IMG/VR virus record: IMGVR_UViG_3300028840_004580 | Location: 1-44,943 of that record | Length of the DNA: 44,943 bases | Source of the DNA: a virus | Strand: one strand, 5' to 3' | In this document: positions 1 to 44,943 of the stretch, in pieces | Layout: each line of letters begins with the position of its first letter | Numbering within the stretch: position 1 is the first letter of the stretch | Position numbers and translations under genes: made by a program | The notes under the pieces: generated by a model | What the model was told of the DNA's origin: nothing | Seen by the model: only the letters and a program-made list of their open reading frames with translations | The model's database searches: none

Positions 1-1
1 C

Positions 2-112
2 TCGGGAAAAAAGGCCCCGATCGTCGTGGATCTCCGGGACGACTACATCCCGATGTATGCACGGTGGGGCCGGAACCGGGATGACTACTACGAGCAAGTC
101 CGCGAGAGATAA
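2..112 (+). CDS. C-terminal end of an unrecognised protein (partial)
   Basis: Only the last 36 codons lie in the window, ending at TAA 110-112. The readable tail is acidic/basic and aromatic-rich (it includes VVDLRDDYIPMYARWGR) and looks like genuine coding sequence. No family can be named from this fragment. It runs in the same direction as the recombination genes that follow. Confidence 0.5.
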   Translation, partial: SGKKAPIVVDLRDDYIPMYARWGRNRDDYYEQVRER

Positions 113-120
113 GGGTTTGC

Positions 121-149
121 TTGACTATTTCAGCGCGACATGGTAGAGG
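121..149 (+). promoter_or_regulatory. Sigma70-like promoter before the MerR-type gene
   Basis: TTGACT, 17-nt spacer, TAGAGG. It lies just after the upstream stop codon and about 20 nt before the ATG at 172. The -35 is good and the -10 is weak. If it is real, the TTG at 121 is promoter sequence and not a start codon. Confidence 0.4.
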
Positions 150-171
150 GAAGGTGCACGGGGAGGTTGTC

Positions 172-987
172 ATGTTAGGAGACAGCTCGGATTGGAGCTT
201 CAAGCAGTGGTGGGAAGAGAACAAGGCACAGCGGAACCTGGACCGCCGTGAGCGGTACAAGAGGAACCCGGTCTACAGGAAGCGGGTTTTGGACCAGAAC
301 AGGACTTCTCGGGAGAAGCGTGCGAACACGCCGGAGGCCATTGCCGCCCGGGAGGAGAAGGAGGCGCGTCGCAGGGCCATCAAGGTCATTGCGGATGCGG
401 GGTTCGAGTGCCTGGTGAATCCTGAGCTCGCAGACGGCAGGACTTACCGGGGCCGTGTCTACACGATCGGGGCGGTGGCGCTGGTTTTGCGGAGGTCTGT
501 GCAGACGGTTCGGATCTGGGAGAAGAAGGGGAAGATCCCGACCACGGATCTGCGCCGAGCTCGGCGTGGAGACCGGCTCTACCCTGAGAAGCTGATTGCC
601 GAGATCCGGGATGTAGCCATCGCGTCGGGGCTCATCAAGGAGGACGAGAAGCAGGTCTTTGCCAAGGCGAAGAAATTCGTGGTGAAGGTCCGCTTGTCTT
701 CTGGGGAGGAGAGCTTGAAGAGGCTCTACCGCGTGGGCGTGCTCTCTGAGGCAATGGGCCGGACGACGTCGGCCGTGCTCAGGATGGAGAAGAACGGGTA
801 TCTGCCGAAGACGACGTTGCGGACGGGTGGGAATCACCGCCTCTACAGCTACGGGATGATTGTCGCGGCCCGGGACATCGTGGATGACCTCGGCGGTGTG
901 GCGGAGAAGAAGAGCTGGCCTGTCTTCGCGGGCAAGGTGAAGGAGGCCTGGAAAGAGTCGGGTCTCCTCGGGGCGGTGGTGGTGTAG
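172..987 (+). CDS. DNA-binding protein with two MerR-type helix-turn-helix domains
   Basis: This 271-residue protein has a charged N-terminal region (about residues 1-85, rich in R/K/E) followed by two similar MerR-like winged helix-turn-helix units at about 95-150 and 184-240. Each shows the family pattern: a YTIGAVA-like start, 'TVRIWEKKGKIP' or its counterpart 'AVLRMEKNGYLP', and a wing ending in RLY. MerR proteins normally carry one such domain and dimerise; two in one chain could bind DNA as a pseudo-dimer. The ATG at 172 is preferred over an in-frame TTG at 121 because GGGGAGG lies 6 nt upstream. The stop overlaps the recA-like start by one base, so it probably heads the recombination operon. 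Regulatory role is inferred from the fold. Confidence 0.75.
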   Translation: MLGDSSDWSFKQWWEENKAQRNLDRRERYKRNPVYRKRVLDQNRTSREKRANTPEAIAAREEKEARRRAIKVIADAGFECLVNPELADGRTYRGRVYTIGAVALVLRRSVQTVRIWEKKGKIPTTDLRRARRGDRLYPEKLIAEIRDVAIASGLIKEDEKQVFAKAKKFVVKVRLSSGEESLKRLYRVGVLSEAMGRTTSAVLRMEKNGYLPKTTLRTGGNHRLYSYGMIVAARDIVDDLGGVAEKKSWPVFAGKVKEAWKESGLLGAVVV

Positions 988-2078
988 TGGACCTCAAGGA
1001 CATCTTGGGAAAAGCGGCGGTCGACAAGCTCGTGGAGGACTTCGGCGAGGGGGCCATCCAGTTGGCTGCCGAGGCCAGAGCTGAGAACATGCCCCGCTGG
1101 TCGTCGGGTTCACTGCGGTTGGACATTTCTCTCGGAGGGGGCTGGACCATAGGTCGCTTCCACACGATTTTCGGTCCCCCGTCCTCGGCAAAGACGGCGA
1201 CCACTCTGAAGGGCATCGCGATGGCGCAGAAGTGCTGTTCCAGCTGCTTTGTGCCTTTGGAGGTGTGCGTCTGCGGGAAGCAGAAGCCTTCTGTGACGGC
1301 TCTGATCTCGACGGAGAACGATTTCGAGAAGCGGTGGGCCCGGACCCTCGGCGTGGATGTCGATGCGCTCGTGTTCTGTGAGCCTACTCACGGGGAGATG
1401 GGCCTGGATGTCGCGGAAGCTCTGATCCGGAGCGGCAGTTTGGACCTATTGGTCATCGATTCCCTGGCGCTTCTCGTGCCGACTACCGTGATCGAGGAGT
1501 CTTCCGGGAAGGACCACATGGCTGTGCAGGCTCGGCTGCTGTCGAAGGGCACGCAGAAGATCGCGATGGCGTTCCGGGGCTGCTATGCGGAGTTCGGTAG
1601 GTATCCCACGGTGCTGGTGACGAACCACACCCGGGTCGATCCCTCTGTCATGTTCGGTTCCCCTGAGGTGAAGCCGGGCGGGTCCATGCCCCAGTACGCG
1701 GCGTGTACGGAGACCCGCTTCTCTCCGGTCGGGTACGAGCCGAAGAAGGGCGCCGGGGCCAACGAGCCGGACTGTGCGGTGGTGAAGTTCCGTGTGCACA
1801 AGAACAAGACGTTCGACCCCCGTCGTGCCGGTGAGTTCCGGCTTCTGTTCAAGAATTCGAAAGACCTCTGCCGCGGGGACTTCGATGACGGTGGGTGGCC
1901 GGTGGATCGGTTGAAGGAGTTCGGACTTCTCAAGCAGTCGAAGAAGAAGGGGAAGCCGTGGGTACTCGCAGGGGAAGAGTTCCGGATCCAGAAGGATGCG
2001 ACGAAGCAGATGCAGCAGGACCTCCCTTTCTGGTGGAAGGTGAGGGAGGTATTGGCGACGGTGATGTGCCGCCCGTAG
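987..2078 (+). CDS. RecA/UvsX-like recombinase
   Basis: Strand-exchange ATPase of the RecA family, used in phage recombination and repair. Visible motifs: 'SSGSLRLDISLGGG' before the nucleotide site, Walker A at about 63-70 (GPPSSAKT, with Ala where Gly is usual), the catalytic Glu in ISTEND (E110), Walker B LLVIDS (about 154-159), and the VTNHTR segment. Between Walker A and the catalytic Glu it carries five clustered cysteines (C83, C84, C87, C94, C96), a probable zinc knuckle not found in bacterial RecA. The later 'VKFRVHKNKTFDPRRAGEF' matches the family's KxRxxKNKxxPPxxxxEF segment. The GTG start overlaps the preceding TAG; length (363 aa) is normal. Confidence 0.9.
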   Translation: MDLKDILGKAAVDKLVEDFGEGAIQLAAEARAENMPRWSSGSLRLDISLGGGWTIGRFHTIFGPPSSAKTATTLKGIAMAQKCCSSCFVPLEVCVCGKQKPSVTALISTENDFEKRWARTLGVDVDALVFCEPTHGEMGLDVAEALIRSGSLDLLVIDSLALLVPTTVIEESSGKDHMAVQARLLSKGTQKIAMAFRGCYAEFGRYPTVLVTNHTRVDPSVMFGSPEVKPGGSMPQYAACTETRFSPVGYEPKKGAGANEPDCAVVKFRVHKNKTFDPRRAGEFRLLFKNSKDLCRGDFDDGGWPVDRLKEFGLLKQSKKKGKPWVLAGEEFRIQKDATKQMQQDLPFWWKVREVLATVMCRP

Positions 2079-2200
2079 CGCCTGAGTCGGACCTTTGTCC
2101 GAAGTGTGGTGGCGGGATGGTCATCGAGGGCTCGGTGGGAGCGTTTCCCCCTCCTTTTCAGTGGAGGTGCCGTGGCTGCGGTCACGAGGAGCAGAGGTGA
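2066..2200 (+). CDS. Small zinc-ribbon protein
   Basis: A 44-residue reading frame that begins inside the end of the recA-like gene (GTG 2066) and ends with TGA overlapping the next GTG (GTGA). It contains CPKC and CRGC pairs about 23 residues apart, a classical two-knuckle zinc ribbon. The exact start is uncertain because no clear ribosome site sits at the right distance. Function unknown; such mini-ribbons usually bind nucleic acid or a protein partner. Confidence 0.5.
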   Translation: MPPVAPESDLCPKCGGGMVIEGSVGAFPPPFQWRCRGCGHEEQR

Positions 2201-2667
2201 AGATCCCGAAGCCCAAGAGCCGGAAGAGGCGCGATGCAGAGAACACGAAGAAGCACGAGGATCGTGTCGCGGAACGGCTCGGGGGGTATAGGCTTCCTGC
2301 TTCCGGGGCGGGTACGTTCTCGAAGTGGCAGGGGGCGCACTCCAGGTTCGGAATGGTGCGGCTCGGGAGAGGGGACCAGACGGTCATTCGGTCAAAGGGG
2401 AAGAGGGTGACGAGGAAAGGAGACCTGACAGTTCCCGGGTTTCACGTGGAGCACAAGCGGACCAAGGCGAGGTCGATACGGCTCCAGAAGGAGTGGTTGG
2501 CGAAGGTGTCCGAGGGAGCTTCTCAGGAGGGGAAGAAGCCGGCTCTGGTCGTCACGTTCGAAGGGGCGTCAGGGCGAGGAGCCATGCGGGCGGCAACCCC
2601 CTACCAAGATTGGGTATTGCTCCCGCTCGAGGTGTTCGAGAGGTTGATCAATGTCGATGCTGAGTAG
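2197..2667 (+). CDS. PD-(D/E)XK nuclease, Hjc/Holliday-junction-resolvase-like
   Basis: 156 residues with a basic N-terminus (KPKSRKRR) and the archaeal Hjc-like active-site order: E21 on the first helix, G-D76 (KGDLTVPGF), E85-x-K87 in 'VEHKRTKARSI', then a helix and 'KKPALVVTF'. Proteins of this family cut branched DNA such as four-way junctions. GTG 2197 is chosen as start because GAGGAG lies about 7 nt upstream and it overlaps the previous stop. It sits between recombinase and Cas4-like genes, which supports a recombination role. A second resolvase type (RusA-like, 4264) lies 1.6 kb downstream. Confidence 0.75.
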   Translation: MKIPKPKSRKRRDAENTKKHEDRVAERLGGYRLPASGAGTFSKWQGAHSRFGMVRLGRGDQTVIRSKGKRVTRKGDLTVPGFHVEHKRTKARSIRLQKEWLAKVSEGASQEGKKPALVVTFEGASGRGAMRAATPYQDWVLLPLEVFERLINVDAE

Positions 2668-3010
2668 AGGGCAGGAGAAGAGGCTCGAGGAGGCGCAGCG
2701 GCTTCTGGAAGGGGGTTACAAGCCCGAGGCGGTCTCGGCTACATCGGTTTTGTCGGGGAAAGTGCGCCCGTACTTCTTCGAGAGCCCCGATTCCGGGGAG
2801 CCAAAAGTGTGCTTCATGTGCGTGAGCTGTGAAGACCTCTTCGAGTGGAAAGACAGCTCGTGGACGTGCCGGGACTGTGAGTTTGTTTTCTACAGCGACG
2901 AAGCGGTGGCGCTCATCGACCAGTACGTGGGCGTGATGACGGCTCTGAGAGACTTCCTGAAGCCCAGGAGGGGGAGATTATCATGGGTGCGAAGACTACT
3001 ACCTCGCTGA
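2651..3010 (+). CDS. Hypothetical protein with zinc ribbon
   Basis: 119 residues, overlapping both neighbours. An N-terminal helical segment is followed by 'CVSC' and 'CRDC' (about 14 residues apart), a zinc-ribbon signature, then a second helix and a basic tail. It belongs to the same translationally coupled run as the nucleases. No named family recognised; nucleic-acid binding is a guess. Confidence 0.65.
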   Translation: MSMLSRGQEKRLEEAQRLLEGGYKPEAVSATSVLSGKVRPYFFESPDSGEPKVCFMCVSCEDLFEWKDSSWTCRDCEFVFYSDEAVALIDQYVGVMTALRDFLKPRRGRLSWVRRLLPR

Positions 3011-3954
3011 TTGCTTCACAGGCAGGCGGGACGATTCGAGAGCTCGTGGAGCGGGGTTATGTCAGGAATGAGATAAAGCCGCCGTTCACAGAGGCAGAGT
3101 GGTTGAGGGCTTCGAGCATCCCATACATCTGTCCCCGGGCCTACGTGTACTTGCATCGGATGGAGCTCCCCCGGGTGGACGCGGTCAATGCGAACTTGCT
3201 CTTGACGTTTCTGCACGGGACTTCTTTGCATTGGGGGTTGCAGAACAGACTCCTCCCGGAGCTCGATTTGCTCCTCGGGAGTTGGCGCTGCTGCTTGTGC
3301 GGGGCTCTCTATGGCGGGCTCTCCGACGACGACAAGGCGCGTCTGGAGAGGCTCAAGGAGCTGACGCGAACTCAGCTCCTGAGCAACTCGGTGATCCCTT
3401 TCGCGGAGTTCATGCAGGACCAGATGCGCTCGGTTGTCCCCCGCCCGGACAGCTGCTGTGAGTGCGGCTTCGAAGCCGAGGACGAGTGGTCGAACTTCGA
3501 GTACGAGGAGATGTGGTTCGGTGTCCCGGAGCTCCGGATCGGCGGGCACCCGGACGGCTTCCTGAAGGTGCCGTGGAGGGAGGACCTCGGGCTGCTCGAG
3601 GTGAAGAGCATCAGCAACAACGGGGCTTACAAGGTCCGTGATCGGCCTGACATCAAGCACGTCGCACAGGCGCATGTGTACCTGCTCGCGACCGGGCTCA
3701 AGTGGGCGTGCATCCTGTACTGGGCCAAAGGGACTTTCGGAACGAGGTCCCTGGTGGAGCATCACATTGAGCGGGACGAGGACTTCCTTGCCCGGATGAG
3801 GGGGGCGTTGTCGTCGCTCTGGGACGGCGTGGAGGGTGGACCGCTTCCTGATCGTGTGTGCAAGAGCGCCCGCGCGCCGCGCGCTAAGGAGTGCGCTGTG
3901 CTGGATACCTGCTTCGAGTGTGAGAAGCCCAAGAAAGAGGAGATGCCGTTTTGA
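2983..3954 (+). CDS. Cas4/RecB-like PD-(D/E)XK exonuclease with Fe-S cysteines
   Basis: 323 residues. The nuclease core shows H83, 'GGHPDGFL' (D191), 'LLEVKSIS' (E206, K208) and Q229 in 'VAQAHVYLLATGL', the RecB-family motif series. Four cysteines (C50 in YICPRAYVY, and C293, C304, C310 at the C-terminus) are placed as in Cas4/AddB-type enzymes that hold a [4Fe-4S] cluster. An extra zinc-knuckle pair (C103-x2-C106 and C159-x-C161) is inserted between the first cysteine and the core. The likely job is resection or end-trimming of DNA in recombination-dependent replication. Start supported by AGGAGGGGGAG upstream. There is no Cas1/Cas2 or CRISPR array in the window, so a CRISPR role is not suggested. 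Confidence 0.8.
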   Translation: MGAKTTTSLIASQAGGTIRELVERGYVRNEIKPPFTEAEWLRASSIPYICPRAYVYLHRMELPRVDAVNANLLLTFLHGTSLHWGLQNRLLPELDLLLGSWRCCLCGALYGGLSDDDKARLERLKELTRTQLLSNSVIPFAEFMQDQMRSVVPRPDSCCECGFEAEDEWSNFEYEEMWFGVPELRIGGHPDGFLKVPWREDLGLLEVKSISNNGAYKVRDRPDIKHVAQAHVYLLATGLKWACILYWAKGTFGTRSLVEHHIERDEDFLARMRGALSSLWDGVEGGPLPDRVCKSARAPRAKECAVLDTCFECEKPKKEEMPF

Positions 3955-4274
3955 AGCACCCCGTACAGCTCCCGGACAAACTCACCCCGAGGAACACCTG
4001 TGAGTGCAACATCTGCGGCGAGGAGCGGGCTCGATGGAAGCTCCGAGTCGGCCCGGAAGACGATGCTGTCTGTTCGCTCTGCTATCTGTACGAAGACACC
4101 TCTGTGGGGGTTTCCGAAGAGTTCCGGCAGCTGTGCCGGGAGGTGCGAAAGAACAGGTCGATCCGGTTGACGAAGGACCTGCGTTTGTACCGGATTGAGG
4201 ACGCGGACACGATCCTGGCGGCCGTGGTTCTCACCGGTCGGATGTTCGTTGCGGGGGTCCCCGATGGACGGTGA
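3951..4274 (+). CDS. Hypothetical zinc-finger protein
   Basis: 107 residues starting at TTG 3951, which overlaps the preceding TGA and has AGAGGAG about 8 nt upstream. CNIC near the N-terminus and CSLC about 25 residues later form a likely zinc finger. The C-terminal half is alpha/beta with no recognised motif. It overlaps the RusA-like gene by 11 nt and is part of the same operon. Confidence 0.6.
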   Translation: MKHPVQLPDKLTPRNTCECNICGEERARWKLRVGPEDDAVCSLCYLYEDTSVGVSEEFRQLCREVRKNRSIRLTKDLRLYRIEDADTILAAVVLTGRMFVAGVPDGR

Positions 4275-4866
4275 GGAGTATAGGCGGAAGGTGCTGCGCC
4301 TTTCCGATCTTGATATCGAGGACGTCGGGGCCGTGTTCCAGGCGGCTTCCAGGAGGGGTGAGGCTCACGTTCAGTACGCGGCGTTCTGTATCCTGGATGA
4401 CTGGATCACGCGGTTCTTGCCACTGTTCTTCCGAGTGGAGATCCTCGGTCCGCCGATCGGGAAGGCGCGCCCGAAGAGCGTGCGTATCAAGACCAAGGAC
4501 GGGAGGACGATCCCGCACACCTACACGCCCACGAAGACTTCGGAGTGGGAGCAGGCGGCGGCTTTCCTGTTCAAGAACCAGCTGCGGAAGAGCACGGAGA
4601 GAGTGCAGCTGATCACGGGCCCGGTGGTGCTCAAGGTCGAGGCGATCGCGGACCGGCCGAAGAGGCTCTACCGGAAGAAGGACCCGGAGGGCCGGATCTG
4701 GCGGGAGACGATCCCGGACGGCGACAACGTGCTCAAGACCGTGGGGGACGCCCTGGACAAGTCTGTGCTGGGCAACGACAAGCAGATCGTTTCCTGGTCG
4801 ATTCGGGGCTGCTACGCGGCGAAGTACGAGGGCTCGATGGTGGTGGTGCGGCTGTACCGACTGTGA
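4264..4866 (+). CDS. RusA-like Holliday junction resolvase
   Basis: 200 residues. The C-terminal 140 match the RusA endonuclease family: 'GPPIGKARPKS' for the substrate loop, 'HTYTPTKTSEWE', and the acidic active site 'PDGDNVLKTVGDALD' with D152, D154 and D162, followed by 'GNDKQI' (D172). RusA dimers resolve four-way junctions formed during recombination and replication. About 58 residues precede the domain, longer than in cellular RusA. The ATG at 4264 (after GGGGTCCCCG) is preferred over earlier in-frame codons inside the previous gene. A nearby Hjc-like nuclease suggests two resolvases with different timing or substrates. Confidence 0.88.
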   Translation: MDGEEYRRKVLRLSDLDIEDVGAVFQAASRRGEAHVQYAAFCILDDWITRFLPLFFRVEILGPPIGKARPKSVRIKTKDGRTIPHTYTPTKTSEWEQAAAFLFKNQLRKSTERVQLITGPVVLKVEAIADRPKRLYRKKDPEGRIWRETIPDGDNVLKTVGDALDKSVLGNDKQIVSWSIRGCYAAKYEGSMVVVRLYRL

Positions 4867-4873
4867 GGGTGTG

Positions 4874-5812
4874 ATGCAAGAGGGCAACACGTTGCGGGTG
4901 ACGTTTCCGAGTGAGTTTCCGGTGGGCTCGAGAGCCTGGGCCGAGGAGCTTCGGAACAGGGCGGTGCGGCTGCAGGAGGACCTGGATGCCGGCTACCTGG
5001 AGCTAGGGCGGATCCTCTACACTTTCTACGATGTCCCCATCGACAACGACCCTACGAAGCCTCCTGTGTGTACCTTCTGGGGGTACGACAACGTCGAGCA
5101 GTTCGCCTACGACGTGCTCGGGATGCGGGACCGGAAGGTGCGCTTTCTTCGGCGGATCTTCTATCGTCTGGAGGTAGACGACCTGTCCGAGCTGGATCCG
5201 GATCTGAAGAAGCGTATCATCCGGCTGGGTTATTCGAAGACGCGGGAGCTCGTGGGGGTCTTGACTCCCACCAACGTGGCGGCGTGGGTGGAGAAGGCCG
5301 AGAACTGTCGCTACGAGGACCTCTCCGATGCTATCCGGGCGTATCGGCACGCGCTCAAGGAGGCGCAGAAGGAAGCCGAGAAGGCCGTGGAAACGGGGAA
5401 GGCGGACACCCCGGAGGAGGCCTACGAAGAGCCGACCGTGGAGGAGATCCCGGAGAGCGACTGGGTGCGCTTCCGGCTCTACCCGGACCAGAAGGCGATC
5501 GTGAACGAAGCGCTGTCTTGCTGTGAGTTCATTGCGAAGAGCGCGAAGCGAGGGCACCTTCTGACCCTGGTCTGTATGGACTACCTGGCTACGAACGGAT
5601 CGTGTCCCCCGGGCAGCGATGAGTTCCTGGCTTACCTGGCGAACCTCGAGAACCTGTTCGGGGTGCGTATGATTGTGATGGACACGCAGGGCAGCGGGAT
5701 GGATCTCTTGTACGGGGCCAGAACGCTGCAGCGCATGGCCCAGATGTACGACGACGAGGAAGACAATGCCGATTCAGCAGGGACAGTTTCTGACCTTTCC
5801 GATAATGCCTGA
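4874..5812 (+). CDS. Hypothetical protein, possible KorB/ParB-type DNA-binding helper
   Basis: 312 residues from ATG 4874 (GTG 4871 is an alternative). The first 150 residues resemble the helical part of partition/replication DNA-binding proteins: 'LGRILYTFYD', a helix-turn-helix-like stretch 'VEQFAYDVLGMRDRKVRFLRRI', then 'GYSKTRELVGVLTPTNVAAWVEKAE'. A long charged, glutamate-rich linker (about 165-195) leads to an alpha-helical C-terminus ending in an acidic tail. It lies two genes upstream of the ParB-domain gene, which fits a DNA-binding role, but I cannot assign a family firmly. Confidence 0.55.
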   Translation: MQEGNTLRVTFPSEFPVGSRAWAEELRNRAVRLQEDLDAGYLELGRILYTFYDVPIDNDPTKPPVCTFWGYDNVEQFAYDVLGMRDRKVRFLRRIFYRLEVDDLSELDPDLKKRIIRLGYSKTRELVGVLTPTNVAAWVEKAENCRYEDLSDAIRAYRHALKEAQKEAEKAVETGKADTPEEAYEEPTVEEIPESDWVRFRLYPDQKAIVNEALSCCEFIAKSAKRGHLLTLVCMDYLATNGSCPPGSDEFLAYLANLENLFGVRMIVMDTQGSGMDLLYGARTLQRMAQMYDDEEDNADSAGTVSDLSDNA

Positions 5813-6014
5813 CATTCTGTGCGGGCAGATCCAGAACTGCCACCAGATCCTTGAGATGTGGCAGATGAAGATGAAGGAGCTCTCGGTTTCCGGGTTCCAG
5901 TTCAAGGACGCTATGCACTACGATCAGTTCGTGAAGCAAATGGTTGCGGAATTCACGGTTGTGGAGAGCATGCTCTCGACCCTGATTTCGGTCATGGAAG
6001 AAGGGGGGCTGTGA
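5766..6014 (+). CDS. Small helical hypothetical protein
   Basis: 82 residues, methionine- and glutamine-rich and probably all helical (for example 'CHQILEMWQMKMKEL'). ATG 5766 follows GAGGAAG by a few nt, and the gene overlaps the end of its upstream neighbour by 47 nt. It sits immediately before the ParB-domain gene. No family recognised. Confidence 0.6.
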   Translation: MPIQQGQFLTFPIMPDILCGQIQNCHQILEMWQMKMKELSVSGFQFKDAMHYDQFVKQMVAEFTVVESMLSTLISVMEEGGL

Positions 6015-6015
6015 C

Positions 6016-6819
6016 GTGGCCCGGCGTTACCCGCTCGAGTACCTCTCTGTGGACGTTCTGGTCCCGACGAGGTCGAATCCCCAGAGCATGGACGACCCGA
6101 CGTTCACGCGCCTCGTGAAGGAGATCGGTCGGGAGGGGGTCGGGTTCATATCTCCCATCACAGTGGTGGACCTCCAGAACGGTCGTTATCGCATCATCGG
6201 CGGCGAACACCGGTGGAGGGCTGCCAAGGAGGCGCAGCTCGATGCGGTCCCTGCGCTCATCCTCCCCCTGGATGAGTGGGACGAGGACCTCCAGGAGTTC
6301 GAGGTCGTTCGGCTCAACGTGCTGGCTGGGAAGCTCAACGCGGAGAAGATGATCGAACTCTACAACCGGATGGCGGAGAAGTACGGCAAGGAGCCCTTGC
6401 AGGAGATGTTCGCCTTCACGGACCAGCGCGCGTTCAAGCGGATCATCGGGGAGATTGGGTCGCAGGTGAAGAAGTCTCTGACTCCCGAGCAGAGCAAGAA
6501 GTTCGAGCAGAAGGCGAAGAACGCGAAGTCCATGGACGACCTCGCGGTGATCCTCCAGGAGCTCTTCAACGAGTACGGGGACACCCTCGACAAGAGCTTC
6601 ATGGTCTTCGTGTACGGGGCGAAGAAGCACATCTACGTGCGGCTCAATCAGAAGGGCCGCCGCGCCATGGACGTGGTGCTTCGGTACTGTGCCTTCGCGA
6701 ACAAGGACATCAACGACTTCCTGGCGCCTGTGCTGAAAGAAGCTGGGAAGCGGGCCGAGCTCGAGTTGCAGCAGGCGGCCCGGGGTGACGACCTGGACGA
6801 GGACGACGCACCGTTCTGA
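6016..6819 (+). CDS. ParB/Srx-fold domain protein
   Basis: 267 residues. The N-terminal 100 contain the ParB N-terminal fold: 'LSVDVLVPTRSNPQSM', 'FISPITVV', and the signature 'GGEHRWRAAK' at about 62-71, which in ParB family members binds CTP or forms a nuclease-like site. The C-terminal part is helical, basic, then strongly acidic (DDLDEDDAPF). Phage ParB-domain proteins occur in partition, as nucleases, or beside polyvalent injected proteins; the adjacent giant gene makes the last possibility worth noting. GTG 6016 has a G-rich ribosome site upstream. No ParA or clear parS repeats are seen. Confidence 0.78.
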   Translation: MARRYPLEYLSVDVLVPTRSNPQSMDDPTFTRLVKEIGREGVGFISPITVVDLQNGRYRIIGGEHRWRAAKEAQLDAVPALILPLDEWDEDLQEFEVVRLNVLAGKLNAEKMIELYNRMAEKYGKEPLQEMFAFTDQRAFKRIIGEIGSQVKKSLTPEQSKKFEQKAKNAKSMDDLAVILQELFNEYGDTLDKSFMVFVYGAKKHIYVRLNQKGRRAMDVVLRYCAFANKDINDFLAPVLKEAGKRAELELQQAARGDDLDEDDAPF

Positions 6820-6859
6820 GTGAGCGGGTCTTGTCGTGGCGGCGCTCGAGGGATACGCT

Positions 6860-6887
6860 GGGGGCTGTCAAGATTGGGGAAGCCCCC
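6860..6887 (+). other. Stem-loop in the gap before the giant gene
   Basis: A 7-bp stem (GGGGGCT paired with AGCCCCC) with a 14-nt loop lies in the 100-nt gap between the ParB-domain gene and the giant gene. There is no T-run, so it is not a classical terminator. It could be a leader structure or attenuator; low confidence. Confidence 0.3.
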
Positions 6888-6919
6888 CGCGCCACCCCCT
6901 CCAGCCGAAGAGTCGTCGC

Positions 6920-9900
6920 ATGTCGAGCACCCTGGTTCCTCTCGAATTGTGTGAGGCATCCTACTACAAGGCCACCCCGAACAGGTTGTTCTGTTTCAAG
7001 TGGTCGAAGAAAGACAAGACCAAGGTTCAACCGGTCTTCATCACCCACGACCAGGTTCAGAAGCACTACCCGGATCTGATCGACCCGCCCGCAGATTCGA
7101 AGTGGGCGGAGATGGTCAAGGGGAAGGTGCCCCCTGGTTACAAGGGTCCGCACGACCTGCAGCCGACTTCTGGGAAGGTCGAGATCGAGGCCGGGACTCC
7201 GGCCGAGCTCGCGATGACGATCCAGAAGAAGCTGAAGGAGGGCGACGCCCTCGGAGATCAGGACCTCGTGAATTTCGTCTCCGGTCAGGGCTTCGACGTG
7301 CTCAAGTCGAAGCATACGGGGATGAACACGGCCTTCGAGGTGGCTTTCGGCAATGACTGGAAGGCAAAGTACAAGGCCGCCAAGGACAAAGGCATCACGG
7401 CGACGGGACCGGCCGCCGGAGAAGTGCCGCCGTCGAAGACCGAGCCCGAGCCGGAGGGCCCGCCCGAGCTCGGCGTGGTAGCCGGGAAGGTCTTGCCCCA
7501 GACGATCGGCGACCTCATGGACGGCATCGACGGGGAGGGTGGGCTCGACCAGCTTCCCAAGAAGACCGTGCAGCTGGCGAAGAACGCTTTCGGGCCCGAT
7601 TGGAAGGCCAAGTACAAGGTCGCCAAGGCTGTTGTCACGGCGGCCCAGATGCTCCCCATGGAGGCCAAACCGAACGGTACGCTGCCGCCGAAGGATGAGA
7701 TCGAGGCCGCGCTGCCGAAGCTGAAGGAGCTCACGGGCTATCCGGCGAAGGAGGCCCGGACCCTGGCGGCTACGGCGTGGAGGTTGGGACAGCCGCCTTA
7801 CCAGGGCACCCAGATGGCCCTGATCAATGGGCTCGTGGCGCAGCACAAGAAGGTCGAGAAGAAGAAGGGCGAGCTTCCCGTGGCTGTGATGCCCTCGGCT
7901 GCGATCGAACCTGAGCCGGTGGAGCCGGTGCCCGATCCCGTGGACGAGGACCCCTATGACGAGGACGAGGAACCCGGGCCCGGCAAGAACCTGATCGGCT
8001 TCTCGGGGAAGCACAAGATCCTCTTCGACCTGGCGGACGAGGCCGGCGGCTTCGGTTACATGGACGAAGAAGACGACGAGCTCTTGAGCGAGCACTTCGG
8101 CAAGGGCTGGAAGAGCACGGCTGCGGCGTTGCATTTTGCCTACGATGCGTACAGCCAGATGGACTCTCCCGAGATGGCGGAGAAGTACGGGTTGGACCAC
8201 GACGACGTCATCGACCTGTTCGAGGACATCGTGGAGGTTCATGATCTCAAGCCCGGGGCCGAGGCGAATTTCCTGGGGAAGTTCAAGGACAAGACCGGCG
8301 GGGCTTTTGAGTCGCTCGAGGGGCTTTCGAAGCTGGATGAAACGGTCGACTTCCCGGGGCTCCCGCAGAAGTACGCGGTCATGCTCGACACCTTGAACGA
8401 GTTCGAGGGCGGTGTCGGGGGAGCTCTGGAGAATGAGGAGCTCGATGAGTTTTTCAAGGAGCACTTCGGTGACGACTGGAAGAACGTGGCGGGCAGTCTT
8501 ACGGCGTCCATGGCGATGTTCCAGAAGGTCGGAGGGACAGAGTTCGACTGGACGGGTCCCACAGTGAAAGCGGCGTCGGAAGAGCTCGAGCCCGAGCTCG
8601 AGGTTTCGGCGAAGTATCTGCGGTTCGTGTACAGGCATGGGGCGGCGCTGCCAGGTTCGACAGAAGACCTAAAAGAGAGCCGCATCAAGATGATGGCGGG
8701 CTACTACGAGAAGGGGGCCAAGGACTTCGCGGAGACGCCGCTGGATAAGATCAAAGAAGCGGTGAGTGCAAACAAGGTGCTCCCTATTGGAGCGGGTCCG
8801 CCGAACCTTGCGGGTGTGATGCACGCGATGAAGTGGCAGCCCGGGAAAGCCGAGACGTTGGCGAATGCTGGGGAGACGCCTGAGAAGTATCTGGACACCC
8901 AGGCCGCTATCCTGGCGACTGAGGTGTCGAAGAAGCTGGTGGAGCACTTCGAAGACGATCCTACGAAAGCTGTCACAAACGACCTGATCATTGCAGCCGG
9001 GCTGGCTCCGACGCCTGCTGTGCGTTCCAAGGTTGCAGGCCTTGTTTCTGCGATGGCGATGTCGCAGGTTGCGATCGAGAAGCAGACCGCGTTCAGCGAT
9101 CTCAAGAAGTTCATCAAGGATGAGAGGGAGAAGCAGAAGCAGTTCTTCGCGACGCAGATGGCGGACAGTCTGTGGTATCCGGGGACGGAGAACCCGTTTA
9201 CGCATGCGATCGCGACGGCGAAGGGGGAGATTTCATCGCAGAGCATGGACTGGAAGGATCTCTTCGACGGTCTGGCGACTGCGGCGATGGTCAAGCACAT
9301 CCAGGACAACTTCGAGGGCGAAGGCCTGCTGGGGGCTTCGAAGGATCGCGCCATCGGGGCCGGCTTCGGAATGACGCAGTACAGCGTCGGGAAGATCTAC
9401 GCCACTACGGCGGCGATCCAGGACTTCCCTGCCCATAAGAACACCCTTGCCTACGTGCTCTCGGAGCAGGTCTCGAAGTCCAAGTCCGGTGCTTTGGTGC
9501 CCTCTTTCGGCGCCACGCCCACGCTGATGGAAGCTGCGAAGAAGGCTGGTGTGCTCTCGATGGGCCAGAAGGACCAGGCGGCTGTCGTGCTCGCCGGTTC
9601 TTACTTGGATCCTTCCACGGGGACGATCTCCGGTGGTATGCCGGCGAGCAGCTACCAGCAGCTCTTCGGCGAGGACTGGAAGGAGCATGTCGCGGCTGCG
9701 ATGCTCACGAACGAGCTCATGGCCGCAGCATCCATAGCGGAGCTCCAGGTCAGTCCCAACTGGCTCAAGGCGCAGAAGCAGCAGCTCAAGCACAAGTATG
9801 GTCTGAAGACTATCGGTGCGTTGAATGGCATGATGGCTGCGGCGGCGGCCGGAGAGGTCCAAGCGGTCAAGAAGAAGCTCAAGAAGGCTGCGAAGGTCGA

Positions 9901-12900
9901 GGGGCACTGGATGAACCCCGTGCCGGCTCAGTCCGGTTCAAGCGTGCCGCCGGTCGGGTTCGAGGTCCCGGACATTCCTCCGATCGAGGCGATGACGCTC
10001 GGCGCGAATGCGCAGGCTCAGCTCGGAGGGAACAAGCCGAAGTTCTTTGTGTCGGCCCCGGGCCAGCCAAACAAGTTTCTCTTCAAGCCGGGCAAGGTGA
10101 AGGGCTTGGCAGCACAGGCTGCGTCGGATCTGTCGTCGCTTGTGGTCGAGTCGGAGCACTTCGTGTCGTCGAAGGCCTGTACGATCGGCGGGAAGACCGG
10201 CGCTGTCCAGGCTCTGATTCCGAACCTCGGGTCGGTCGCGCCCGCGGGCACGGGCGAGGGTGGGAAGCAGGTCCCGGTGTCGACCATCAAGAACATGAGC
10301 GACGACCAGCTGCGGGATCTGCTCCGTGAGCGGGTCATGGACTGGGCATTCGCGAACCAGGATACGAAGGGCAGGAACTTCTTGCTGGACGCCGGCAATC
10401 GGGTCATCGGGATCGACAAGGAGCAGGCGTTCCTGCACCTGGATCAGAGTATCTTGGCTCTGGGGCATCAGGCGAAACCGAATCCGACGCCGTCTATCTA
10501 CGACCAGCTGTTCAAGGCGTATGTGGGGCAGAAGGTCGAGCTGGATTTCAATTCGGTGGAGCCCTACGTTTCCCGCATTGAGAACATCCCCGATTCGAAG
10601 TGGATGGAGGCGGTGGATCCCTACTTGAGTGCGCACGCGGCCGAGCAGGGGTGGACGGCGTCGCAGCTCGAAGCGAAGCGCCAGGCAGTTCTGAAGCGCA
10701 AGAACGGCATTCGGCAGGAGTTCGAGGACTTCTTCACGCGCCTTCGCGAAGCCCGTGGGGAGGTTGCGTTCAAGTTCAAGAAGAAGAAGCCCTCGGTGTC
10801 TCCGGGGACGCCTGCGCACGAGCTTCCCGTGCCGGATCTCAAGGACCTCACGCCCACGGAGACGCCCCCTGGGGGCACTGCAGGAGCTGGGATCAAGGAG
10901 TTCTACGAGGACCAGAACGGCCAGATCTGGATGTTCAAGCTGGCCAAGACGAAGGGATACGGGGGTAAGGACAAGCCCTACGCGGCGGCTGCTCAGGACG
11001 CTTTTGCGAAGATTGCGAAGCAGGTGAAGCCAGACCATCCGAATGTGGGGATGGTGAAGCGCAAGAAGGGAGGGGCGACTGAGTACGGGACCCTTCAGCC
11101 CTGGTTGCCGGGTGTACAGGGGAGCTTGCTCCCCATGCAGCATTCGCCGGCGTCGCTCACGGATTCACAGAAGGCCGATGTGGCGTCGGAGCATGTCCTC
11201 GACTGGTGCATGTCTCAGCACGATTCTCATGCTGAGAACTTCATGGTCCTCGAGAGCGGGAAGGTCATCGGCATCGACAAGGAGCAGGGCTGGCGTTACA
11301 TGATCTCGGGTGAGGAGCGCCTGGACGCGAACTGGAAGCCCTCGGGGAATTACGAGACGCCTTTCTACAACAAGTTCTGGGGGGACTGGTCGAAGGGTAA
11401 GTTCGAGTTCGACCCGAAGGAGATGGCTGGGGCCATCGAGAAGGTCGAAGCGATCAAGCCCGACGAGTTCCGGGAGTCCGTTCGTCCCTATGCGGAGCAG
11501 CGTTTCCCTGGAGACAAGGCTAAACAGGAGGCTTTCATCCAGAAGATGCTCGGTCGGAAGACTTCGGTCCGAAGGGATTTCGAGGTGTTTTTGACGGGGT
11601 TGGCCCGGACGAAGCACAACGATTCCAAGGGGACGTTCACGTTCAAGGATGGGTGGAAGCCGAGTACCGCAGCGGCCGGTCCTACCACGGAGACCTTTAC
11701 GACTACGAAGTCGGCCGAGGAGGTTGCTTGGGACAAGTACGGTTGCAACACAGCGGAGCACAAGAACGACGACACTCTCATCATGGTGCGCCATACGAAC
11801 GGAAGCGACCCGGCACATGCGAAGTCCCAGATCAATGGTTGCTTGGCCGAGCTGGGGATTTCTCCTGTGGGGCCTACGATCAAGGGGAGCTACTACACCC
11901 TCACCCCGGTGAAGAAGTCGGACTGGGAGGCGGCTTCTGTGACCACGACCGAGACTGTTACGACGCAGCCCGAGGACGCGGTCCCCATTCACCCGCACCC
12001 TGGTCAGGCAACCTACCTGTCTACGAGCCCTCCCCCTCCGGCGGCCCCCGGGAACATGGAGCAGCTGGACAAACTAATCAACGACACCACGGATTGGGCG
12101 GGGGTCGGCTGGGGCGGTTTCGCCATCACAGGCGATGCGGATCTCATCAAGAGCCACACTTTTCGTGTGCGCAAGAACCGGGACCAGGCAGGCAAGGATT
12201 ACTACACCGTGCAATTCCGTGTGCGGGACAAGAAGGCGTTGGAGCAGCCAGACGATTTCGGAACCACCTACACCGCCCCGTGGGCGCCTTTCGATGAGAG
12301 CACGGGGGTGTTTCAGGAGGAGCCTCCGATTGGAGTCCCGATTGCCCACATGACTTCGAACAAGTGGGAGACCGGCGATTCGGAAGCTTTCATGATGACT
12401 GGCGAAGTGAACGTCCCGGGGAAGGGCACGGAGCCTAATGCACGAGCCGTGAAGGACATCATGGTGATGAAGGTCCGTCCCAAGTCGGGGCAGTCTTTCA
12501 AGGCCGCTTTCGAGGAGATGACGAAGAAGGTTTTCGGGTCGGATGCTTCGAAGGTGCTCAGGAACCCCTCGGACAGTGACAAGGACAAGCTGCGTATGCA
12601 GGCGCTCTTGTGGGCGAAGTCGCCCCAAGAAGCGGACCTTCTGACGGCCTCGACGGGGACGTTGACGAAGGAGAACGTGGCCTTGAGTCTGTACTCCAAT
12701 ACCTTCGATGGTTTGTCCGCGGCTCGGAAGAAGCATGCGGGAGACATTGCGGAGCTGGGCACTCTACTTCGGAAGTCGAATCCCACTTCTTCGGACACAG
12801 CCGAGGCGATCAAGCTACTTCGGAAGCGTCTCTCTGCTGTGGGGGTGAAGAAAGAAGAGATCGATGCTACGGAGCAGGCTGAGATAGCCCCCGGGCTCAC

Positions 12901-13591
12901 GGGTCCGGTGCAGCGAGGGCGTTGGAGTAAGATTCGGGACGATGACGGGGAGCCGCTTGTGCGCTACTGTTCGTGGGCCCTTTCGAACCCGAAGCACCTC
13001 GTGAACATTCTGCAGACGGGGCAGAAGGGTCCGAACGGTCGGATTTTTGGCGGGCTCGGTGCCAAGGGCGAGTCGGTGATCTCCGGCTACACGAACGATA
13101 TGAGAACAGGAGGGGCGGATAAGATCACGTTTCGAACGTCGTTCAGCACGCAGGACAGCTGGAAGGACTGTCTGGATTACGGAGGAGTGGGGACGAGCGG
13201 TGGACACCCCATCAACATCATTCTGGCCCCGGACATCCTGGATCGTTTGGACCTTGTCCAGGTTGGGGAGGATACGTTCGGCAGCACGGTAGCGGGCTCC
13301 TGGACGGACCGGGCCGCTCTTCCGAAAGCCTTGAAGAAGATCAGCGGTAGGCATAAGGGGAATCGGGCAGAGATTATCGCGAACCAGGCGATTGGTCCGA
13401 ACTACATTGCACGGATCAACATTCTCCCGAGCGCAGACCCCTCGGGGCAGATTCGGAAGGATGTCATCCAGAGGCTCCGGGACGCCGGGATCGAGGATGT
13501 CAACGGTGTGCCTATCGAAGACTTCGTTGTTTCTGAGAGAAAAGTCGGGGACGTCTATTCGAAGTATGTCAAGCCGATGGGGTACTACTGA
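6920..13591 (+). CDS. Giant multidomain 'polyvalent' protein with two kinase-like domains
   Basis: 2223 residues from ATG 6920; an upstream GTG (6836) adds 28 non-protein-like residues and has no ribosome site. Residues 1-950 hold at least five degenerate segments centred on FGxDWK (near 143, 224, 392, 515 and 915), each followed by an alanine-rich helix. Two kinase-like cores follow. The first has a lysine in KFLFKPG (about 1054), a catalytic-loop-like NQDTKGRNF (about 1146) and a metal-site-like VIGIDKEQAF. The second has HDSHAENF (about 1435) and VIGIDKEQGW. This pattern resembles HipA/PI3K-type kinase relatives. The last 220 residues ('LSNPKHLVNILQTGQKG', later 'NRAEIIANQAIGPNYIARI') faintly recall ART/DarT-like enzymes. 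Large multi-enzyme phage proteins of this sort (polyvalent proteins) are known to be packaged and injected. Packaging here is inferred. Confidence 0.7.
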   Translation: MSSTLVPLELCEASYYKATPNRLFCFKWSKKDKTKVQPVFITHDQVQKHYPDLIDPPADSKWAEMVKGKVPPGYKGPHDLQPTSGKVEIEAGTPAELAMTIQKKLKEGDALGDQDLVNFVSGQGFDVLKSKHTGMNTAFEVAFGNDWKAKYKAAKDKGITATGPAAGEVPPSKTEPEPEGPPELGVVAGKVLPQTIGDLMDGIDGEGGLDQLPKKTVQLAKNAFGPDWKAKYKVAKAVVTAAQMLPMEAKPNGTLPPKDEIEAALPKLKELTGYPAKEARTLAATAWRLGQPPYQGTQMALINGLVAQHKKVEKKKGELPVAVMPSAAIEPEPVEPVPDPVDEDPYDEDEEPGPGKNLIGFSGKHKILFDLADEAGGFGYMDEEDDELLSEHFGKGWKSTAAALHFAYDAYSQMDSPEMAEKYGLDHDDVIDLFEDIVEVHDLKPGAEANFLGKFKDKTGGAFESLEGLSKLDETVDFPGLPQKYAVMLDTLNEFEGGVGGALENEELDEFFKEHFGDDWKNVAGSLTASMAMFQKVGGTEFDWTGPTVKAASEELEPELEVSAKYLRFVYRHGAALPGSTEDLKESRIKMMAGYYEKGAKDFAETPLDKIKEAVSANKVLPIGAGPPNLAGVMHAMKWQPGKAETLANAGETPEKYLDTQAAILATEVSKKLVEHFEDDPTKAVTNDLIIAAGLAPTPAVRSKVAGLVSAMAMSQVAIEKQTAFSDLKKFIKDEREKQKQFFATQMADSLWYPGTENPFTHAIATAKGEISSQSMDWKDLFDGLATAAMVKHIQDNFEGEGLLGASKDRAIGAGFGMTQYSVGKIYATTAAIQDFPAHKNTLAYVLSEQVSKSKSGALVPSFGATPTLMEAAKKAGVLSMGQKDQAAVVLAGSYLDPSTGTISGGMPASSYQQLFGEDWKEHVAAAMLTNELMAAASIAELQVSPNWLKAQKQQLKHKYGLKTIGALNGMMAAAAAGEVQAVKKKLKKAAKVEGHWMNPVPAQSGSSVPPVGFEVPDIPPIEAMTLGANAQAQLGGNKPKFFVSAPGQPNKFLFKPGKVKGLAAQAASDLSSLVVESEHFVSSKACTIGGKTGAVQALIPNLGSVAPAGTGEGGKQVPVSTIKNMSDDQLRDLLRERVMDWAFANQDTKGRNFLLDAGNRVIGIDKEQAFLHLDQSILALGHQAKPNPTPSIYDQLFKAYVGQKVELDFNSVEPYVSRIENIPDSKWMEAVDPYLSAHAAEQGWTASQLEAKRQAVLKRKNGIRQEFEDFFTRLREARGEVAFKFKKKKPSVSPGTPAHELPVPDLKDLTPTETPPGGTAGAGIKEFYEDQNGQIWMFKLAKTKGYGGKDKPYAAAAQDAFAKIAKQVKPDHPNVGMVKRKKGGATEYGTLQPWLPGVQGSLLPMQHSPASLTDSQKADVASEHVLDWCMSQHDSHAENFMVLESGKVIGIDKEQGWRYMISGEERLDANWKPSGNYETPFYNKFWGDWSKGKFEFDPKEMAGAIEKVEAIKPDEFRESVRPYAEQRFPGDKAKQEAFIQKMLGRKTSVRRDFEVFLTGLARTKHNDSKGTFTFKDGWKPSTAAAGPTTETFTTTKSAEEVAWDKYGCNTAEHKNDDTLIMVRHTNGSDPAHAKSQINGCLAELGISPVGPTIKGSYYTLTPVKKSDWEAASVTTTETVTTQPEDAVPIHPHPGQATYLSTSPPPPAAPGNMEQLDKLINDTTDWAGVGWGGFAITGDADLIKSHTFRVRKNRDQAGKDYYTVQFRVRDKKALEQPDDFGTTYTAPWAPFDESTGVFQEEPPIGVPIAHMTSNKWETGDSEAFMMTGEVNVPGKGTEPNARAVKDIMVMKVRPKSGQSFKAAFEEMTKKVFGSDASKVLRNPSDSDKDKLRMQALLWAKSPQEADLLTASTGTLTKENVALSLYSNTFDGLSAARKKHAGDIAELGTLLRKSNPTSSDTAEAIKLLRKRLSAVGVKKEEIDATEQAEIAPGLTGPVQRGRWSKIRDDDGEPLVRYCSWALSNPKHLVNILQTGQKGPNGRIFGGLGAKGESVISGYTNDMRTGGADKITFRTSFSTQDSWKDCLDYGGVGTSGGHPINIILAPDILDRLDLVQVGEDTFGSTVAGSWTDRAALPKALKKISGRHKGNRAEIIANQAIGPNYIARINILPSADPSGQIRKDVIQRLRDAGIEDVNGVPIEDFVVSERKVGDVYSKYVKPMGYY

Positions 13592-13977
13592 TGGCAAAGC
13601 TCAATAAGAACCGTGTGTATGTTGTGACGCCTGTCCGTAGGGAGGGGGGCCTGAACTTGCCCTTCTTGGCCATTGGCCCCGTTCGGCAGTACTCTGAAGA
13701 AGAAGGGGAGGCGTGGGAGTTTGTCACCAACAGCTTCGAGGATTCCGGGTTCCGGGTGGTAGGGTCCGTGGAGGACGCTGGTGAGGGGCTACTGGTAGTC
13801 GAAGAGAAGCGGAGCGGGACCAGGTGGGAGTTCCGGCGCTTGACGCCGGAGACGTTCCGAGTGTTCGAGGGTGTGATGATTGGGTACAACGCCCTCTCGA
13901 TGGAGCTGCCTAGAGGTGTGGACCTCGAGAACCACTTCTTCGAGGAGTTCGCTCCATACGCAAGGGGCGGAGTATGA
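13591..13977 (+). CDS. Hypothetical protein
   Basis: 128 residues; the ATG overlaps the stop of the giant gene (TGATG), implying coupled translation. A predicted alpha/beta fold with 'NRVYVVTPVRREGG' at the start and many acidic residues. No family recognised. It lies between the giant protein and the RelA/SpoT-type gene and may be an accessory or immunity partner of either, which is only a positional guess. Confidence 0.6.
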   Translation: MAKLNKNRVYVVTPVRREGGLNLPFLAIGPVRQYSEEEGEAWEFVTNSFEDSGFRVVGSVEDAGEGLLVVEEKRSGTRWEFRRLTPETFRVFEGVMIGYNALSMELPRGVDLENHFFEEFAPYARGGV

Positions 13978-14831
13978 AGCGCTTGATCGAGGAAGGCCGG
14001 AAGATCCTGCAAGAGCTCACCTACCCTCCGTGGACGGTCCGACAACGTAAGCGCGGCCCGCACATGAAACTACCGGACGGGACGTGGGTTCGTGTGAAGG
14101 AGCGCAGGACCGGGGGCGGGGAGGCCCATTCTTCTGTCATCAAGGAGCTCGGGAAGATCGTCGATTCCGGGATTCTCGAGCCCGGGATGTCTTTGGCCGA
14201 TCATGTTGCCGAGGCGCAAGAGCTCCGGCAGAAGCACGCAGCGGGCTTCGACCAGGCGAAGAAGCGTCTCAGCGCGATGGCGCCGGAAGGAGCCCGGATC
14301 ACGGGGCGTGTGAAAACCATGGAGAGCATCCTGGGGAAGATCGTGCGCAACCCGGGCAAGTGGGAAGACTGGAAGTATCCCCGTCCGGGCATGATCACAG
14401 ATGCCACGGGCATCCGGATCGAGGTGGACGACCTCGAGCAGGTCTTCGAGACGGCGAAGAAGGTCCAGGAGAACTATGAGGTGGTCTTCGACGACGACTA
14501 CGTCAACAACCCGCGCGGTGACTATCGGAGTTACCACTTCACCGTGGTCGACGAAGACGGGATGACCAAGGAGCTCCAGATCCGGACGCCGGGGCAGCAC
14601 GACTTTGCAGAGTGGTCGCACGATGTCTACAAGCCGCAGACTCCCGAGCAGGAGGTTGCGCTCGAGCACGGGTCGGGAGAGCTGGACAAGTACTCTGCCG
14701 ACATGAGCGACTTCATCTTCAAGGCGGACAAGGGGGAAGACCCCGTGGAGCCGCCGCCTTGTCCTGATGTGGCTCGGAACTTTTTCGGCTGCATCAACCC
14801 CGAGAAGGTCCGACTAAGGAGACGGAAATGA
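13974..14831 (+). CDS. RelA/SpoT-domain nucleotidyl pyrophosphotransferase with N-terminal leader
   Basis: 285 residues. Residues about 110-220 carry the synthetase motifs of the RelA/SpoT superfamily in order: R112-x-K114 with S118 and K122, 'ITDATGIRIE' (D143), 'DDYVNNPRGDYRSYHF', and 'KELQIRT' followed by 'WSHDVYK' (H216). Family members transfer pyrophosphate from ATP to GDP/GTP ((p)ppGpp synthesis) or, in toxic small synthetases, to the tRNA 3' end. There is no hydrolase (HD) domain in the chain. The first 14 residues (MKRLIEEGRKILQE) match the leader seen on proteins in the 30-36 kb island, ending in L-Q-E, a prohead-protease-like site. I infer an enzyme packaged in the head and delivered into the host. 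Which substrate it uses cannot be told from sequence. Confidence 0.82.
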   Translation: MKRLIEEGRKILQELTYPPWTVRQRKRGPHMKLPDGTWVRVKERRTGGGEAHSSVIKELGKIVDSGILEPGMSLADHVAEAQELRQKHAAGFDQAKKRLSAMAPEGARITGRVKTMESILGKIVRNPGKWEDWKYPRPGMITDATGIRIEVDDLEQVFETAKKVQENYEVVFDDDYVNNPRGDYRSYHFTVVDEDGMTKELQIRTPGQHDFAEWSHDVYKPQTPEQEVALEHGSGELDKYSADMSDFIFKADKGEDPVEPPPCPDVARNFFGCINPEKVRLRRRK

Positions 14832-15037
14832 GCAGCATGTCGAAGCGCCTGGCGCAGAAGAAGCAGTTCGTCCCGGAGAGCGGTTACAACGTGGTCGGTG
14901 TCGACTCGTTCGAGAAGCCGGGGGAAGAGCTCTACCTCATCGCGCACGTGGACACCGAGAAAGAAGCCAACGCCATCGCGGCCAAGAAACGGAAGGCGCA
15001 CTCCGACAAGGTGTACGTGTTCGGACCTCGGTCTTGA
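14828..15037 (+). CDS. Small hypothetical protein
   Basis: 69 residues, ATGA overlap with the RelA/SpoT-type gene. Basic N-terminus, a likely beta-alpha-beta unit ('ELYLIAHVDTEKEANAIAAKKRK'). No family recognised. Its stop codon lies within the -35 hexamer of the polymerase promoter, so this is the last gene of the giant-protein operon. It could be an antidote or partner for the upstream enzyme by position, but nothing in the sequence shows that. Confidence 0.55.
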   Translation: MSSMSKRLAQKKQFVPESGYNVVGVDSFEKPGEELYLIAHVDTEKEANAIAAKKRKAHSDKVYVFGPRS

Positions 15038-15062
15038 CCATTGCGGTTTGACTCTATAGCAT
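15034..15062 (+). promoter_or_regulatory. Promoter of the DNA polymerase gene
   Basis: TTGACC, 17-nt spacer, TAGCAT, followed by GAAGGAGG and the ATG at 15081. The best-formed promoter in the left half and part of a TAGCNT group (see 31962 and 37728). Confidence 0.6.
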
Positions 15063-15080
15063 CTCGGTGAAGGAGGCGGG

Positions 15081-17942
15081 ATGCAGTATGAGTCGGTCTA
15101 TATCGAGCACGCTGGGGATCTCGAAACGGTGGCAGCTGCGTGCCGGGGTTCTCGGACCATTGGGCTGGACTTCGAGGTCGCCCGGGTGGACACGGAGAAT
15201 CCGCCCTGCAGCCTGTCGGGGCTGACGGCGAAGCAGATCCGGAGAACGGCACTCGATCCGCACCTTGGTCGTCCTCGTCTGTTATCGCTCAACCCGGATG
15301 GGTGCAAAGAGGTCTTCGTGGTGGACCTCTTCAAGACGGGTGGGCCCGGGCCGATTCGAGATGCGCTTCACAACCCAGAGGCGGAGGTCGGGAAGGGGCG
15401 TCCGATCATCATCGGGCACAACCTGCAGTTCGACCAGAAGATGGCGCTGCACCACTACGACATGGCGTGGTGGCCGGTCTTCGACACGTACCGGGCTTCG
15501 TGTCTCGTCCACAATGGTCGCGGGGACAGCCGGAAGGGGCACAAGCTAGAGAAGCTCTACGAGCGTGATCTAGGCTTCGAGACCCGCGTCGAGGCGATGG
15601 GGAAGTCGGATTGGTCGCAGAACGAGCTCTCCGAGAAGCAGCTGGACTATGCCACGGAGGACGTGACGCATCTCCCTGACCTCCGGGAGACACTGCGGGA
15701 GCAGCTGCGGGAGCAGAAGCTCAACAAGGTCGCGCTCATCGAGTTCCAGGCGGTACTCCCGGAGGCCGTCATTGAACGGAACGGGTTCTGGGTGGACTGG
15801 GACGAGTGGAACCGGGTCGCGAGGGGTTACAGAGACAAACGGGATCGCTTCCGGGGTGAGCTTATGCGGGAGCTCCCGCACCCTGGGGGACAGCTCGGGC
15901 TCTTCGCGGATATCGGGGCTCCCTGGAACCTGAACTCTGCCCAGCAGATGCAGAGCGCTCTGGCTCGGTATGGGATCCGAGTCCCGGACACGAACGCGAT
16001 CACCCTGAAGCAGCAGTCCCTGAAGTATCCCATCATCGAGAAGATCGTGGACTTCCGGGAAGCGAAGCAGAGGTGGTCGTCTTTCGGGCCTAAGTACCAG
16101 CGCTTCCAGCACCCACTCACAGGGCGAGTCCACTCGAGTTTCTTCCCCTTCACGGGCGCGGGCAGGTACTCGAACAGCGATCCGAACCTGCAGCAGATCC
16201 CTCGGACGGCGGACTATCGCAATTGTTTCCGGGCTCGACCCGGGTTTGTCCTAGTTGGGGCCGACTACAGCCAGATCGAGCTCCGCATCATGGCGCAGCT
16301 CTCCCAGGACCCCGTGCTGTTGCAGCTCTTTCGGGAGGGGCACGACCCGCACAAGATGACCGCCAGCATCGTCATGGGGGTTCCGCTCCTGGGGGTGACG
16401 GGCGAACAGAGGCAGATGGCGAAGCCCATCAATTTTGGGCTGATTTATGGTCTGATGCCGAAGCGCCTGGTCTCTTACGCCTGGGCGAACTACGGCGTTC
16501 GGATGACCGAGAAGGAAGCGGTCCAGTTCCACCGGCGCTACTTCGATGGGTACGAGGGCGTGAGGGATTGGCAGCAGTTCGTCATGCGCGTGCACCGCCC
16601 GCGCGGGTTCTCCCGGACGCTCTCGGGTCGGAAGCGGTACCTGGAGAGCCATACCGACTACAACAACTACTACAACTGTGTGGATGCGGAGACGGAAGCC
16701 CTCACGAGGAGAGGGTGGGTGAAGGGTCCGGATCTTCGAAGAGACGACACTCTGCTCACGAAGAACGCGGATACGGGTGAGTTGGAGTGGCAGGACATGG
16801 ATGACCTGAAGACTTTCTCGGACTACAAAGGTCGGATCGTGTCTTTCCGGTCTCGGTCGTTCAACGCGGTGACGACTCCGCAACATCGGTGGCTCGTGAA
16901 GGACAAACATTCGGGACAGGACGTGTGCCGCATGAGCGACCAACTGTCGCAGTGGGGGGACTATCGAATCCACAGAACCGGGACGTACTCGGTTAGTGAG
17001 TCCTGCGTTTCGGACACTTCGGTGGAGCTTGTTGGCTGGTTGCTGACGGACGGTACGCTGTGTGAGCAGCGGGGGCGGAAGATTGCGAGGATCTATCAGA
17101 GTGCCCGAGCCAATGCGGGTAATGTGGAACGCATCGACGCGCTCTTCGAGCGTATCGATGTGGAATGTCTTACGGGTAGGTATCATTACCCGCAGCATTC
17201 GGACCGGGTCACGTGGGAACTCAAGCGGGACTTGGCGGAGCGGTTGCACCGCTTGTTCCCGGGGCGTTTGCTGTCGGCGGAGTTCTTGGGCTACCTCAAC
17301 AGGGATCAGGCGGTGCTCCTGATGGAGACGATGCTTCGAGGGGATGGCTGGACAGAGAAGGGGGGCCGTCAGCGTTTCTGCTGCCGTTCGAAGGAGGCAG
17401 CCGACGCTTTCCAAGCTCTGTGTGTGCTTGCCGGTGTAGCGACGACGTGCGCTGAACGGGATATGTCGAAGTACACGCCGAAGTCGGAGAAGCTTCAGAA
17501 TGTTCCGAAGGGCGGCACGTACTACGTGGTCAACCTGCTGAAGCGGACGCATGCGCAGGTGCTCCAGGGGCATCGGGAGGACAGGGAGGTGGAGGACTTT
17601 TTCGTGTGGTGTCCGATCGTCAAGAACACCTACTTCGTGGCACGTCGAGAGGGCCAGGTCTACATCACGGGCAACACTCCTGTGCAGGGCACTGGCGCGG
17701 ACGGTCTGAAGAACGCGCTCTGGTACGTCTGGCACCGCCTCAAGCGCTTCGGGTCCAGGGTCCAGATGGTGCACATGGTCCATGACGAGATCATCACCGA
17801 GGTCGAGGACGATCCTGATTTGGTGGCCGAGGTGAAGCACGAACTGCAAGAGGGCATGATCGAGGGGATCGTTCCCTTCCTGCCGGATGTTCCCGTAGAG
17901 GTGGACGCGAAAGCGGGGCCGACGTGGGCCTCTATCCACTGA
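15081..17942 (+). CDS. Family A DNA polymerase (Pol I type) with 3'-5' exonuclease, intein-containing precursor
   Basis: Replicative polymerase precursor of 953 residues; removing the intein (533-865) leaves about 620, usual for phage Pol I-type enzymes. Exonuclease motifs: 'TIGLDFEVAR' (D30, E32), 'IIGHNLQFDQ', 'LDYATEDVTHL'. Polymerase motifs: motif A 'VGADYSQIELRI' (D395), motif B 'QRQMAKPINFGLIYG', motif C 'VHMVHDEII' (H901, D902, E903 in precursor numbering). The intein splits the conserved 'N-TPVQGTGADG' segment between B and C, so splicing is needed for activity. It has its own promoter at 15034. No 5'-nuclease domain is present. It follows the giant-protein operon and precedes the packaging genes. 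Confidence 0.93.
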   Translation: MQYESVYIEHAGDLETVAAACRGSRTIGLDFEVARVDTENPPCSLSGLTAKQIRRTALDPHLGRPRLLSLNPDGCKEVFVVDLFKTGGPGPIRDALHNPEAEVGKGRPIIIGHNLQFDQKMALHHYDMAWWPVFDTYRASCLVHNGRGDSRKGHKLEKLYERDLGFETRVEAMGKSDWSQNELSEKQLDYATEDVTHLPDLRETLREQLREQKLNKVALIEFQAVLPEAVIERNGFWVDWDEWNRVARGYRDKRDRFRGELMRELPHPGGQLGLFADIGAPWNLNSAQQMQSALARYGIRVPDTNAITLKQQSLKYPIIEKIVDFREAKQRWSSFGPKYQRFQHPLTGRVHSSFFPFTGAGRYSNSDPNLQQIPRTADYRNCFRARPGFVLVGADYSQIELRIMAQLSQDPVLLQLFREGHDPHKMTASIVMGVPLLGVTGEQRQMAKPINFGLIYGLMPKRLVSYAWANYGVRMTEKEAVQFHRRYFDGYEGVRDWQQFVMRVHRPRGFSRTLSGRKRYLESHTDYNNYYNCVDAETEALTRRGWVKGPDLRRDDTLLTKNADTGELEWQDMDDLKTFSDYKGRIVSFRSRSFNAVTTPQHRWLVKDKHSGQDVCRMSDQLSQWGDYRIHRTGTYSVSESCVSDTSVELVGWLLTDGTLCEQRGRKIARIYQSARANAGNVERIDALFERIDVECLTGRYHYPQHSDRVTWELKRDLAERLHRLFPGRLLSAEFLGYLNRDQAVLLMETMLRGDGWTEKGGRQRFCCRSKEAADAFQALCVLAGVATTCAERDMSKYTPKSEKLQNVPKGGTYYVVNLLKRTHAQVLQGHREDREVEDFFVWCPIVKNTYFVARREGQVYITGNTPVQGTGADGLKNALWYVWHRLKRFGSRVQMVHMVHDEIITEVEDDPDLVAEVKHELQEGMIEGIVPFLPDVPVEVDAKAGPTWASIH
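16677..17675 (+). mobile_element. Intein with LAGLIDADG homing endonuclease in DNA polymerase
   Basis: 333 residues inserted between Asn (YYN) and Thr (TPVQGTG). Block A starts with Cys1 (CVDAETEALT), block B has 'TTPQHRW', and block G ends 'VYITGN' with Thr as +1 residue. The penultimate residue is Gly, not the usual His, a known but less common variant. Two dodecapeptide motifs, 'ELVGWLLTDGTL' and 'METMLRGDGWTE', mark an intact-looking LAGLIDADG endonuclease that would cut an intein-less allele. Reading frame is unbroken. Confidence 0.9.
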
Positions 17943-17949
17943 GGTCGAT

Positions 17950-17978
17950 TCGACAGAGGCCGGAGTAACCCGTACACT
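17950..17978 (+). promoter_or_regulatory. Promoter of the packaging/head operon
   Basis: TCGACA, 17-nt spacer, TACACT, in the 60-nt gap after the polymerase gene; AAAGGAGGG follows just before ATG 18003. An alternative -10 (TAGCAA at 17985) has no good -35. Confidence 0.45.
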
Positions 17979-18002
17979 TTGCGATAGCAAAGGAGGGTTG
18001 CA

Positions 18003-18716
18003 ATGCCTCGAAACATAGACATTTCGGACATTCCGCTCATCGACGGGCTCCCGAAGCCGATGAAGCCGATCAGTCGGACGACCCGCCCGGATGAGATCGA
18101 GCACCACTTGGCGCTACGGATTGCAGAGCATCCCGAGTACGCCAAGATCAAGGAGCCGATGGTGCGGGGCTTCTCTTTGGCTAAGACCGTGGAGTACGTT
18201 CAGGAGCGGCTCGGGTTGTTCAACGATGTGAACCCCAGCCACCTGGAGGGGGCTCTCCGGGAGGTTCGGAACAGCATCCCCAAAGAGGAGCTGGTTCGGG
18301 AGGCGCTTCCTTCGTTGCACAAGAAGGCGGTGGAGACTGTGACAGAAGGCCTGGATGTTCTGGAGGAGCTCAAGAGGCTGTACACGCTGCAGATGAAGCG
18401 GGTGGAGATCGACTTCCAGATCGAGCAGAACGTTCGGAAGCTCCTTCCGGGAACGCACCGTGAGGTGAAGGGCGCCCGGGAGATCTTGGCGACCTATGCC
18501 GAGGTGCAGATGGACTTCGGGCTTGTGAAGCGTAACCTCGGCACAGCGGAGGTCGCGGTGCACCAGCAGCCCGCACCTGTGGCCGAGATCATATCGAATC
18601 CGAAGTCGCGGCAGCGGGTCCTCGGGATGGCGCAGAAGATGCTGGCCCTGGGGGTGAAGCGTGAACAAGCGGCCGAGGAGGACAGCTCGATCGTCCAGGA
18701 TGAAAGCGCGGCATGA
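18003..18716 (+). CDS. Putative terminase small subunit / packaging accessory protein
   Basis: 237 residues, ATG preceded by AAAGGAGGG, stop overlapping the large terminase start (ATGA). The N-terminal half has a helix-turn-helix-like segment ('RGFSLAKTVEYVQERLGLF'), the middle is a long coiled-coil-forming helix ('LDVLEELKRLYTLQMKRVEIDFQIEQ', shown in part), and the C-terminus is disordered and acidic. DNA-binding plus coiled coil directly upstream of the large subunit is the usual arrangement of small terminases. No sequence signature confirms it, so the call rests on position and architecture. Confidence 0.5.
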   Translation: MPRNIDISDIPLIDGLPKPMKPISRTTRPDEIEHHLALRIAEHPEYAKIKEPMVRGFSLAKTVEYVQERLGLFNDVNPSHLEGALREVRNSIPKEELVREALPSLHKKAVETVTEGLDVLEELKRLYTLQMKRVEIDFQIEQNVRKLLPGTHREVKGAREILATYAEVQMDFGLVKRNLGTAEVAVHQQPAPVAEIISNPKSRQRVLGMAQKMLALGVKREQAAEEDSSIVQDESAA

Positions 18717-21700
18717 TTCACGAGGGTCAAGGAAGGGCGTGGTCGACGCAGACCGTTGATGAGCTGGAAGGGCTCATCATGAAGGACCTCGAGAGTTTCT
18801 CCGAGGAGGAGCGTGCGGTCCTGTTCAAGATCCTGGAAGAGGCCACGTCCGATCCGGAGTTCGACTTCCTCGGGGAAGGCGACCGGCTGATTGATTCGAT
18901 GACCAGCGCGCACTACAAGCGCCCTCTGGTCGACATGCACACTTTCGTCTACGACCCCTACTACCTCGGGGAGACCTGCGACGTCCTCTATCCGAAGCTC
19001 TATGACGATCTCGTGGAGATTTTCCAGGGCGACTACAACGAGATCATCTTCACGGGGGCTATCGGGTACGGGAAGTGTGTCGATGGGGACACGGAAGTGT
19101 TCGACGTCTCTACAGGGCGGCGCTCCCGCGTCCGCGACCTGGAGGCGCTCAAGGTGCAGTCTTTTTCCGCCGAGGGAAGGTCTCGAGTGTCGGACGCTAC
19201 CGCGTTCCCTTCGGGCAGGAAGCCGTGCGTGACACTGCGGTTGATGAGTGGGCAGTCCCTTGTTCTGAGTACAGATCACCCCGTATTGACAGGGCGTGGG
19301 TGGCTCCCTGCCGAGTCGATATCTGTGTCGGATCTGGTTGCGACCCCGCGCTCCTTGCCCTCCCCGGATAGTGGTCCGACGGTATCGGACGACGAGGTGA
19401 AGGTGGTGGGCTATCTCCTGGCGGACGGCGGGTGTACGGGTCCGATGCCCACGTTCACGAATATGCAGCCGGAAGTGTTGAAAGAGTACGCGGAGTGTAC
19501 GGAGCGCCTCGCGGATCGAGCCCGGATGACCGACCCCTCTCTTTCCTCGGCTGTTCCGGTCAAGGATGCGAACTCGGGTCAGGCGACTACGTATCGTTCG
19601 CGCGGCATGAAGTGGATTGTAGAGAGGTACGATCTCGCGCACACCGCTGCGGGGAAGCGCGTTCCGGCCGCTTTCTACGGTTTACCGGAGGACCAGCTAG
19701 CGCTGTTCCTCAACCGGATCTGGTCGTGTGATGGTCATCTGAACCTGCACAACAGGACGGCGGAGATAACGCTTGCCTCGGAGCGCATGGTACGGGACAT
19801 CCAGTTTCTTCTCCTTCGTTTGGGTATTCCTTCCCGTCATGCGCCCTGTCGGAAGACTTACACGCATCTCGGGGAGAAGCGGTCTTCGATGGCCTATCGG
19901 CTCAGCGTCAGTGGTCGCTCGGCCGTTTTGAGGTTTCTGGAGCGCCTCGGGGATATCAAGGGGAAGGAGAGCGCTAGCGCGGCTCTACGGGACGCCTGCT
20001 TTTCGGTGTCTTCCGTTCGGGAGTCGACGAATACGGATGTGGTGCCTGTCGACAAGGCGCGCCTATCTGCGGCGTTTGAAGAACTTGGAGATCGGGGGTG
20101 CGGGCTGAAGAAGCGGTTCGCTCTGGGAGGGCGTCACAGCAGTCGCAGTCGCTTTGAGGCGTTTGTGGACGCTACCGGATACTCGGGGGAGTGGGCCTGG
20201 TATGCAGGGTCGGACATTCTATGGGAGCGTGTTCGGAGCGTTGAGGATTCAGGTGTTCGGGAGGTGTTCGACCTGAGTGTTCCTGGAGACCACAACTTCG
20301 TAGCGAACGGGGTGGTCATTCACAACACTTTCGTGAGTTCTATTGGCATCTGTCGGGTGCTCTACGAGCTCTCGTGCATGCACGATCCTCAGAGAGCCCT
20401 GGGTGTCGGCGCGGACACGCCTGTGTCTGTGGCAGGCTTCTCCGCCAGTGAGGACCTCGCGAAAGAGGTCGTGCTCAAGAACGTCATCGGGAAGATCGCT
20501 GCTTCGCCCTACTTCGCGGAGCACTTCCCGTTTCGGGCCACGCAGAAGAACATCCGGTTCCCGAACAACGTTCTGGTGGTCGCGAAGGCCACGACGCCCC
20601 GGAGCGCCCTGGGTATGTCTCCCATCGCGGCGCTCATCGACGAGACCAATTTCATGCCGAAGCGGCGTTCCCGCAAGGACGACAACCGTTTCGGCGTGGT
20701 GAACATGGCGAAGGACATCTACGACAACCTGCGGCGCCGGCTCATCTCTCGGTATCGCAGGCAGTGGAAGCTCTTCCTGCCGTCGTCGAAGTCGACCCGG
20801 GACTCTTTCCTCGCGAAGCGGATCGGGAAGGCGAAGGCGGATCCTACTGTGTTTGTTCGGGACTATTCCCTCTGGGATGTGCAGCCAGACCACAGCATGG
20901 ACAACAGCTTCTTTGTCTTGTGCGGGAACGAGCAGATTCCGAGCAAGTTCGTGGAGGACGAGTTCGAGCTCAAGGTCCTGCAGGAGAACACCCCAGAGCG
21001 GACGGTCCTCATCGAGGTGCCGGACGACTTCCGGTTGGACTTCGAAGGCGACTTGGAGGGCGGCATCCGGGACTTCGCTGGGGTGGCCACGGTCGCGATG
21101 TCTCCGTTCATTCACCGGATCCACAAGATTTTGGGTATGAAGGACGACACCCGCGAGCACCCCTTTACGCACGAGGTCTTGGACCCGTCGAAGGGTGGCG
21201 GGGTCGTTTGGTCGAAGCTGGTCGAGAAGGTGAAGGTTCGGGATCCGAAGGGGCGCTGGGTGACGGTGTTGCAGCCGAAGCTCAACCCCCACGCTGTCCG
21301 TCACGTGCACATCGACCCCGCTCTCAACAACTGCTCTGCCGGGTTCTGCATGGGCCACATCGCGGGGACGAAGCGGGTCCAGCGCAGGGATTCGAAGCTG
21401 GCGGCGTACCCGGACGAGGCCCCTCTGTTCGTGGTGGACTTCGTTCTCGAGATCGTGCCCCCGGTCGGAGGAGAGCTGGACTTTGCGCTGTACCGGAAGC
21501 TGATCTACGAGTTCGTCGAGCACGGGTATCCGGTGCGGAGCGTGTCCATGGACCAGTGGCAGGCTATTGAGAGTCTGCAGCAGCTGGACAAGGCTGGTTT
21601 CTCTACGAGCCAGGTCAGCATGGACAGAACCTGGGATCCTTACCAGAATGTGAAGTCGGCCCTGTACGAAGACCGGGTGTCTTGCTACTACTATGAACCG

Positions 21701-22027
21701 TTGTTCTCTCAGCTGCGTGGTCTCGAGGCGGATTGGGAGAGGCGGAAGGTCACGAAGCCGGACGGCGGGTCGAAGGATGTGTCCGATGCACTTGCGGGGT
21801 GCTTGTACTCTCTGCTGCAGCAGCCTGTGCAGATGCCGATCGCGATGCTCAAGGGCATCTCAACCCACGCCGACCCTGATGCGATGCCCTGGATGGCAGA
21901 GCAGCAACATGCACTGGAAGCCGGCTACCAAGCGGCGCTGGCGAACGAGGAGTTGCGGTCGCCGAGTCTGGAGAATGACCCGGTGCTGGACTTCTTCATC
22001 CAAAGCGGAACGGACATACCTTTCTGA
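18713..22027 (+). CDS. terL: Terminase large subunit, intein-containing precursor
   Basis: DNA-packaging motor precursor of 1104 residues (about 687 after splicing). The ATPase Walker A 'GAIGYGK-T' is split by the intein (K121 then T539), Walker B plus catalytic Glu is 'AALIDETNFM' (D643, E644). The C-terminal nuclease shows acidic residues in 'HVHIDPALNN', 'SMDQWQAIE' and 'SKDVSDALAG', the RNase H-like pattern of headful-type terminases. It pumps DNA through the portal (22364) and cuts the concatemer. Insertion exactly at the nucleotide-binding lysine makes packaging depend on splicing. Confidence 0.92.
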   Translation: MIHEGQGRAWSTQTVDELEGLIMKDLESFSEEERAVLFKILEEATSDPEFDFLGEGDRLIDSMTSAHYKRPLVDMHTFVYDPYYLGETCDVLYPKLYDDLVEIFQGDYNEIIFTGAIGYGKCVDGDTEVFDVSTGRRSRVRDLEALKVQSFSAEGRSRVSDATAFPSGRKPCVTLRLMSGQSLVLSTDHPVLTGRGWLPAESISVSDLVATPRSLPSPDSGPTVSDDEVKVVGYLLADGGCTGPMPTFTNMQPEVLKEYAECTERLADRARMTDPSLSSAVPVKDANSGQATTYRSRGMKWIVERYDLAHTAAGKRVPAAFYGLPEDQLALFLNRIWSCDGHLNLHNRTAEITLASERMVRDIQFLLLRLGIPSRHAPCRKTYTHLGEKRSSMAYRLSVSGRSAVLRFLERLGDIKGKESASAALRDACFSVSSVRESTNTDVVPVDKARLSAAFEELGDRGCGLKKRFALGGRHSSRSRFEAFVDATGYSGEWAWYAGSDILWERVRSVEDSGVREVFDLSVPGDHNFVANGVVIHNTFVSSIGICRVLYELSCMHDPQRALGVGADTPVSVAGFSASEDLAKEVVLKNVIGKIAASPYFAEHFPFRATQKNIRFPNNVLVVAKATTPRSALGMSPIAALIDETNFMPKRRSRKDDNRFGVVNMAKDIYDNLRRRLISRYRRQWKLFLPSSKSTRDSFLAKRIGKAKADPTVFVRDYSLWDVQPDHSMDNSFFVLCGNEQIPSKFVEDEFELKVLQENTPERTVLIEVPDDFRLDFEGDLEGGIRDFAGVATVAMSPFIHRIHKILGMKDDTREHPFTHEVLDPSKGGGVVWSKLVEKVKVRDPKGRWVTVLQPKLNPHAVRHVHIDPALNNCSAGFCMGHIAGTKRVQRRDSKLAAYPDEAPLFVVDFVLEIVPPVGGELDFALYRKLIYEFVEHGYPVRSVSMDQWQAIESLQQLDKAGFSTSQVSMDRTWDPYQNVKSALYEDRVSCYYYEPLFSQLRGLEADWERRKVTKPDGGSKDVSDALAGCLYSLLQQPVQMPIAMLKGISTHADPDAMPWMAEQQHALEAGYQAALANEELRSPSLENDPVLDFFIQSGTDIPF
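19076..20326 (+). mobile_element. Intein with LAGLIDADG homing endonuclease in TerL
   Basis: 417 residues starting with Cys1 (CVDGDTEVFD) and ending with canonical 'VVIHN', +1 Thr. Block B is 'LVLSTDHPVL', block F 'REVFDLSVPGDHNFVANG'. Two LAGLIDADG-type motifs are visible ('VVGYLLADGG' and 'FLNRIWSCDGHL'), so both splicing and homing parts look intact. The Walker A lysine-threonine junction is a recurrent intein site in phage terminases. Confidence 0.92.
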
Positions 22028-22362
22028 TGGCTGGTCCACCTGAAGATGTGAAGCAGGTCCTCGAAGGCGTTTTCGGCGTCCGTCACGCTGGCTTCCGGGC
22101 TTTGTCCCCGGCGAAGGTCGATGCGGACAGGGCGGCGGAGGTGGCTTCTCTTCTGCCGTATGACGACGTGGTCCGGCAGTCGGCCGTTCTGGCGGCGCAG
22201 GCTGTCGCGGCCGGGTTGGAGTCGGTCGGGCTTCGGCCGGCGGACTACGGCGAGATGGAGCAGCTGCCGGGGATCGTCGCGAACAAGCTGTCGAAAGCCA
22301 TCCGGGCCAACTCGGATGAGTTTGTGGTCGCGTTTGTGCGGCAACTGTCTATGAGGGGCTGA
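22027..22362 (+). CDS. Hypothetical head-region protein
   Basis: 111 residues, start overlapping the terminase stop (TGATG), immediately upstream of the portal gene. Alanine-rich and helical, no transmembrane segment or cysteine motif. Unrecognised. Location suggests a packaging or portal-assembly accessory. Confidence 0.6.
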   Translation: MAGPPEDVKQVLEGVFGVRHAGFRALSPAKVDADRAAEVASLLPYDDVVRQSAVLAAQAVAAGLESVGLRPADYGEMEQLPGIVANKLSKAIRANSDEFVVAFVRQLSMRG

Positions 22363-22363
22363 T

Positions 22364-24127
22364 ATGAGCACACTCGGGGACACGCTACAGCGCGTGCGCA
22401 GACTGTTCGTCCGAGACAAGGAGCAGGCGCAGTTGCGCCTTTCCCAGGGGGCGACGTCGTCGTTCCTCCCCGGGAGCTCCTTCGACCTTCTCCAGAGCTA
22501 CGGCTTCGATGTGGTCGCGGACTACCTGCGCCTCGAGCAGGACCTCATGAGCCGTTTCGTCGACTACGAGTCGATGGACGATTACGGCGAGGTCGCGGCC
22601 ATCCTGAACATCTACGGGGACGACTCCACCCAGCCGGACACCCCGACGAATCGGCGGATCTGGATCGAGAGCCCGGACCGTGACCTGCAACAGCTCGGCA
22701 ACGACTTCCTCCACCGGGTTCTCCGGTTCGAGGAGGATTCGTGGTCGATCTCGCGCCAGATGTGCAAGATGGGGAACGACTACGAGGAGATCGTGGTACA
22801 CCCGGATGACGGCGTGGTGGCCTTGAACCACCTTCCGACGCACACAGTGCGGCGCGTGGAAGGTCCCCGCGGCGAGCTCTACGGCTTCGTTCAGGACTTC
22901 AACCGGAGAGTGGGCTACACCCCGAAAGAGTTCCACGATTTGGTCACGAAGCGCCTTCAGACGAAGGGCTCTTCGGACCGTTTCGGGCCGACGAAGACGG
23001 TGGGTTACGAGGGTGTCATCCCGTTCGAGCCGTGGCAGGTCGCTCATTTCAGGCACAGAGGGAAACACCGTAGGTCCGTGTACGGATATTCCGTACTCGA
23101 GCCCGCCCGCTGGATCTGGAAGCGGCTCATCCTGCTGGAAGACGCCGCTCTGATCTACCGTCTGCAGAGAGCTCCTGAGCGCTACGCCTTTTACGTGGAT
23201 GTTGGGAACCGGCCGCTGAACGAAGCGCTCAGATTGCTCCACACGGTGCGGCAGCAGTACAAGAAGAAGAAGTACATCAACCCCCGGACGAACAAGCTGG
23301 ATCTCAAGCTGGACATGCTGGCCCAGGACGAGGACATCTTCATCCCGGTGGTGAATGGTGCGGAAGCGACGCGCGTGGAAGTTCTCGGGGGCCCCTCGTG
23401 GCAGCACATGGAGGACATCGAGTACTTCTTGAACAAGCTCTTTGGGTCTCTCCACGTGCCGAAAGCGTACCTCTCTCAGGAAGAGGGCGTGAACCGGGCC
23501 ATTCTATCGAGCGAGGATGTCCGTTTTGCTCGGACGATCCTGCGGGTTCAGCAGGACTTGCGGCTGGGCGTGGAGAAGATTTTCCGCGTGCACCTGGCTG
23601 CAATTGGTATTCCGCCGGATGCGGTGGAGTTCGATGTTCGGTTCACGGTGCCCTCTTCGATCTTCGAGTTGGCGCAGCTCGAGGTGAAGAACGCCCGGGC
23701 CGACTTCGCTTCGAGAGTGCGTGAGCACGTGAGTCTGAGGTGGGTGCTCGAGAACGTTTACAATCTGAACGAAGACGAGATCAAGACGGTTGTTTCGGAG
23801 CGTGAGCACGAGCTCATTCAGCAGTCAGATGTGCAGGGTCGGGCTGATGCTACGATGCAGAAGCATACTATGGGAATGGGCGGTGGCGGCATGATGATGT
23901 CGCGGCCCCTCCCGCAAGTCCCGTCGCTGCTGGGTTTGCGCAGTCCTGTGTCGCCTGGTATCACTTTGCAGGAGTTGGAGGCCGGGAATCGGGCCGCCGA
24001 GCGGCGGGCGAAGGGCCAAATTGACCAGATGCTCCGTAGCAACTACGCTATCTCCCGGAAGGTGAATCAACTCCGGGGTCTCGTCCAAGATCTGCACTAC
24101 TCTCATCGTGGAAGGGCTGCCCGGTGA
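22364..24127 (+). CDS. Portal protein, T4 gp20-like
   Basis: 587 residues forming the dodecameric head gate through which DNA enters. Family features: the N-terminal region with 'DYESMDDYGEVAAILNIYGDDS', the 'VEVLGGPSWQHMEDIEYFLNKLF' and 'SLHVPKAYLSQEEGVN' segments, and the helical crown 'DVRFARTILRVQQDL', all typical of large myovirus portals. The C-terminus has a Gly/Met-rich stretch (MGMGGGGMMM). ATG follows GAGGGG. It overlaps the next gene by GTGA. Confidence 0.88.
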   Translation: MSTLGDTLQRVRRLFVRDKEQAQLRLSQGATSSFLPGSSFDLLQSYGFDVVADYLRLEQDLMSRFVDYESMDDYGEVAAILNIYGDDSTQPDTPTNRRIWIESPDRDLQQLGNDFLHRVLRFEEDSWSISRQMCKMGNDYEEIVVHPDDGVVALNHLPTHTVRRVEGPRGELYGFVQDFNRRVGYTPKEFHDLVTKRLQTKGSSDRFGPTKTVGYEGVIPFEPWQVAHFRHRGKHRRSVYGYSVLEPARWIWKRLILLEDAALIYRLQRAPERYAFYVDVGNRPLNEALRLLHTVRQQYKKKKYINPRTNKLDLKLDMLAQDEDIFIPVVNGAEATRVEVLGGPSWQHMEDIEYFLNKLFGSLHVPKAYLSQEEGVNRAILSSEDVRFARTILRVQQDLRLGVEKIFRVHLAAIGIPPDAVEFDVRFTVPSSIFELAQLEVKNARADFASRVREHVSLRWVLENVYNLNEDEIKTVVSEREHELIQQSDVQGRADATMQKHTMGMGGGGMMMSRPLPQVPSLLGLRSPVSPGITLQELEAGNRAAERRAKGQIDQMLRSNYAISRKVNQLRGLVQDLHYSHRGRAAR

Positions 24128-25029
24128 GCTCAAACAAGTTCTTCGTCAAGTCGGAGGTGCTCGAAACTCTCCATCTCAACGGGAAGAGTTACGAGAGGCA
24201 TCTGGCCGCCGTGGACAACGCTCTTCGGTCGTCTCAAGAGGCGGTCTTCGAGGACGGTGTCCGCTTCAGTCGAGTGGCGACGTTCGAGGATCACGTCTTT
24301 GTCGTGTCCGAGGACGGGCGCTTCGGGCTGGTCATGCTCGAGAGGAATGACGGTGAGCTGGTCGTACAGCGCTGGTCAGAGGTTGACCTCCCAGTGGTGA
24401 AAGAAGAGAACGTGTGGGAGCACGTCGAAGAAGAGGTTGGGAAAGCGGTCTCTTCCTTTTTGGAGGGGGACTCGGAGGCAGCCTTCGACCGCCTCCTGGA
24501 AGTGGCGTCATTGGTGCCCCCGAAGCCTCCTTCGGAGATGGAGCTCGTGGAAGGCCTCATTGAGGCACATCTAGGGTCCGAGCGCCCCTGGTTGTCCCTC
24601 ATCGAAGACAAGAGGGGAGCCATCGAGAGCTTTCTTTCGGACGGACTTGACGAGTGCGAAGCGTCCGAAATCAAGTATTTCCGGGGGATTGCAGGAAAAA
24701 GCGAGTATACTTCGGTAGTTGAGTATGCTGAAAAGCTGGTCGAAGGTCTTGACGAGTTGTTAGCCACGGTGGGATGCTCGTTGGAGCAGTTGTCCGAAAG
24801 GGCAGCGTTTTCGGGCGGTCTCGAGGACTCCTTCGAAGCGTTCTGTGAGGACCTGGCTTTGAACCTCGATGACGTTCGTCGCTCTCTCCGAGAGGCCTCG
24901 CAGCAGTTGCAGGAAGAAGCGGCTCTCAGTAGGCTTTGCAAAGCAACGGCGGAGAGACTCCCCGACCTTGATGTAGCAGTACAGTTCATCGCAGCGGTCG
25001 CGCAGAGGTGGGAGGCCGCAGGAGAGTAG
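24124..25029 (+). CDS. Hypothetical head-morphogenesis protein
   Basis: 301 residues starting at GTG 24124, overlapping the portal stop. Acidic (many Glu), predicted helical, with an N-terminal beta-rich part ('VATFEDHVFVVSEDGRFGLVML'). Between portal and scaffold-like genes, so probably a prohead core or assembly protein. No family recognised. Confidence 0.6.
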   Translation: MSSNKFFVKSEVLETLHLNGKSYERHLAAVDNALRSSQEAVFEDGVRFSRVATFEDHVFVVSEDGRFGLVMLERNDGELVVQRWSEVDLPVVKEENVWEHVEEEVGKAVSSFLEGDSEAAFDRLLEVASLVPPKPPSEMELVEGLIEAHLGSERPWLSLIEDKRGAIESFLSDGLDECEASEIKYFRGIAGKSEYTSVVEYAEKLVEGLDELLATVGCSLEQLSERAAFSGGLEDSFEAFCEDLALNLDDVRRSLREASQQLQEEAALSRLCKATAERLPDLDVAVQFIAAVAQRWEAAGE

Positions 25030-25038
25030 GAGGACAGA

Positions 25039-26076
25039 ATGCCGACCAACATCGTGGTGCCATCTCTGAAGGAAGACTTCGAAGCGCTGGGGCTTCAACT
25101 CCCGAGGAAACAAGTCCTCGCGGAGGGGAACGCTTCTGACTATGAAGACGACGATGTCGAGGCGCAGACCGCGGAGGACTTCGAAGGCGAGGGTGCCGAG
25201 TTCACCGAGGAGGAGCTCCAGCAGTACCTCGGGGAAGAGGAAGATAGGGTCGTCGAAGACCTCATGGATCTCTTCCAGGAGGAGGAGTACACCGAAGAGC
25301 GCCTCGATTTGGCACTCGGTGTTCTCGAGGCTTTCGAAGAAGCCGACATCGATCCCGATGACCTCAGTGAAGAGGACATGGGGCGTGCTCTCAAGAGCTT
25401 CTGTGAGGACAATGAACTGCCCCTGGTGGAGTTCAAGTTCCTCAAGAAGATGTTCGGTGCCGAAGCGCGCAAGAAGGCCCGTGAGCGCAAGAAAGGACGT
25501 CGTGGAAAGAAGGCCGCTCTGGCGCGGGCTTCCAAGAAGTTCCGCAAGTCCGGGCTCGGTCGTCGATTTGCCAAGAAGTACGCGAAGATCAAGAAGAAGT
25601 TCGGCGACGTCCTGAAGAAGGGCAAGAAGCGCCTCACGGGCGTGCTCGGGATGTCCGCGGACACGAAGGTTGCGAACCTCATCGAGGGGATCGAAGGCCT
25701 CGTGGGCGAAGTGGACGATGGTCGGTCCGACGACGCGATCAAGAGCTTCCGTTTCATCGAGGAGATCTCGGGGTTGCTCTCCGAGGCGTTCGCCCAGTTC
25801 CATCAGGAGGACAAGGGGCAACGCTACGATGAGCTCGCAGCTGCGTATGCGAAGCTTGGCGTGGCAGCGGGGTCACTCGCGGAAGGCCTCGAGGAAGAGG
25901 AGTTCTCTGCCGAAGACGCTGAGATCGTCGAGGCGTTCCAGCGTCAGATGAAGCACCTCCTCGATGGCGCGGAGCTCTACGAGAGCCTCACGGGCGATCC
26001 CGGCCTGGCCGAGAAGTGCGGCAAGGGCCACGACGACGAGGGTGAGAAGAACGAGGAGGACGAGGAGGGAAACTGA
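25039..26076 (+). CDS. Probable prohead core/scaffold-like protein
   Basis: 345 residues with three zones: an acidic N-terminal third (runs of D/E), a highly basic middle (about 145-200, 'KKARERKKGRRGKKAALAR' and similar), and an acidic helical C-terminus ending in a run of Glu/Asp. Charge-segmented helical proteins in this position are typical of phage scaffold/core or DNA-condensing internal proteins. Several L-x-E sites (for example YLGE) could be cut by the protease encoded downstream. Good AGGAGG ribosome site before ATG 25039. Exact role inferred from position. Confidence 0.55.
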   Translation: MPTNIVVPSLKEDFEALGLQLPRKQVLAEGNASDYEDDDVEAQTAEDFEGEGAEFTEEELQQYLGEEEDRVVEDLMDLFQEEEYTEERLDLALGVLEAFEEADIDPDDLSEEDMGRALKSFCEDNELPLVEFKFLKKMFGAEARKKARERKKGRRGKKAALARASKKFRKSGLGRRFAKKYAKIKKKFGDVLKKGKKRLTGVLGMSADTKVANLIEGIEGLVGEVDDGRSDDAIKSFRFIEEISGLLSEAFAQFHQEDKGQRYDELAAAYAKLGVAAGSLAEGLEEEEFSAEDAEIVEAFQRQMKHLLDGAELYESLTGDPGLAEKCGKGHDDEGEKNEEDEEGN

Positions 26077-26078
26077 CC

Positions 26079-26255
26079 GTGGGCCGTCGCGCCAAGTCTT
26101 GGCGTAGAAGGCGGTCGGCGTACAGCAGCGGACGGAAGGAGCTCATCGGCTTCGAATCGTCGAAGCGACGGAAAACCCGGAAGGTGAAAAAGAAGTCGAA
26201 ATCGGCTCTTGACTACACGCCCTTCAAGGGGGTCTTCCGGTGGCGAAGGTACTGA
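26079..26255 (+). CDS. Very small, highly basic protein
   Basis: 58 residues from GTG 26079, with GAGGAGG upstream and only 2 nt after the previous stop. Nearly 40% Arg+Lys, including 'SWRRRRSAYS' and 'KRRKTRKVKKKSKSA', ending 'FKGVFRWRRY'. It fits neatly between scaffold-like gene and protease, with no overlap. Composition suggests binding to DNA or to the acidic scaffold. Comparable tiny core proteins exist in T4-type heads (such as gp67/gp68), but no similarity can be claimed. Confidence 0.6.
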   Translation: MGRRAKSWRRRRSAYSSGRKELIGFESSKRRKTRKVKKKSKSALDYTPFKGVFRWRRY

Positions 26256-26264
26256 GGGATTGAA

Positions 26265-27914
26265 ATGGCGGGCGTCCAACAAACCAGCTTGCCGGTTTCG
26301 GAGGCAGGACAAATGGCGGACAAGGTGCTGACAGAGGACTCCGTTGCCATCAACGGCGACCTTCCCGTACTTCGCGAGTTTCTGGACGAGCTGGCCCCTC
26401 TGGAGATTCTGGAGGACAAGCGTACTGGTCGTGTTCGTGTTCGTGGAGAGTTCGGGCGGTATGACGAGGCGACAGAGAACAAGCGCCTTTACCCGCTGCC
26501 CCTCTGGGAGCGTGAGATCAAGCGTCTCGAGAGCAGCTTCGGTCAGCGGAAGGTGTTCGGAGAGCTCGATCACCCCTCCGATGGAAAGACCGCGCTCTCC
26601 CGCGTATCTCATATCATCACCAACTTGACCGTTGGCCAGGACGGGAAGATCTACGGTGAAGCCGAGATTCTTCCCACCAGCCGGGGCAAGGACCTCGCGG
26701 CTCTTCTCAGGAGCGGTTGCCGCGTGGGCGTCAGCTCCAGGGGCTACGGGACAACCAAGCCCAACCAGCGCGGGCAGGACGTGGTCCAGGAGGACTACCG
26801 GCTTGTCGCGTTCGATTTCGTTGCGGATCCTGCGGACCAGGATGCCTACCCCGAGCTCGTGAGCGAAGATGTCGATACCGGTTCCGGCAGGTTCCTCTTC
26901 GAGGGCGTGGAGCTCAAGGTGACGCCGCTGACCGAAGAGGTGCCGGATGTGCACGTCGAGGGCGTCGATGACGACACCCTCGAGATCGCGAAGGTCCAGG
27001 TCCGGGACGAGATGGAGGCGAAGCTCTCCGAGATGCTCTTGTCCCGCATGGGCGAAATTCGGGCGCAGGTCGAGGAGCAGGTCCGGGAGGAGTTTTCGGC
27101 GGACCCGGCGGAGACGCAGAAGGCCCTGGCGCTCGAGCAGATCTCCCAAATCTTGAGTCCGTTCATGCTGTCCGAGGAGTCCGTGGATGTCCTGGCTGCA
27201 AAGGACGCAGAGCTGGCGGACCTCCGGGCGCAGCTGGAAGAGCGGGATGCCCGGATCGAGGAGCTCCAGGAGGAGGTGGAAGAGATGATGGAGGCCGCCC
27301 AGGTGGCCGGCTATCTCTGCTACCTCGAGCGGGCTGTCTCTGGGCACCCACAGGCCAATCGCGTGAGGCGGCTAGTCGGGGATGTCACGGAGTACGCTTC
27401 CGTGGAAGAGTTCCAGGAGCGTGTGGACGCAGCGCTGGCTGAGCTGGGGGACCTCGCGTCTCTGCAGGAAGCGCGGCACGAGAAGGCGCAGGAAGAGAGG
27501 GCCGAGCTCATTGAGCGCAGTGGGAAGCTCGAGTTGGCTCTGGAGAAGGCTCTGGAGGCCCTGAAGGTCACAGGTCTTCGCCTGTACGCCGAGCAGCGTC
27601 TGCATACGAATCCGCACGCGCACAAGATCCGGTCCATCCTGGAGTCGGTCCAGTCGATCGACTCCAAGGAAGAGGTCGATGCTCTCATCGAGGAGAGTCG
27701 GCCGAAGAAGAGAGGAAGAGAGTCTGTGCGGCAGCTTGCTGCACGGCTGAGCGAAGAGTTCGGCGGTGGTCTTAGAGGCACGCCGCGCGACGAAGAGGAG
27801 CCGTGGCCGAAGCCGAGGGGCGGGCGTCAACTCGTCTCCGAGGATTCCGGGGGCTACAACGGATTATCATGTTCACTTGAGGATCTCAGGCCGCTGCTGC
27901 CCCCGGGGGCCTGA
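26265..27914 (+). CDS. Prohead maturation protease (S80/gp21-like) fused to scaffold
   Basis: 549 residues. The first 200 contain the S80 protease signature: 'FGELDHPSDGKT', 'SRVSHIIT' (H116), 'GEAEILPTSRGKDLAALL', 'VGVSSRGYG' (nucleophile S157 or S158) and 'FDFVADPADQDAY' (D184). In T4 this enzyme degrades the scaffold and trims capsid and internal proteins after (L/I)-x-E. Residues 230-480 are long acidic coiled coils ('LRAQLEERDARIEELQEEVE'), so protease and scaffold are one chain, unlike separate T4 gp21 and gp22. The C-terminus is disordered. It probably processes the leaders of cargo proteins described elsewhere in this window. Confidence 0.85.
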   Translation: MAGVQQTSLPVSEAGQMADKVLTEDSVAINGDLPVLREFLDELAPLEILEDKRTGRVRVRGEFGRYDEATENKRLYPLPLWEREIKRLESSFGQRKVFGELDHPSDGKTALSRVSHIITNLTVGQDGKIYGEAEILPTSRGKDLAALLRSGCRVGVSSRGYGTTKPNQRGQDVVQEDYRLVAFDFVADPADQDAYPELVSEDVDTGSGRFLFEGVELKVTPLTEEVPDVHVEGVDDDTLEIAKVQVRDEMEAKLSEMLLSRMGEIRAQVEEQVREEFSADPAETQKALALEQISQILSPFMLSEESVDVLAAKDAELADLRAQLEERDARIEELQEEVEEMMEAAQVAGYLCYLERAVSGHPQANRVRRLVGDVTEYASVEEFQERVDAALAELGDLASLQEARHEKAQEERAELIERSGKLELALEKALEALKVTGLRLYAEQRLHTNPHAHKIRSILESVQSIDSKEEVDALIEESRPKKRGRESVRQLAARLSEEFGGGLRGTPRDEEEPWPKPRGGRQLVSEDSGGYNGLSCSLEDLRPLLPPGA

Positions 27915-27946
27915 CCAGTTTGTTGTTCTCACCAAAGGAGGGCGAG

Positions 27947-29449
27947 GTGGAAGCTCGTCGAATGATCATCGAAGACAGCACGGGGACGATCGCCGACCAG
28001 CGACTGGTCAGTGTCCTGGTGGAGAAGTGGGACGACCTGATGGAGGGCATGCCCGGCCGCACGCCCTTCGATATGTATCGCAAGGGCTGCCTGGCGATGC
28101 TGTTCGAGAATCAGGCCCGTCACCTCCGTGCCATGTCGGAAGAGACCCGCGCCATCAACGTGGGCTACTTCACCAAGTTCATCTTCCCGGTGCTCACCCG
28201 GGTGTTCCCCAATCTCATCGCGAACGAGATCGTCTCTGTTCAGCCGATGACCGCACCGCAAGGCGCAGTCTTCTATCTGGACTACGTGTACGCGACCACC
28301 AAGGGTGCGGTCACGGCAGGGGAGATCTTCCCGCGCGATTTCAACCAGAACTACACGTCCGAGTATGTGGACGGCGAGGTTCTGGCAGTTGGTGACGGCA
28401 TCAACTACGTGTCTGGTCAGACGCCTCTGTCGGTCAGCCTGTCGTTCACCCCGGTCCACAAGCCCAGCACCGATCGCGGCATCCAGGTGATCATCCGTGA
28501 GATCAGTGCTGCGGACGGAAGCACCGTGCAGGAAGGCTTCTTCCTTGCGGACGGGACCGCCGACACCGGTGCCACCAGCAATCTCACTGCGGGTACGCTC
28601 AACTACTCGAACGGTGCGATTGCGGGAGTCTTCTTCGATGCTGCGCCGCTCAACGGCAACCAGATCAAGATGTACTACCGCTACGACGGTGAGCTGAACA
28701 CCCTCCTCCCGAGGATGAAGCTCGACGTCAAGAAGGCCGTCATCGAGGCCGAGAGCCGTCGCCTGAAGGCTCTGTGGTCCAGCGAGGCCGCTGAGGACCT
28801 CCGGGCGCTCCAGGGTATCGAGGCCGAGGCCGAGCTCGTTTCCGCCGCCGCCCAGGAGATGGCGCTCGAGATCGATCGTGAGATCATCACGGATCTCTTT
28901 CTGGCCAGCACCGGGACGACCGACGTCTTCGATCGCATCCCGCCCGCCGGGATCAGCGAGGTCGACCACCTGCGGAGCATCATCACGAGCTTCAGCCGGG
29001 TGTCCAACGGCATCCACAAAGCCACGCTGCGTGCGCCGGCCAACTGGATCGTCACCTCGCCCGAGATCAGCGCGCTCATCGAGCAGCTGACCACCCACGG
29101 CGACTTCCGGCCCATTTGGAGTTCGGGTCCGCAGTTCGGTGCGCCGCTCGACATGCCGCGTCCCATGACGCAGCACGGTCAGTTCGGCGTGTACAAGAAC
29201 GGCACGCTTATGAACAAGTGGGTCGTCTACATCGACCCCTTCTTCCAGAGCGACATGGCCCTGATCGGGCTGAAGGGCGCCAGCTACCTCGACAGTGGGT
29301 TCGTGTGGGCTCCCTACATTCCGCTGCAGGTAACTCCGACCTTCCTCGATCCGAACGACATGAGCTTCCGCAAGGGTCTTCGCACGCGATACGCGAAGAA
29401 ATTGCTCCGATCGGAATATTATGGGCAGCTGCGAGTGCAGAACCTGTAA
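27947..29449 (+). CDS. Major capsid protein, T4 gp23-like, with inserted beta domain
   Basis: 500 residues from GTG 27947, chosen because AAGGAGGG lies 5 nt upstream; an earlier TTG has none. HK97-fold myovirus features include 'MYRKGCLAMLFENQARHL' near the N-terminus and the C-terminal 'VVYIDPFFQSDMALIGLKG', 'DSGFVWAPYIPL', 'TRYAKKLL' and 'YYGQLRV'. A beta-rich insertion at about 136-250 ('YVDGEVLAVGDG' to 'MYYRYDGEL') has a stand-alone paralogue at 33226. L-x-E sites such as 'DDLME' (about 33) may mark the propeptide cleavage. The last 24 nt recur twice downstream. Followed by a strong terminator. Confidence 0.92.
   Translation: MEARRMIIEDSTGTIADQRLVSVLVEKWDDLMEGMPGRTPFDMYRKGCLAMLFENQARHLRAMSEETRAINVGYFTKFIFPVLTRVFPNLIANEIVSVQPMTAPQGAVFYLDYVYATTKGAVTAGEIFPRDFNQNYTSEYVDGEVLAVGDGINYVSGQTPLSVSLSFTPVHKPSTDRGIQVIIREISAADGSTVQEGFFLADGTADTGATSNLTAGTLNYSNGAIAGVFFDAAPLNGNQIKMYYRYDGELNTLLPRMKLDVKKAVIEAESRRLKALWSSEAAEDLRALQGIEAEAELVSAAAQEMALEIDREIITDLFLASTGTTDVFDRIPPAGISEVDHLRSIITSFSRVSNGIHKATLRAPANWIVTSPEISALIEQLTTHGDFRPIWSSGPQFGAPLDMPRPMTQHGQFGVYKNGTLMNKWVVYIDPFFQSDMALIGLKGASYLDSGFVWAPYIPLQVTPTFLDPNDMSFRKGLRTRYAKKLLRSEYYGQLRVQNL
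29426..29449. repeat. Capsid-gene 3' end, copy 1 (native)
   Basis: The last 24 nt of the capsid gene, encoding QLRVQNL plus TAA. The same 24 nt occur at 30717-30740, and 15 of them recur at 31782-31796 within a 19-nt match to copy 2. Confidence 0.9.
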
Positions 29450-29461
29450 TAACGACGGGGG

Positions 29462-29490
29462 TTGACGCCCCCGCGCGAAGAAGCTAAAGT
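29462..29490 (+). promoter_or_regulatory. Promoter overlapping the capsid terminator
   Basis: TTGACG, 17-nt spacer, TAAAGT. A start about 7 nt downstream would fall inside the 5' arm of the terminator stem, so RNA from this promoter could not form the full hairpin and would read into the endonuclease gene. Confidence 0.5.
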
Positions 29491-29492
29491 AG

Positions 29493-29527
29493 TCCCCACG
29501 TCCCGTAACTGCGGCGTGGGGATTTTT
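29493..29527 (+). terminator. Terminator of the head operon
   Basis: 8-bp stem (TCCCCACG with CGTGGGGA), 14-nt loop, then a run of five T. Lies 43 nt after the capsid stop codon. Confidence 0.8.
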
Positions 29528-29531
29528 CGTT

Positions 29532-30374
29532 ATGGCGGTGATCAACTGGGGCTTTTTCGAAGGGTGGTCGCCTGAGCTGGCGTGGTGGCTCGGGGTGCTC
29601 TACGGGGACGGGAACGTCTACGCGAAGCGCGGAACCTACCGTGTCAGCATGGTTGGGAACCGCGCCACAGCCGAGCGTTGGCTGGCGTTGTTTGCCCCGG
29701 AGAAGACGCCGAAGCGCATCAGGAAGGGCGTCAGGGCTGTTCAGGCCTATGCGGACTCGAAGCAGCTCGTAGAGCTTGTGGAAGAGCGCTTTGGGATCTG
29801 CGGGCCGAAGACGCATGACCTCCGGTGGCCCCTGGAGTTGCCGCGGGAGCTGGAGCCGCATTTCTTCCGTGGTCTCTGGGATGCCGATGGCCACGTGTCT
29901 CTGTCGAAGAGGGGGAAGGGGCAGGGCAACGACTACCCTCTGGCTATGTATTCGAGCGCGTGTCGCACGTTTCTCCAGACCATGCGTGTGCGGTTGATGC
30001 GCTGGACAGGGGTGTCTAGGGCGGCGATCGTGGAGCAGTGTAAGGGCCGCTCTTTTTGGTATTCCGTGAAGTGGACGGGTTCGAAGGCGATCCTCGTGCT
30101 CGACTATCTGTACCTCGAGGCGCCCGAGCATATCAGGAACGAGACGAAGTATCAGGTCTACCGGGAAGCCAGAGAGCACTACTTGGACGTTCAGATGGCC
30201 TTGTGCGCGTGCGGGCGGCCGGTCACGCGCGAGGACCAGTGTCAGGCCTGCTGGTGGAAGGGGCGGCGGAAGACGGGCAAGGGGACGCTCTGTGAAGAAT
30301 GTAACGAGAAGCCGGTGCTGGCGAAGGGCTTGTGCTCGGCGTGTTACACGCGGAAGCGCAGAGCCTGTGCTTGA
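29532..30374 (+). CDS. Free-standing LAGLIDADG homing endonuclease with C-terminal zinc fingers
   Basis: 280 residues. Two dodecapeptides, 'WWLGVLYGDGNVY' near the N-terminus and 'FFRGLWDADGHVSL' about 100 residues later, define a single-chain LAGLIDADG nuclease; the acidic residue of each motif is present. The last 60 residues carry three Cys-x2-Cys-like pairs (CACG, CQAC, CEEC and CSAC), a zinc-binding tail probably for DNA recognition. The ATG at 29532 must be close to the true start because motif 1 begins at residue 17; only a weak GGGGA site precedes it. Inserted directly after the capsid gene, a typical place for a homing gene that spreads by cutting the uninterrupted locus. Confidence 0.85.
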   Translation: MAVINWGFFEGWSPELAWWLGVLYGDGNVYAKRGTYRVSMVGNRATAERWLALFAPEKTPKRIRKGVRAVQAYADSKQLVELVEERFGICGPKTHDLRWPLELPRELEPHFFRGLWDADGHVSLSKRGKGQGNDYPLAMYSSACRTFLQTMRVRLMRWTGVSRAAIVEQCKGRSFWYSVKWTGSKAILVLDYLYLEAPEHIRNETKYQVYREAREHYLDVQMALCACGRPVTREDQCQACWWKGRRKTGKGTLCEECNEKPVLAKGLCSACYTRKRRACA

Positions 30375-30399
30375 CGCTTCTGGGATGTGCCCGGCAGTA
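30370..30399 (+). promoter_or_regulatory. Promoter of leader-cassette gene 30424
   Basis: TTGACG, 18-nt spacer, CAGTAT. Similar to the element at 30805 (TTGACG ... CGGCAAGAT). The -10 is weak. Confidence 0.4.
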
Positions 30400-30423
30400 T
30401 GAAGCGCAACAGGAGGGCGGAGC

Positions 30424-30711
30424 ATGAGTAAGCTATCAGAAGCGGTGGAACGAGGGCGGGAGCTGTTGAGTGAGGTGAAGATGCCTCCGAAGGGGGTACT
30501 GAATGCGGCAGTCAAGGCGATGCGTTTGTATCTAGGGTCTGTCGGTTATGCTTCGCCTCGTCAAGAGGAACGTTTCTATCAAAGGGCCACGAAGGCGGTT
30601 ACCAAGGTGGTGAAGGCCTCTGGTCTACCTCATTCGGTGGCATGGGAGCAGATTGAGGCGCAAGCGAGAAAGCAAGGCGTGTTGCGACCGCAACCGGGCA
30701 AGGATATGTGA
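30424..30711 (+). CDS. Leader-tagged small protein 1
   Basis: 95 residues, own promoter, AGGAGGGCGG ribosome site. Residues 1-17 (MSKLSEAVERGRELLSE) are the shared leader, ending in L-S-E before V-K. The remaining 78 residues are basic and helical ('PPKGVLNAAVKAMRLYLGS', 'KAVTKVVKASGLPHSVAWEQ') with no recognised family. Predicted to be loaded in the capsid, trimmed, and delivered, by analogy with T4 internal proteins. The mature part has no cysteine or signal peptide. Confidence 0.65.
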   Translation: MSKLSEAVERGRELLSEVKMPPKGVLNAAVKAMRLYLGSVGYASPRQEERFYQRATKAVTKVVKASGLPHSVAWEQIEAQARKQGVLRPQPGKDM

Positions 30712-30716
30712 CCGGA

Positions 30717-30740
30717 CAGCTGCGAGTGCAGAACCTGTAA
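30717..30740. repeat. Capsid-gene 3' end, copy 2
   Basis: Identical over 24 nt to the end of the capsid gene, but placed 5 nt after an unrelated stop codon and out of any gene. It continues as TAAGCGC, shared with copy 3 but not with copy 1. Confidence 0.9.
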
Positions 30741-30769
30741 GCGCTGATCTTCTCTTCGGGCTCGACACT

Positions 30770-30800
30770 AGGCCGCTTCCTTCTGGGGGCGGCCTTTCTT
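30770..30800 (+). terminator. Rho-independent terminator after 30424
   Basis: 7-bp stem AGGCCGC/GCGGCCT with a T/C-rich tail (TTCTTCG). The loop is 12 nt. It closes the first leader cassette. Confidence 0.6.
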
Positions 30801-30804
30801 CGTC

Positions 30805-30834
30805 TTGACGGGTAGGGGGGCCTCTCGGCAAGAT
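30805..30834 (+). promoter_or_regulatory. Promoter of leader-cassette gene 30859
   Basis: TTGACG, 18-nt spacer, CAAGAT, immediately downstream of a terminator. Followed by GAAGGAGGG and the ATG. Confidence 0.4.
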
Positions 30835-30858
30835 GGGGCGTAGAAGGAGGGTCGAGGC

Positions 30859-31191
30859 ATGAGCAGATTGTCGGAAGCAGTGGACCGGGGTCGAGAGCTT
30901 TTCGACGAAGCGAAAGCTGGAGGGATCAAGTTGACTGTCATCCGGTCGAAACACGGTCCCACGGTCAAGGTCGGGATTGAGACGATCTACAGGAAGACTC
31001 GCGTGTGGGGGGAGACCCTTCCGATACACCTCGAGTTGGACAAAATTGATCTGGGGCTGGTGCGACAGGTTCTTCCCGATACCAAGCTTCACCGAGAGAC
31101 TTCTCCGGGGGCGGGTTCTCGTCTTGGCGTTCCCATGAGCCTTCAGATGAAGATCGAGAAGGCTGTGCTCGCGAAGTTGAAAGCTCTGTAG
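30859..31191 (+). CDS. Leader-tagged small protein 2
   Basis: 110 residues. The leader MSRLSEAVDRGRELFDE ends with F-D-E before A-K. The mature part looks beta-rich first ('IKLTVIRSKHGPTVKVGIE'), then helical at the C-terminus ('LQMKIEKAVLAKLKAL'). Unrecognised. It has its own promoter and a weak terminator, so it is an independent cassette like its neighbours. Capsid delivery is inferred from the leader. Confidence 0.65.
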   Translation: MSRLSEAVDRGRELFDEAKAGGIKLTVIRSKHGPTVKVGIETIYRKTRVWGETLPIHLELDKIDLGLVRQVLPDTKLHRETSPGAGSRLGVPMSLQMKIEKAVLAKLKAL

Positions 31192-31212
31192 ATCCCCTTT
31201 CTGATCTTTTTT
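31190..31212 (+). terminator. Weak terminator after 30859
   Basis: 5-bp stem AGATC/GATCT overlapping the stop codon, followed by six T. Short stem, so efficiency is doubtful. Confidence 0.4.
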
Positions 31213-31223
31213 GCTTTTCCCTG

Positions 31224-31251
31224 TTGACATAGGCGTCAGAGGGTGTATGCT
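31224..31251 (+). promoter_or_regulatory. Strong promoter of 31296
   Basis: Consensus -35 TTGACA, 16-nt spacer, TATGCT. The best -35 match in this island together with 31962. Confidence 0.6.
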
Positions 31252-31295
31252 TAGCTTCAGTTGACGGACACAACGTTCCAACGGAGGGGAACACG

Positions 31296-31565
31296 ATGAC
31301 TACCGACACCACCAAGACCACGATCGAGACTCCCGAAGTCAGTTTCGCGCTGCGCTGCCACTACACGAAGCACGAGGCGGCGAAGGCCATCGGGTGCCAT
31401 TTCCAGAAGCAGGGGCTCCACGTGGATTCCATCGAGTACGATGGGGCTGACCGGCTCTATTGGGTGAACTGTTCCTGGTGGGACGGTTCTCACGAGCACT
31501 TCTTCGGGATGGTCGCCTGCGCCTGCAAGCAGCGGGACGGGTCCTACAAGGTCATCGAGAAATGA
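31296..31565 (+). CDS. Hypothetical protein in a monocistronic unit
   Basis: 89 residues; ACGGAGGGG ribosome site. Threonine-rich N-terminus, then a compact alpha/beta domain with 'HYTKHEAAKAIGCHFQKQG' and 'WVNCSWWDGSHEHFFGMVACACK'. Four cysteines and several histidines could bind metal, but no standard finger spacing is present. It has the strong promoter at 31224 and the terminator at 31577, suggesting early or independent expression. No leader. Function unknown. Confidence 0.65.
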   Translation: MTTDTTKTTIETPEVSFALRCHYTKHEAAKAIGCHFQKQGLHVDSIEYDGADRLYWVNCSWWDGSHEHFFGMVACACKQRDGSYKVIEK

Positions 31566-31576
31566 TCTGCTCGTAG

Positions 31577-31603
31577 GGGATGTCCTGTAGGGACATCCCT
31601 TTT
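31577..31603 (+). terminator. Rho-independent terminator after 31296
   Basis: Perfect 9-bp stem GGGATGTCC/GGACATCCC, 5-nt loop, TTTT. Textbook form. Confidence 0.85.
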
Positions 31604-31618
31604 CTGTGATCTGGTTGC

Positions 31619-31654
31619 TATGCTCGGTGTCGTCGTTGTTTGGAGGAGGAAGCT
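31619..31654 (+). promoter_or_regulatory. Duplicated upstream element of leader genes, copy A
   Basis: TATGCTCGG, then a CGTCGTT-TTTGGAGG stretch just before the ATG. The same block stands before the leader gene at 33849. TATGCT may be a -10; the -35 is unclear. Confidence 0.45.
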
Positions 31655-31756
31655 ATGAGTTCGTTGTCAGAGACCATCCAGAAGGGCCGGGAGTTCTTGG
31701 GCGAGGCAAAGGCTGCAGCACCTTTGCCGGACGCTGGTCGCGCTGGGCTACTATGA
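31655..31756 (+). pseudogene. Truncated leader-tagged gene (remnant)
   Basis: The reading frame has an intact ribosome site and leader (MSSLSETIQKGREFLGE, then A-K), but after residue 20 it runs into an out-of-frame copy of another gene (31713-31785 repeats 32922-32994) and stops at residue 33. The original cargo is missing. It shows that the leader module is a separable unit that has been joined to foreign sequence. It may still make a 33-residue peptide. Confidence 0.7.
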
Positions 31757-31785
31757 CGATACCACAGGGAGAGCTCTTCGCGTGC
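31713..31785. repeat. 73-bp duplicate of part of gene 32847
   Basis: Matches 32922-32994 with a single T/C difference. It joins the leader remnant on the left to a capsid-gene 3' end on the right. Confidence 0.9.
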
Positions 31786-31800
31786 AGAACCTGTAAGCGC
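31782..31800. repeat. Capsid-gene 3' end, copy 3
   Basis: 19 nt (GTGCAGAACCTGTAAGCGC) identical to 30726-30744; the first 15 also end the capsid gene. Followed directly by a terminator, so this may be the ancestral end of the capsid operon. Confidence 0.85.
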
Positions 31801-31808
31801 GCGGACTA

Positions 31809-31827
31809 CCGGGCGAGGCCCGGTTTT
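31809..31827 (+). terminator. Short terminator
   Basis: 6-bp stem CCGGGC/GCCCGG with a 3-nt loop and TTTT. Confidence 0.6.
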
Positions 31828-31850
31828 CGTTCCGGCCGATATGAGCCGTA

Positions 31851-31877
31851 AGGCGCCCCTCTCCGGGGCGCCTTTTT
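31851..31877 (+). terminator. Strong terminator
   Basis: Perfect 9-bp stem AGGCGCCCC/GGGGCGCCT, 5-nt loop, five T. Second of two in tandem. Confidence 0.85.
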
Positions 31878-31961
31878 CCGTTTTTGGTCCTTGCGATATT
31901 CCGCCTAGCGTGGTGAGGAAGAGGAGACGGGGGCTTGTTCGTTGAAGGGCCGCTTTTCCGC

Positions 31962-31990
31962 TTGACAATCCTGCGGCGACCTATTAGCCT
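31962..31990 (+). promoter_or_regulatory. Promoter of the 32044 operon
   Basis: TTGACA, 17-nt spacer, TAGCCT. The gap 31757-32043 otherwise holds the repeats and two terminators listed here. Confidence 0.6.
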
Positions 31991-32020
31991 ACTCGTAGTA
32001 CAGGCGCCTTCGGGCGTGTA

Positions 32021-32046
32021 GTTCTATCCGAGGAGACGAACGGATG
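32021..32046 (+). repeat. Repeated translation-initiation leader, copy A
   Basis: GTTCTATCCGAGGAGACGA plus ACGG and the ATG at 32044. The same leader, one base shorter, is at 32342-32366 before the lipoprotein gene. Confidence 0.8.
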
Positions 32047-32367
32047 GAGAAGGGGATCCGGGTCAGGGTGTCTTGCAAGGGGGATGGCTTCGTGTTCGCG
32101 GTTGATCCCAGGGACCAAGCGGCTCTTGGCGAGGGGGCCTGTAAGAAGGCTTTCCTCGGGTACTCCAAGGGAGTCGGTATGGAGTTTCTCGAGAGTAATG
32201 AGCGCGTACTTATTCCCATCGCACATCTCATGATGGGCTTCGAGAACGGTAGGTTTCTCCCGCTGGACGGTGTGGTGTTTATTCGTGCGGACAACGGTGA
32301 AGCGATTGTCCGCTTCCAAGGCGTGCGTCCACGGTCGCGCGGTTCTATCCGAGGAGACGACGGATGA
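32044..32367 (+). CDS. Hypothetical protein
   Basis: 107 residues, ATG after GAGGAGACGAACGG. Beta-rich ('IRVRVSCKGDGFVFAVDP', 'FLPLDGVVFIRADNG'). Its 3' end contains the duplicated initiation leader of the following gene, so the last 9 residues (RSRGSIRGDDG region) are encoded by a ribosome-binding region. No family recognised. Confidence 0.6.
   Translation: MEKGIRVRVSCKGDGFVFAVDPRDQAALGEGACKKAFLGYSKGVGMEFLESNERVLIPIAHLMMGFENGRFLPLDGVVFIRADNGEAIVRFQGVRPRSRGSIRGDDG
32342..32366 (+). repeat. Repeated translation-initiation leader, copy B
   Basis: Copy of 32021-32046 lacking one A, directly before ATG 32364. Suggests a small duplication that supplied a ready-made ribosome site. Confidence 0.8.
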
Positions 32368-32648
32368 AGTATGCAGTGTTGTTGGCCGTTCTCGTGTGCT
32401 TTTCTCTGGCCTTTGCGGGGTGCAGGGACCACAAAGCGCAGGCGGAGAAGCAGGCGCACACCTTCGCCCAGCAGCTGGGCCTGGAGGTCGAGAGGATCGT
32501 CTGTGTCAACCAGGACTCGGACAGGGATGGCTACGTGTCCTGCACCTTCAAGCTGAAGGACGGGGAGACGACGGCGTTCGAGTGTGTCGGGGACGTGTGG
32601 ATGTCCAGCAAGGAGGGCTGCAGGGAGCCGAAGGCCAGTGTCGAGTGA
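32364..32648 (+). CDS. Small lipoprotein
   Basis: 94 residues. Signal peptide of the lipoprotein type: MKYAVLL, hydrophobic core, lipobox-like FAGC with C20 as the lipidation site (Phe at -3 is unusual). The mature part is about 75 residues, charged, with three further cysteines that could form disulfides in the periplasm ('VCVNQDSDRDGYVSC', 'FECVGDVW', 'EGC'). Phage lipoproteins such as T5 Llp block receptors against superinfection; a similar role here is only a hypothesis. Translationally coupled to its neighbours. Confidence 0.7.
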   Translation: MKYAVLLAVLVCFSLAFAGCRDHKAQAEKQAHTFAQQLGLEVERIVCVNQDSDRDGYVSCTFKLKDGETTAFECVGDVWMSSKEGCREPKASVE

Positions 32649-32844
32649 GTGGGACAAGATCGGTCCGAAGGTCGTAGTGCTCCCCGTTTCATGCCCGCAC
32701 TGCTTCCATGTGAATAACGTCGCGTGCATGGAGTGGTTCGGGAAGATCAGGCCGGGGACGAGCTCCGGGGACTGCTATATGTGCGGGCGGTCTGTGAAGA
32801 TCACTGTGCAGGAGGACCGGACGGTTCTGGCTGAGAAGGGGTGA
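32638..32844 (+). CDS. Small zinc-ribbon protein
   Basis: 68 residues from GTG 32638, overlapping the lipoprotein end. CPHC and CYMC about 29 residues apart form a zinc ribbon; the rest is short beta strands. The start is not certain because the Shine-Dalgarno is weak. Function unknown; one of several mini zinc proteins in this phage. Confidence 0.5.
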   Translation: MSSEWDKIGPKVVVLPVSCPHCFHVNNVACMEWFGKIRPGTSSGDCYMCGRSVKITVQEDRTVLAEKG

Positions 32845-32846
32845 GG

Positions 32847-33209
32847 ATGCCTGTCTACATCCGAGGAAAGGGCGACATTGTGTATGCGCTCAAGGAGGCG
32901 GATCTGGACAAGTCGGAGACTCTGCAGCACCTTTGCCGGACGCTGGTCGCGCTGGGCTACTACGACGATACCACAGGGAGAGCTCTTCGCGTGCGCGAGC
33001 ACCCGGGCATGGTCGACCTGTTGGGAAGGGCGGTGGATGACGTGGAGAGACAGCTCGAGGAAGCCATGAAGCTGATCGAGGTGCTTCGGCAGGCGCATCA
33101 TGGGAGCCCAAAGGACAAGCTGGCTGCCAGGAAGCAGATCGGTGAGGCGGAACGGCTCTTCGAGCGTTTCGCCGATCAGAAGCTGAAGGAATGGCCCCGG
33201 AGGTACTGA
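32847..33209 (+). CDS. Hypothetical coiled-coil protein
   Basis: 120 residues from ATG 32847 (GTG 32841 is an alternative). N-terminal alpha/beta part, then a long helix ('MVDLLGRAVDDVERQLEEA', 'KQIGEAERLFERFADQKLK'). A 73-bp piece of this gene (32922-32994) is duplicated at 31713. Not recognised. Confidence 0.6.
   Translation: MPVYIRGKGDIVYALKEADLDKSETLQHLCRTLVALGYYDDTTGRALRVREHPGMVDLLGRAVDDVERQLEEAMKLIEVLRQAHHGSPKDKLAARKQIGEAERLFERFADQKLKEWPRRY
32922..32994. repeat. Source of the 73-bp duplication
   Basis: In-frame part of gene 32847 (from LQHLCRTLVALGYYDD onward); near-identical copy, out of frame, at 31713-31785. Confidence 0.9.
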
Positions 33210-33225
33210 TAGGAGGGTCTTTGTG

Positions 33226-33699
33226 ATGTCGTCGTTCCACATCCGGTCCTACGCGGACCAGTACATCGATGGAGAGATCCTCGGGGTCGGGGACGGGAAG
33301 AAGTTCGGGCCCGAGGGTGCCACCCTGGAAGAGACCGTGGCCTGGGTTCCGGTGATGTCGGCCTTCGAGGGGTATCCAGGCCTCCTGGTGCAGGAGCGGA
33401 GCTCTGCGGACGGTAGCGTGGTCCAGGAGGGGCGTTTTTCGACGGTGGGAGAGGTAGACCTCGAGTCAGACCTCCTGAGCGGCGCCTTCAATTACAGATC
33501 TGGAAGGCTGTCAGGCGTTCGGTTCAAGGCGGCGCCCGGACCGGGGAACCCCGTGAAGGCGTACTATCTGTTCGATTGCAGCACACCGCTCAAGGCGGAC
33601 GGAACGGTGGACTGGGACTACCTGCTCGAACGAGGGAGGATACGAGATGCCCAGGAGCAAGGACGGACACATAACGAAGCTGAAGGGGATCCGGAGTAG
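33226..33699 (+). CDS. Stand-alone paralogue of the capsid-protein insertion domain
   Basis: 157 residues from ATG 33226 (GTG 33223 possible), AGGAGG upstream. It aligns along most of its length with the capsid protein insertion at about 136-250. Matching pairs are 'YIDGEILGVGDG' / 'YVDGEVLAVGDG', 'SSADGSVVQEG' / 'SAADGSTVQEG', 'GAFNYRSGRLSGVRFKAAP' / 'GTLNYSNGAIAGVFFDAAP', and 'KAYYLFD' / 'KMYYRYD'. It lacks the HK97 core, so it cannot form a shell alone. It may be a decoration or spike protein that evolved by copying the surface domain, or act during head assembly. The C-terminal 50 residues are unrelated and polar, and overlap the next gene. Confidence 0.75.
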   Translation: MSSFHIRSYADQYIDGEILGVGDGKKFGPEGATLEETVAWVPVMSAFEGYPGLLVQERSSADGSVVQEGRFSTVGEVDLESDLLSGAFNYRSGRLSGVRFKAAPGPGNPVKAYYLFDCSTPLKADGTVDWDYLLERGRIRDAQEQGRTHNEAEGDPE

Positions 33700-33802
33700 C
33701 GGGATCTCGTGGGGGATTTTTCTCCTGCTGCTGCTGATGGGTCTTGCGCAGCTTGTTGAGGGGGTGTCCTGGCTGGACTGGTTGTCGGGTCTTCCCTTGT
33801 GA
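33647..33802 (+). CDS. Small single-pass membrane protein
   Basis: 51 residues with an excellent ribosome site (CGAGGGAGGA, 6 nt before ATG). A basic N-terminus (PRSKDGHITKLKGIR) precedes one hydrophobic segment ('GISWGIFLLLLLMGLAQLV') and a short tail, giving a likely N-in orientation. It overlaps the end of the capsid-domain paralogue in another frame. Function unknown; holin-like or host-membrane targeting are both possible, and no lysis genes lie nearby to decide. Confidence 0.55.
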   Translation: MPRSKDGHITKLKGIRSSGISWGIFLLLLLMGLAQLVEGVSWLDWLSGLPL

Positions 33803-33815
33803 GACCCCGGGCTGG

Positions 33816-33848
33816 TATGCTCGGGGACGTCGTTTTTTGGAGGGTGTC
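33816..33848 (+). promoter_or_regulatory. Duplicated upstream element of leader genes, copy B
   Basis: TATGCTCGG, then a CGTCGTTTTTTGGAGG stretch before ATG 33849. Near-copy of 31619-31654, so promoter, ribosome site and leader were duplicated together. Confidence 0.45.
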
Positions 33849-34205
33849 ATGAGCCAGTTGTCTGAAGTAATCGAAAAGGGTCGGGGGCTCTTGGGTGAGG
33901 CGAAGCCGAAGGCTCTCAGTCGGGCGAAGAAGCTGAAGCTGACCAAGGCCATGGTTGCCAGGTTGCAGTTCACCATCGGGGGGAAGTTCCGGGTGGATGC
34001 TGCGACCACGAGGCGCGAGCTGAACATGGTCCGCAAGCTCGAGAAGAGGGGTTTCGTGAAGGCTGTCGGGAAGCGCCGGCAGGGGCTGTCGACGTCGGCG
34101 GGGGCTGATGCAACAGGTCGGTGGAAGAGTTCACCAACCTGGGACGAGCAGTACGAGTTGACCGACAAGGCTCACAAGGCGCTGGCGGATCTGGAGAAGT
34201 CATGA
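33849..34205 (+). CDS. Leader-tagged winged-helix-like protein
   Basis: 118 residues. The leader MSQLSEVIEKGRGLLGE ends in L-G-E before A-K. The rest looks like a winged helix-turn-helix: a basic helix run 'SRAKKLKLTKAMVARLQF', 'TTRRELNMVRKLEKRGFV' as recognition-helix region, and the ending 'YELTDKAHKALADLEK' seen in many small wHTH proteins. It may be a DNA-binding protein delivered with the genome. ATG 33849 is chosen for the leader and the TTGGAGGG site; an earlier ATG (33744) lies in the preceding gene. ATGA overlap with the next gene. Confidence 0.65.
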   Translation: MSQLSEVIEKGRGLLGEAKPKALSRAKKLKLTKAMVARLQFTIGGKFRVDAATTRRELNMVRKLEKRGFVKAVGKRRQGLSTSAGADATGRWKSSPTWDEQYELTDKAHKALADLEKS

Positions 34206-35143
34206 GCATCTCGGAGACCATTGAGCGGGGACGGGAGCTCCTGGACGAAGCGCGTCCGATCGCGTTGCCTCCCCAAGTGGTCGAGGCTCTGGTGAAGCGG
34301 CTTATGAAGCAGTTCGAGCCCTCTTTGCGTTCCCTCGCACGGACGTCTCCCCTTGCACCCCTAGGGAATAAGGTCTGGGGGACCGAGACCATCTCTGTTT
34401 CGGACGTGAGGGGGAAGAAGCGGGAAATACCCGTGTCGATCGTGAGCGTCCAGCAGAGGGGTGTGAGGGGCCTTTTCCTTGGTGCGGTCTACATGCCCCG
34501 GGACCGGATCATACAGGTGCAAATGAACGGCAACCTTGGCGCGGGTGAGATCGTGCCGCTCCTGAAGGGTACTCAGATGTCGAGCGTTCAGGGCGCGATG
34601 AAGTACGCTCTGATGCACGAGATCACCCACGCGAAGGACGTTCTTCGGAAAAAGCGGCTTCAGCAGACCATTGCGGCGATCCTACAGCGGGAGGATCCGT
34701 TGCACCCGTTCTCGGATCGCGCGGTGTCGAAGCTCCTGAAGATGACCGGCTTCGAGGTGTCTCACCGACTGGTTGCCCGGAAGCGGAAAGAGCTCGGCGT
34801 CGGGCACTCGGTACAGCGCTTCAAGGATCGGTTGTCGCAGGCCGGTGTGTTGCCGCCTCCGTCGAAGGAGCAGCGGAAGCAGGACGCCAAGGCAGCTCGG
34901 AAGCGCTATCTGAACCAGCCCGAAGAGGTGAAGGCCTTCATGCAGGAGATCGCGAGCCAGGTGCGGGACCTGGTACCGGCGCACCGGTCGAAGCTCGTGG
35001 CCTGGACACCGAGCCGGGCCGTGACGTTTCTCCTGCGACAGTCGCACACCTGGAACGAGATCCAGGGGCAGCTCACGACCAAGAGCCGGAAGACCATCAA
35101 GAAGGGCGTCGTGACTGTGCTCCAGGACATGGGCGTGATCTAG
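34202..35143 (+). CDS. Leader-tagged HExxH metalloprotease-like protein A
   Basis: 313 residues. The leader is MSISETIERGRELLDE, ending L-D-E before A-R. A zinc-protease motif 'MHEITHAKD' (H139, E140, H143, and D146 as possible third ligand) lies on a helix after a beta-rich segment. The C-terminal half is basic and helical. It is clearly paralogous to the minus-strand gene 35140-35889: both have '(E/K)ARPI-LP' after the leader, HExxHxxD, 'YLNQ/YVNQ', and 'FLLRQSHTWNEI/FLLKQSDTWKAI'. If active, it would cleave host or phage proteins after injection or inside the head. Metallopeptidase domains are known in phage polyvalent proteins. Substrate unknown. Confidence 0.75.
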   Translation: MSISETIERGRELLDEARPIALPPQVVEALVKRLMKQFEPSLRSLARTSPLAPLGNKVWGTETISVSDVRGKKREIPVSIVSVQQRGVRGLFLGAVYMPRDRIIQVQMNGNLGAGEIVPLLKGTQMSSVQGAMKYALMHEITHAKDVLRKKRLQQTIAAILQREDPLHPFSDRAVSKLLKMTGFEVSHRLVARKRKELGVGHSVQRFKDRLSQAGVLPPPSKEQRKQDAKAARKRYLNQPEEVKAFMQEIASQVRDLVPAHRSKLVAWTPSRAVTFLLRQSHTWNEIQGQLTTKSRKTIKKGVVTVLQDMGVI

Positions 35144-35889
35144 GACAGCGCTGCGTAGACCGCTTTCAGGATGCGCCGTTTGTTGCGGGAGTTGAGATAC
35201 TTCCCGATGGCCTTCCAGGTGTCGGACTGCTTCAGTAGGAAGCGGACCCGCTGCTGGGGGGACTTCTTCGTCAGAATCCGGGCGAACTTCTCGGCGGCCA
35301 CGAGGACCTGGGACACCACCTGTTGCATGTGGGCGTTCACTTCGATGCGCTGGTTGACGTAGCGCTTGAAGTCGCGGAGCTGGGCGGCGTTGCCTTCGTC
35401 GGAGGCTTCGTAGTCGTCGGAGAAGAAGCCCTTGTACGTGGAAGGGTCCCAGCGCAGGTTGTCGAGGGCGTGGGTGAGTTCGTGCTCGAGCAGGTCCCGG
35501 ATGGAGCCTTCGATACTGCGTCGGCCTTTTCCTCGGAGGAGCTGGAGAGCCAGTTGCCCGGGGATCTGCCCACGGATGTAGATGTCGATGTCGTTCGTGC
35601 GGACGTTGTAGTGGGCGTTGACGCCTAGGGAGTTGCCTGAAGAGTTCGTGGAGTGGATCATCACCTGGATTGCTTTTTTTGTTCCGAGCACATCGGTGAC
35701 GTCGAGATCTGCTACTGCCCAGATGCCGCTCCCGAGTGGCTCTCCTGGGGAGTCCTTCTCGTGCTCTGTGAAGGCCGCTTCCAGGTGGTCGACGAGCCGC
35801 TTCATGGTTTTGTTGATGGCTTTCTTCGGAAGCGGTATCGGGCGGGCTTCGAGTAGCTTCCGGCCTTTGTCGATCAGGTGCTGTAGCAT
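35140..35889 (-). CDS. Leader-tagged HExxH metalloprotease-like protein B
   Basis: 249 residues on the minus strand. The leader is shorter (MLQHLIDKGRKLLE, then A-R), still ending in L-L-E. Zinc motif 'EHELTHALD' (H136, E137, H140, D143). The N-terminal region, motif helix and C-terminal 70 residues align with gene 34202, but a basic stretch of about 60 residues is missing, so B is the shorter paralogue. Its stop codon overlaps that of gene 34202 in the opposite direction, so the pair is exactly tail to tail. Expressed from the minus-strand promoter at 36115 with the small gene 35897. Confidence 0.75.
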   Translation of the reverse strand: MLQHLIDKGRKLLEARPIPLPKKAINKTMKRLVDHLEAAFTEHEKDSPGEPLGSGIWAVADLDVTDVLGTKKAIQVMIHSTNSSGNSLGVNAHYNVRTNDIDIYIRGQIPGQLALQLLRGKGRRSIEGSIRDLLEHELTHALDNLRWDPSTYKGFFSDDYEASDEGNAAQLRDFKRYVNQRIEVNAHMQQVVSQVLVAAEKFARILTKKSPQQRVRFLLKQSDTWKAIGKYLNSRNKRRILKAVYAALS

Positions 35890-35896
35890 GGCGACT

Positions 35897-36082
35897 TCAC
35901 AGCTCCCGAGGGGCCGAGACCTCGATCACTTCGCCGTCAGGGATGGGCCGGGATTCTCCGGGAGGAACCTCGATCTCGGGGTGGTCGTCGACCTTGACGA
36001 AGATGTGCCCCTGGTAGGACACGTTTTCCACGTGTTTTCCGGTGCCGTTGAGGAATCGGAAGCGTTCAAAGTGGATGGGCAT
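35897..36082 (-). CDS. Small hypothetical protein
   Basis: 61 residues, minus strand, CAGGAG ribosome site about 7 nt before ATG. Beta-rich ('MPIHFERFRFLNGTGKHVENVSYQGHIF' in part) with a proline/acidic end ('EVPPGESRPIPDGEVIEV'). Only 7 nt separate it from metalloprotease B, so the two are one operon. Not recognised. Confidence 0.6.
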   Translation of the reverse strand: MPIHFERFRFLNGTGKHVENVSYQGHIFVKVDDHPEIEVPPGESRPIPDGEVIEVSAPREL

Positions 36083-36114
36083 GATGCGCTCCTGTGCCTG
36101 TGGTCGCTACGAAG

Positions 36115-36143
36115 ACTGTACAGACGGCGCGGCGGAGGGGCAA
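36115..36143 (-). promoter_or_regulatory. Minus-strand promoter for 36082-35140
   Basis: Read on the minus strand: TTGCCC, 17-nt spacer, TACAGT. It sits between the last tRNA and the small gene. Confidence 0.4.
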
Positions 36144-36144
36144 T

Positions 36145-36217
36145 GTCCCGATCGGGATTCGAACCCGAATTCGGCGCTGTTTAAAGGCGCTGTCTTTGCC
36201 TATTAGACTATCGGGAC
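36145..36217 (-). tRNA. tRNA with UAA anticodon (Leu-type, short variable loop)
   Basis: 73 nt, minus strand. Acceptor GTCCCGA/TCGGGAC, D-arm GTCT/AGAC, T-arm TCGGG-TTCGAAT-CCCGA are all paired. Anticodon loop TTTAAAC gives UAA (reads UUA, Leu). The variable loop is only 5 nt, unlike normal tRNA-Leu, and the last anticodon-stem pair is C-A. Encoded CCA is absent. Identity therefore uncertain. Confidence 0.65.
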
Positions 36218-36247
36218 CGGGGCCTCTGCCTTCTGGGCTACGGGGGC
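36218..36247 (-). pseudogene. 5' half of a broken tRNA
   Basis: Read on the minus strand: GCCCCCG, TA, then a D-arm (GCCC ... AGGC), ending directly at the next tRNA. Anticodon and T arms are missing, consistent with a deletion or recombination inside the tRNA cluster. Confidence 0.55.
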
Positions 36248-36250
36248 AAT

Positions 36251-36323
36251 GCCGGTGGTGGGAGTCGAACCCGCAACAACAGGGCCCTCGACCCTGCACC
36301 TCTTCCAGTTGGATCACACCGGC
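36251..36323 (-). tRNA. tRNA with GAG-type anticodon loop, copy 1
   Basis: 73 nt. Acceptor GCCGGTG/CACCGGC. Anticodon stem CAGGG/CCCTG with loop TCGAGGG, read as GAG (Leu), with C instead of U at position 33. Variable loop short (5 nt). T-arm GCGGG-TTCGACT-CCCAC has one C-A mismatch. Nearly identical from D-loop to T-arm to the tRNA at 36605. Confidence 0.6.
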
Positions 36324-36550
36324 TTTCGGAATTTCCAGGCGTGGACCATTTTGAGCTCTTCCTGGAGCTCGTCCACGAGGCGGGAGAACAAGGTCGGGTC
36401 TGCGACGATCCCGTCGATGAATTCCCTGGGCAGGTACCTGGTGGCCCCGGAGCCCGAGCACCAGAGCGCCAGTAGACCGTCGCCTACCTGGAGAGGGGGA
36501 TCATCCAGCCCCGGTGCGTCTTCTTCTTCTGTTCTTCGGATGAGGGTCAT
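36314..36550 (-). CDS. Small hypothetical protein inside the tRNA cluster
   Basis: 78 residues from ATG 36550 (GAGGTGGAAG just upstream; ATG 36562 would add four residues). Contains 'TLIRRTEEEDAPGLDDPPL' and an amphipathic C-terminal helix ('PTLFSRLVDELQEELKMV'). Its stop overlaps tRNA 36251-36323 by 10 nt. Not recognised. Confidence 0.55.
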   Translation of the reverse strand: MTLIRRTEEEDAPGLDDPPLQVGDGLLALWCSGSGATRYLPREFIDGIVADPTLFSRLVDELQEELKMVHAWKFRKPV

Positions 36551-36604
36551 CTTCCACCTCATGGGCTCAGGATAGCCGGGGGAGGGGTGAGGCGAAAGTC
36601 AAGT

Positions 36605-36677
36605 GCCGTCGGTGGGAGTCGAACCCGCAACATCAGGGCCCTCGACCCTGCGTCTCTTCCAGTTGGACTACGATGGC
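36605..36677 (-). tRNA. tRNA with GAG-type anticodon loop, copy 2
   Basis: 73 nt. Acceptor GCCATCG/CGACGGC with one A-C mismatch. Same anticodon arm (CAGGG-TCGAGGG-CCCTG), D-loop and T-arm as copy 1, so the two are duplicates that differ mainly in the acceptor stem. Confidence 0.6.
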
Positions 36678-36681
36678 TGGG

Positions 36682-36753
36682 CGCCTCGACGGGACTCGAA
36701 TCCGCACCTCCGGGACCACAACCCGGCGCTCTAACCAGTTGAGCTACGAGGCG
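36682..36753 (-). tRNA. tRNA-His (GUG)
   Basis: 72 nt. Acceptor CGCCTCG/CGAGGCG, D-arm GCTC/GAGC, anticodon stem CCGGG/CCCGG with loop TTGTGGT (GUG). The discriminator base is C, as expected for tRNA-His; the extra G at -1 is not encoded. Confidence 0.8.
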
Positions 36754-36755
36754 AG

Positions 36756-36839
36756 GGAAGGAGGAGGAATCGAACCCCTGGGACGCGGTGCCCACCCCGG
36801 CTTTCGAGACCGGTTACTGACCACTCAGTGGCTCCTTCC
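36756..36839 (-). tRNA. tRNA-Ser (CGA)
   Basis: 84 nt with the long variable arm of class II tRNAs. Acceptor GGAAGGA/TCCTTCC, anticodon loop CTCGAAA giving CGA (reads UCG), T-arm loop TTCGATT. Confidence 0.75.
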
Positions 36840-36876
36840 TGACGGAAGATCCTCGATTGTCAAAGACCCACGGCTC

Positions 36877-37386
36877 CTACTTGTACGTCCTTCGGTTTAC
36901 GATGTAGGAGACGGTTGATTTGGCTATTCCGAAGGCCTTTACCAGTTCTGCTAGGGTGGCGCCGTTGTCCCGCATTGATCGGAGCTCGGCTACTTGTGCT
37001 TCTGTCAAACGTCTGCGATGTGATGCAGCGTACTTTGCGATAGCTGCTCGGTCCTTTTCGGGTCTGTCGAGCATGTTCTCGCTGGCGGTTCCGAAGGCTA
37101 GGTTGTCTCTGGAGTTATTGAACGGGTTTCCGTCCAGATGGCGCACTTGGATGTCGGGCCGGAACACGATCTCTCCGAACCATTGAAACCCGGCGAAGCG
37201 ATGGACGGGTATGGATCCCTGACTGGGCTTGGCGACGTTGAACTTCGGGTAGGGGGTCCCTCCGGTTGTACGCACTTTCAGTATGCGACCGTTGAGCCCT
37301 ATGACTTTTCCGTCTTTTCGAATTCGGTAGCCCCTTCGGTGTGCGTCCTTGATGCGTTCTTCGGTGCTGGTTCGGCGTGTGGTCAT
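36877..37386 (-). CDS. HNH homing endonuclease with C-terminal helix-turn-helix
   Basis: 169 residues from ATG 37386 (AGGAG upstream; a longer frame to 37506 runs through tRNA sequence). The HNH core is 'IPVHRFAGFQWFG', then 'VRHLDGNPFNNSRDNLAFGTASEN'. The C-terminal 'LTEAQVAELRSM' and 'TLAELVKAFGIAKSTVSYI' form a DNA-binding HTH of the type attached to homing nucleases. Placed within the tRNA cluster, which such genes often invade. A weak promoter (TTGCGC, 17 nt, CATAGT) may lie just upstream at about 37400-37430. Confidence 0.82.
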   Translation of the reverse strand: MTTRRTSTEERIKDAHRRGYRIRKDGKVIGLNGRILKVRTTGGTPYPKFNVAKPSQGSIPVHRFAGFQWFGEIVFRPDIQVRHLDGNPFNNSRDNLAFGTASENMLDRPEKDRAAIAKYAASHRRRLTEAQVAELRSMRDNGATLAELVKAFGIAKSTVSYIVNRRTYK

Positions 37387-37460
37387 TGCAGTGCTCCTGC
37401 GCGAAGGTTCGAACTGTCTACTATGCTTGCATTCGAACCCACGCGCAAGGCCTGCGTTTG

Positions 37461-37545
37461 AGGGTTGAAGGAATTGAACCTCTCGTCGCCCACCCACCTG
37501 TTTCACAAGACAACGGGTTTACAGCCCGCCGGCGGGAACAACCCC
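37461..37545 (-). tRNA. tRNA-Tyr (GUA)-like, D-arm missing; possibly a pseudogene
   Basis: 85 nt on the minus strand. Acceptor GGGGTTG/CAACCCT, anticodon stem CGGG/CCCG with loop CTGTAAA (GUA, Tyr), a long variable arm (CGTTGTC/GGCGACG) and a T-loop TTCAATT are visible. Only 12 nt separate the acceptor from the anticodon loop where about 23 are expected, so the D-arm is essentially deleted. Confidence 0.45.
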
Positions 37546-37556
37546 CGAAATCAGAA

Positions 37557-37586
37557 AGCCCCTCCCGACTTCTGCCGAGAGGGGCT
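37557..37586 (-). terminator. Minus-strand terminator
   Basis: 8-bp stem AGCCCCTC/GAGGGGCT with a 14-nt loop; on the minus strand it is followed by TTCTGATTTC. Ends the candidate RNA starting near 37720, or attenuates transcription into the tRNA genes. Confidence 0.55.
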
Positions 37587-37722
37587 GACTGGAACCAGGG
37601 TGTCAGAACCTGTGCTTACGCAGCACCCCCCTTCGGCAGGGCCGAATGATGAAGTAGGTAACTGGAAAGCAATGACATCATCGTCTCACCATGATGTGAC
37701 TGGAGGAGGAGCCCAGCCAACG
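37557..37722 (-). ncRNA. Candidate structured non-coding RNA
   Basis: Between a minus-strand promoter (37728-37756) and the terminator lies about 165 nt with no convincing gene. On the minus strand it can form several hairpins: ACATCAT/ATGATGT, TTCGGC-CCT-GCCGAA and GTGCT/AGCAC, then the terminator stem. No similarity to a known RNA class can be claimed. Confidence 0.3.
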
Positions 37723-37727
37723 AATTG

Positions 37728-37756
37728 ACGCTACCATACATCACAGCGTGTGTAAA
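37728..37756 (-). promoter_or_regulatory. Minus-strand promoter for the tRNA region
   Basis: Read on the minus strand: TTTACA, 17-nt spacer, TAGCGT; the -10 belongs to the TAGCNT group used at 15034 and 31962. Confidence 0.5.
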
Positions 37757-37803
37757 GCTCGACCGTGACGTAGGCCTGCTTTTCTTTTGTTCGAGCGGGC
37801 GAC

Positions 37804-37809
37804 TATACT
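37804..37809 (+). promoter_or_regulatory. Possible -10 element before the neck operon
   Basis: TATACT about 95 nt before ATG 37907, in the divergent gap between the tRNA region and the neck genes. No good -35 at the right distance; could depend on an activator or late factor. Confidence 0.3.
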
Positions 37810-37906
37810 GGACCGTTGTCACTTGTCTGGACGACACGCCGCACGACGCGCTACAGTCGAGTCAGGGCAGTTGGGATCGTCCGATCCGGACAGAAGGGAG
37901 ACGGTG

Positions 37907-38464
37907 ATGGCAGGAAAGGCGAAGAAGGTTCTTGAGCAGTTGCATGGGCTGGGTGTGCTCAAGCCCCCATCTCTGGAAGAGCCGCAGGCAGAGCCTGTGG
38001 TGGAGGAGGGGCCCGAAGTTGATCGCGGAGCGGTCCTGGTGGAAGCCGTGGACGCGACCATCGGGAGGCTGGATACGATCGCGGGGGAGCTGGCGGAGCT
38101 GAGGGCCGGTCTCGTGGCGCTCCGACAAGATTTGGGAACAGGCGGCCTGCCTGCTCCGCGTCAGGCGCGCCCTGGCCTCCAGAAGGCGGTTCGCCCGAAG
38201 GGGCGTCCTGTGCTGGAGCGGAGTGCGTATCCGATGCGGGATCCCCAGGCCCAGGAGGTGCTGCCGGCCACGGTGGGCCGCTTCGCAGACCCGACGCCTC
38301 GGAGCCAGGCCGAGGCGACAGTGCTGCAGGAGTTGATGAGCCCTGGGGAGGCGCCTGCGGCGGCACGACCGCCGCAATCGCAGCAGCAGGGCTTCGGTGA
38401 TTATCTGGGTATGGGAGCTCTCAGGGAGGGCGCGGAGGTGCGGCATGTTCGTGAAGAAGGATGA
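37907..38464 (+). CDS. Hypothetical virion-region protein
   Basis: 185 residues from ATG 37907 (AAGGGAG 6 nt upstream; earlier in-frame ATG has none). N-terminal basic helix, acidic linker, a coiled-coil-like helix ('DATIGRLDTIAGELAELRAGL'), then a long proline/arginine/glutamine-rich disordered C-terminus. First gene of the neck/tail operon. Not recognised. Confidence 0.6.
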   Translation: MAGKAKKVLEQLHGLGVLKPPSLEEPQAEPVVEEGPEVDRGAVLVEAVDATIGRLDTIAGELAELRAGLVALRQDLGTGGLPAPRQARPGLQKAVRPKGRPVLERSAYPMRDPQAQEVLPATVGRFADPTPRSQAEATVLQELMSPGEAPAAARPPQSQQQGFGDYLGMGALREGAEVRHVREEG

Positions 38465-38792
38465 TGGAGTCCAATTCTTCTACAAGGGTCGGGTGCGGCC
38501 CGGGGATTCGGTCCCGGAGGAGGTGGCGAGAGTCCACCCGGAGCTCTTTGAGGAGGTGGTCACGTTCCCTGGGGAGACCACCCGGACCGCGGTCGTGGAC
38601 GAAGGGTGGAAGGAGGAAAGCACCCTCTTCCCCATCGAGGAGTATGACGACCTGACAGCCCGGGAGATCCTGGACATCCTGGAGACAGAGGACTTTGACG
38701 AAGGCGAGCTGCGCATGATCCGGGACTATGAGGCGCCGCGTAAGGACCGGAAGACTGTTCTTCGTGAGATCAACCGGTTGCTGGAGGGCTGA
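38445..38792 (+). CDS. Hypothetical protein
   Basis: 115 residues, ATG 38445 with GGAGGTG upstream, overlapping its neighbour. N-terminal small beta part ('FVKKDDGVQFFYKGRVRPGD'), acidic helical C-terminus ('LTAREILDILETEDFDEGEL'). Resembles short capsid/neck-associated proteins in shape, without a recognised family. Confidence 0.6.
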   Translation: MFVKKDDGVQFFYKGRVRPGDSVPEEVARVHPELFEEVVTFPGETTRTAVVDEGWKEESTLFPIEEYDDLTAREILDILETEDFDEGELRMIRDYEAPRKDRKTVLREINRLLEG

Positions 38793-38794
38793 CT

Positions 38795-39550
38795 GTGACG
38801 GTGATGACCACGACTCGTCCGCGGAACAACCTGATGACGGAGGAGCAGATCGTCAGGTGGGCGCTTCGGCAGCTGGGAGCGCCGATCCTGAAGGTCGAGG
38901 TCCATCCTTCGCAGCTGGCCGATATCATCGAAGACGCGAAGCTCTGGTACGTCCAGGGTAAGGGTGTGATCCGCAAGGCGCGGATCTCTTTGACGGAGGG
39001 CGTGGTCGAGTACGATGTCCCGGATGATTGTGACATGGTGCTCGATCTTGCGTTCCCAGGAAGTCCGTATGACTTCACCCTGGTCTTTGCTCCCTACTTG
39101 GTGAGCGATGAGAAGATCCCCTACGATATCTTCGCGGCACCGGAGAGTGCAGGTCTGTATTCGAGTCTGGCGCAGTCCATCCAGTACACTGAGACGGCGA
39201 AACGTGTGCTGTCTTCGGATCTCAATTGGCAGTTTGATCCCGTAGAGCGCAAGCTCTTGGTGCTTCCTCAGCCGCGCAGCGCTTACGAGATGGAGATCAC
39301 CTACAAGTCAACGTCGGTGACGTTCAATCAGCTGGAGGTCTTCGACTTCGAGCTCATTCGGCGCTTTGTGCTTGCGAAGCTCAAGGTCATCGTGGGAGGC
39401 AATCGGAGCAAGTATCCGAGCTTCCCTGGGGCTCAGGGCGAACGGCAGCTCAACGGTTCCGAGCTCAAGCAGGAAGGGATGGAAGAGCTTCGGGAGCTGA
39501 AGGAAGACTTGCAGAAGGCGAACTACCCGCTGCCGTTCATCACGGGTTGA
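38795..39550 (+). CDS. Neck/connector protein, gp13-like
   Basis: 251 residues, GTG 38795. Features shared with myovirus neck proteins: 'LGAPILKVEVHPSQLADIIEDAKLWY' (in part) and a beta-rich core 'VEYDVPDDCDMVLDLAFPGS', followed by helices. Such proteins cap the portal after packaging and join the tail. Assigned from these patterns and its position between capsid and tail genes; family not certain. Confidence 0.55.
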   Translation: MTVMTTTRPRNNLMTEEQIVRWALRQLGAPILKVEVHPSQLADIIEDAKLWYVQGKGVIRKARISLTEGVVEYDVPDDCDMVLDLAFPGSPYDFTLVFAPYLVSDEKIPYDIFAAPESAGLYSSLAQSIQYTETAKRVLSSDLNWQFDPVERKLLVLPQPRSAYEMEITYKSTSVTFNQLEVFDFELIRRFVLAKLKVIVGGNRSKYPSFPGAQGERQLNGSELKQEGMEELRELKEDLQKANYPLPFITG

Positions 39551-39554
39551 GTTC

Positions 39555-40193
39555 ATGAAGAGGCACCACAACGTCCCAGATCTCGACTTCCTCATGGCTC
39601 CTGGTGGTGGCCCCGGAGATTCCCATGGGCTCGGACAGGACCACGGGGTCGAGGTGGGGACAGCTCCGATGTACCTGGATGATCGGGAGTTGGAGCTCTT
39701 TGACCTGTGGGCTCAAGAACACACAGCTATCGCTGGCACGAAGCTCAAGTATTACGCTCAGGACCAGTCAAACACGGTCTATGACCCGGTCTACGGGGAG
39801 CCCATCTCGTTTGCTTACAAGGGCCCTTACGAGATCGATGCCTTCGTGTCGTATCCGACCAGTACGGGGGAGACGAGAGAGGAGGGGGCGGCGGTTGAGT
39901 TCCGGTGTAACGTCTGGATCGCTCGGGTCGAGATGGAGAGGCGCGGCGTGCCTTCTCCCGTGGAGGGGGACATCATCGAGTTCTGGGATTTGCCTTTTTT
40001 CGATCAGGCGTCTGTGATCCGGAGTGACCCAAATTTCGGGGGGTACTTTTTCGACGTGATCCAGGCTGCGGATGACGGGCACCTCTTCGATGGCCCTGCG
40101 TTTGTCGGGTTCACTCTCGAGTGCCGACGCTACACTTCCTATCCACCGGAGCAAAAGCTCTTCGGGCAGGGGACGACTGGAGAGTGCCCGTGA
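39555..40193 (+). CDS. Neck/head-completion protein, gp14-like
   Basis: 212 residues. Contains 'KLKYYAQDQSNTVYDPVYGE' and 'YKGPYEIDAFVSYP', a pattern typical of gp14-type neck proteins of large myoviruses, followed by a beta-rich barrel-like region. It would act with the upstream gene to close the head-tail junction. Stop overlaps the next start (GTGA). Confidence 0.6.
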   Translation: MKRHHNVPDLDFLMAPGGGPGDSHGLGQDHGVEVGTAPMYLDDRELELFDLWAQEHTAIAGTKLKYYAQDQSNTVYDPVYGEPISFAYKGPYEIDAFVSYPTSTGETREEGAAVEFRCNVWIARVEMERRGVPSPVEGDIIEFWDLPFFDQASVIRSDPNFGGYFFDVIQAADDGHLFDGPAFVGFTLECRRYTSYPPEQKLFGQGTTGECP

Positions 40194-40639
40194 ACGCTGA
40201 CCGGGTGGCAGTCTACGTTGCGCAGGGCGTTTCGCCGGTGTGCGCCGTGTGTTTGAGGTTCTGGCGCGGGCGCGAGTTCGGACTGCCTGGGACCCGATGC
40301 ACAGCAGTGGATGACTGCGGCGGTCCGATCAAAGGGGACACGTTCCATGAGTACGAGGGTCCTATGTCGGAGGGCCGTTTCTCGGATTGGTGTTTCGTGT
40401 GTGCGCGTGAGTCAAAGTACGGTATCCTGGTGAGTGGTCGGGAGCGCATCGTGGGGGTGTGTGAGGAGCATGTGGAGTATCTCCGGTCGATGCAGCCCGT
40501 TCACAGGGATACTCCAAACGTTCCGGTGGTTCTGAAGGACGGACAGCGCCTCGTCACGGTGGTGCAGCTCTTGGGACCCCGGCGGCAGACCCTGTGGGAG
40601 AGGATTGCTGAGACGGAGAAGGAGCTGGCGGCGTCGTGA
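40190..40639 (+). CDS. Hypothetical zinc-binding protein
   Basis: 149 residues from GTG 40190 (GTG 40184 possible). Cysteine pairs 'CAVC', 'CTAVDDC' and 'CFVC' plus 'CEEH' suggest one or two zinc sites. The C-terminal 50 residues are hydrophobic/basic ('VPVVLKDGQRLVTVVQLLG'). Lies between neck genes, so a structural role is likely. Not recognised. Confidence 0.6.
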   Translation: MNADRVAVYVAQGVSPVCAVCLRFWRGREFGLPGTRCTAVDDCGGPIKGDTFHEYEGPMSEGRFSDWCFVCARESKYGILVSGRERIVGVCEEHVEYLRSMQPVHRDTPNVPVVLKDGQRLVTVVQLLGPRRQTLWERIAETEKELAAS

Positions 40640-41451
40640 TCCGGATCAAGCCAACGCGGTCGTTCCAACAGGTCTTGAAGCTGGTTCGGGAGTGGCCAGA
40701 TCGGACGGCGGCTCTTCTGTCCGCTGTTCCCCGGGATGTGGCGACGAAGGTGCTGGAGGAGATACGGCAGGACATCCCTTCCGGGGACAACTGGAAGGCT
40801 TACAAGCAGTCCCTGGAGTTGGCGAAAGCGACCGGACTCTCCGAGGGGGAGGAGGCGTGGGTTATACGGACACGCCAAAAGGCCAAGAAAATTCGGAGAG
40901 TTGACGGTAAAGAGGTCGCTTTGTATGTTCGATCTCATAGGCCGCCGAAGAGGCCTTCCGAGGAAGTGCTTGTGTTGGCGCGCTTTTCTCCGTGGACTCT
41001 GGATACCATTCCATTTTTCCCGAAGAAGTCTGAAGCGATTATGGTGTCGCGGAAGATGACGCAGCGGGAAGTTCAGAAGATCGCGAAGCAGCGTCAGAAG
41101 GACGCTTCGGAGTGGAAGCTCTTGTTGGCCCGTCTCGGGATTAGGGATGCTGGGAAGAGGAAGAAGAAAACGATGCCCGACGCCAGGGCTGTTCCCGATG
41201 TTGCGTTCGAGGCGATCCGTTTGGAGTTCGGTCTTGGGGATGTGCGTGGGAAGATGCACTGGAGACCGGCGTTACGGCGTCTGCGGGGATCGGGCTTCTT
41301 CGGTTTCGCCAAGAATCGGCGGGACTGGCGCCGCACGATGCAGGATCCGTGGTATCGGGAGTGGGGTCGGGAGGCTTCGGCTCCGGGTATCGGCGCTTCG
41401 GGGTTGCGGGACTACGAGCGCTTCCAGAAGATGCTTGGCTTCCGGTTTTAG
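40636..41451 (+). CDS. Hypothetical structural protein
   Basis: 271 residues from GTG 40636, overlapping the previous stop. Very basic centre ('DAGKRKKKTMPDARAVPDV', 'VSRKMTQREVQKIAKQRQK') and an aromatic-rich C-terminus ('FFGFAKNRRDWRRTM'). Conserved position between neck and tail genes in this operon suggests a tail-completion or connector protein. No family recognised. Confidence 0.6.
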   Translation: MIRIKPTRSFQQVLKLVREWPDRTAALLSAVPRDVATKVLEEIRQDIPSGDNWKAYKQSLELAKATGLSEGEEAWVIRTRQKAKKIRRVDGKEVALYVRSHRPPKRPSEEVLVLARFSPWTLDTIPFFPKKSEAIMVSRKMTQREVQKIAKQRQKDASEWKLLLARLGIRDAGKRKKKTMPDARAVPDVAFEAIRLEFGLGDVRGKMHWRPALRRLRGSGFFGFAKNRRDWRRTMQDPWYREWGREASAPGIGASGLRDYERFQKMLGFRF

Positions 41452-41469
41452 TCCGGGCGAGGGGGACAC

Positions 41470-42036
41470 ATGAACGCTCAGATGAATGCAGTCCTGGAAG
41501 GCATCCGGGAGGGGCTCGCGGAGAAGGGGCAGGGCAAGCCCTTCCAGAACATGAAGATCAAGGAGGGCGGCCTTCGGAAGTCTCTCGGGCTCGATCCCGA
41601 GAAGCCGATGACTGCGGAGGACTGGCGACAGGCCGACAAGAGGGCGGCCGAGATCAGGTCGAAGCAGGAAGAAGACCGAAGCAATTCGGATCGGCTTTTC
41701 CTGAAGCAATACAATCTCGGGAAGACTTTCAAGGGGGTTGCTTCCAAACAGGAAGGAGCAGAGACCCCCGGGGAAGAGGCCCTCCCGGAAAGAGCTTCCG
41801 TGGGGGAGTGCTTCGAGGAGTACCTGGAAAGTCTCGTTGTGTCTGTTCAGGATGCCCGCGACTGTGACAGAGAGTGTGCCGTGGAAGCACTCGGGAAGGC
41901 CTCTGAGGCCCTCTGTGAAGCGGGCTACTTGCCGCCCCTGCCAGGACTGGACGATCAGTCTGGGATGTCTGTGTGGATGGCTCAGGCGTCTCTCATTGGG
42001 CTCGAGGAGCGCGTGCCGGAGCTTGTGACTGGATAG
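41470..42036 (+). CDS. Hypothetical protein
   Basis: 188 residues, helical and charged, with a middle lysine/glutamate linker and a C-terminal helical domain containing three cysteines ('QDARDCDRECAVEALGKAS', 'EALCEAG'). ATG 41470 follows GGCGAGGGGGAC. Unrecognised; probably virion assembly by location. Confidence 0.6.
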   Translation: MNAQMNAVLEGIREGLAEKGQGKPFQNMKIKEGGLRKSLGLDPEKPMTAEDWRQADKRAAEIRSKQEEDRSNSDRLFLKQYNLGKTFKGVASKQEGAETPGEEALPERASVGECFEEYLESLVVSVQDARDCDRECAVEALGKASEALCEAGYLPPLPGLDDQSGMSVWMAQASLIGLEERVPELVTG

Positions 42037-42040
42037 GTTC

Positions 42041-42802
42041 ATGCCTGGGGTGAACGAAAACCAGGGGACAAAGGATGAACGGCGGCGTGGTGCGGCTCGT
42101 AACGGCACCGTGGGCCTCCGTGAATTCGACCAGGGCGTCATTCTGACTCTGGGCGGGGAGCTCAGCCAGGATCCCGGGATCGCCGGGGACAAGTACTACC
42201 TCACAGGGATCCCAGGCGTGTGCCCTCCGATGGGGGAGCCTGGTGTTCCTATCGTTTTTGCGAGCCCGGACGATCGGCTGCAGGAGTTCAAGTTTCCGAA
42301 TATCATGATCCGAAGAGACAACATGGAGCCCGCGAATCAGCGGAGGCACCCAGGGCTCAAGCAGTACAGGACGGCAGCGCCGGGAGCCCAGAGACTTCGC
42401 TACGAGGTGTTCGGAGAAGTCTATTCGGAAGGGTGGAGTGAGATCGAAGAGGTGACGCAGGCGGATCCCTGGGACCTCTCGTATTCGCTCACTATCACGG
42501 CAAGAAATCGGGGTGGGAGATTGCAGTCAGGCCCGAGGAATCAGGCCAACGCTATTTTGAACCACGTCTTGAAGAGGTTCCGCGCTCACAGCTATAGTCA
42601 CTTGCTGGTGGTGGACAGTGTCGGGGACAAGCGCTACTACAATGTGTTCCTCGAGAGTGTCGGACCACAGGATGAGTTCGGGGAACCGACAGACCGCGTG
42701 ATTGCTTTCTCTGTGTCTATTCGTATCGAGGCAGAACTGGACTTGGAAGACCCCGTGCGGCACACTGCAGTTACGGCTATTCGGAGTACCGTAGACCAGT
42801 AG
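42041..42802 (+). CDS. Probable tail-completion/terminator protein
   Basis: 253 residues. The core 'KFPNIMIRRDNMEPANQRR' and 'LKQYRTAAPGAQRLRYEVFGE' is typical of a structural protein found just before the sheath gene in large myoviruses. It is followed by 'WDLSYSLTITARNR' and a C-terminal beta region ('VIAFSVSIRIEAELDLE'). The likely role is capping the tail and joining it to the neck (gp15-like). Identification by position and general pattern. Confidence 0.5.
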   Translation: MPGVNENQGTKDERRRGAARNGTVGLREFDQGVILTLGGELSQDPGIAGDKYYLTGIPGVCPPMGEPGVPIVFASPDDRLQEFKFPNIMIRRDNMEPANQRRHPGLKQYRTAAPGAQRLRYEVFGEVYSEGWSEIEEVTQADPWDLSYSLTITARNRGGRLQSGPRNQANAILNHVLKRFRAHSYSHLLVVDSVGDKRYYNVFLESVGPQDEFGEPTDRVIAFSVSIRIEAELDLEDPVRHTAVTAIRSTVDQ

Positions 42803-42818
42803 GCGAGGTGGAAAGGAG

Positions 42819-43166
42819 ATGGGCAGGTATTACAACAAGGCTCGAGGGGGGCGGTCTTTGACCCTACGAGATGGTACGACTGCACACTTCGCGGCGAAGC
42901 GGTGGACACCCGTGGAAAAACGTCTGGAGGGCTCGGCGGAGCTCTTGCGCGCGGTGCGGAATGGGGTTTTGGTCTATCGACCAGACCCTGCACCGGCTCC
43001 TGAACCGGAGCCGAAGCCCGCCCCGGTCTCTCCAGATCCCGAGGCGGTGAAGGAGGCGGCGCCGGAGGAGCCGCCGGCTCTGAAGCCGAAACCAAAGCCG
43101 AAGGCCAAGGCCAAGGCCAAGGTCAAGTCGAAGCCGAAGTCAACGACGCGCAAGGGGAAGGGTTGA
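42819..43166 (+). CDS. Hypothetical protein with low-complexity tail
   Basis: 115 residues, GAAAGGAG before ATG. The N-terminal 50 residues look folded ('LRDGTTAHFAAKRWTPVEKR'); the rest is proline/alanine/glutamate then lysine/proline repeats ('KPKPKPKAKAKAKVKSKPK'). Such tails are often found in small decoration or tail-assembly proteins and may bind acidic partners. Not recognised. Confidence 0.6.
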   Translation: MGRYYNKARGGRSLTLRDGTTAHFAAKRWTPVEKRLEGSAELLRAVRNGVLVYRPDPAPAPEPEPKPAPVSPDPEAVKEAAPEEPPALKPKPKPKAKAKAKVKSKPKSTTRKGKG

Positions 43167-43242
43167 GACCTAAGCAAACCGGCTCGACGGTTTTGGAGTC
43201 GAGACAGACCTGTCGCACCATGCGAACGTAGGAGGATGATCA

Positions 43243-44943
43243 ATGGCCGAGCTGCTCGCTCCTGGAGTCTTCATCGAGGAGATTCCCTCCCAGGTCCAAG
43301 TGGTCCAGGGGGTGTCGACTTCGAATCTCGGTGTCGTCGGGTTCACCACGAAAGGTCCTGTGAACGAAGCCACGCTTGTTACGAGCTTCGAGCAGTTCAC
43401 GCGCCTGTTCGGTGACTTGACGCAGAACAGTTACTTGCCGCTGGCGATGGCGGCGTACTTCGCAAATGGAGGGCGTAGAGCCTACGTTGTTCGTGTCGTG
43501 CCTGGCGACGCTGATATGTCGGAAGCCAAGCTCCAGTCGGCTCAGTACGACTTCGAGCTGGACACGGGCGATGGATCCCAGACGGTGTTCTCGGAGACTG
43601 CCCTGACCACCCAGCTGAAGGTGAACGGTGGCGACACGCCGATCGTGCCCTTCAGCATGTCCATCCGGTGGCGCGAGGCGGACACGCCTGTCGCTTCGAC
43701 GCAGTGCGTCGAGCGGGATGGAACCACTCTGCTTGTCGGAGATGGTGCCGAGCTCAGCTTCGAAGGTCGAGTGCCTCCTGGCATTCTCCCAACCATCGCG
43801 GCGGACTTTGACGGCATCGATGAGAAGCTCCTGGCGATCGTGCCGGACACTTCGGCGGCCGCGACTCAGCTCGACTGGCTCGTAGGTGCGGCTCCTACCA
43901 CGCTCGACTTCACGACGCTGGCTGCGGATGGTCGAACGATGACCGGGAGTACGGTGGCAGGTACGGTGGCCACTCTGGACTGTGTCACGGGCATCTTCAC
44001 GGTGACTTTCGATGTCACGGAGGTCCCTGATGCGGCGGCGATCGGCATTGCGTGCACCCCGGCGTCTGTGGACAAGGGCTGTGACGACTCGGCGACGGCT
44101 GGGACTCTGGCCGGTGATGTGTCCGCTGGCAACATCGACTACGAGACGGGGGCCTGGGACTTCACGGCTACCACGGCTCCGCATGATGGGTCCCCAATCT
44201 TGGTGGACTACATCATCGATGCCTGGGACATGAACCCTATCAGTGCTGGGACTTGGGGCGACGACATCCGGGTGACGGTCGAGGGTAACGTCGACAACTA
44301 CGATGCGGACACCGGGTTGTACTCGGCGTGGAACGTCAACGTCTGGCTCTACAACACGTCGCTGGGCGGCTACTCCGTGCAGGAGCAGTACGAGGAGGTC
44401 GATTTTTCGGATTCGACTTCTGGGAAGTACTTCCCGGACGTGCTCAACGACCTGTCCGATATCATCGCTGTGACGGAGCCTGGTGGAGATGAAGTTCCCG
44501 GCGCTCTGAACACGCGGCTGATGTCTCGTGTCCTCGCCGCTGGAGGCGACGGGACAGCGACCGGGCTACCCCTCATTCAGGAGGATCTCGGCGAGGTGCC
44601 AGTGCAGCCCCGCACTGTCACGATCTCCTACACTTCCGGTGGAGCTGCGAAGACCATCATCGATGATGGTTCCGGGAACCTGACCGGAGATGTCGACGCC
44701 GCTGGAACAAACACCATCGGTTATACCGATGGCGCGATCGATGTCACGCTGGACACGGCAGCCGACGCCAACACCCTGGTGACGGTGATGTACTACGCGG
44801 CGCCGGTCGAGACCGCCCACACGGCGGACTTCGGCGACCAGACGAAGTACACCTGGCCTGCCGGCGGTCCCGAGGCGCTGTGGGCACAGGGGGCGGATGG
44901 AACGTTCACGGATCCCAACGAATGGGGTCGTGATCAGTTCACC
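43243..44943 (+). CDS. Tail sheath protein (5' part, runs off the window)
   Basis: 567 codons are present without a stop. The N-terminus 'APGVFIEEIPSQVQVVQGVSTSNLGVVGFTTKGP' (in part), 'NEATLVTSFEQFTRLFG' and 'LAMAAYFANGGRRAYVVRVV' is diagnostic of contractile tail sheaths, so the phage is a myovirus. Two beta modules at about 287-326 and 476-523 ('AGNIDYETGAWDFTATTAP', 'TNTIGYTDGAIDVTLDTA') resemble the capsid insertion domain. Strong ribosome site GTAGGAGGATGATCA precedes ATG 43243. The 76-nt gap upstream holds a 6-bp inverted repeat (CTCGAC/GTCGAG) but no convincing promoter. Confidence 0.93.
   Translation, partial: MAELLAPGVFIEEIPSQVQVVQGVSTSNLGVVGFTTKGPVNEATLVTSFEQFTRLFGDLTQNSYLPLAMAAYFANGGRRAYVVRVVPGDADMSEAKLQSAQYDFELDTGDGSQTVFSETALTTQLKVNGGDTPIVPFSMSIRWREADTPVASTQCVERDGTTLLVGDGAELSFEGRVPPGILPTIAADFDGIDEKLLAIVPDTSAAATQLDWLVGAAPTTLDFTTLAADGRTMTGSTVAGTVATLDCVTGIFTVTFDVTEVPDAAAIGIACTPASVDKGCDDSATAGTLAGDVSAGNIDYETGAWDFTATTAPHDGSPILVDYIIDAWDMNPISAGTWGDDIRVTVEGNVDNYDADTGLYSAWNVNVWLYNTSLGGYSVQEQYEEVDFSDSTSGKYFPDVLNDLSDIIAVTEPGGDEVPGALNTRLMSRVLAAGGDGTATGLPLIQEDLGEVPVQPRTVTISYTSGGAAKTIIDDGSGNLTGDVDAAGTNTIGYTDGAIDVTLDTAADANTLVTVMYYAAPVETAHTADFGDQTKYTWPAGGPEALWAQGADGTFTDPNEWGRDQFT

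Follow-up and report, generated by a model that had tools for sequence, protein, structure and literature searches.

A free-standing paralogue of the capsid insertion domain in a distant relative of phage T4, a candidate accessory head protein

Why would a phage encode, in addition to its major capsid protein (MCP), a small separate protein that resembles the insertion domain (I-domain) of that MCP and nothing else in it? This question is raised by the gene at 33226-33699 (+) in IMG/VR virus record IMGVR_UViG_3300028840_004580, of which the whole stretch of 44,943 nucleotides was analysed and is here called the window. The MCP of the window (27920-29449, +) is of the T4 gp23 type, with matches to PF07068 Gp23 (E 3e-67) and PHROG 138 (E 9e-64). 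The genes around it, encoding portal, prohead protease and neck proteins, are all of T4 type, and the phage is a distant relative of T4; in database searches, the MCP came closest to a protein of an unannotated phage of 595 kb, with 35% identity. The prohead protease gene (26265-27914, +; PF03420, E 1e-13; PHROG 207, E 2e-45) is of the T4 gp21/S77 type and encodes a possible scaffold C-terminal part.

The free I-domain gene lies about 3.8 kb downstream of the MCP gene. It starts with an ATG at 33226, its stop codon ends at 33699, and it encodes 157 amino acids, or 158 if the alternative GTG at 33223 is used; an AGGAGG ribosome-binding site can be read in the sequence at 33211-33216 (+), and the GC content by codon position (0.66/0.45/0.76) is of the coding type for the window. 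In BLASTP, the product matched residues 143-256 of the MCP (28346-28687, +), its paralogous I-domain, with 46 of 115 positions identical (40%), 68 of 115 similar and an E value of 7e-22, and the MCP was its second-best place in the window. The original prediction had put the matching capsid segment at residues 136-250 or so, which overlaps this range but has other exact limits, and the blocks that it listed (VGDG, ADGSxVQEG, NYxxGxxxGVxFxAAP and KxYY) are all present in the alignment. The domain profile A1, which itself contained the free sequence, matched the protein with E 1e-41. The HK97 core, said beforehand to be lacking, was indeed not found in the open reading frame (ORF), which has no match to MCP residues 1-136 or 257-509. 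When the MCP was compared with the T4 gp23 chains in the PDB, residues 32-137 and 250-492 aligned and residues 138-249 did not, so the free gene matches the very segment that interrupts the core. PHROG and Pfam searches assigned the free protein to no family, including no known decoration family, and tblastn against 50,697 phage records gave no match. Based on this similarity, on the separate structure models, on the tree and on the retained constraint described below, the ORF is a separate gene that copies the insertion domain of the MCP, as originally proposed.

The fold of the free protein was predicted with AlphaFold2 from an alignment of 57 MCP domains. The model contains a seven-strand beta domain at residues 11-118 (33256-33579, +), with strands at 12-21, 34-37, 54-58, 65-71, 83-89, 94-100 and 109-116 and a pLDDT of mostly about 88-98, falling to 71 in the block 41-50. 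A C-terminal helix at residues 130-151 (33613-33678, +) was predicted with low confidence (pLDDT about 53-67), and this segment has no MCP counterpart in the alignment. AlphaFold2 run on the MCP alignment failed for the core and gave a mean pLDDT of 46 overall, with mostly 85-93 in the I-domain segment; being the only well-predicted part of the model, the MCP I-domain is suggested to fold by itself. The two models, made from different alignments, both have seven strands in the same order, and the separately modelled proteins therefore share one predicted fold instead of showing the different folds that would speak against a copied domain.

With VIA-align, the top two matches for both models were the P1 capsid protein (9ukm_A, residues 197-302) and a contractile-injection-system chain (9gtp_2G, residues 290-397), at Z 6.0-6.7 and rmsd 3.5-4.1, values that alone are weak and could reflect a common arrangement; they become meaningful because both models agree and the I-domain of P1 is known. 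Foldseek found no significant match in the PDB; among viral models it returned a 197-residue entry at E 3e-10, with a tail sheath as second match and an MCP also below E 0.001. A sequence search of solved structures with the domain profile found none. Within the window, a tail-sheath-type ORF at 43243-44943 (+) weakly resembles the second half of the free beta domain in two places, similarities which suggest that surface domains of capsids and sheaths may be related. The sheath matches and the injection-system chain would also agree with a rival reading, in which the free protein is a beta domain of the tail-sheath type that was put to use in adhesion at the cell surface, on the tail or elsewhere on the virion. 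The full-length similarity and the tree, however, indicate the MCP and not a sheath, and such a recruitment is considered quite unlikely.

The distribution of the free gene is narrow. The only other copy was found on contig IMGVR_UViG_3300017963_000465, which shares a stretch of 10,961 identical bases with the window and thus represents the same phage. An HMM search that took in every ORF of 50 or more amino acids in the neighbourhood of about 107 related MCPs detected no free copy, and none was found in 39 whole records of up to 595 kb. In IMG/VR, the protein and a domain profile of 17 rows, used as queries, recovered the same phage only, and a scan of 84,980 genomes recovered no further free copy; the scans of both collections work by short peptide patterns, which a strongly diverged copy could escape. 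The search for free copies in relatives, which the original prediction had called for, thus yielded none outside the phage of the window. One contig (L100), in which the MCP ORF ends soon after the I-domain, was considered as a second free domain and rejected, since its MCP is broken in two; the halves lie on opposite strands of one contig (2679-3482, +; 4449-5153, -), as would result from an inversion or an assembly chimera.

The cluster that holds the free gene sits inside an 8.6-kb island adjoining the MCP gene. In the closest relatives (L003-L005), whose MCPs are 87% identical in the alignment, a largely tRNA-like stretch of 1.5 kb separates the MCP gene from the next shared gene, as against 8.6 kb in the window. 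Five tRNA genes lie at 36144-36839 (-), namely Leu (taa), Leu (gag) twice, His (gtg) and Ser (cga), and the tRNA-like sequence of L003-L005 is at the same place. The island is flanked by endonuclease genes of the LAGLIDADG (29532-30374, +) and HNH (36877-37506, -) types. The 3' end of the MCP gene (29435-29449) is copied twice downstream, at 30726-30740 and 31782-31796, both copies being degenerate, and a 73-bp piece (32922-32994) of the gene at 32841-33209 is copied, at 31713-31785, into a truncated gene for one of the leader-bearing proteins described below. We read these copies as traces left by cassettes that inserted downstream of the MCP gene.

In an island so full of repeats and homing endonucleases, the free gene might itself be a functionless, decaying fragment of an MCP duplicate, left behind by the recombination that copied the MCP 3' end. 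Its origin and the degree of constraint on it bear directly on this point. A tree was built from 62 distinct domains and 122 columns; in it, the free copy groups with the I-domains of the window's own MCP and of L005 and L043 (UFBoot 96), on a branch of 1.05 compared with a median terminal branch of 0.13, a length that calls for caution on its exact attachment. Judged by its sequence, the free copy most likely derives from an MCP of its own clade and not from a distant phage; the long branch indicates that it diverged fast and that its surface is much changed. Of 27 positions at which 95% or more of the MCPs agree, 18 lie within the beta domain, where the free protein keeps 15, and 9 lie at the ends that join the core, where it keeps 4. 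When neutral drift to the same protein identity was simulated in 4000 runs, at least 19 of the 27 conserved residues were kept in 0.05% (P 0.0005), 10% of the runs were free of stop codons, and none combined both properties. Since no neutral run kept so many conserved residues in a stop-free frame, a domain that was released and then maintained is a likelier account of the gene than debris, and the simulation speaks against the absence of constraint that characterises a pseudogene. The gaps between the gene and the MCP domain are in whole codons only, and the nucleotide identity by codon position (0.52/0.57/0.31) is compatible with constraint but saturated. Against decay there are thus an open frame with a ribosome-binding site, whole-codon gaps, the retention of folded-core residues and a confident fold prediction, and we regard a decaying fragment as improbable.

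If the gene is maintained, the manner in which it is expressed may indicate its use. It is the fifth gene of a cluster at 32044-33802. Intrinsic-terminator-like hairpins lie upstream of the cluster (31850-31874, +; a 10-pair stem with 8 G-C pairs) and after it (33805-33826, +), and a sigma70-like promoter, TTGACA-17-TAGCCT, precedes it at 31962-31990 (+), all of these being pattern or consensus matches only. The window contains 14 such hairpins compared with 8.7 in shuffled sequences, and two matches to TTGACAN16-18TANNNT compared with 0.15 expected, a number that none of 100 shuffles reached. T4-type late promoters (TATAAATA) were not found in the window. The cluster begins with an ORF of 107 amino acids without a family match (32044-32367, +), followed with a 4-nt overlap by a gene of 94 amino acids (32364-32648, +) that is lipoprotein-like by its N-terminus (MKYAVLLAVLVCFSLAFAGC...). 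The gene directly upstream of the free gene (32841-33209, +; 122 amino acids) has no family match, and its sole relative was found in the same phage; a membrane-protein-like ORF of 51 amino acids (33647-33802, +) overlaps the end of the free gene. The remaining cluster genes gave no informative family or defence matches. With its promoter- and terminator-like signals and its absence from close relatives at this locus, the cluster looks moron-like, as far as can be judged from sequence.

Such a unit invites readings in which the free domain acts on assembly or defence. Of the functions offered in the original prediction, variation of the head surface received no support. Interference is conceivable in the form of a free I-domain that competes for the docking site within capsomers, either against co-infecting relatives or to tune the phage's own assembly. 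The I-domains of T4 make extensive contacts within the capsomer (PMC9958956), and a separate promoter-terminator unit with lipoprotein-like and membrane-like genes would resemble a moron acting on superinfecting phages; but a protein derived from the MCP of its own clade would strike the phage's own capsid unless its docking surface had changed, and this reading is judged unlikely. The free domain could also serve as a decoy that binds a host factor recognising the I-domain, such as a surface ligand or a defence protein that senses capsids, and thereby spares the capsid or titrates the sensor. A folded domain that was kept, a surface long diverged and a predicted unit of separate expression would suit a decoy, but PADLOC, run on seven island proteins, found no defence gene or sensor near the free gene. 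A decoy is the least probable of the readings considered. Taken more broadly, that a free docking domain in a moron-like unit controls or blocks capsid assembly, of relatives or of the phage itself, or shields the capsid from a defence that senses I-domains, is unlikely.

The neighbours of the cluster point to the head. A leader of approximately M-x(1,2)-LSExIxxGRxLLxE|A starts at 30424, 30859, 31655, 33849, 34202 and 35889 (the last on the minus strand) and had no match in 20 shuffled windows. It is borne by the proteins encoded at 30424-30711, 30859-31191, 31655-31756 and 33849-34205 (all +) and by two HExxH proteins; a similar leader is found outside the island at 13974-14831 (+), and likewise in L043. 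The seven proteins of the window have in common an N-terminal leader resembling MSxLSExIxRGRxLLxE|A, and their bodies past the leader are mostly unrelated. The LxE|A end of the leader corresponds to the cleavage consensus of the T4 gp21 protease, a relative of which is encoded upstream of the MCP gene as given above. An [LM]xE motif occurs near residue 75 in the alignment of the MCP group, in the part at which MCPs of T4 type are cleaved. The sister phage (L043/L115; MCP 74%) has the same kind of leader on the genes right behind its MCP gene, and no free domain there. One HExxH protein (HEITHAKD; 34202-35143, +) has a 66% relative behind the MCP of the sister phage (L115, 6007-6954), and the other (HELTHALD; 35140-35889, -) is similar to the same L115 gene. 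From their sequences, both resemble zinc metalloproteases and would be carried inside the head; the former also matches Sigma54_DBD (PF04552, E 5e-9), probably through a helix-turn-helix. The internal proteins of T4 bear capsid-targeting sequences (PMC3012670), and by analogy the leaders look like such sequences and are candidate tags for head cargo. The free domain does not have the leader borne by its neighbours, which fits a location outside the capsid rather than inside it.

Based on these observations, we tentatively favour, at a little less than an even chance, the reading that the free I-domain is an accessory head protein of the decoration type that cements or decorates capsomers. According to this proposal, a gp23-type MCP gene of the phage's own clade would have given rise to a second copy of its I-domain segment; selection would then have maintained this copy, detached from the capsid core, as an accessory protein with transcription of its own. 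The free beta domain would fold alone and bind to the shell of the capsid. Its docking place would be either the surface normally taken by the I-domain of the neighbouring subunit or the I-domain bumps, and it would there cement or decorate the capsomers. Its expression, capsid binding and benefit are what we infer. In T4, the gp23 I-domain lies on top of the adjacent subunit and strengthens the capsomer (PMC9958956), and the I-domain of the P1 capsid protrudes outward (PMC12810830), so a free copy would have an obvious binding place. By analogy, a domain that has its core intact and is no longer tied to the shell would lend itself to binding capsomers, and decoration proteins can contain Ig-like domains (PMC7602432). 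A role in the head is also supported by the neighbourhood, in which the MCP and prohead protease genes lie upstream and six LxE|A leaders surround the free gene. The sigma70-like promoter, the lipoprotein-like and membrane-like non-head proteins of the cluster, the missing leader, the long branch and the occurrence of the gene in one phage only speak against it.

Should the accessory-protein reading hold, the gene would be a stand-alone head-protein candidate traceable to the insertion domain of a neighbouring capsid gene in which the fused domain is still in place, and thus a concrete, testable case of the birth of a capsid accessory protein; the protein would also offer a natural soluble I-domain for probing the role of this domain in gp23-type capsids. 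Among known systems, the closest are the I-domains of the gp23/gp24-type MCPs of T4, P1, S6 and relatives, to which the free protein is linked by its sequence homology with the I-domain of the window's own MCP, by the same predicted fold and by the P1 I-domain among its top structural matches. Those domains sit inside an HK97 protein, whereas the free domain is a separate gene of 157 amino acids with its own ribosome-binding site and putative transcription unit, and its product has an extra C-terminal segment with a predicted helix. The T4 vertex protein gp24 is likewise a paralogue of the MCP, encoded by a second gene derived from the MCP gene, but gp24 retains the whole HK97 fold and the free gene the insertion domain only. 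Morons resemble the cluster in that it carries promoter- and terminator-like signals, lies between conserved head genes and is absent from relatives; it differs from them in that one of its members copies a domain of the nearby capsid gene. The Ig-like decoration proteins T4 Hoc, T5 pb10 and N4 gp17 share with the free protein the small beta domain or domains, the separate gene and a plausible site on the outer shell (PMC7602432), and the free gene is, as expected of a decoration protein, a separate small gene near the capsid gene. Unlike them, it is derived from an MCP and has no known capsid-binding domain or match to a decoration family. Decoration proteins have been suggested to spread horizontally among phages and hosts, and the mixing of Ig-like and I-type domains is known among phage virion proteins (PMC7602432). 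The free gene is therefore best called a free-standing I-domain paralogue, a variant of this known domain mixing.
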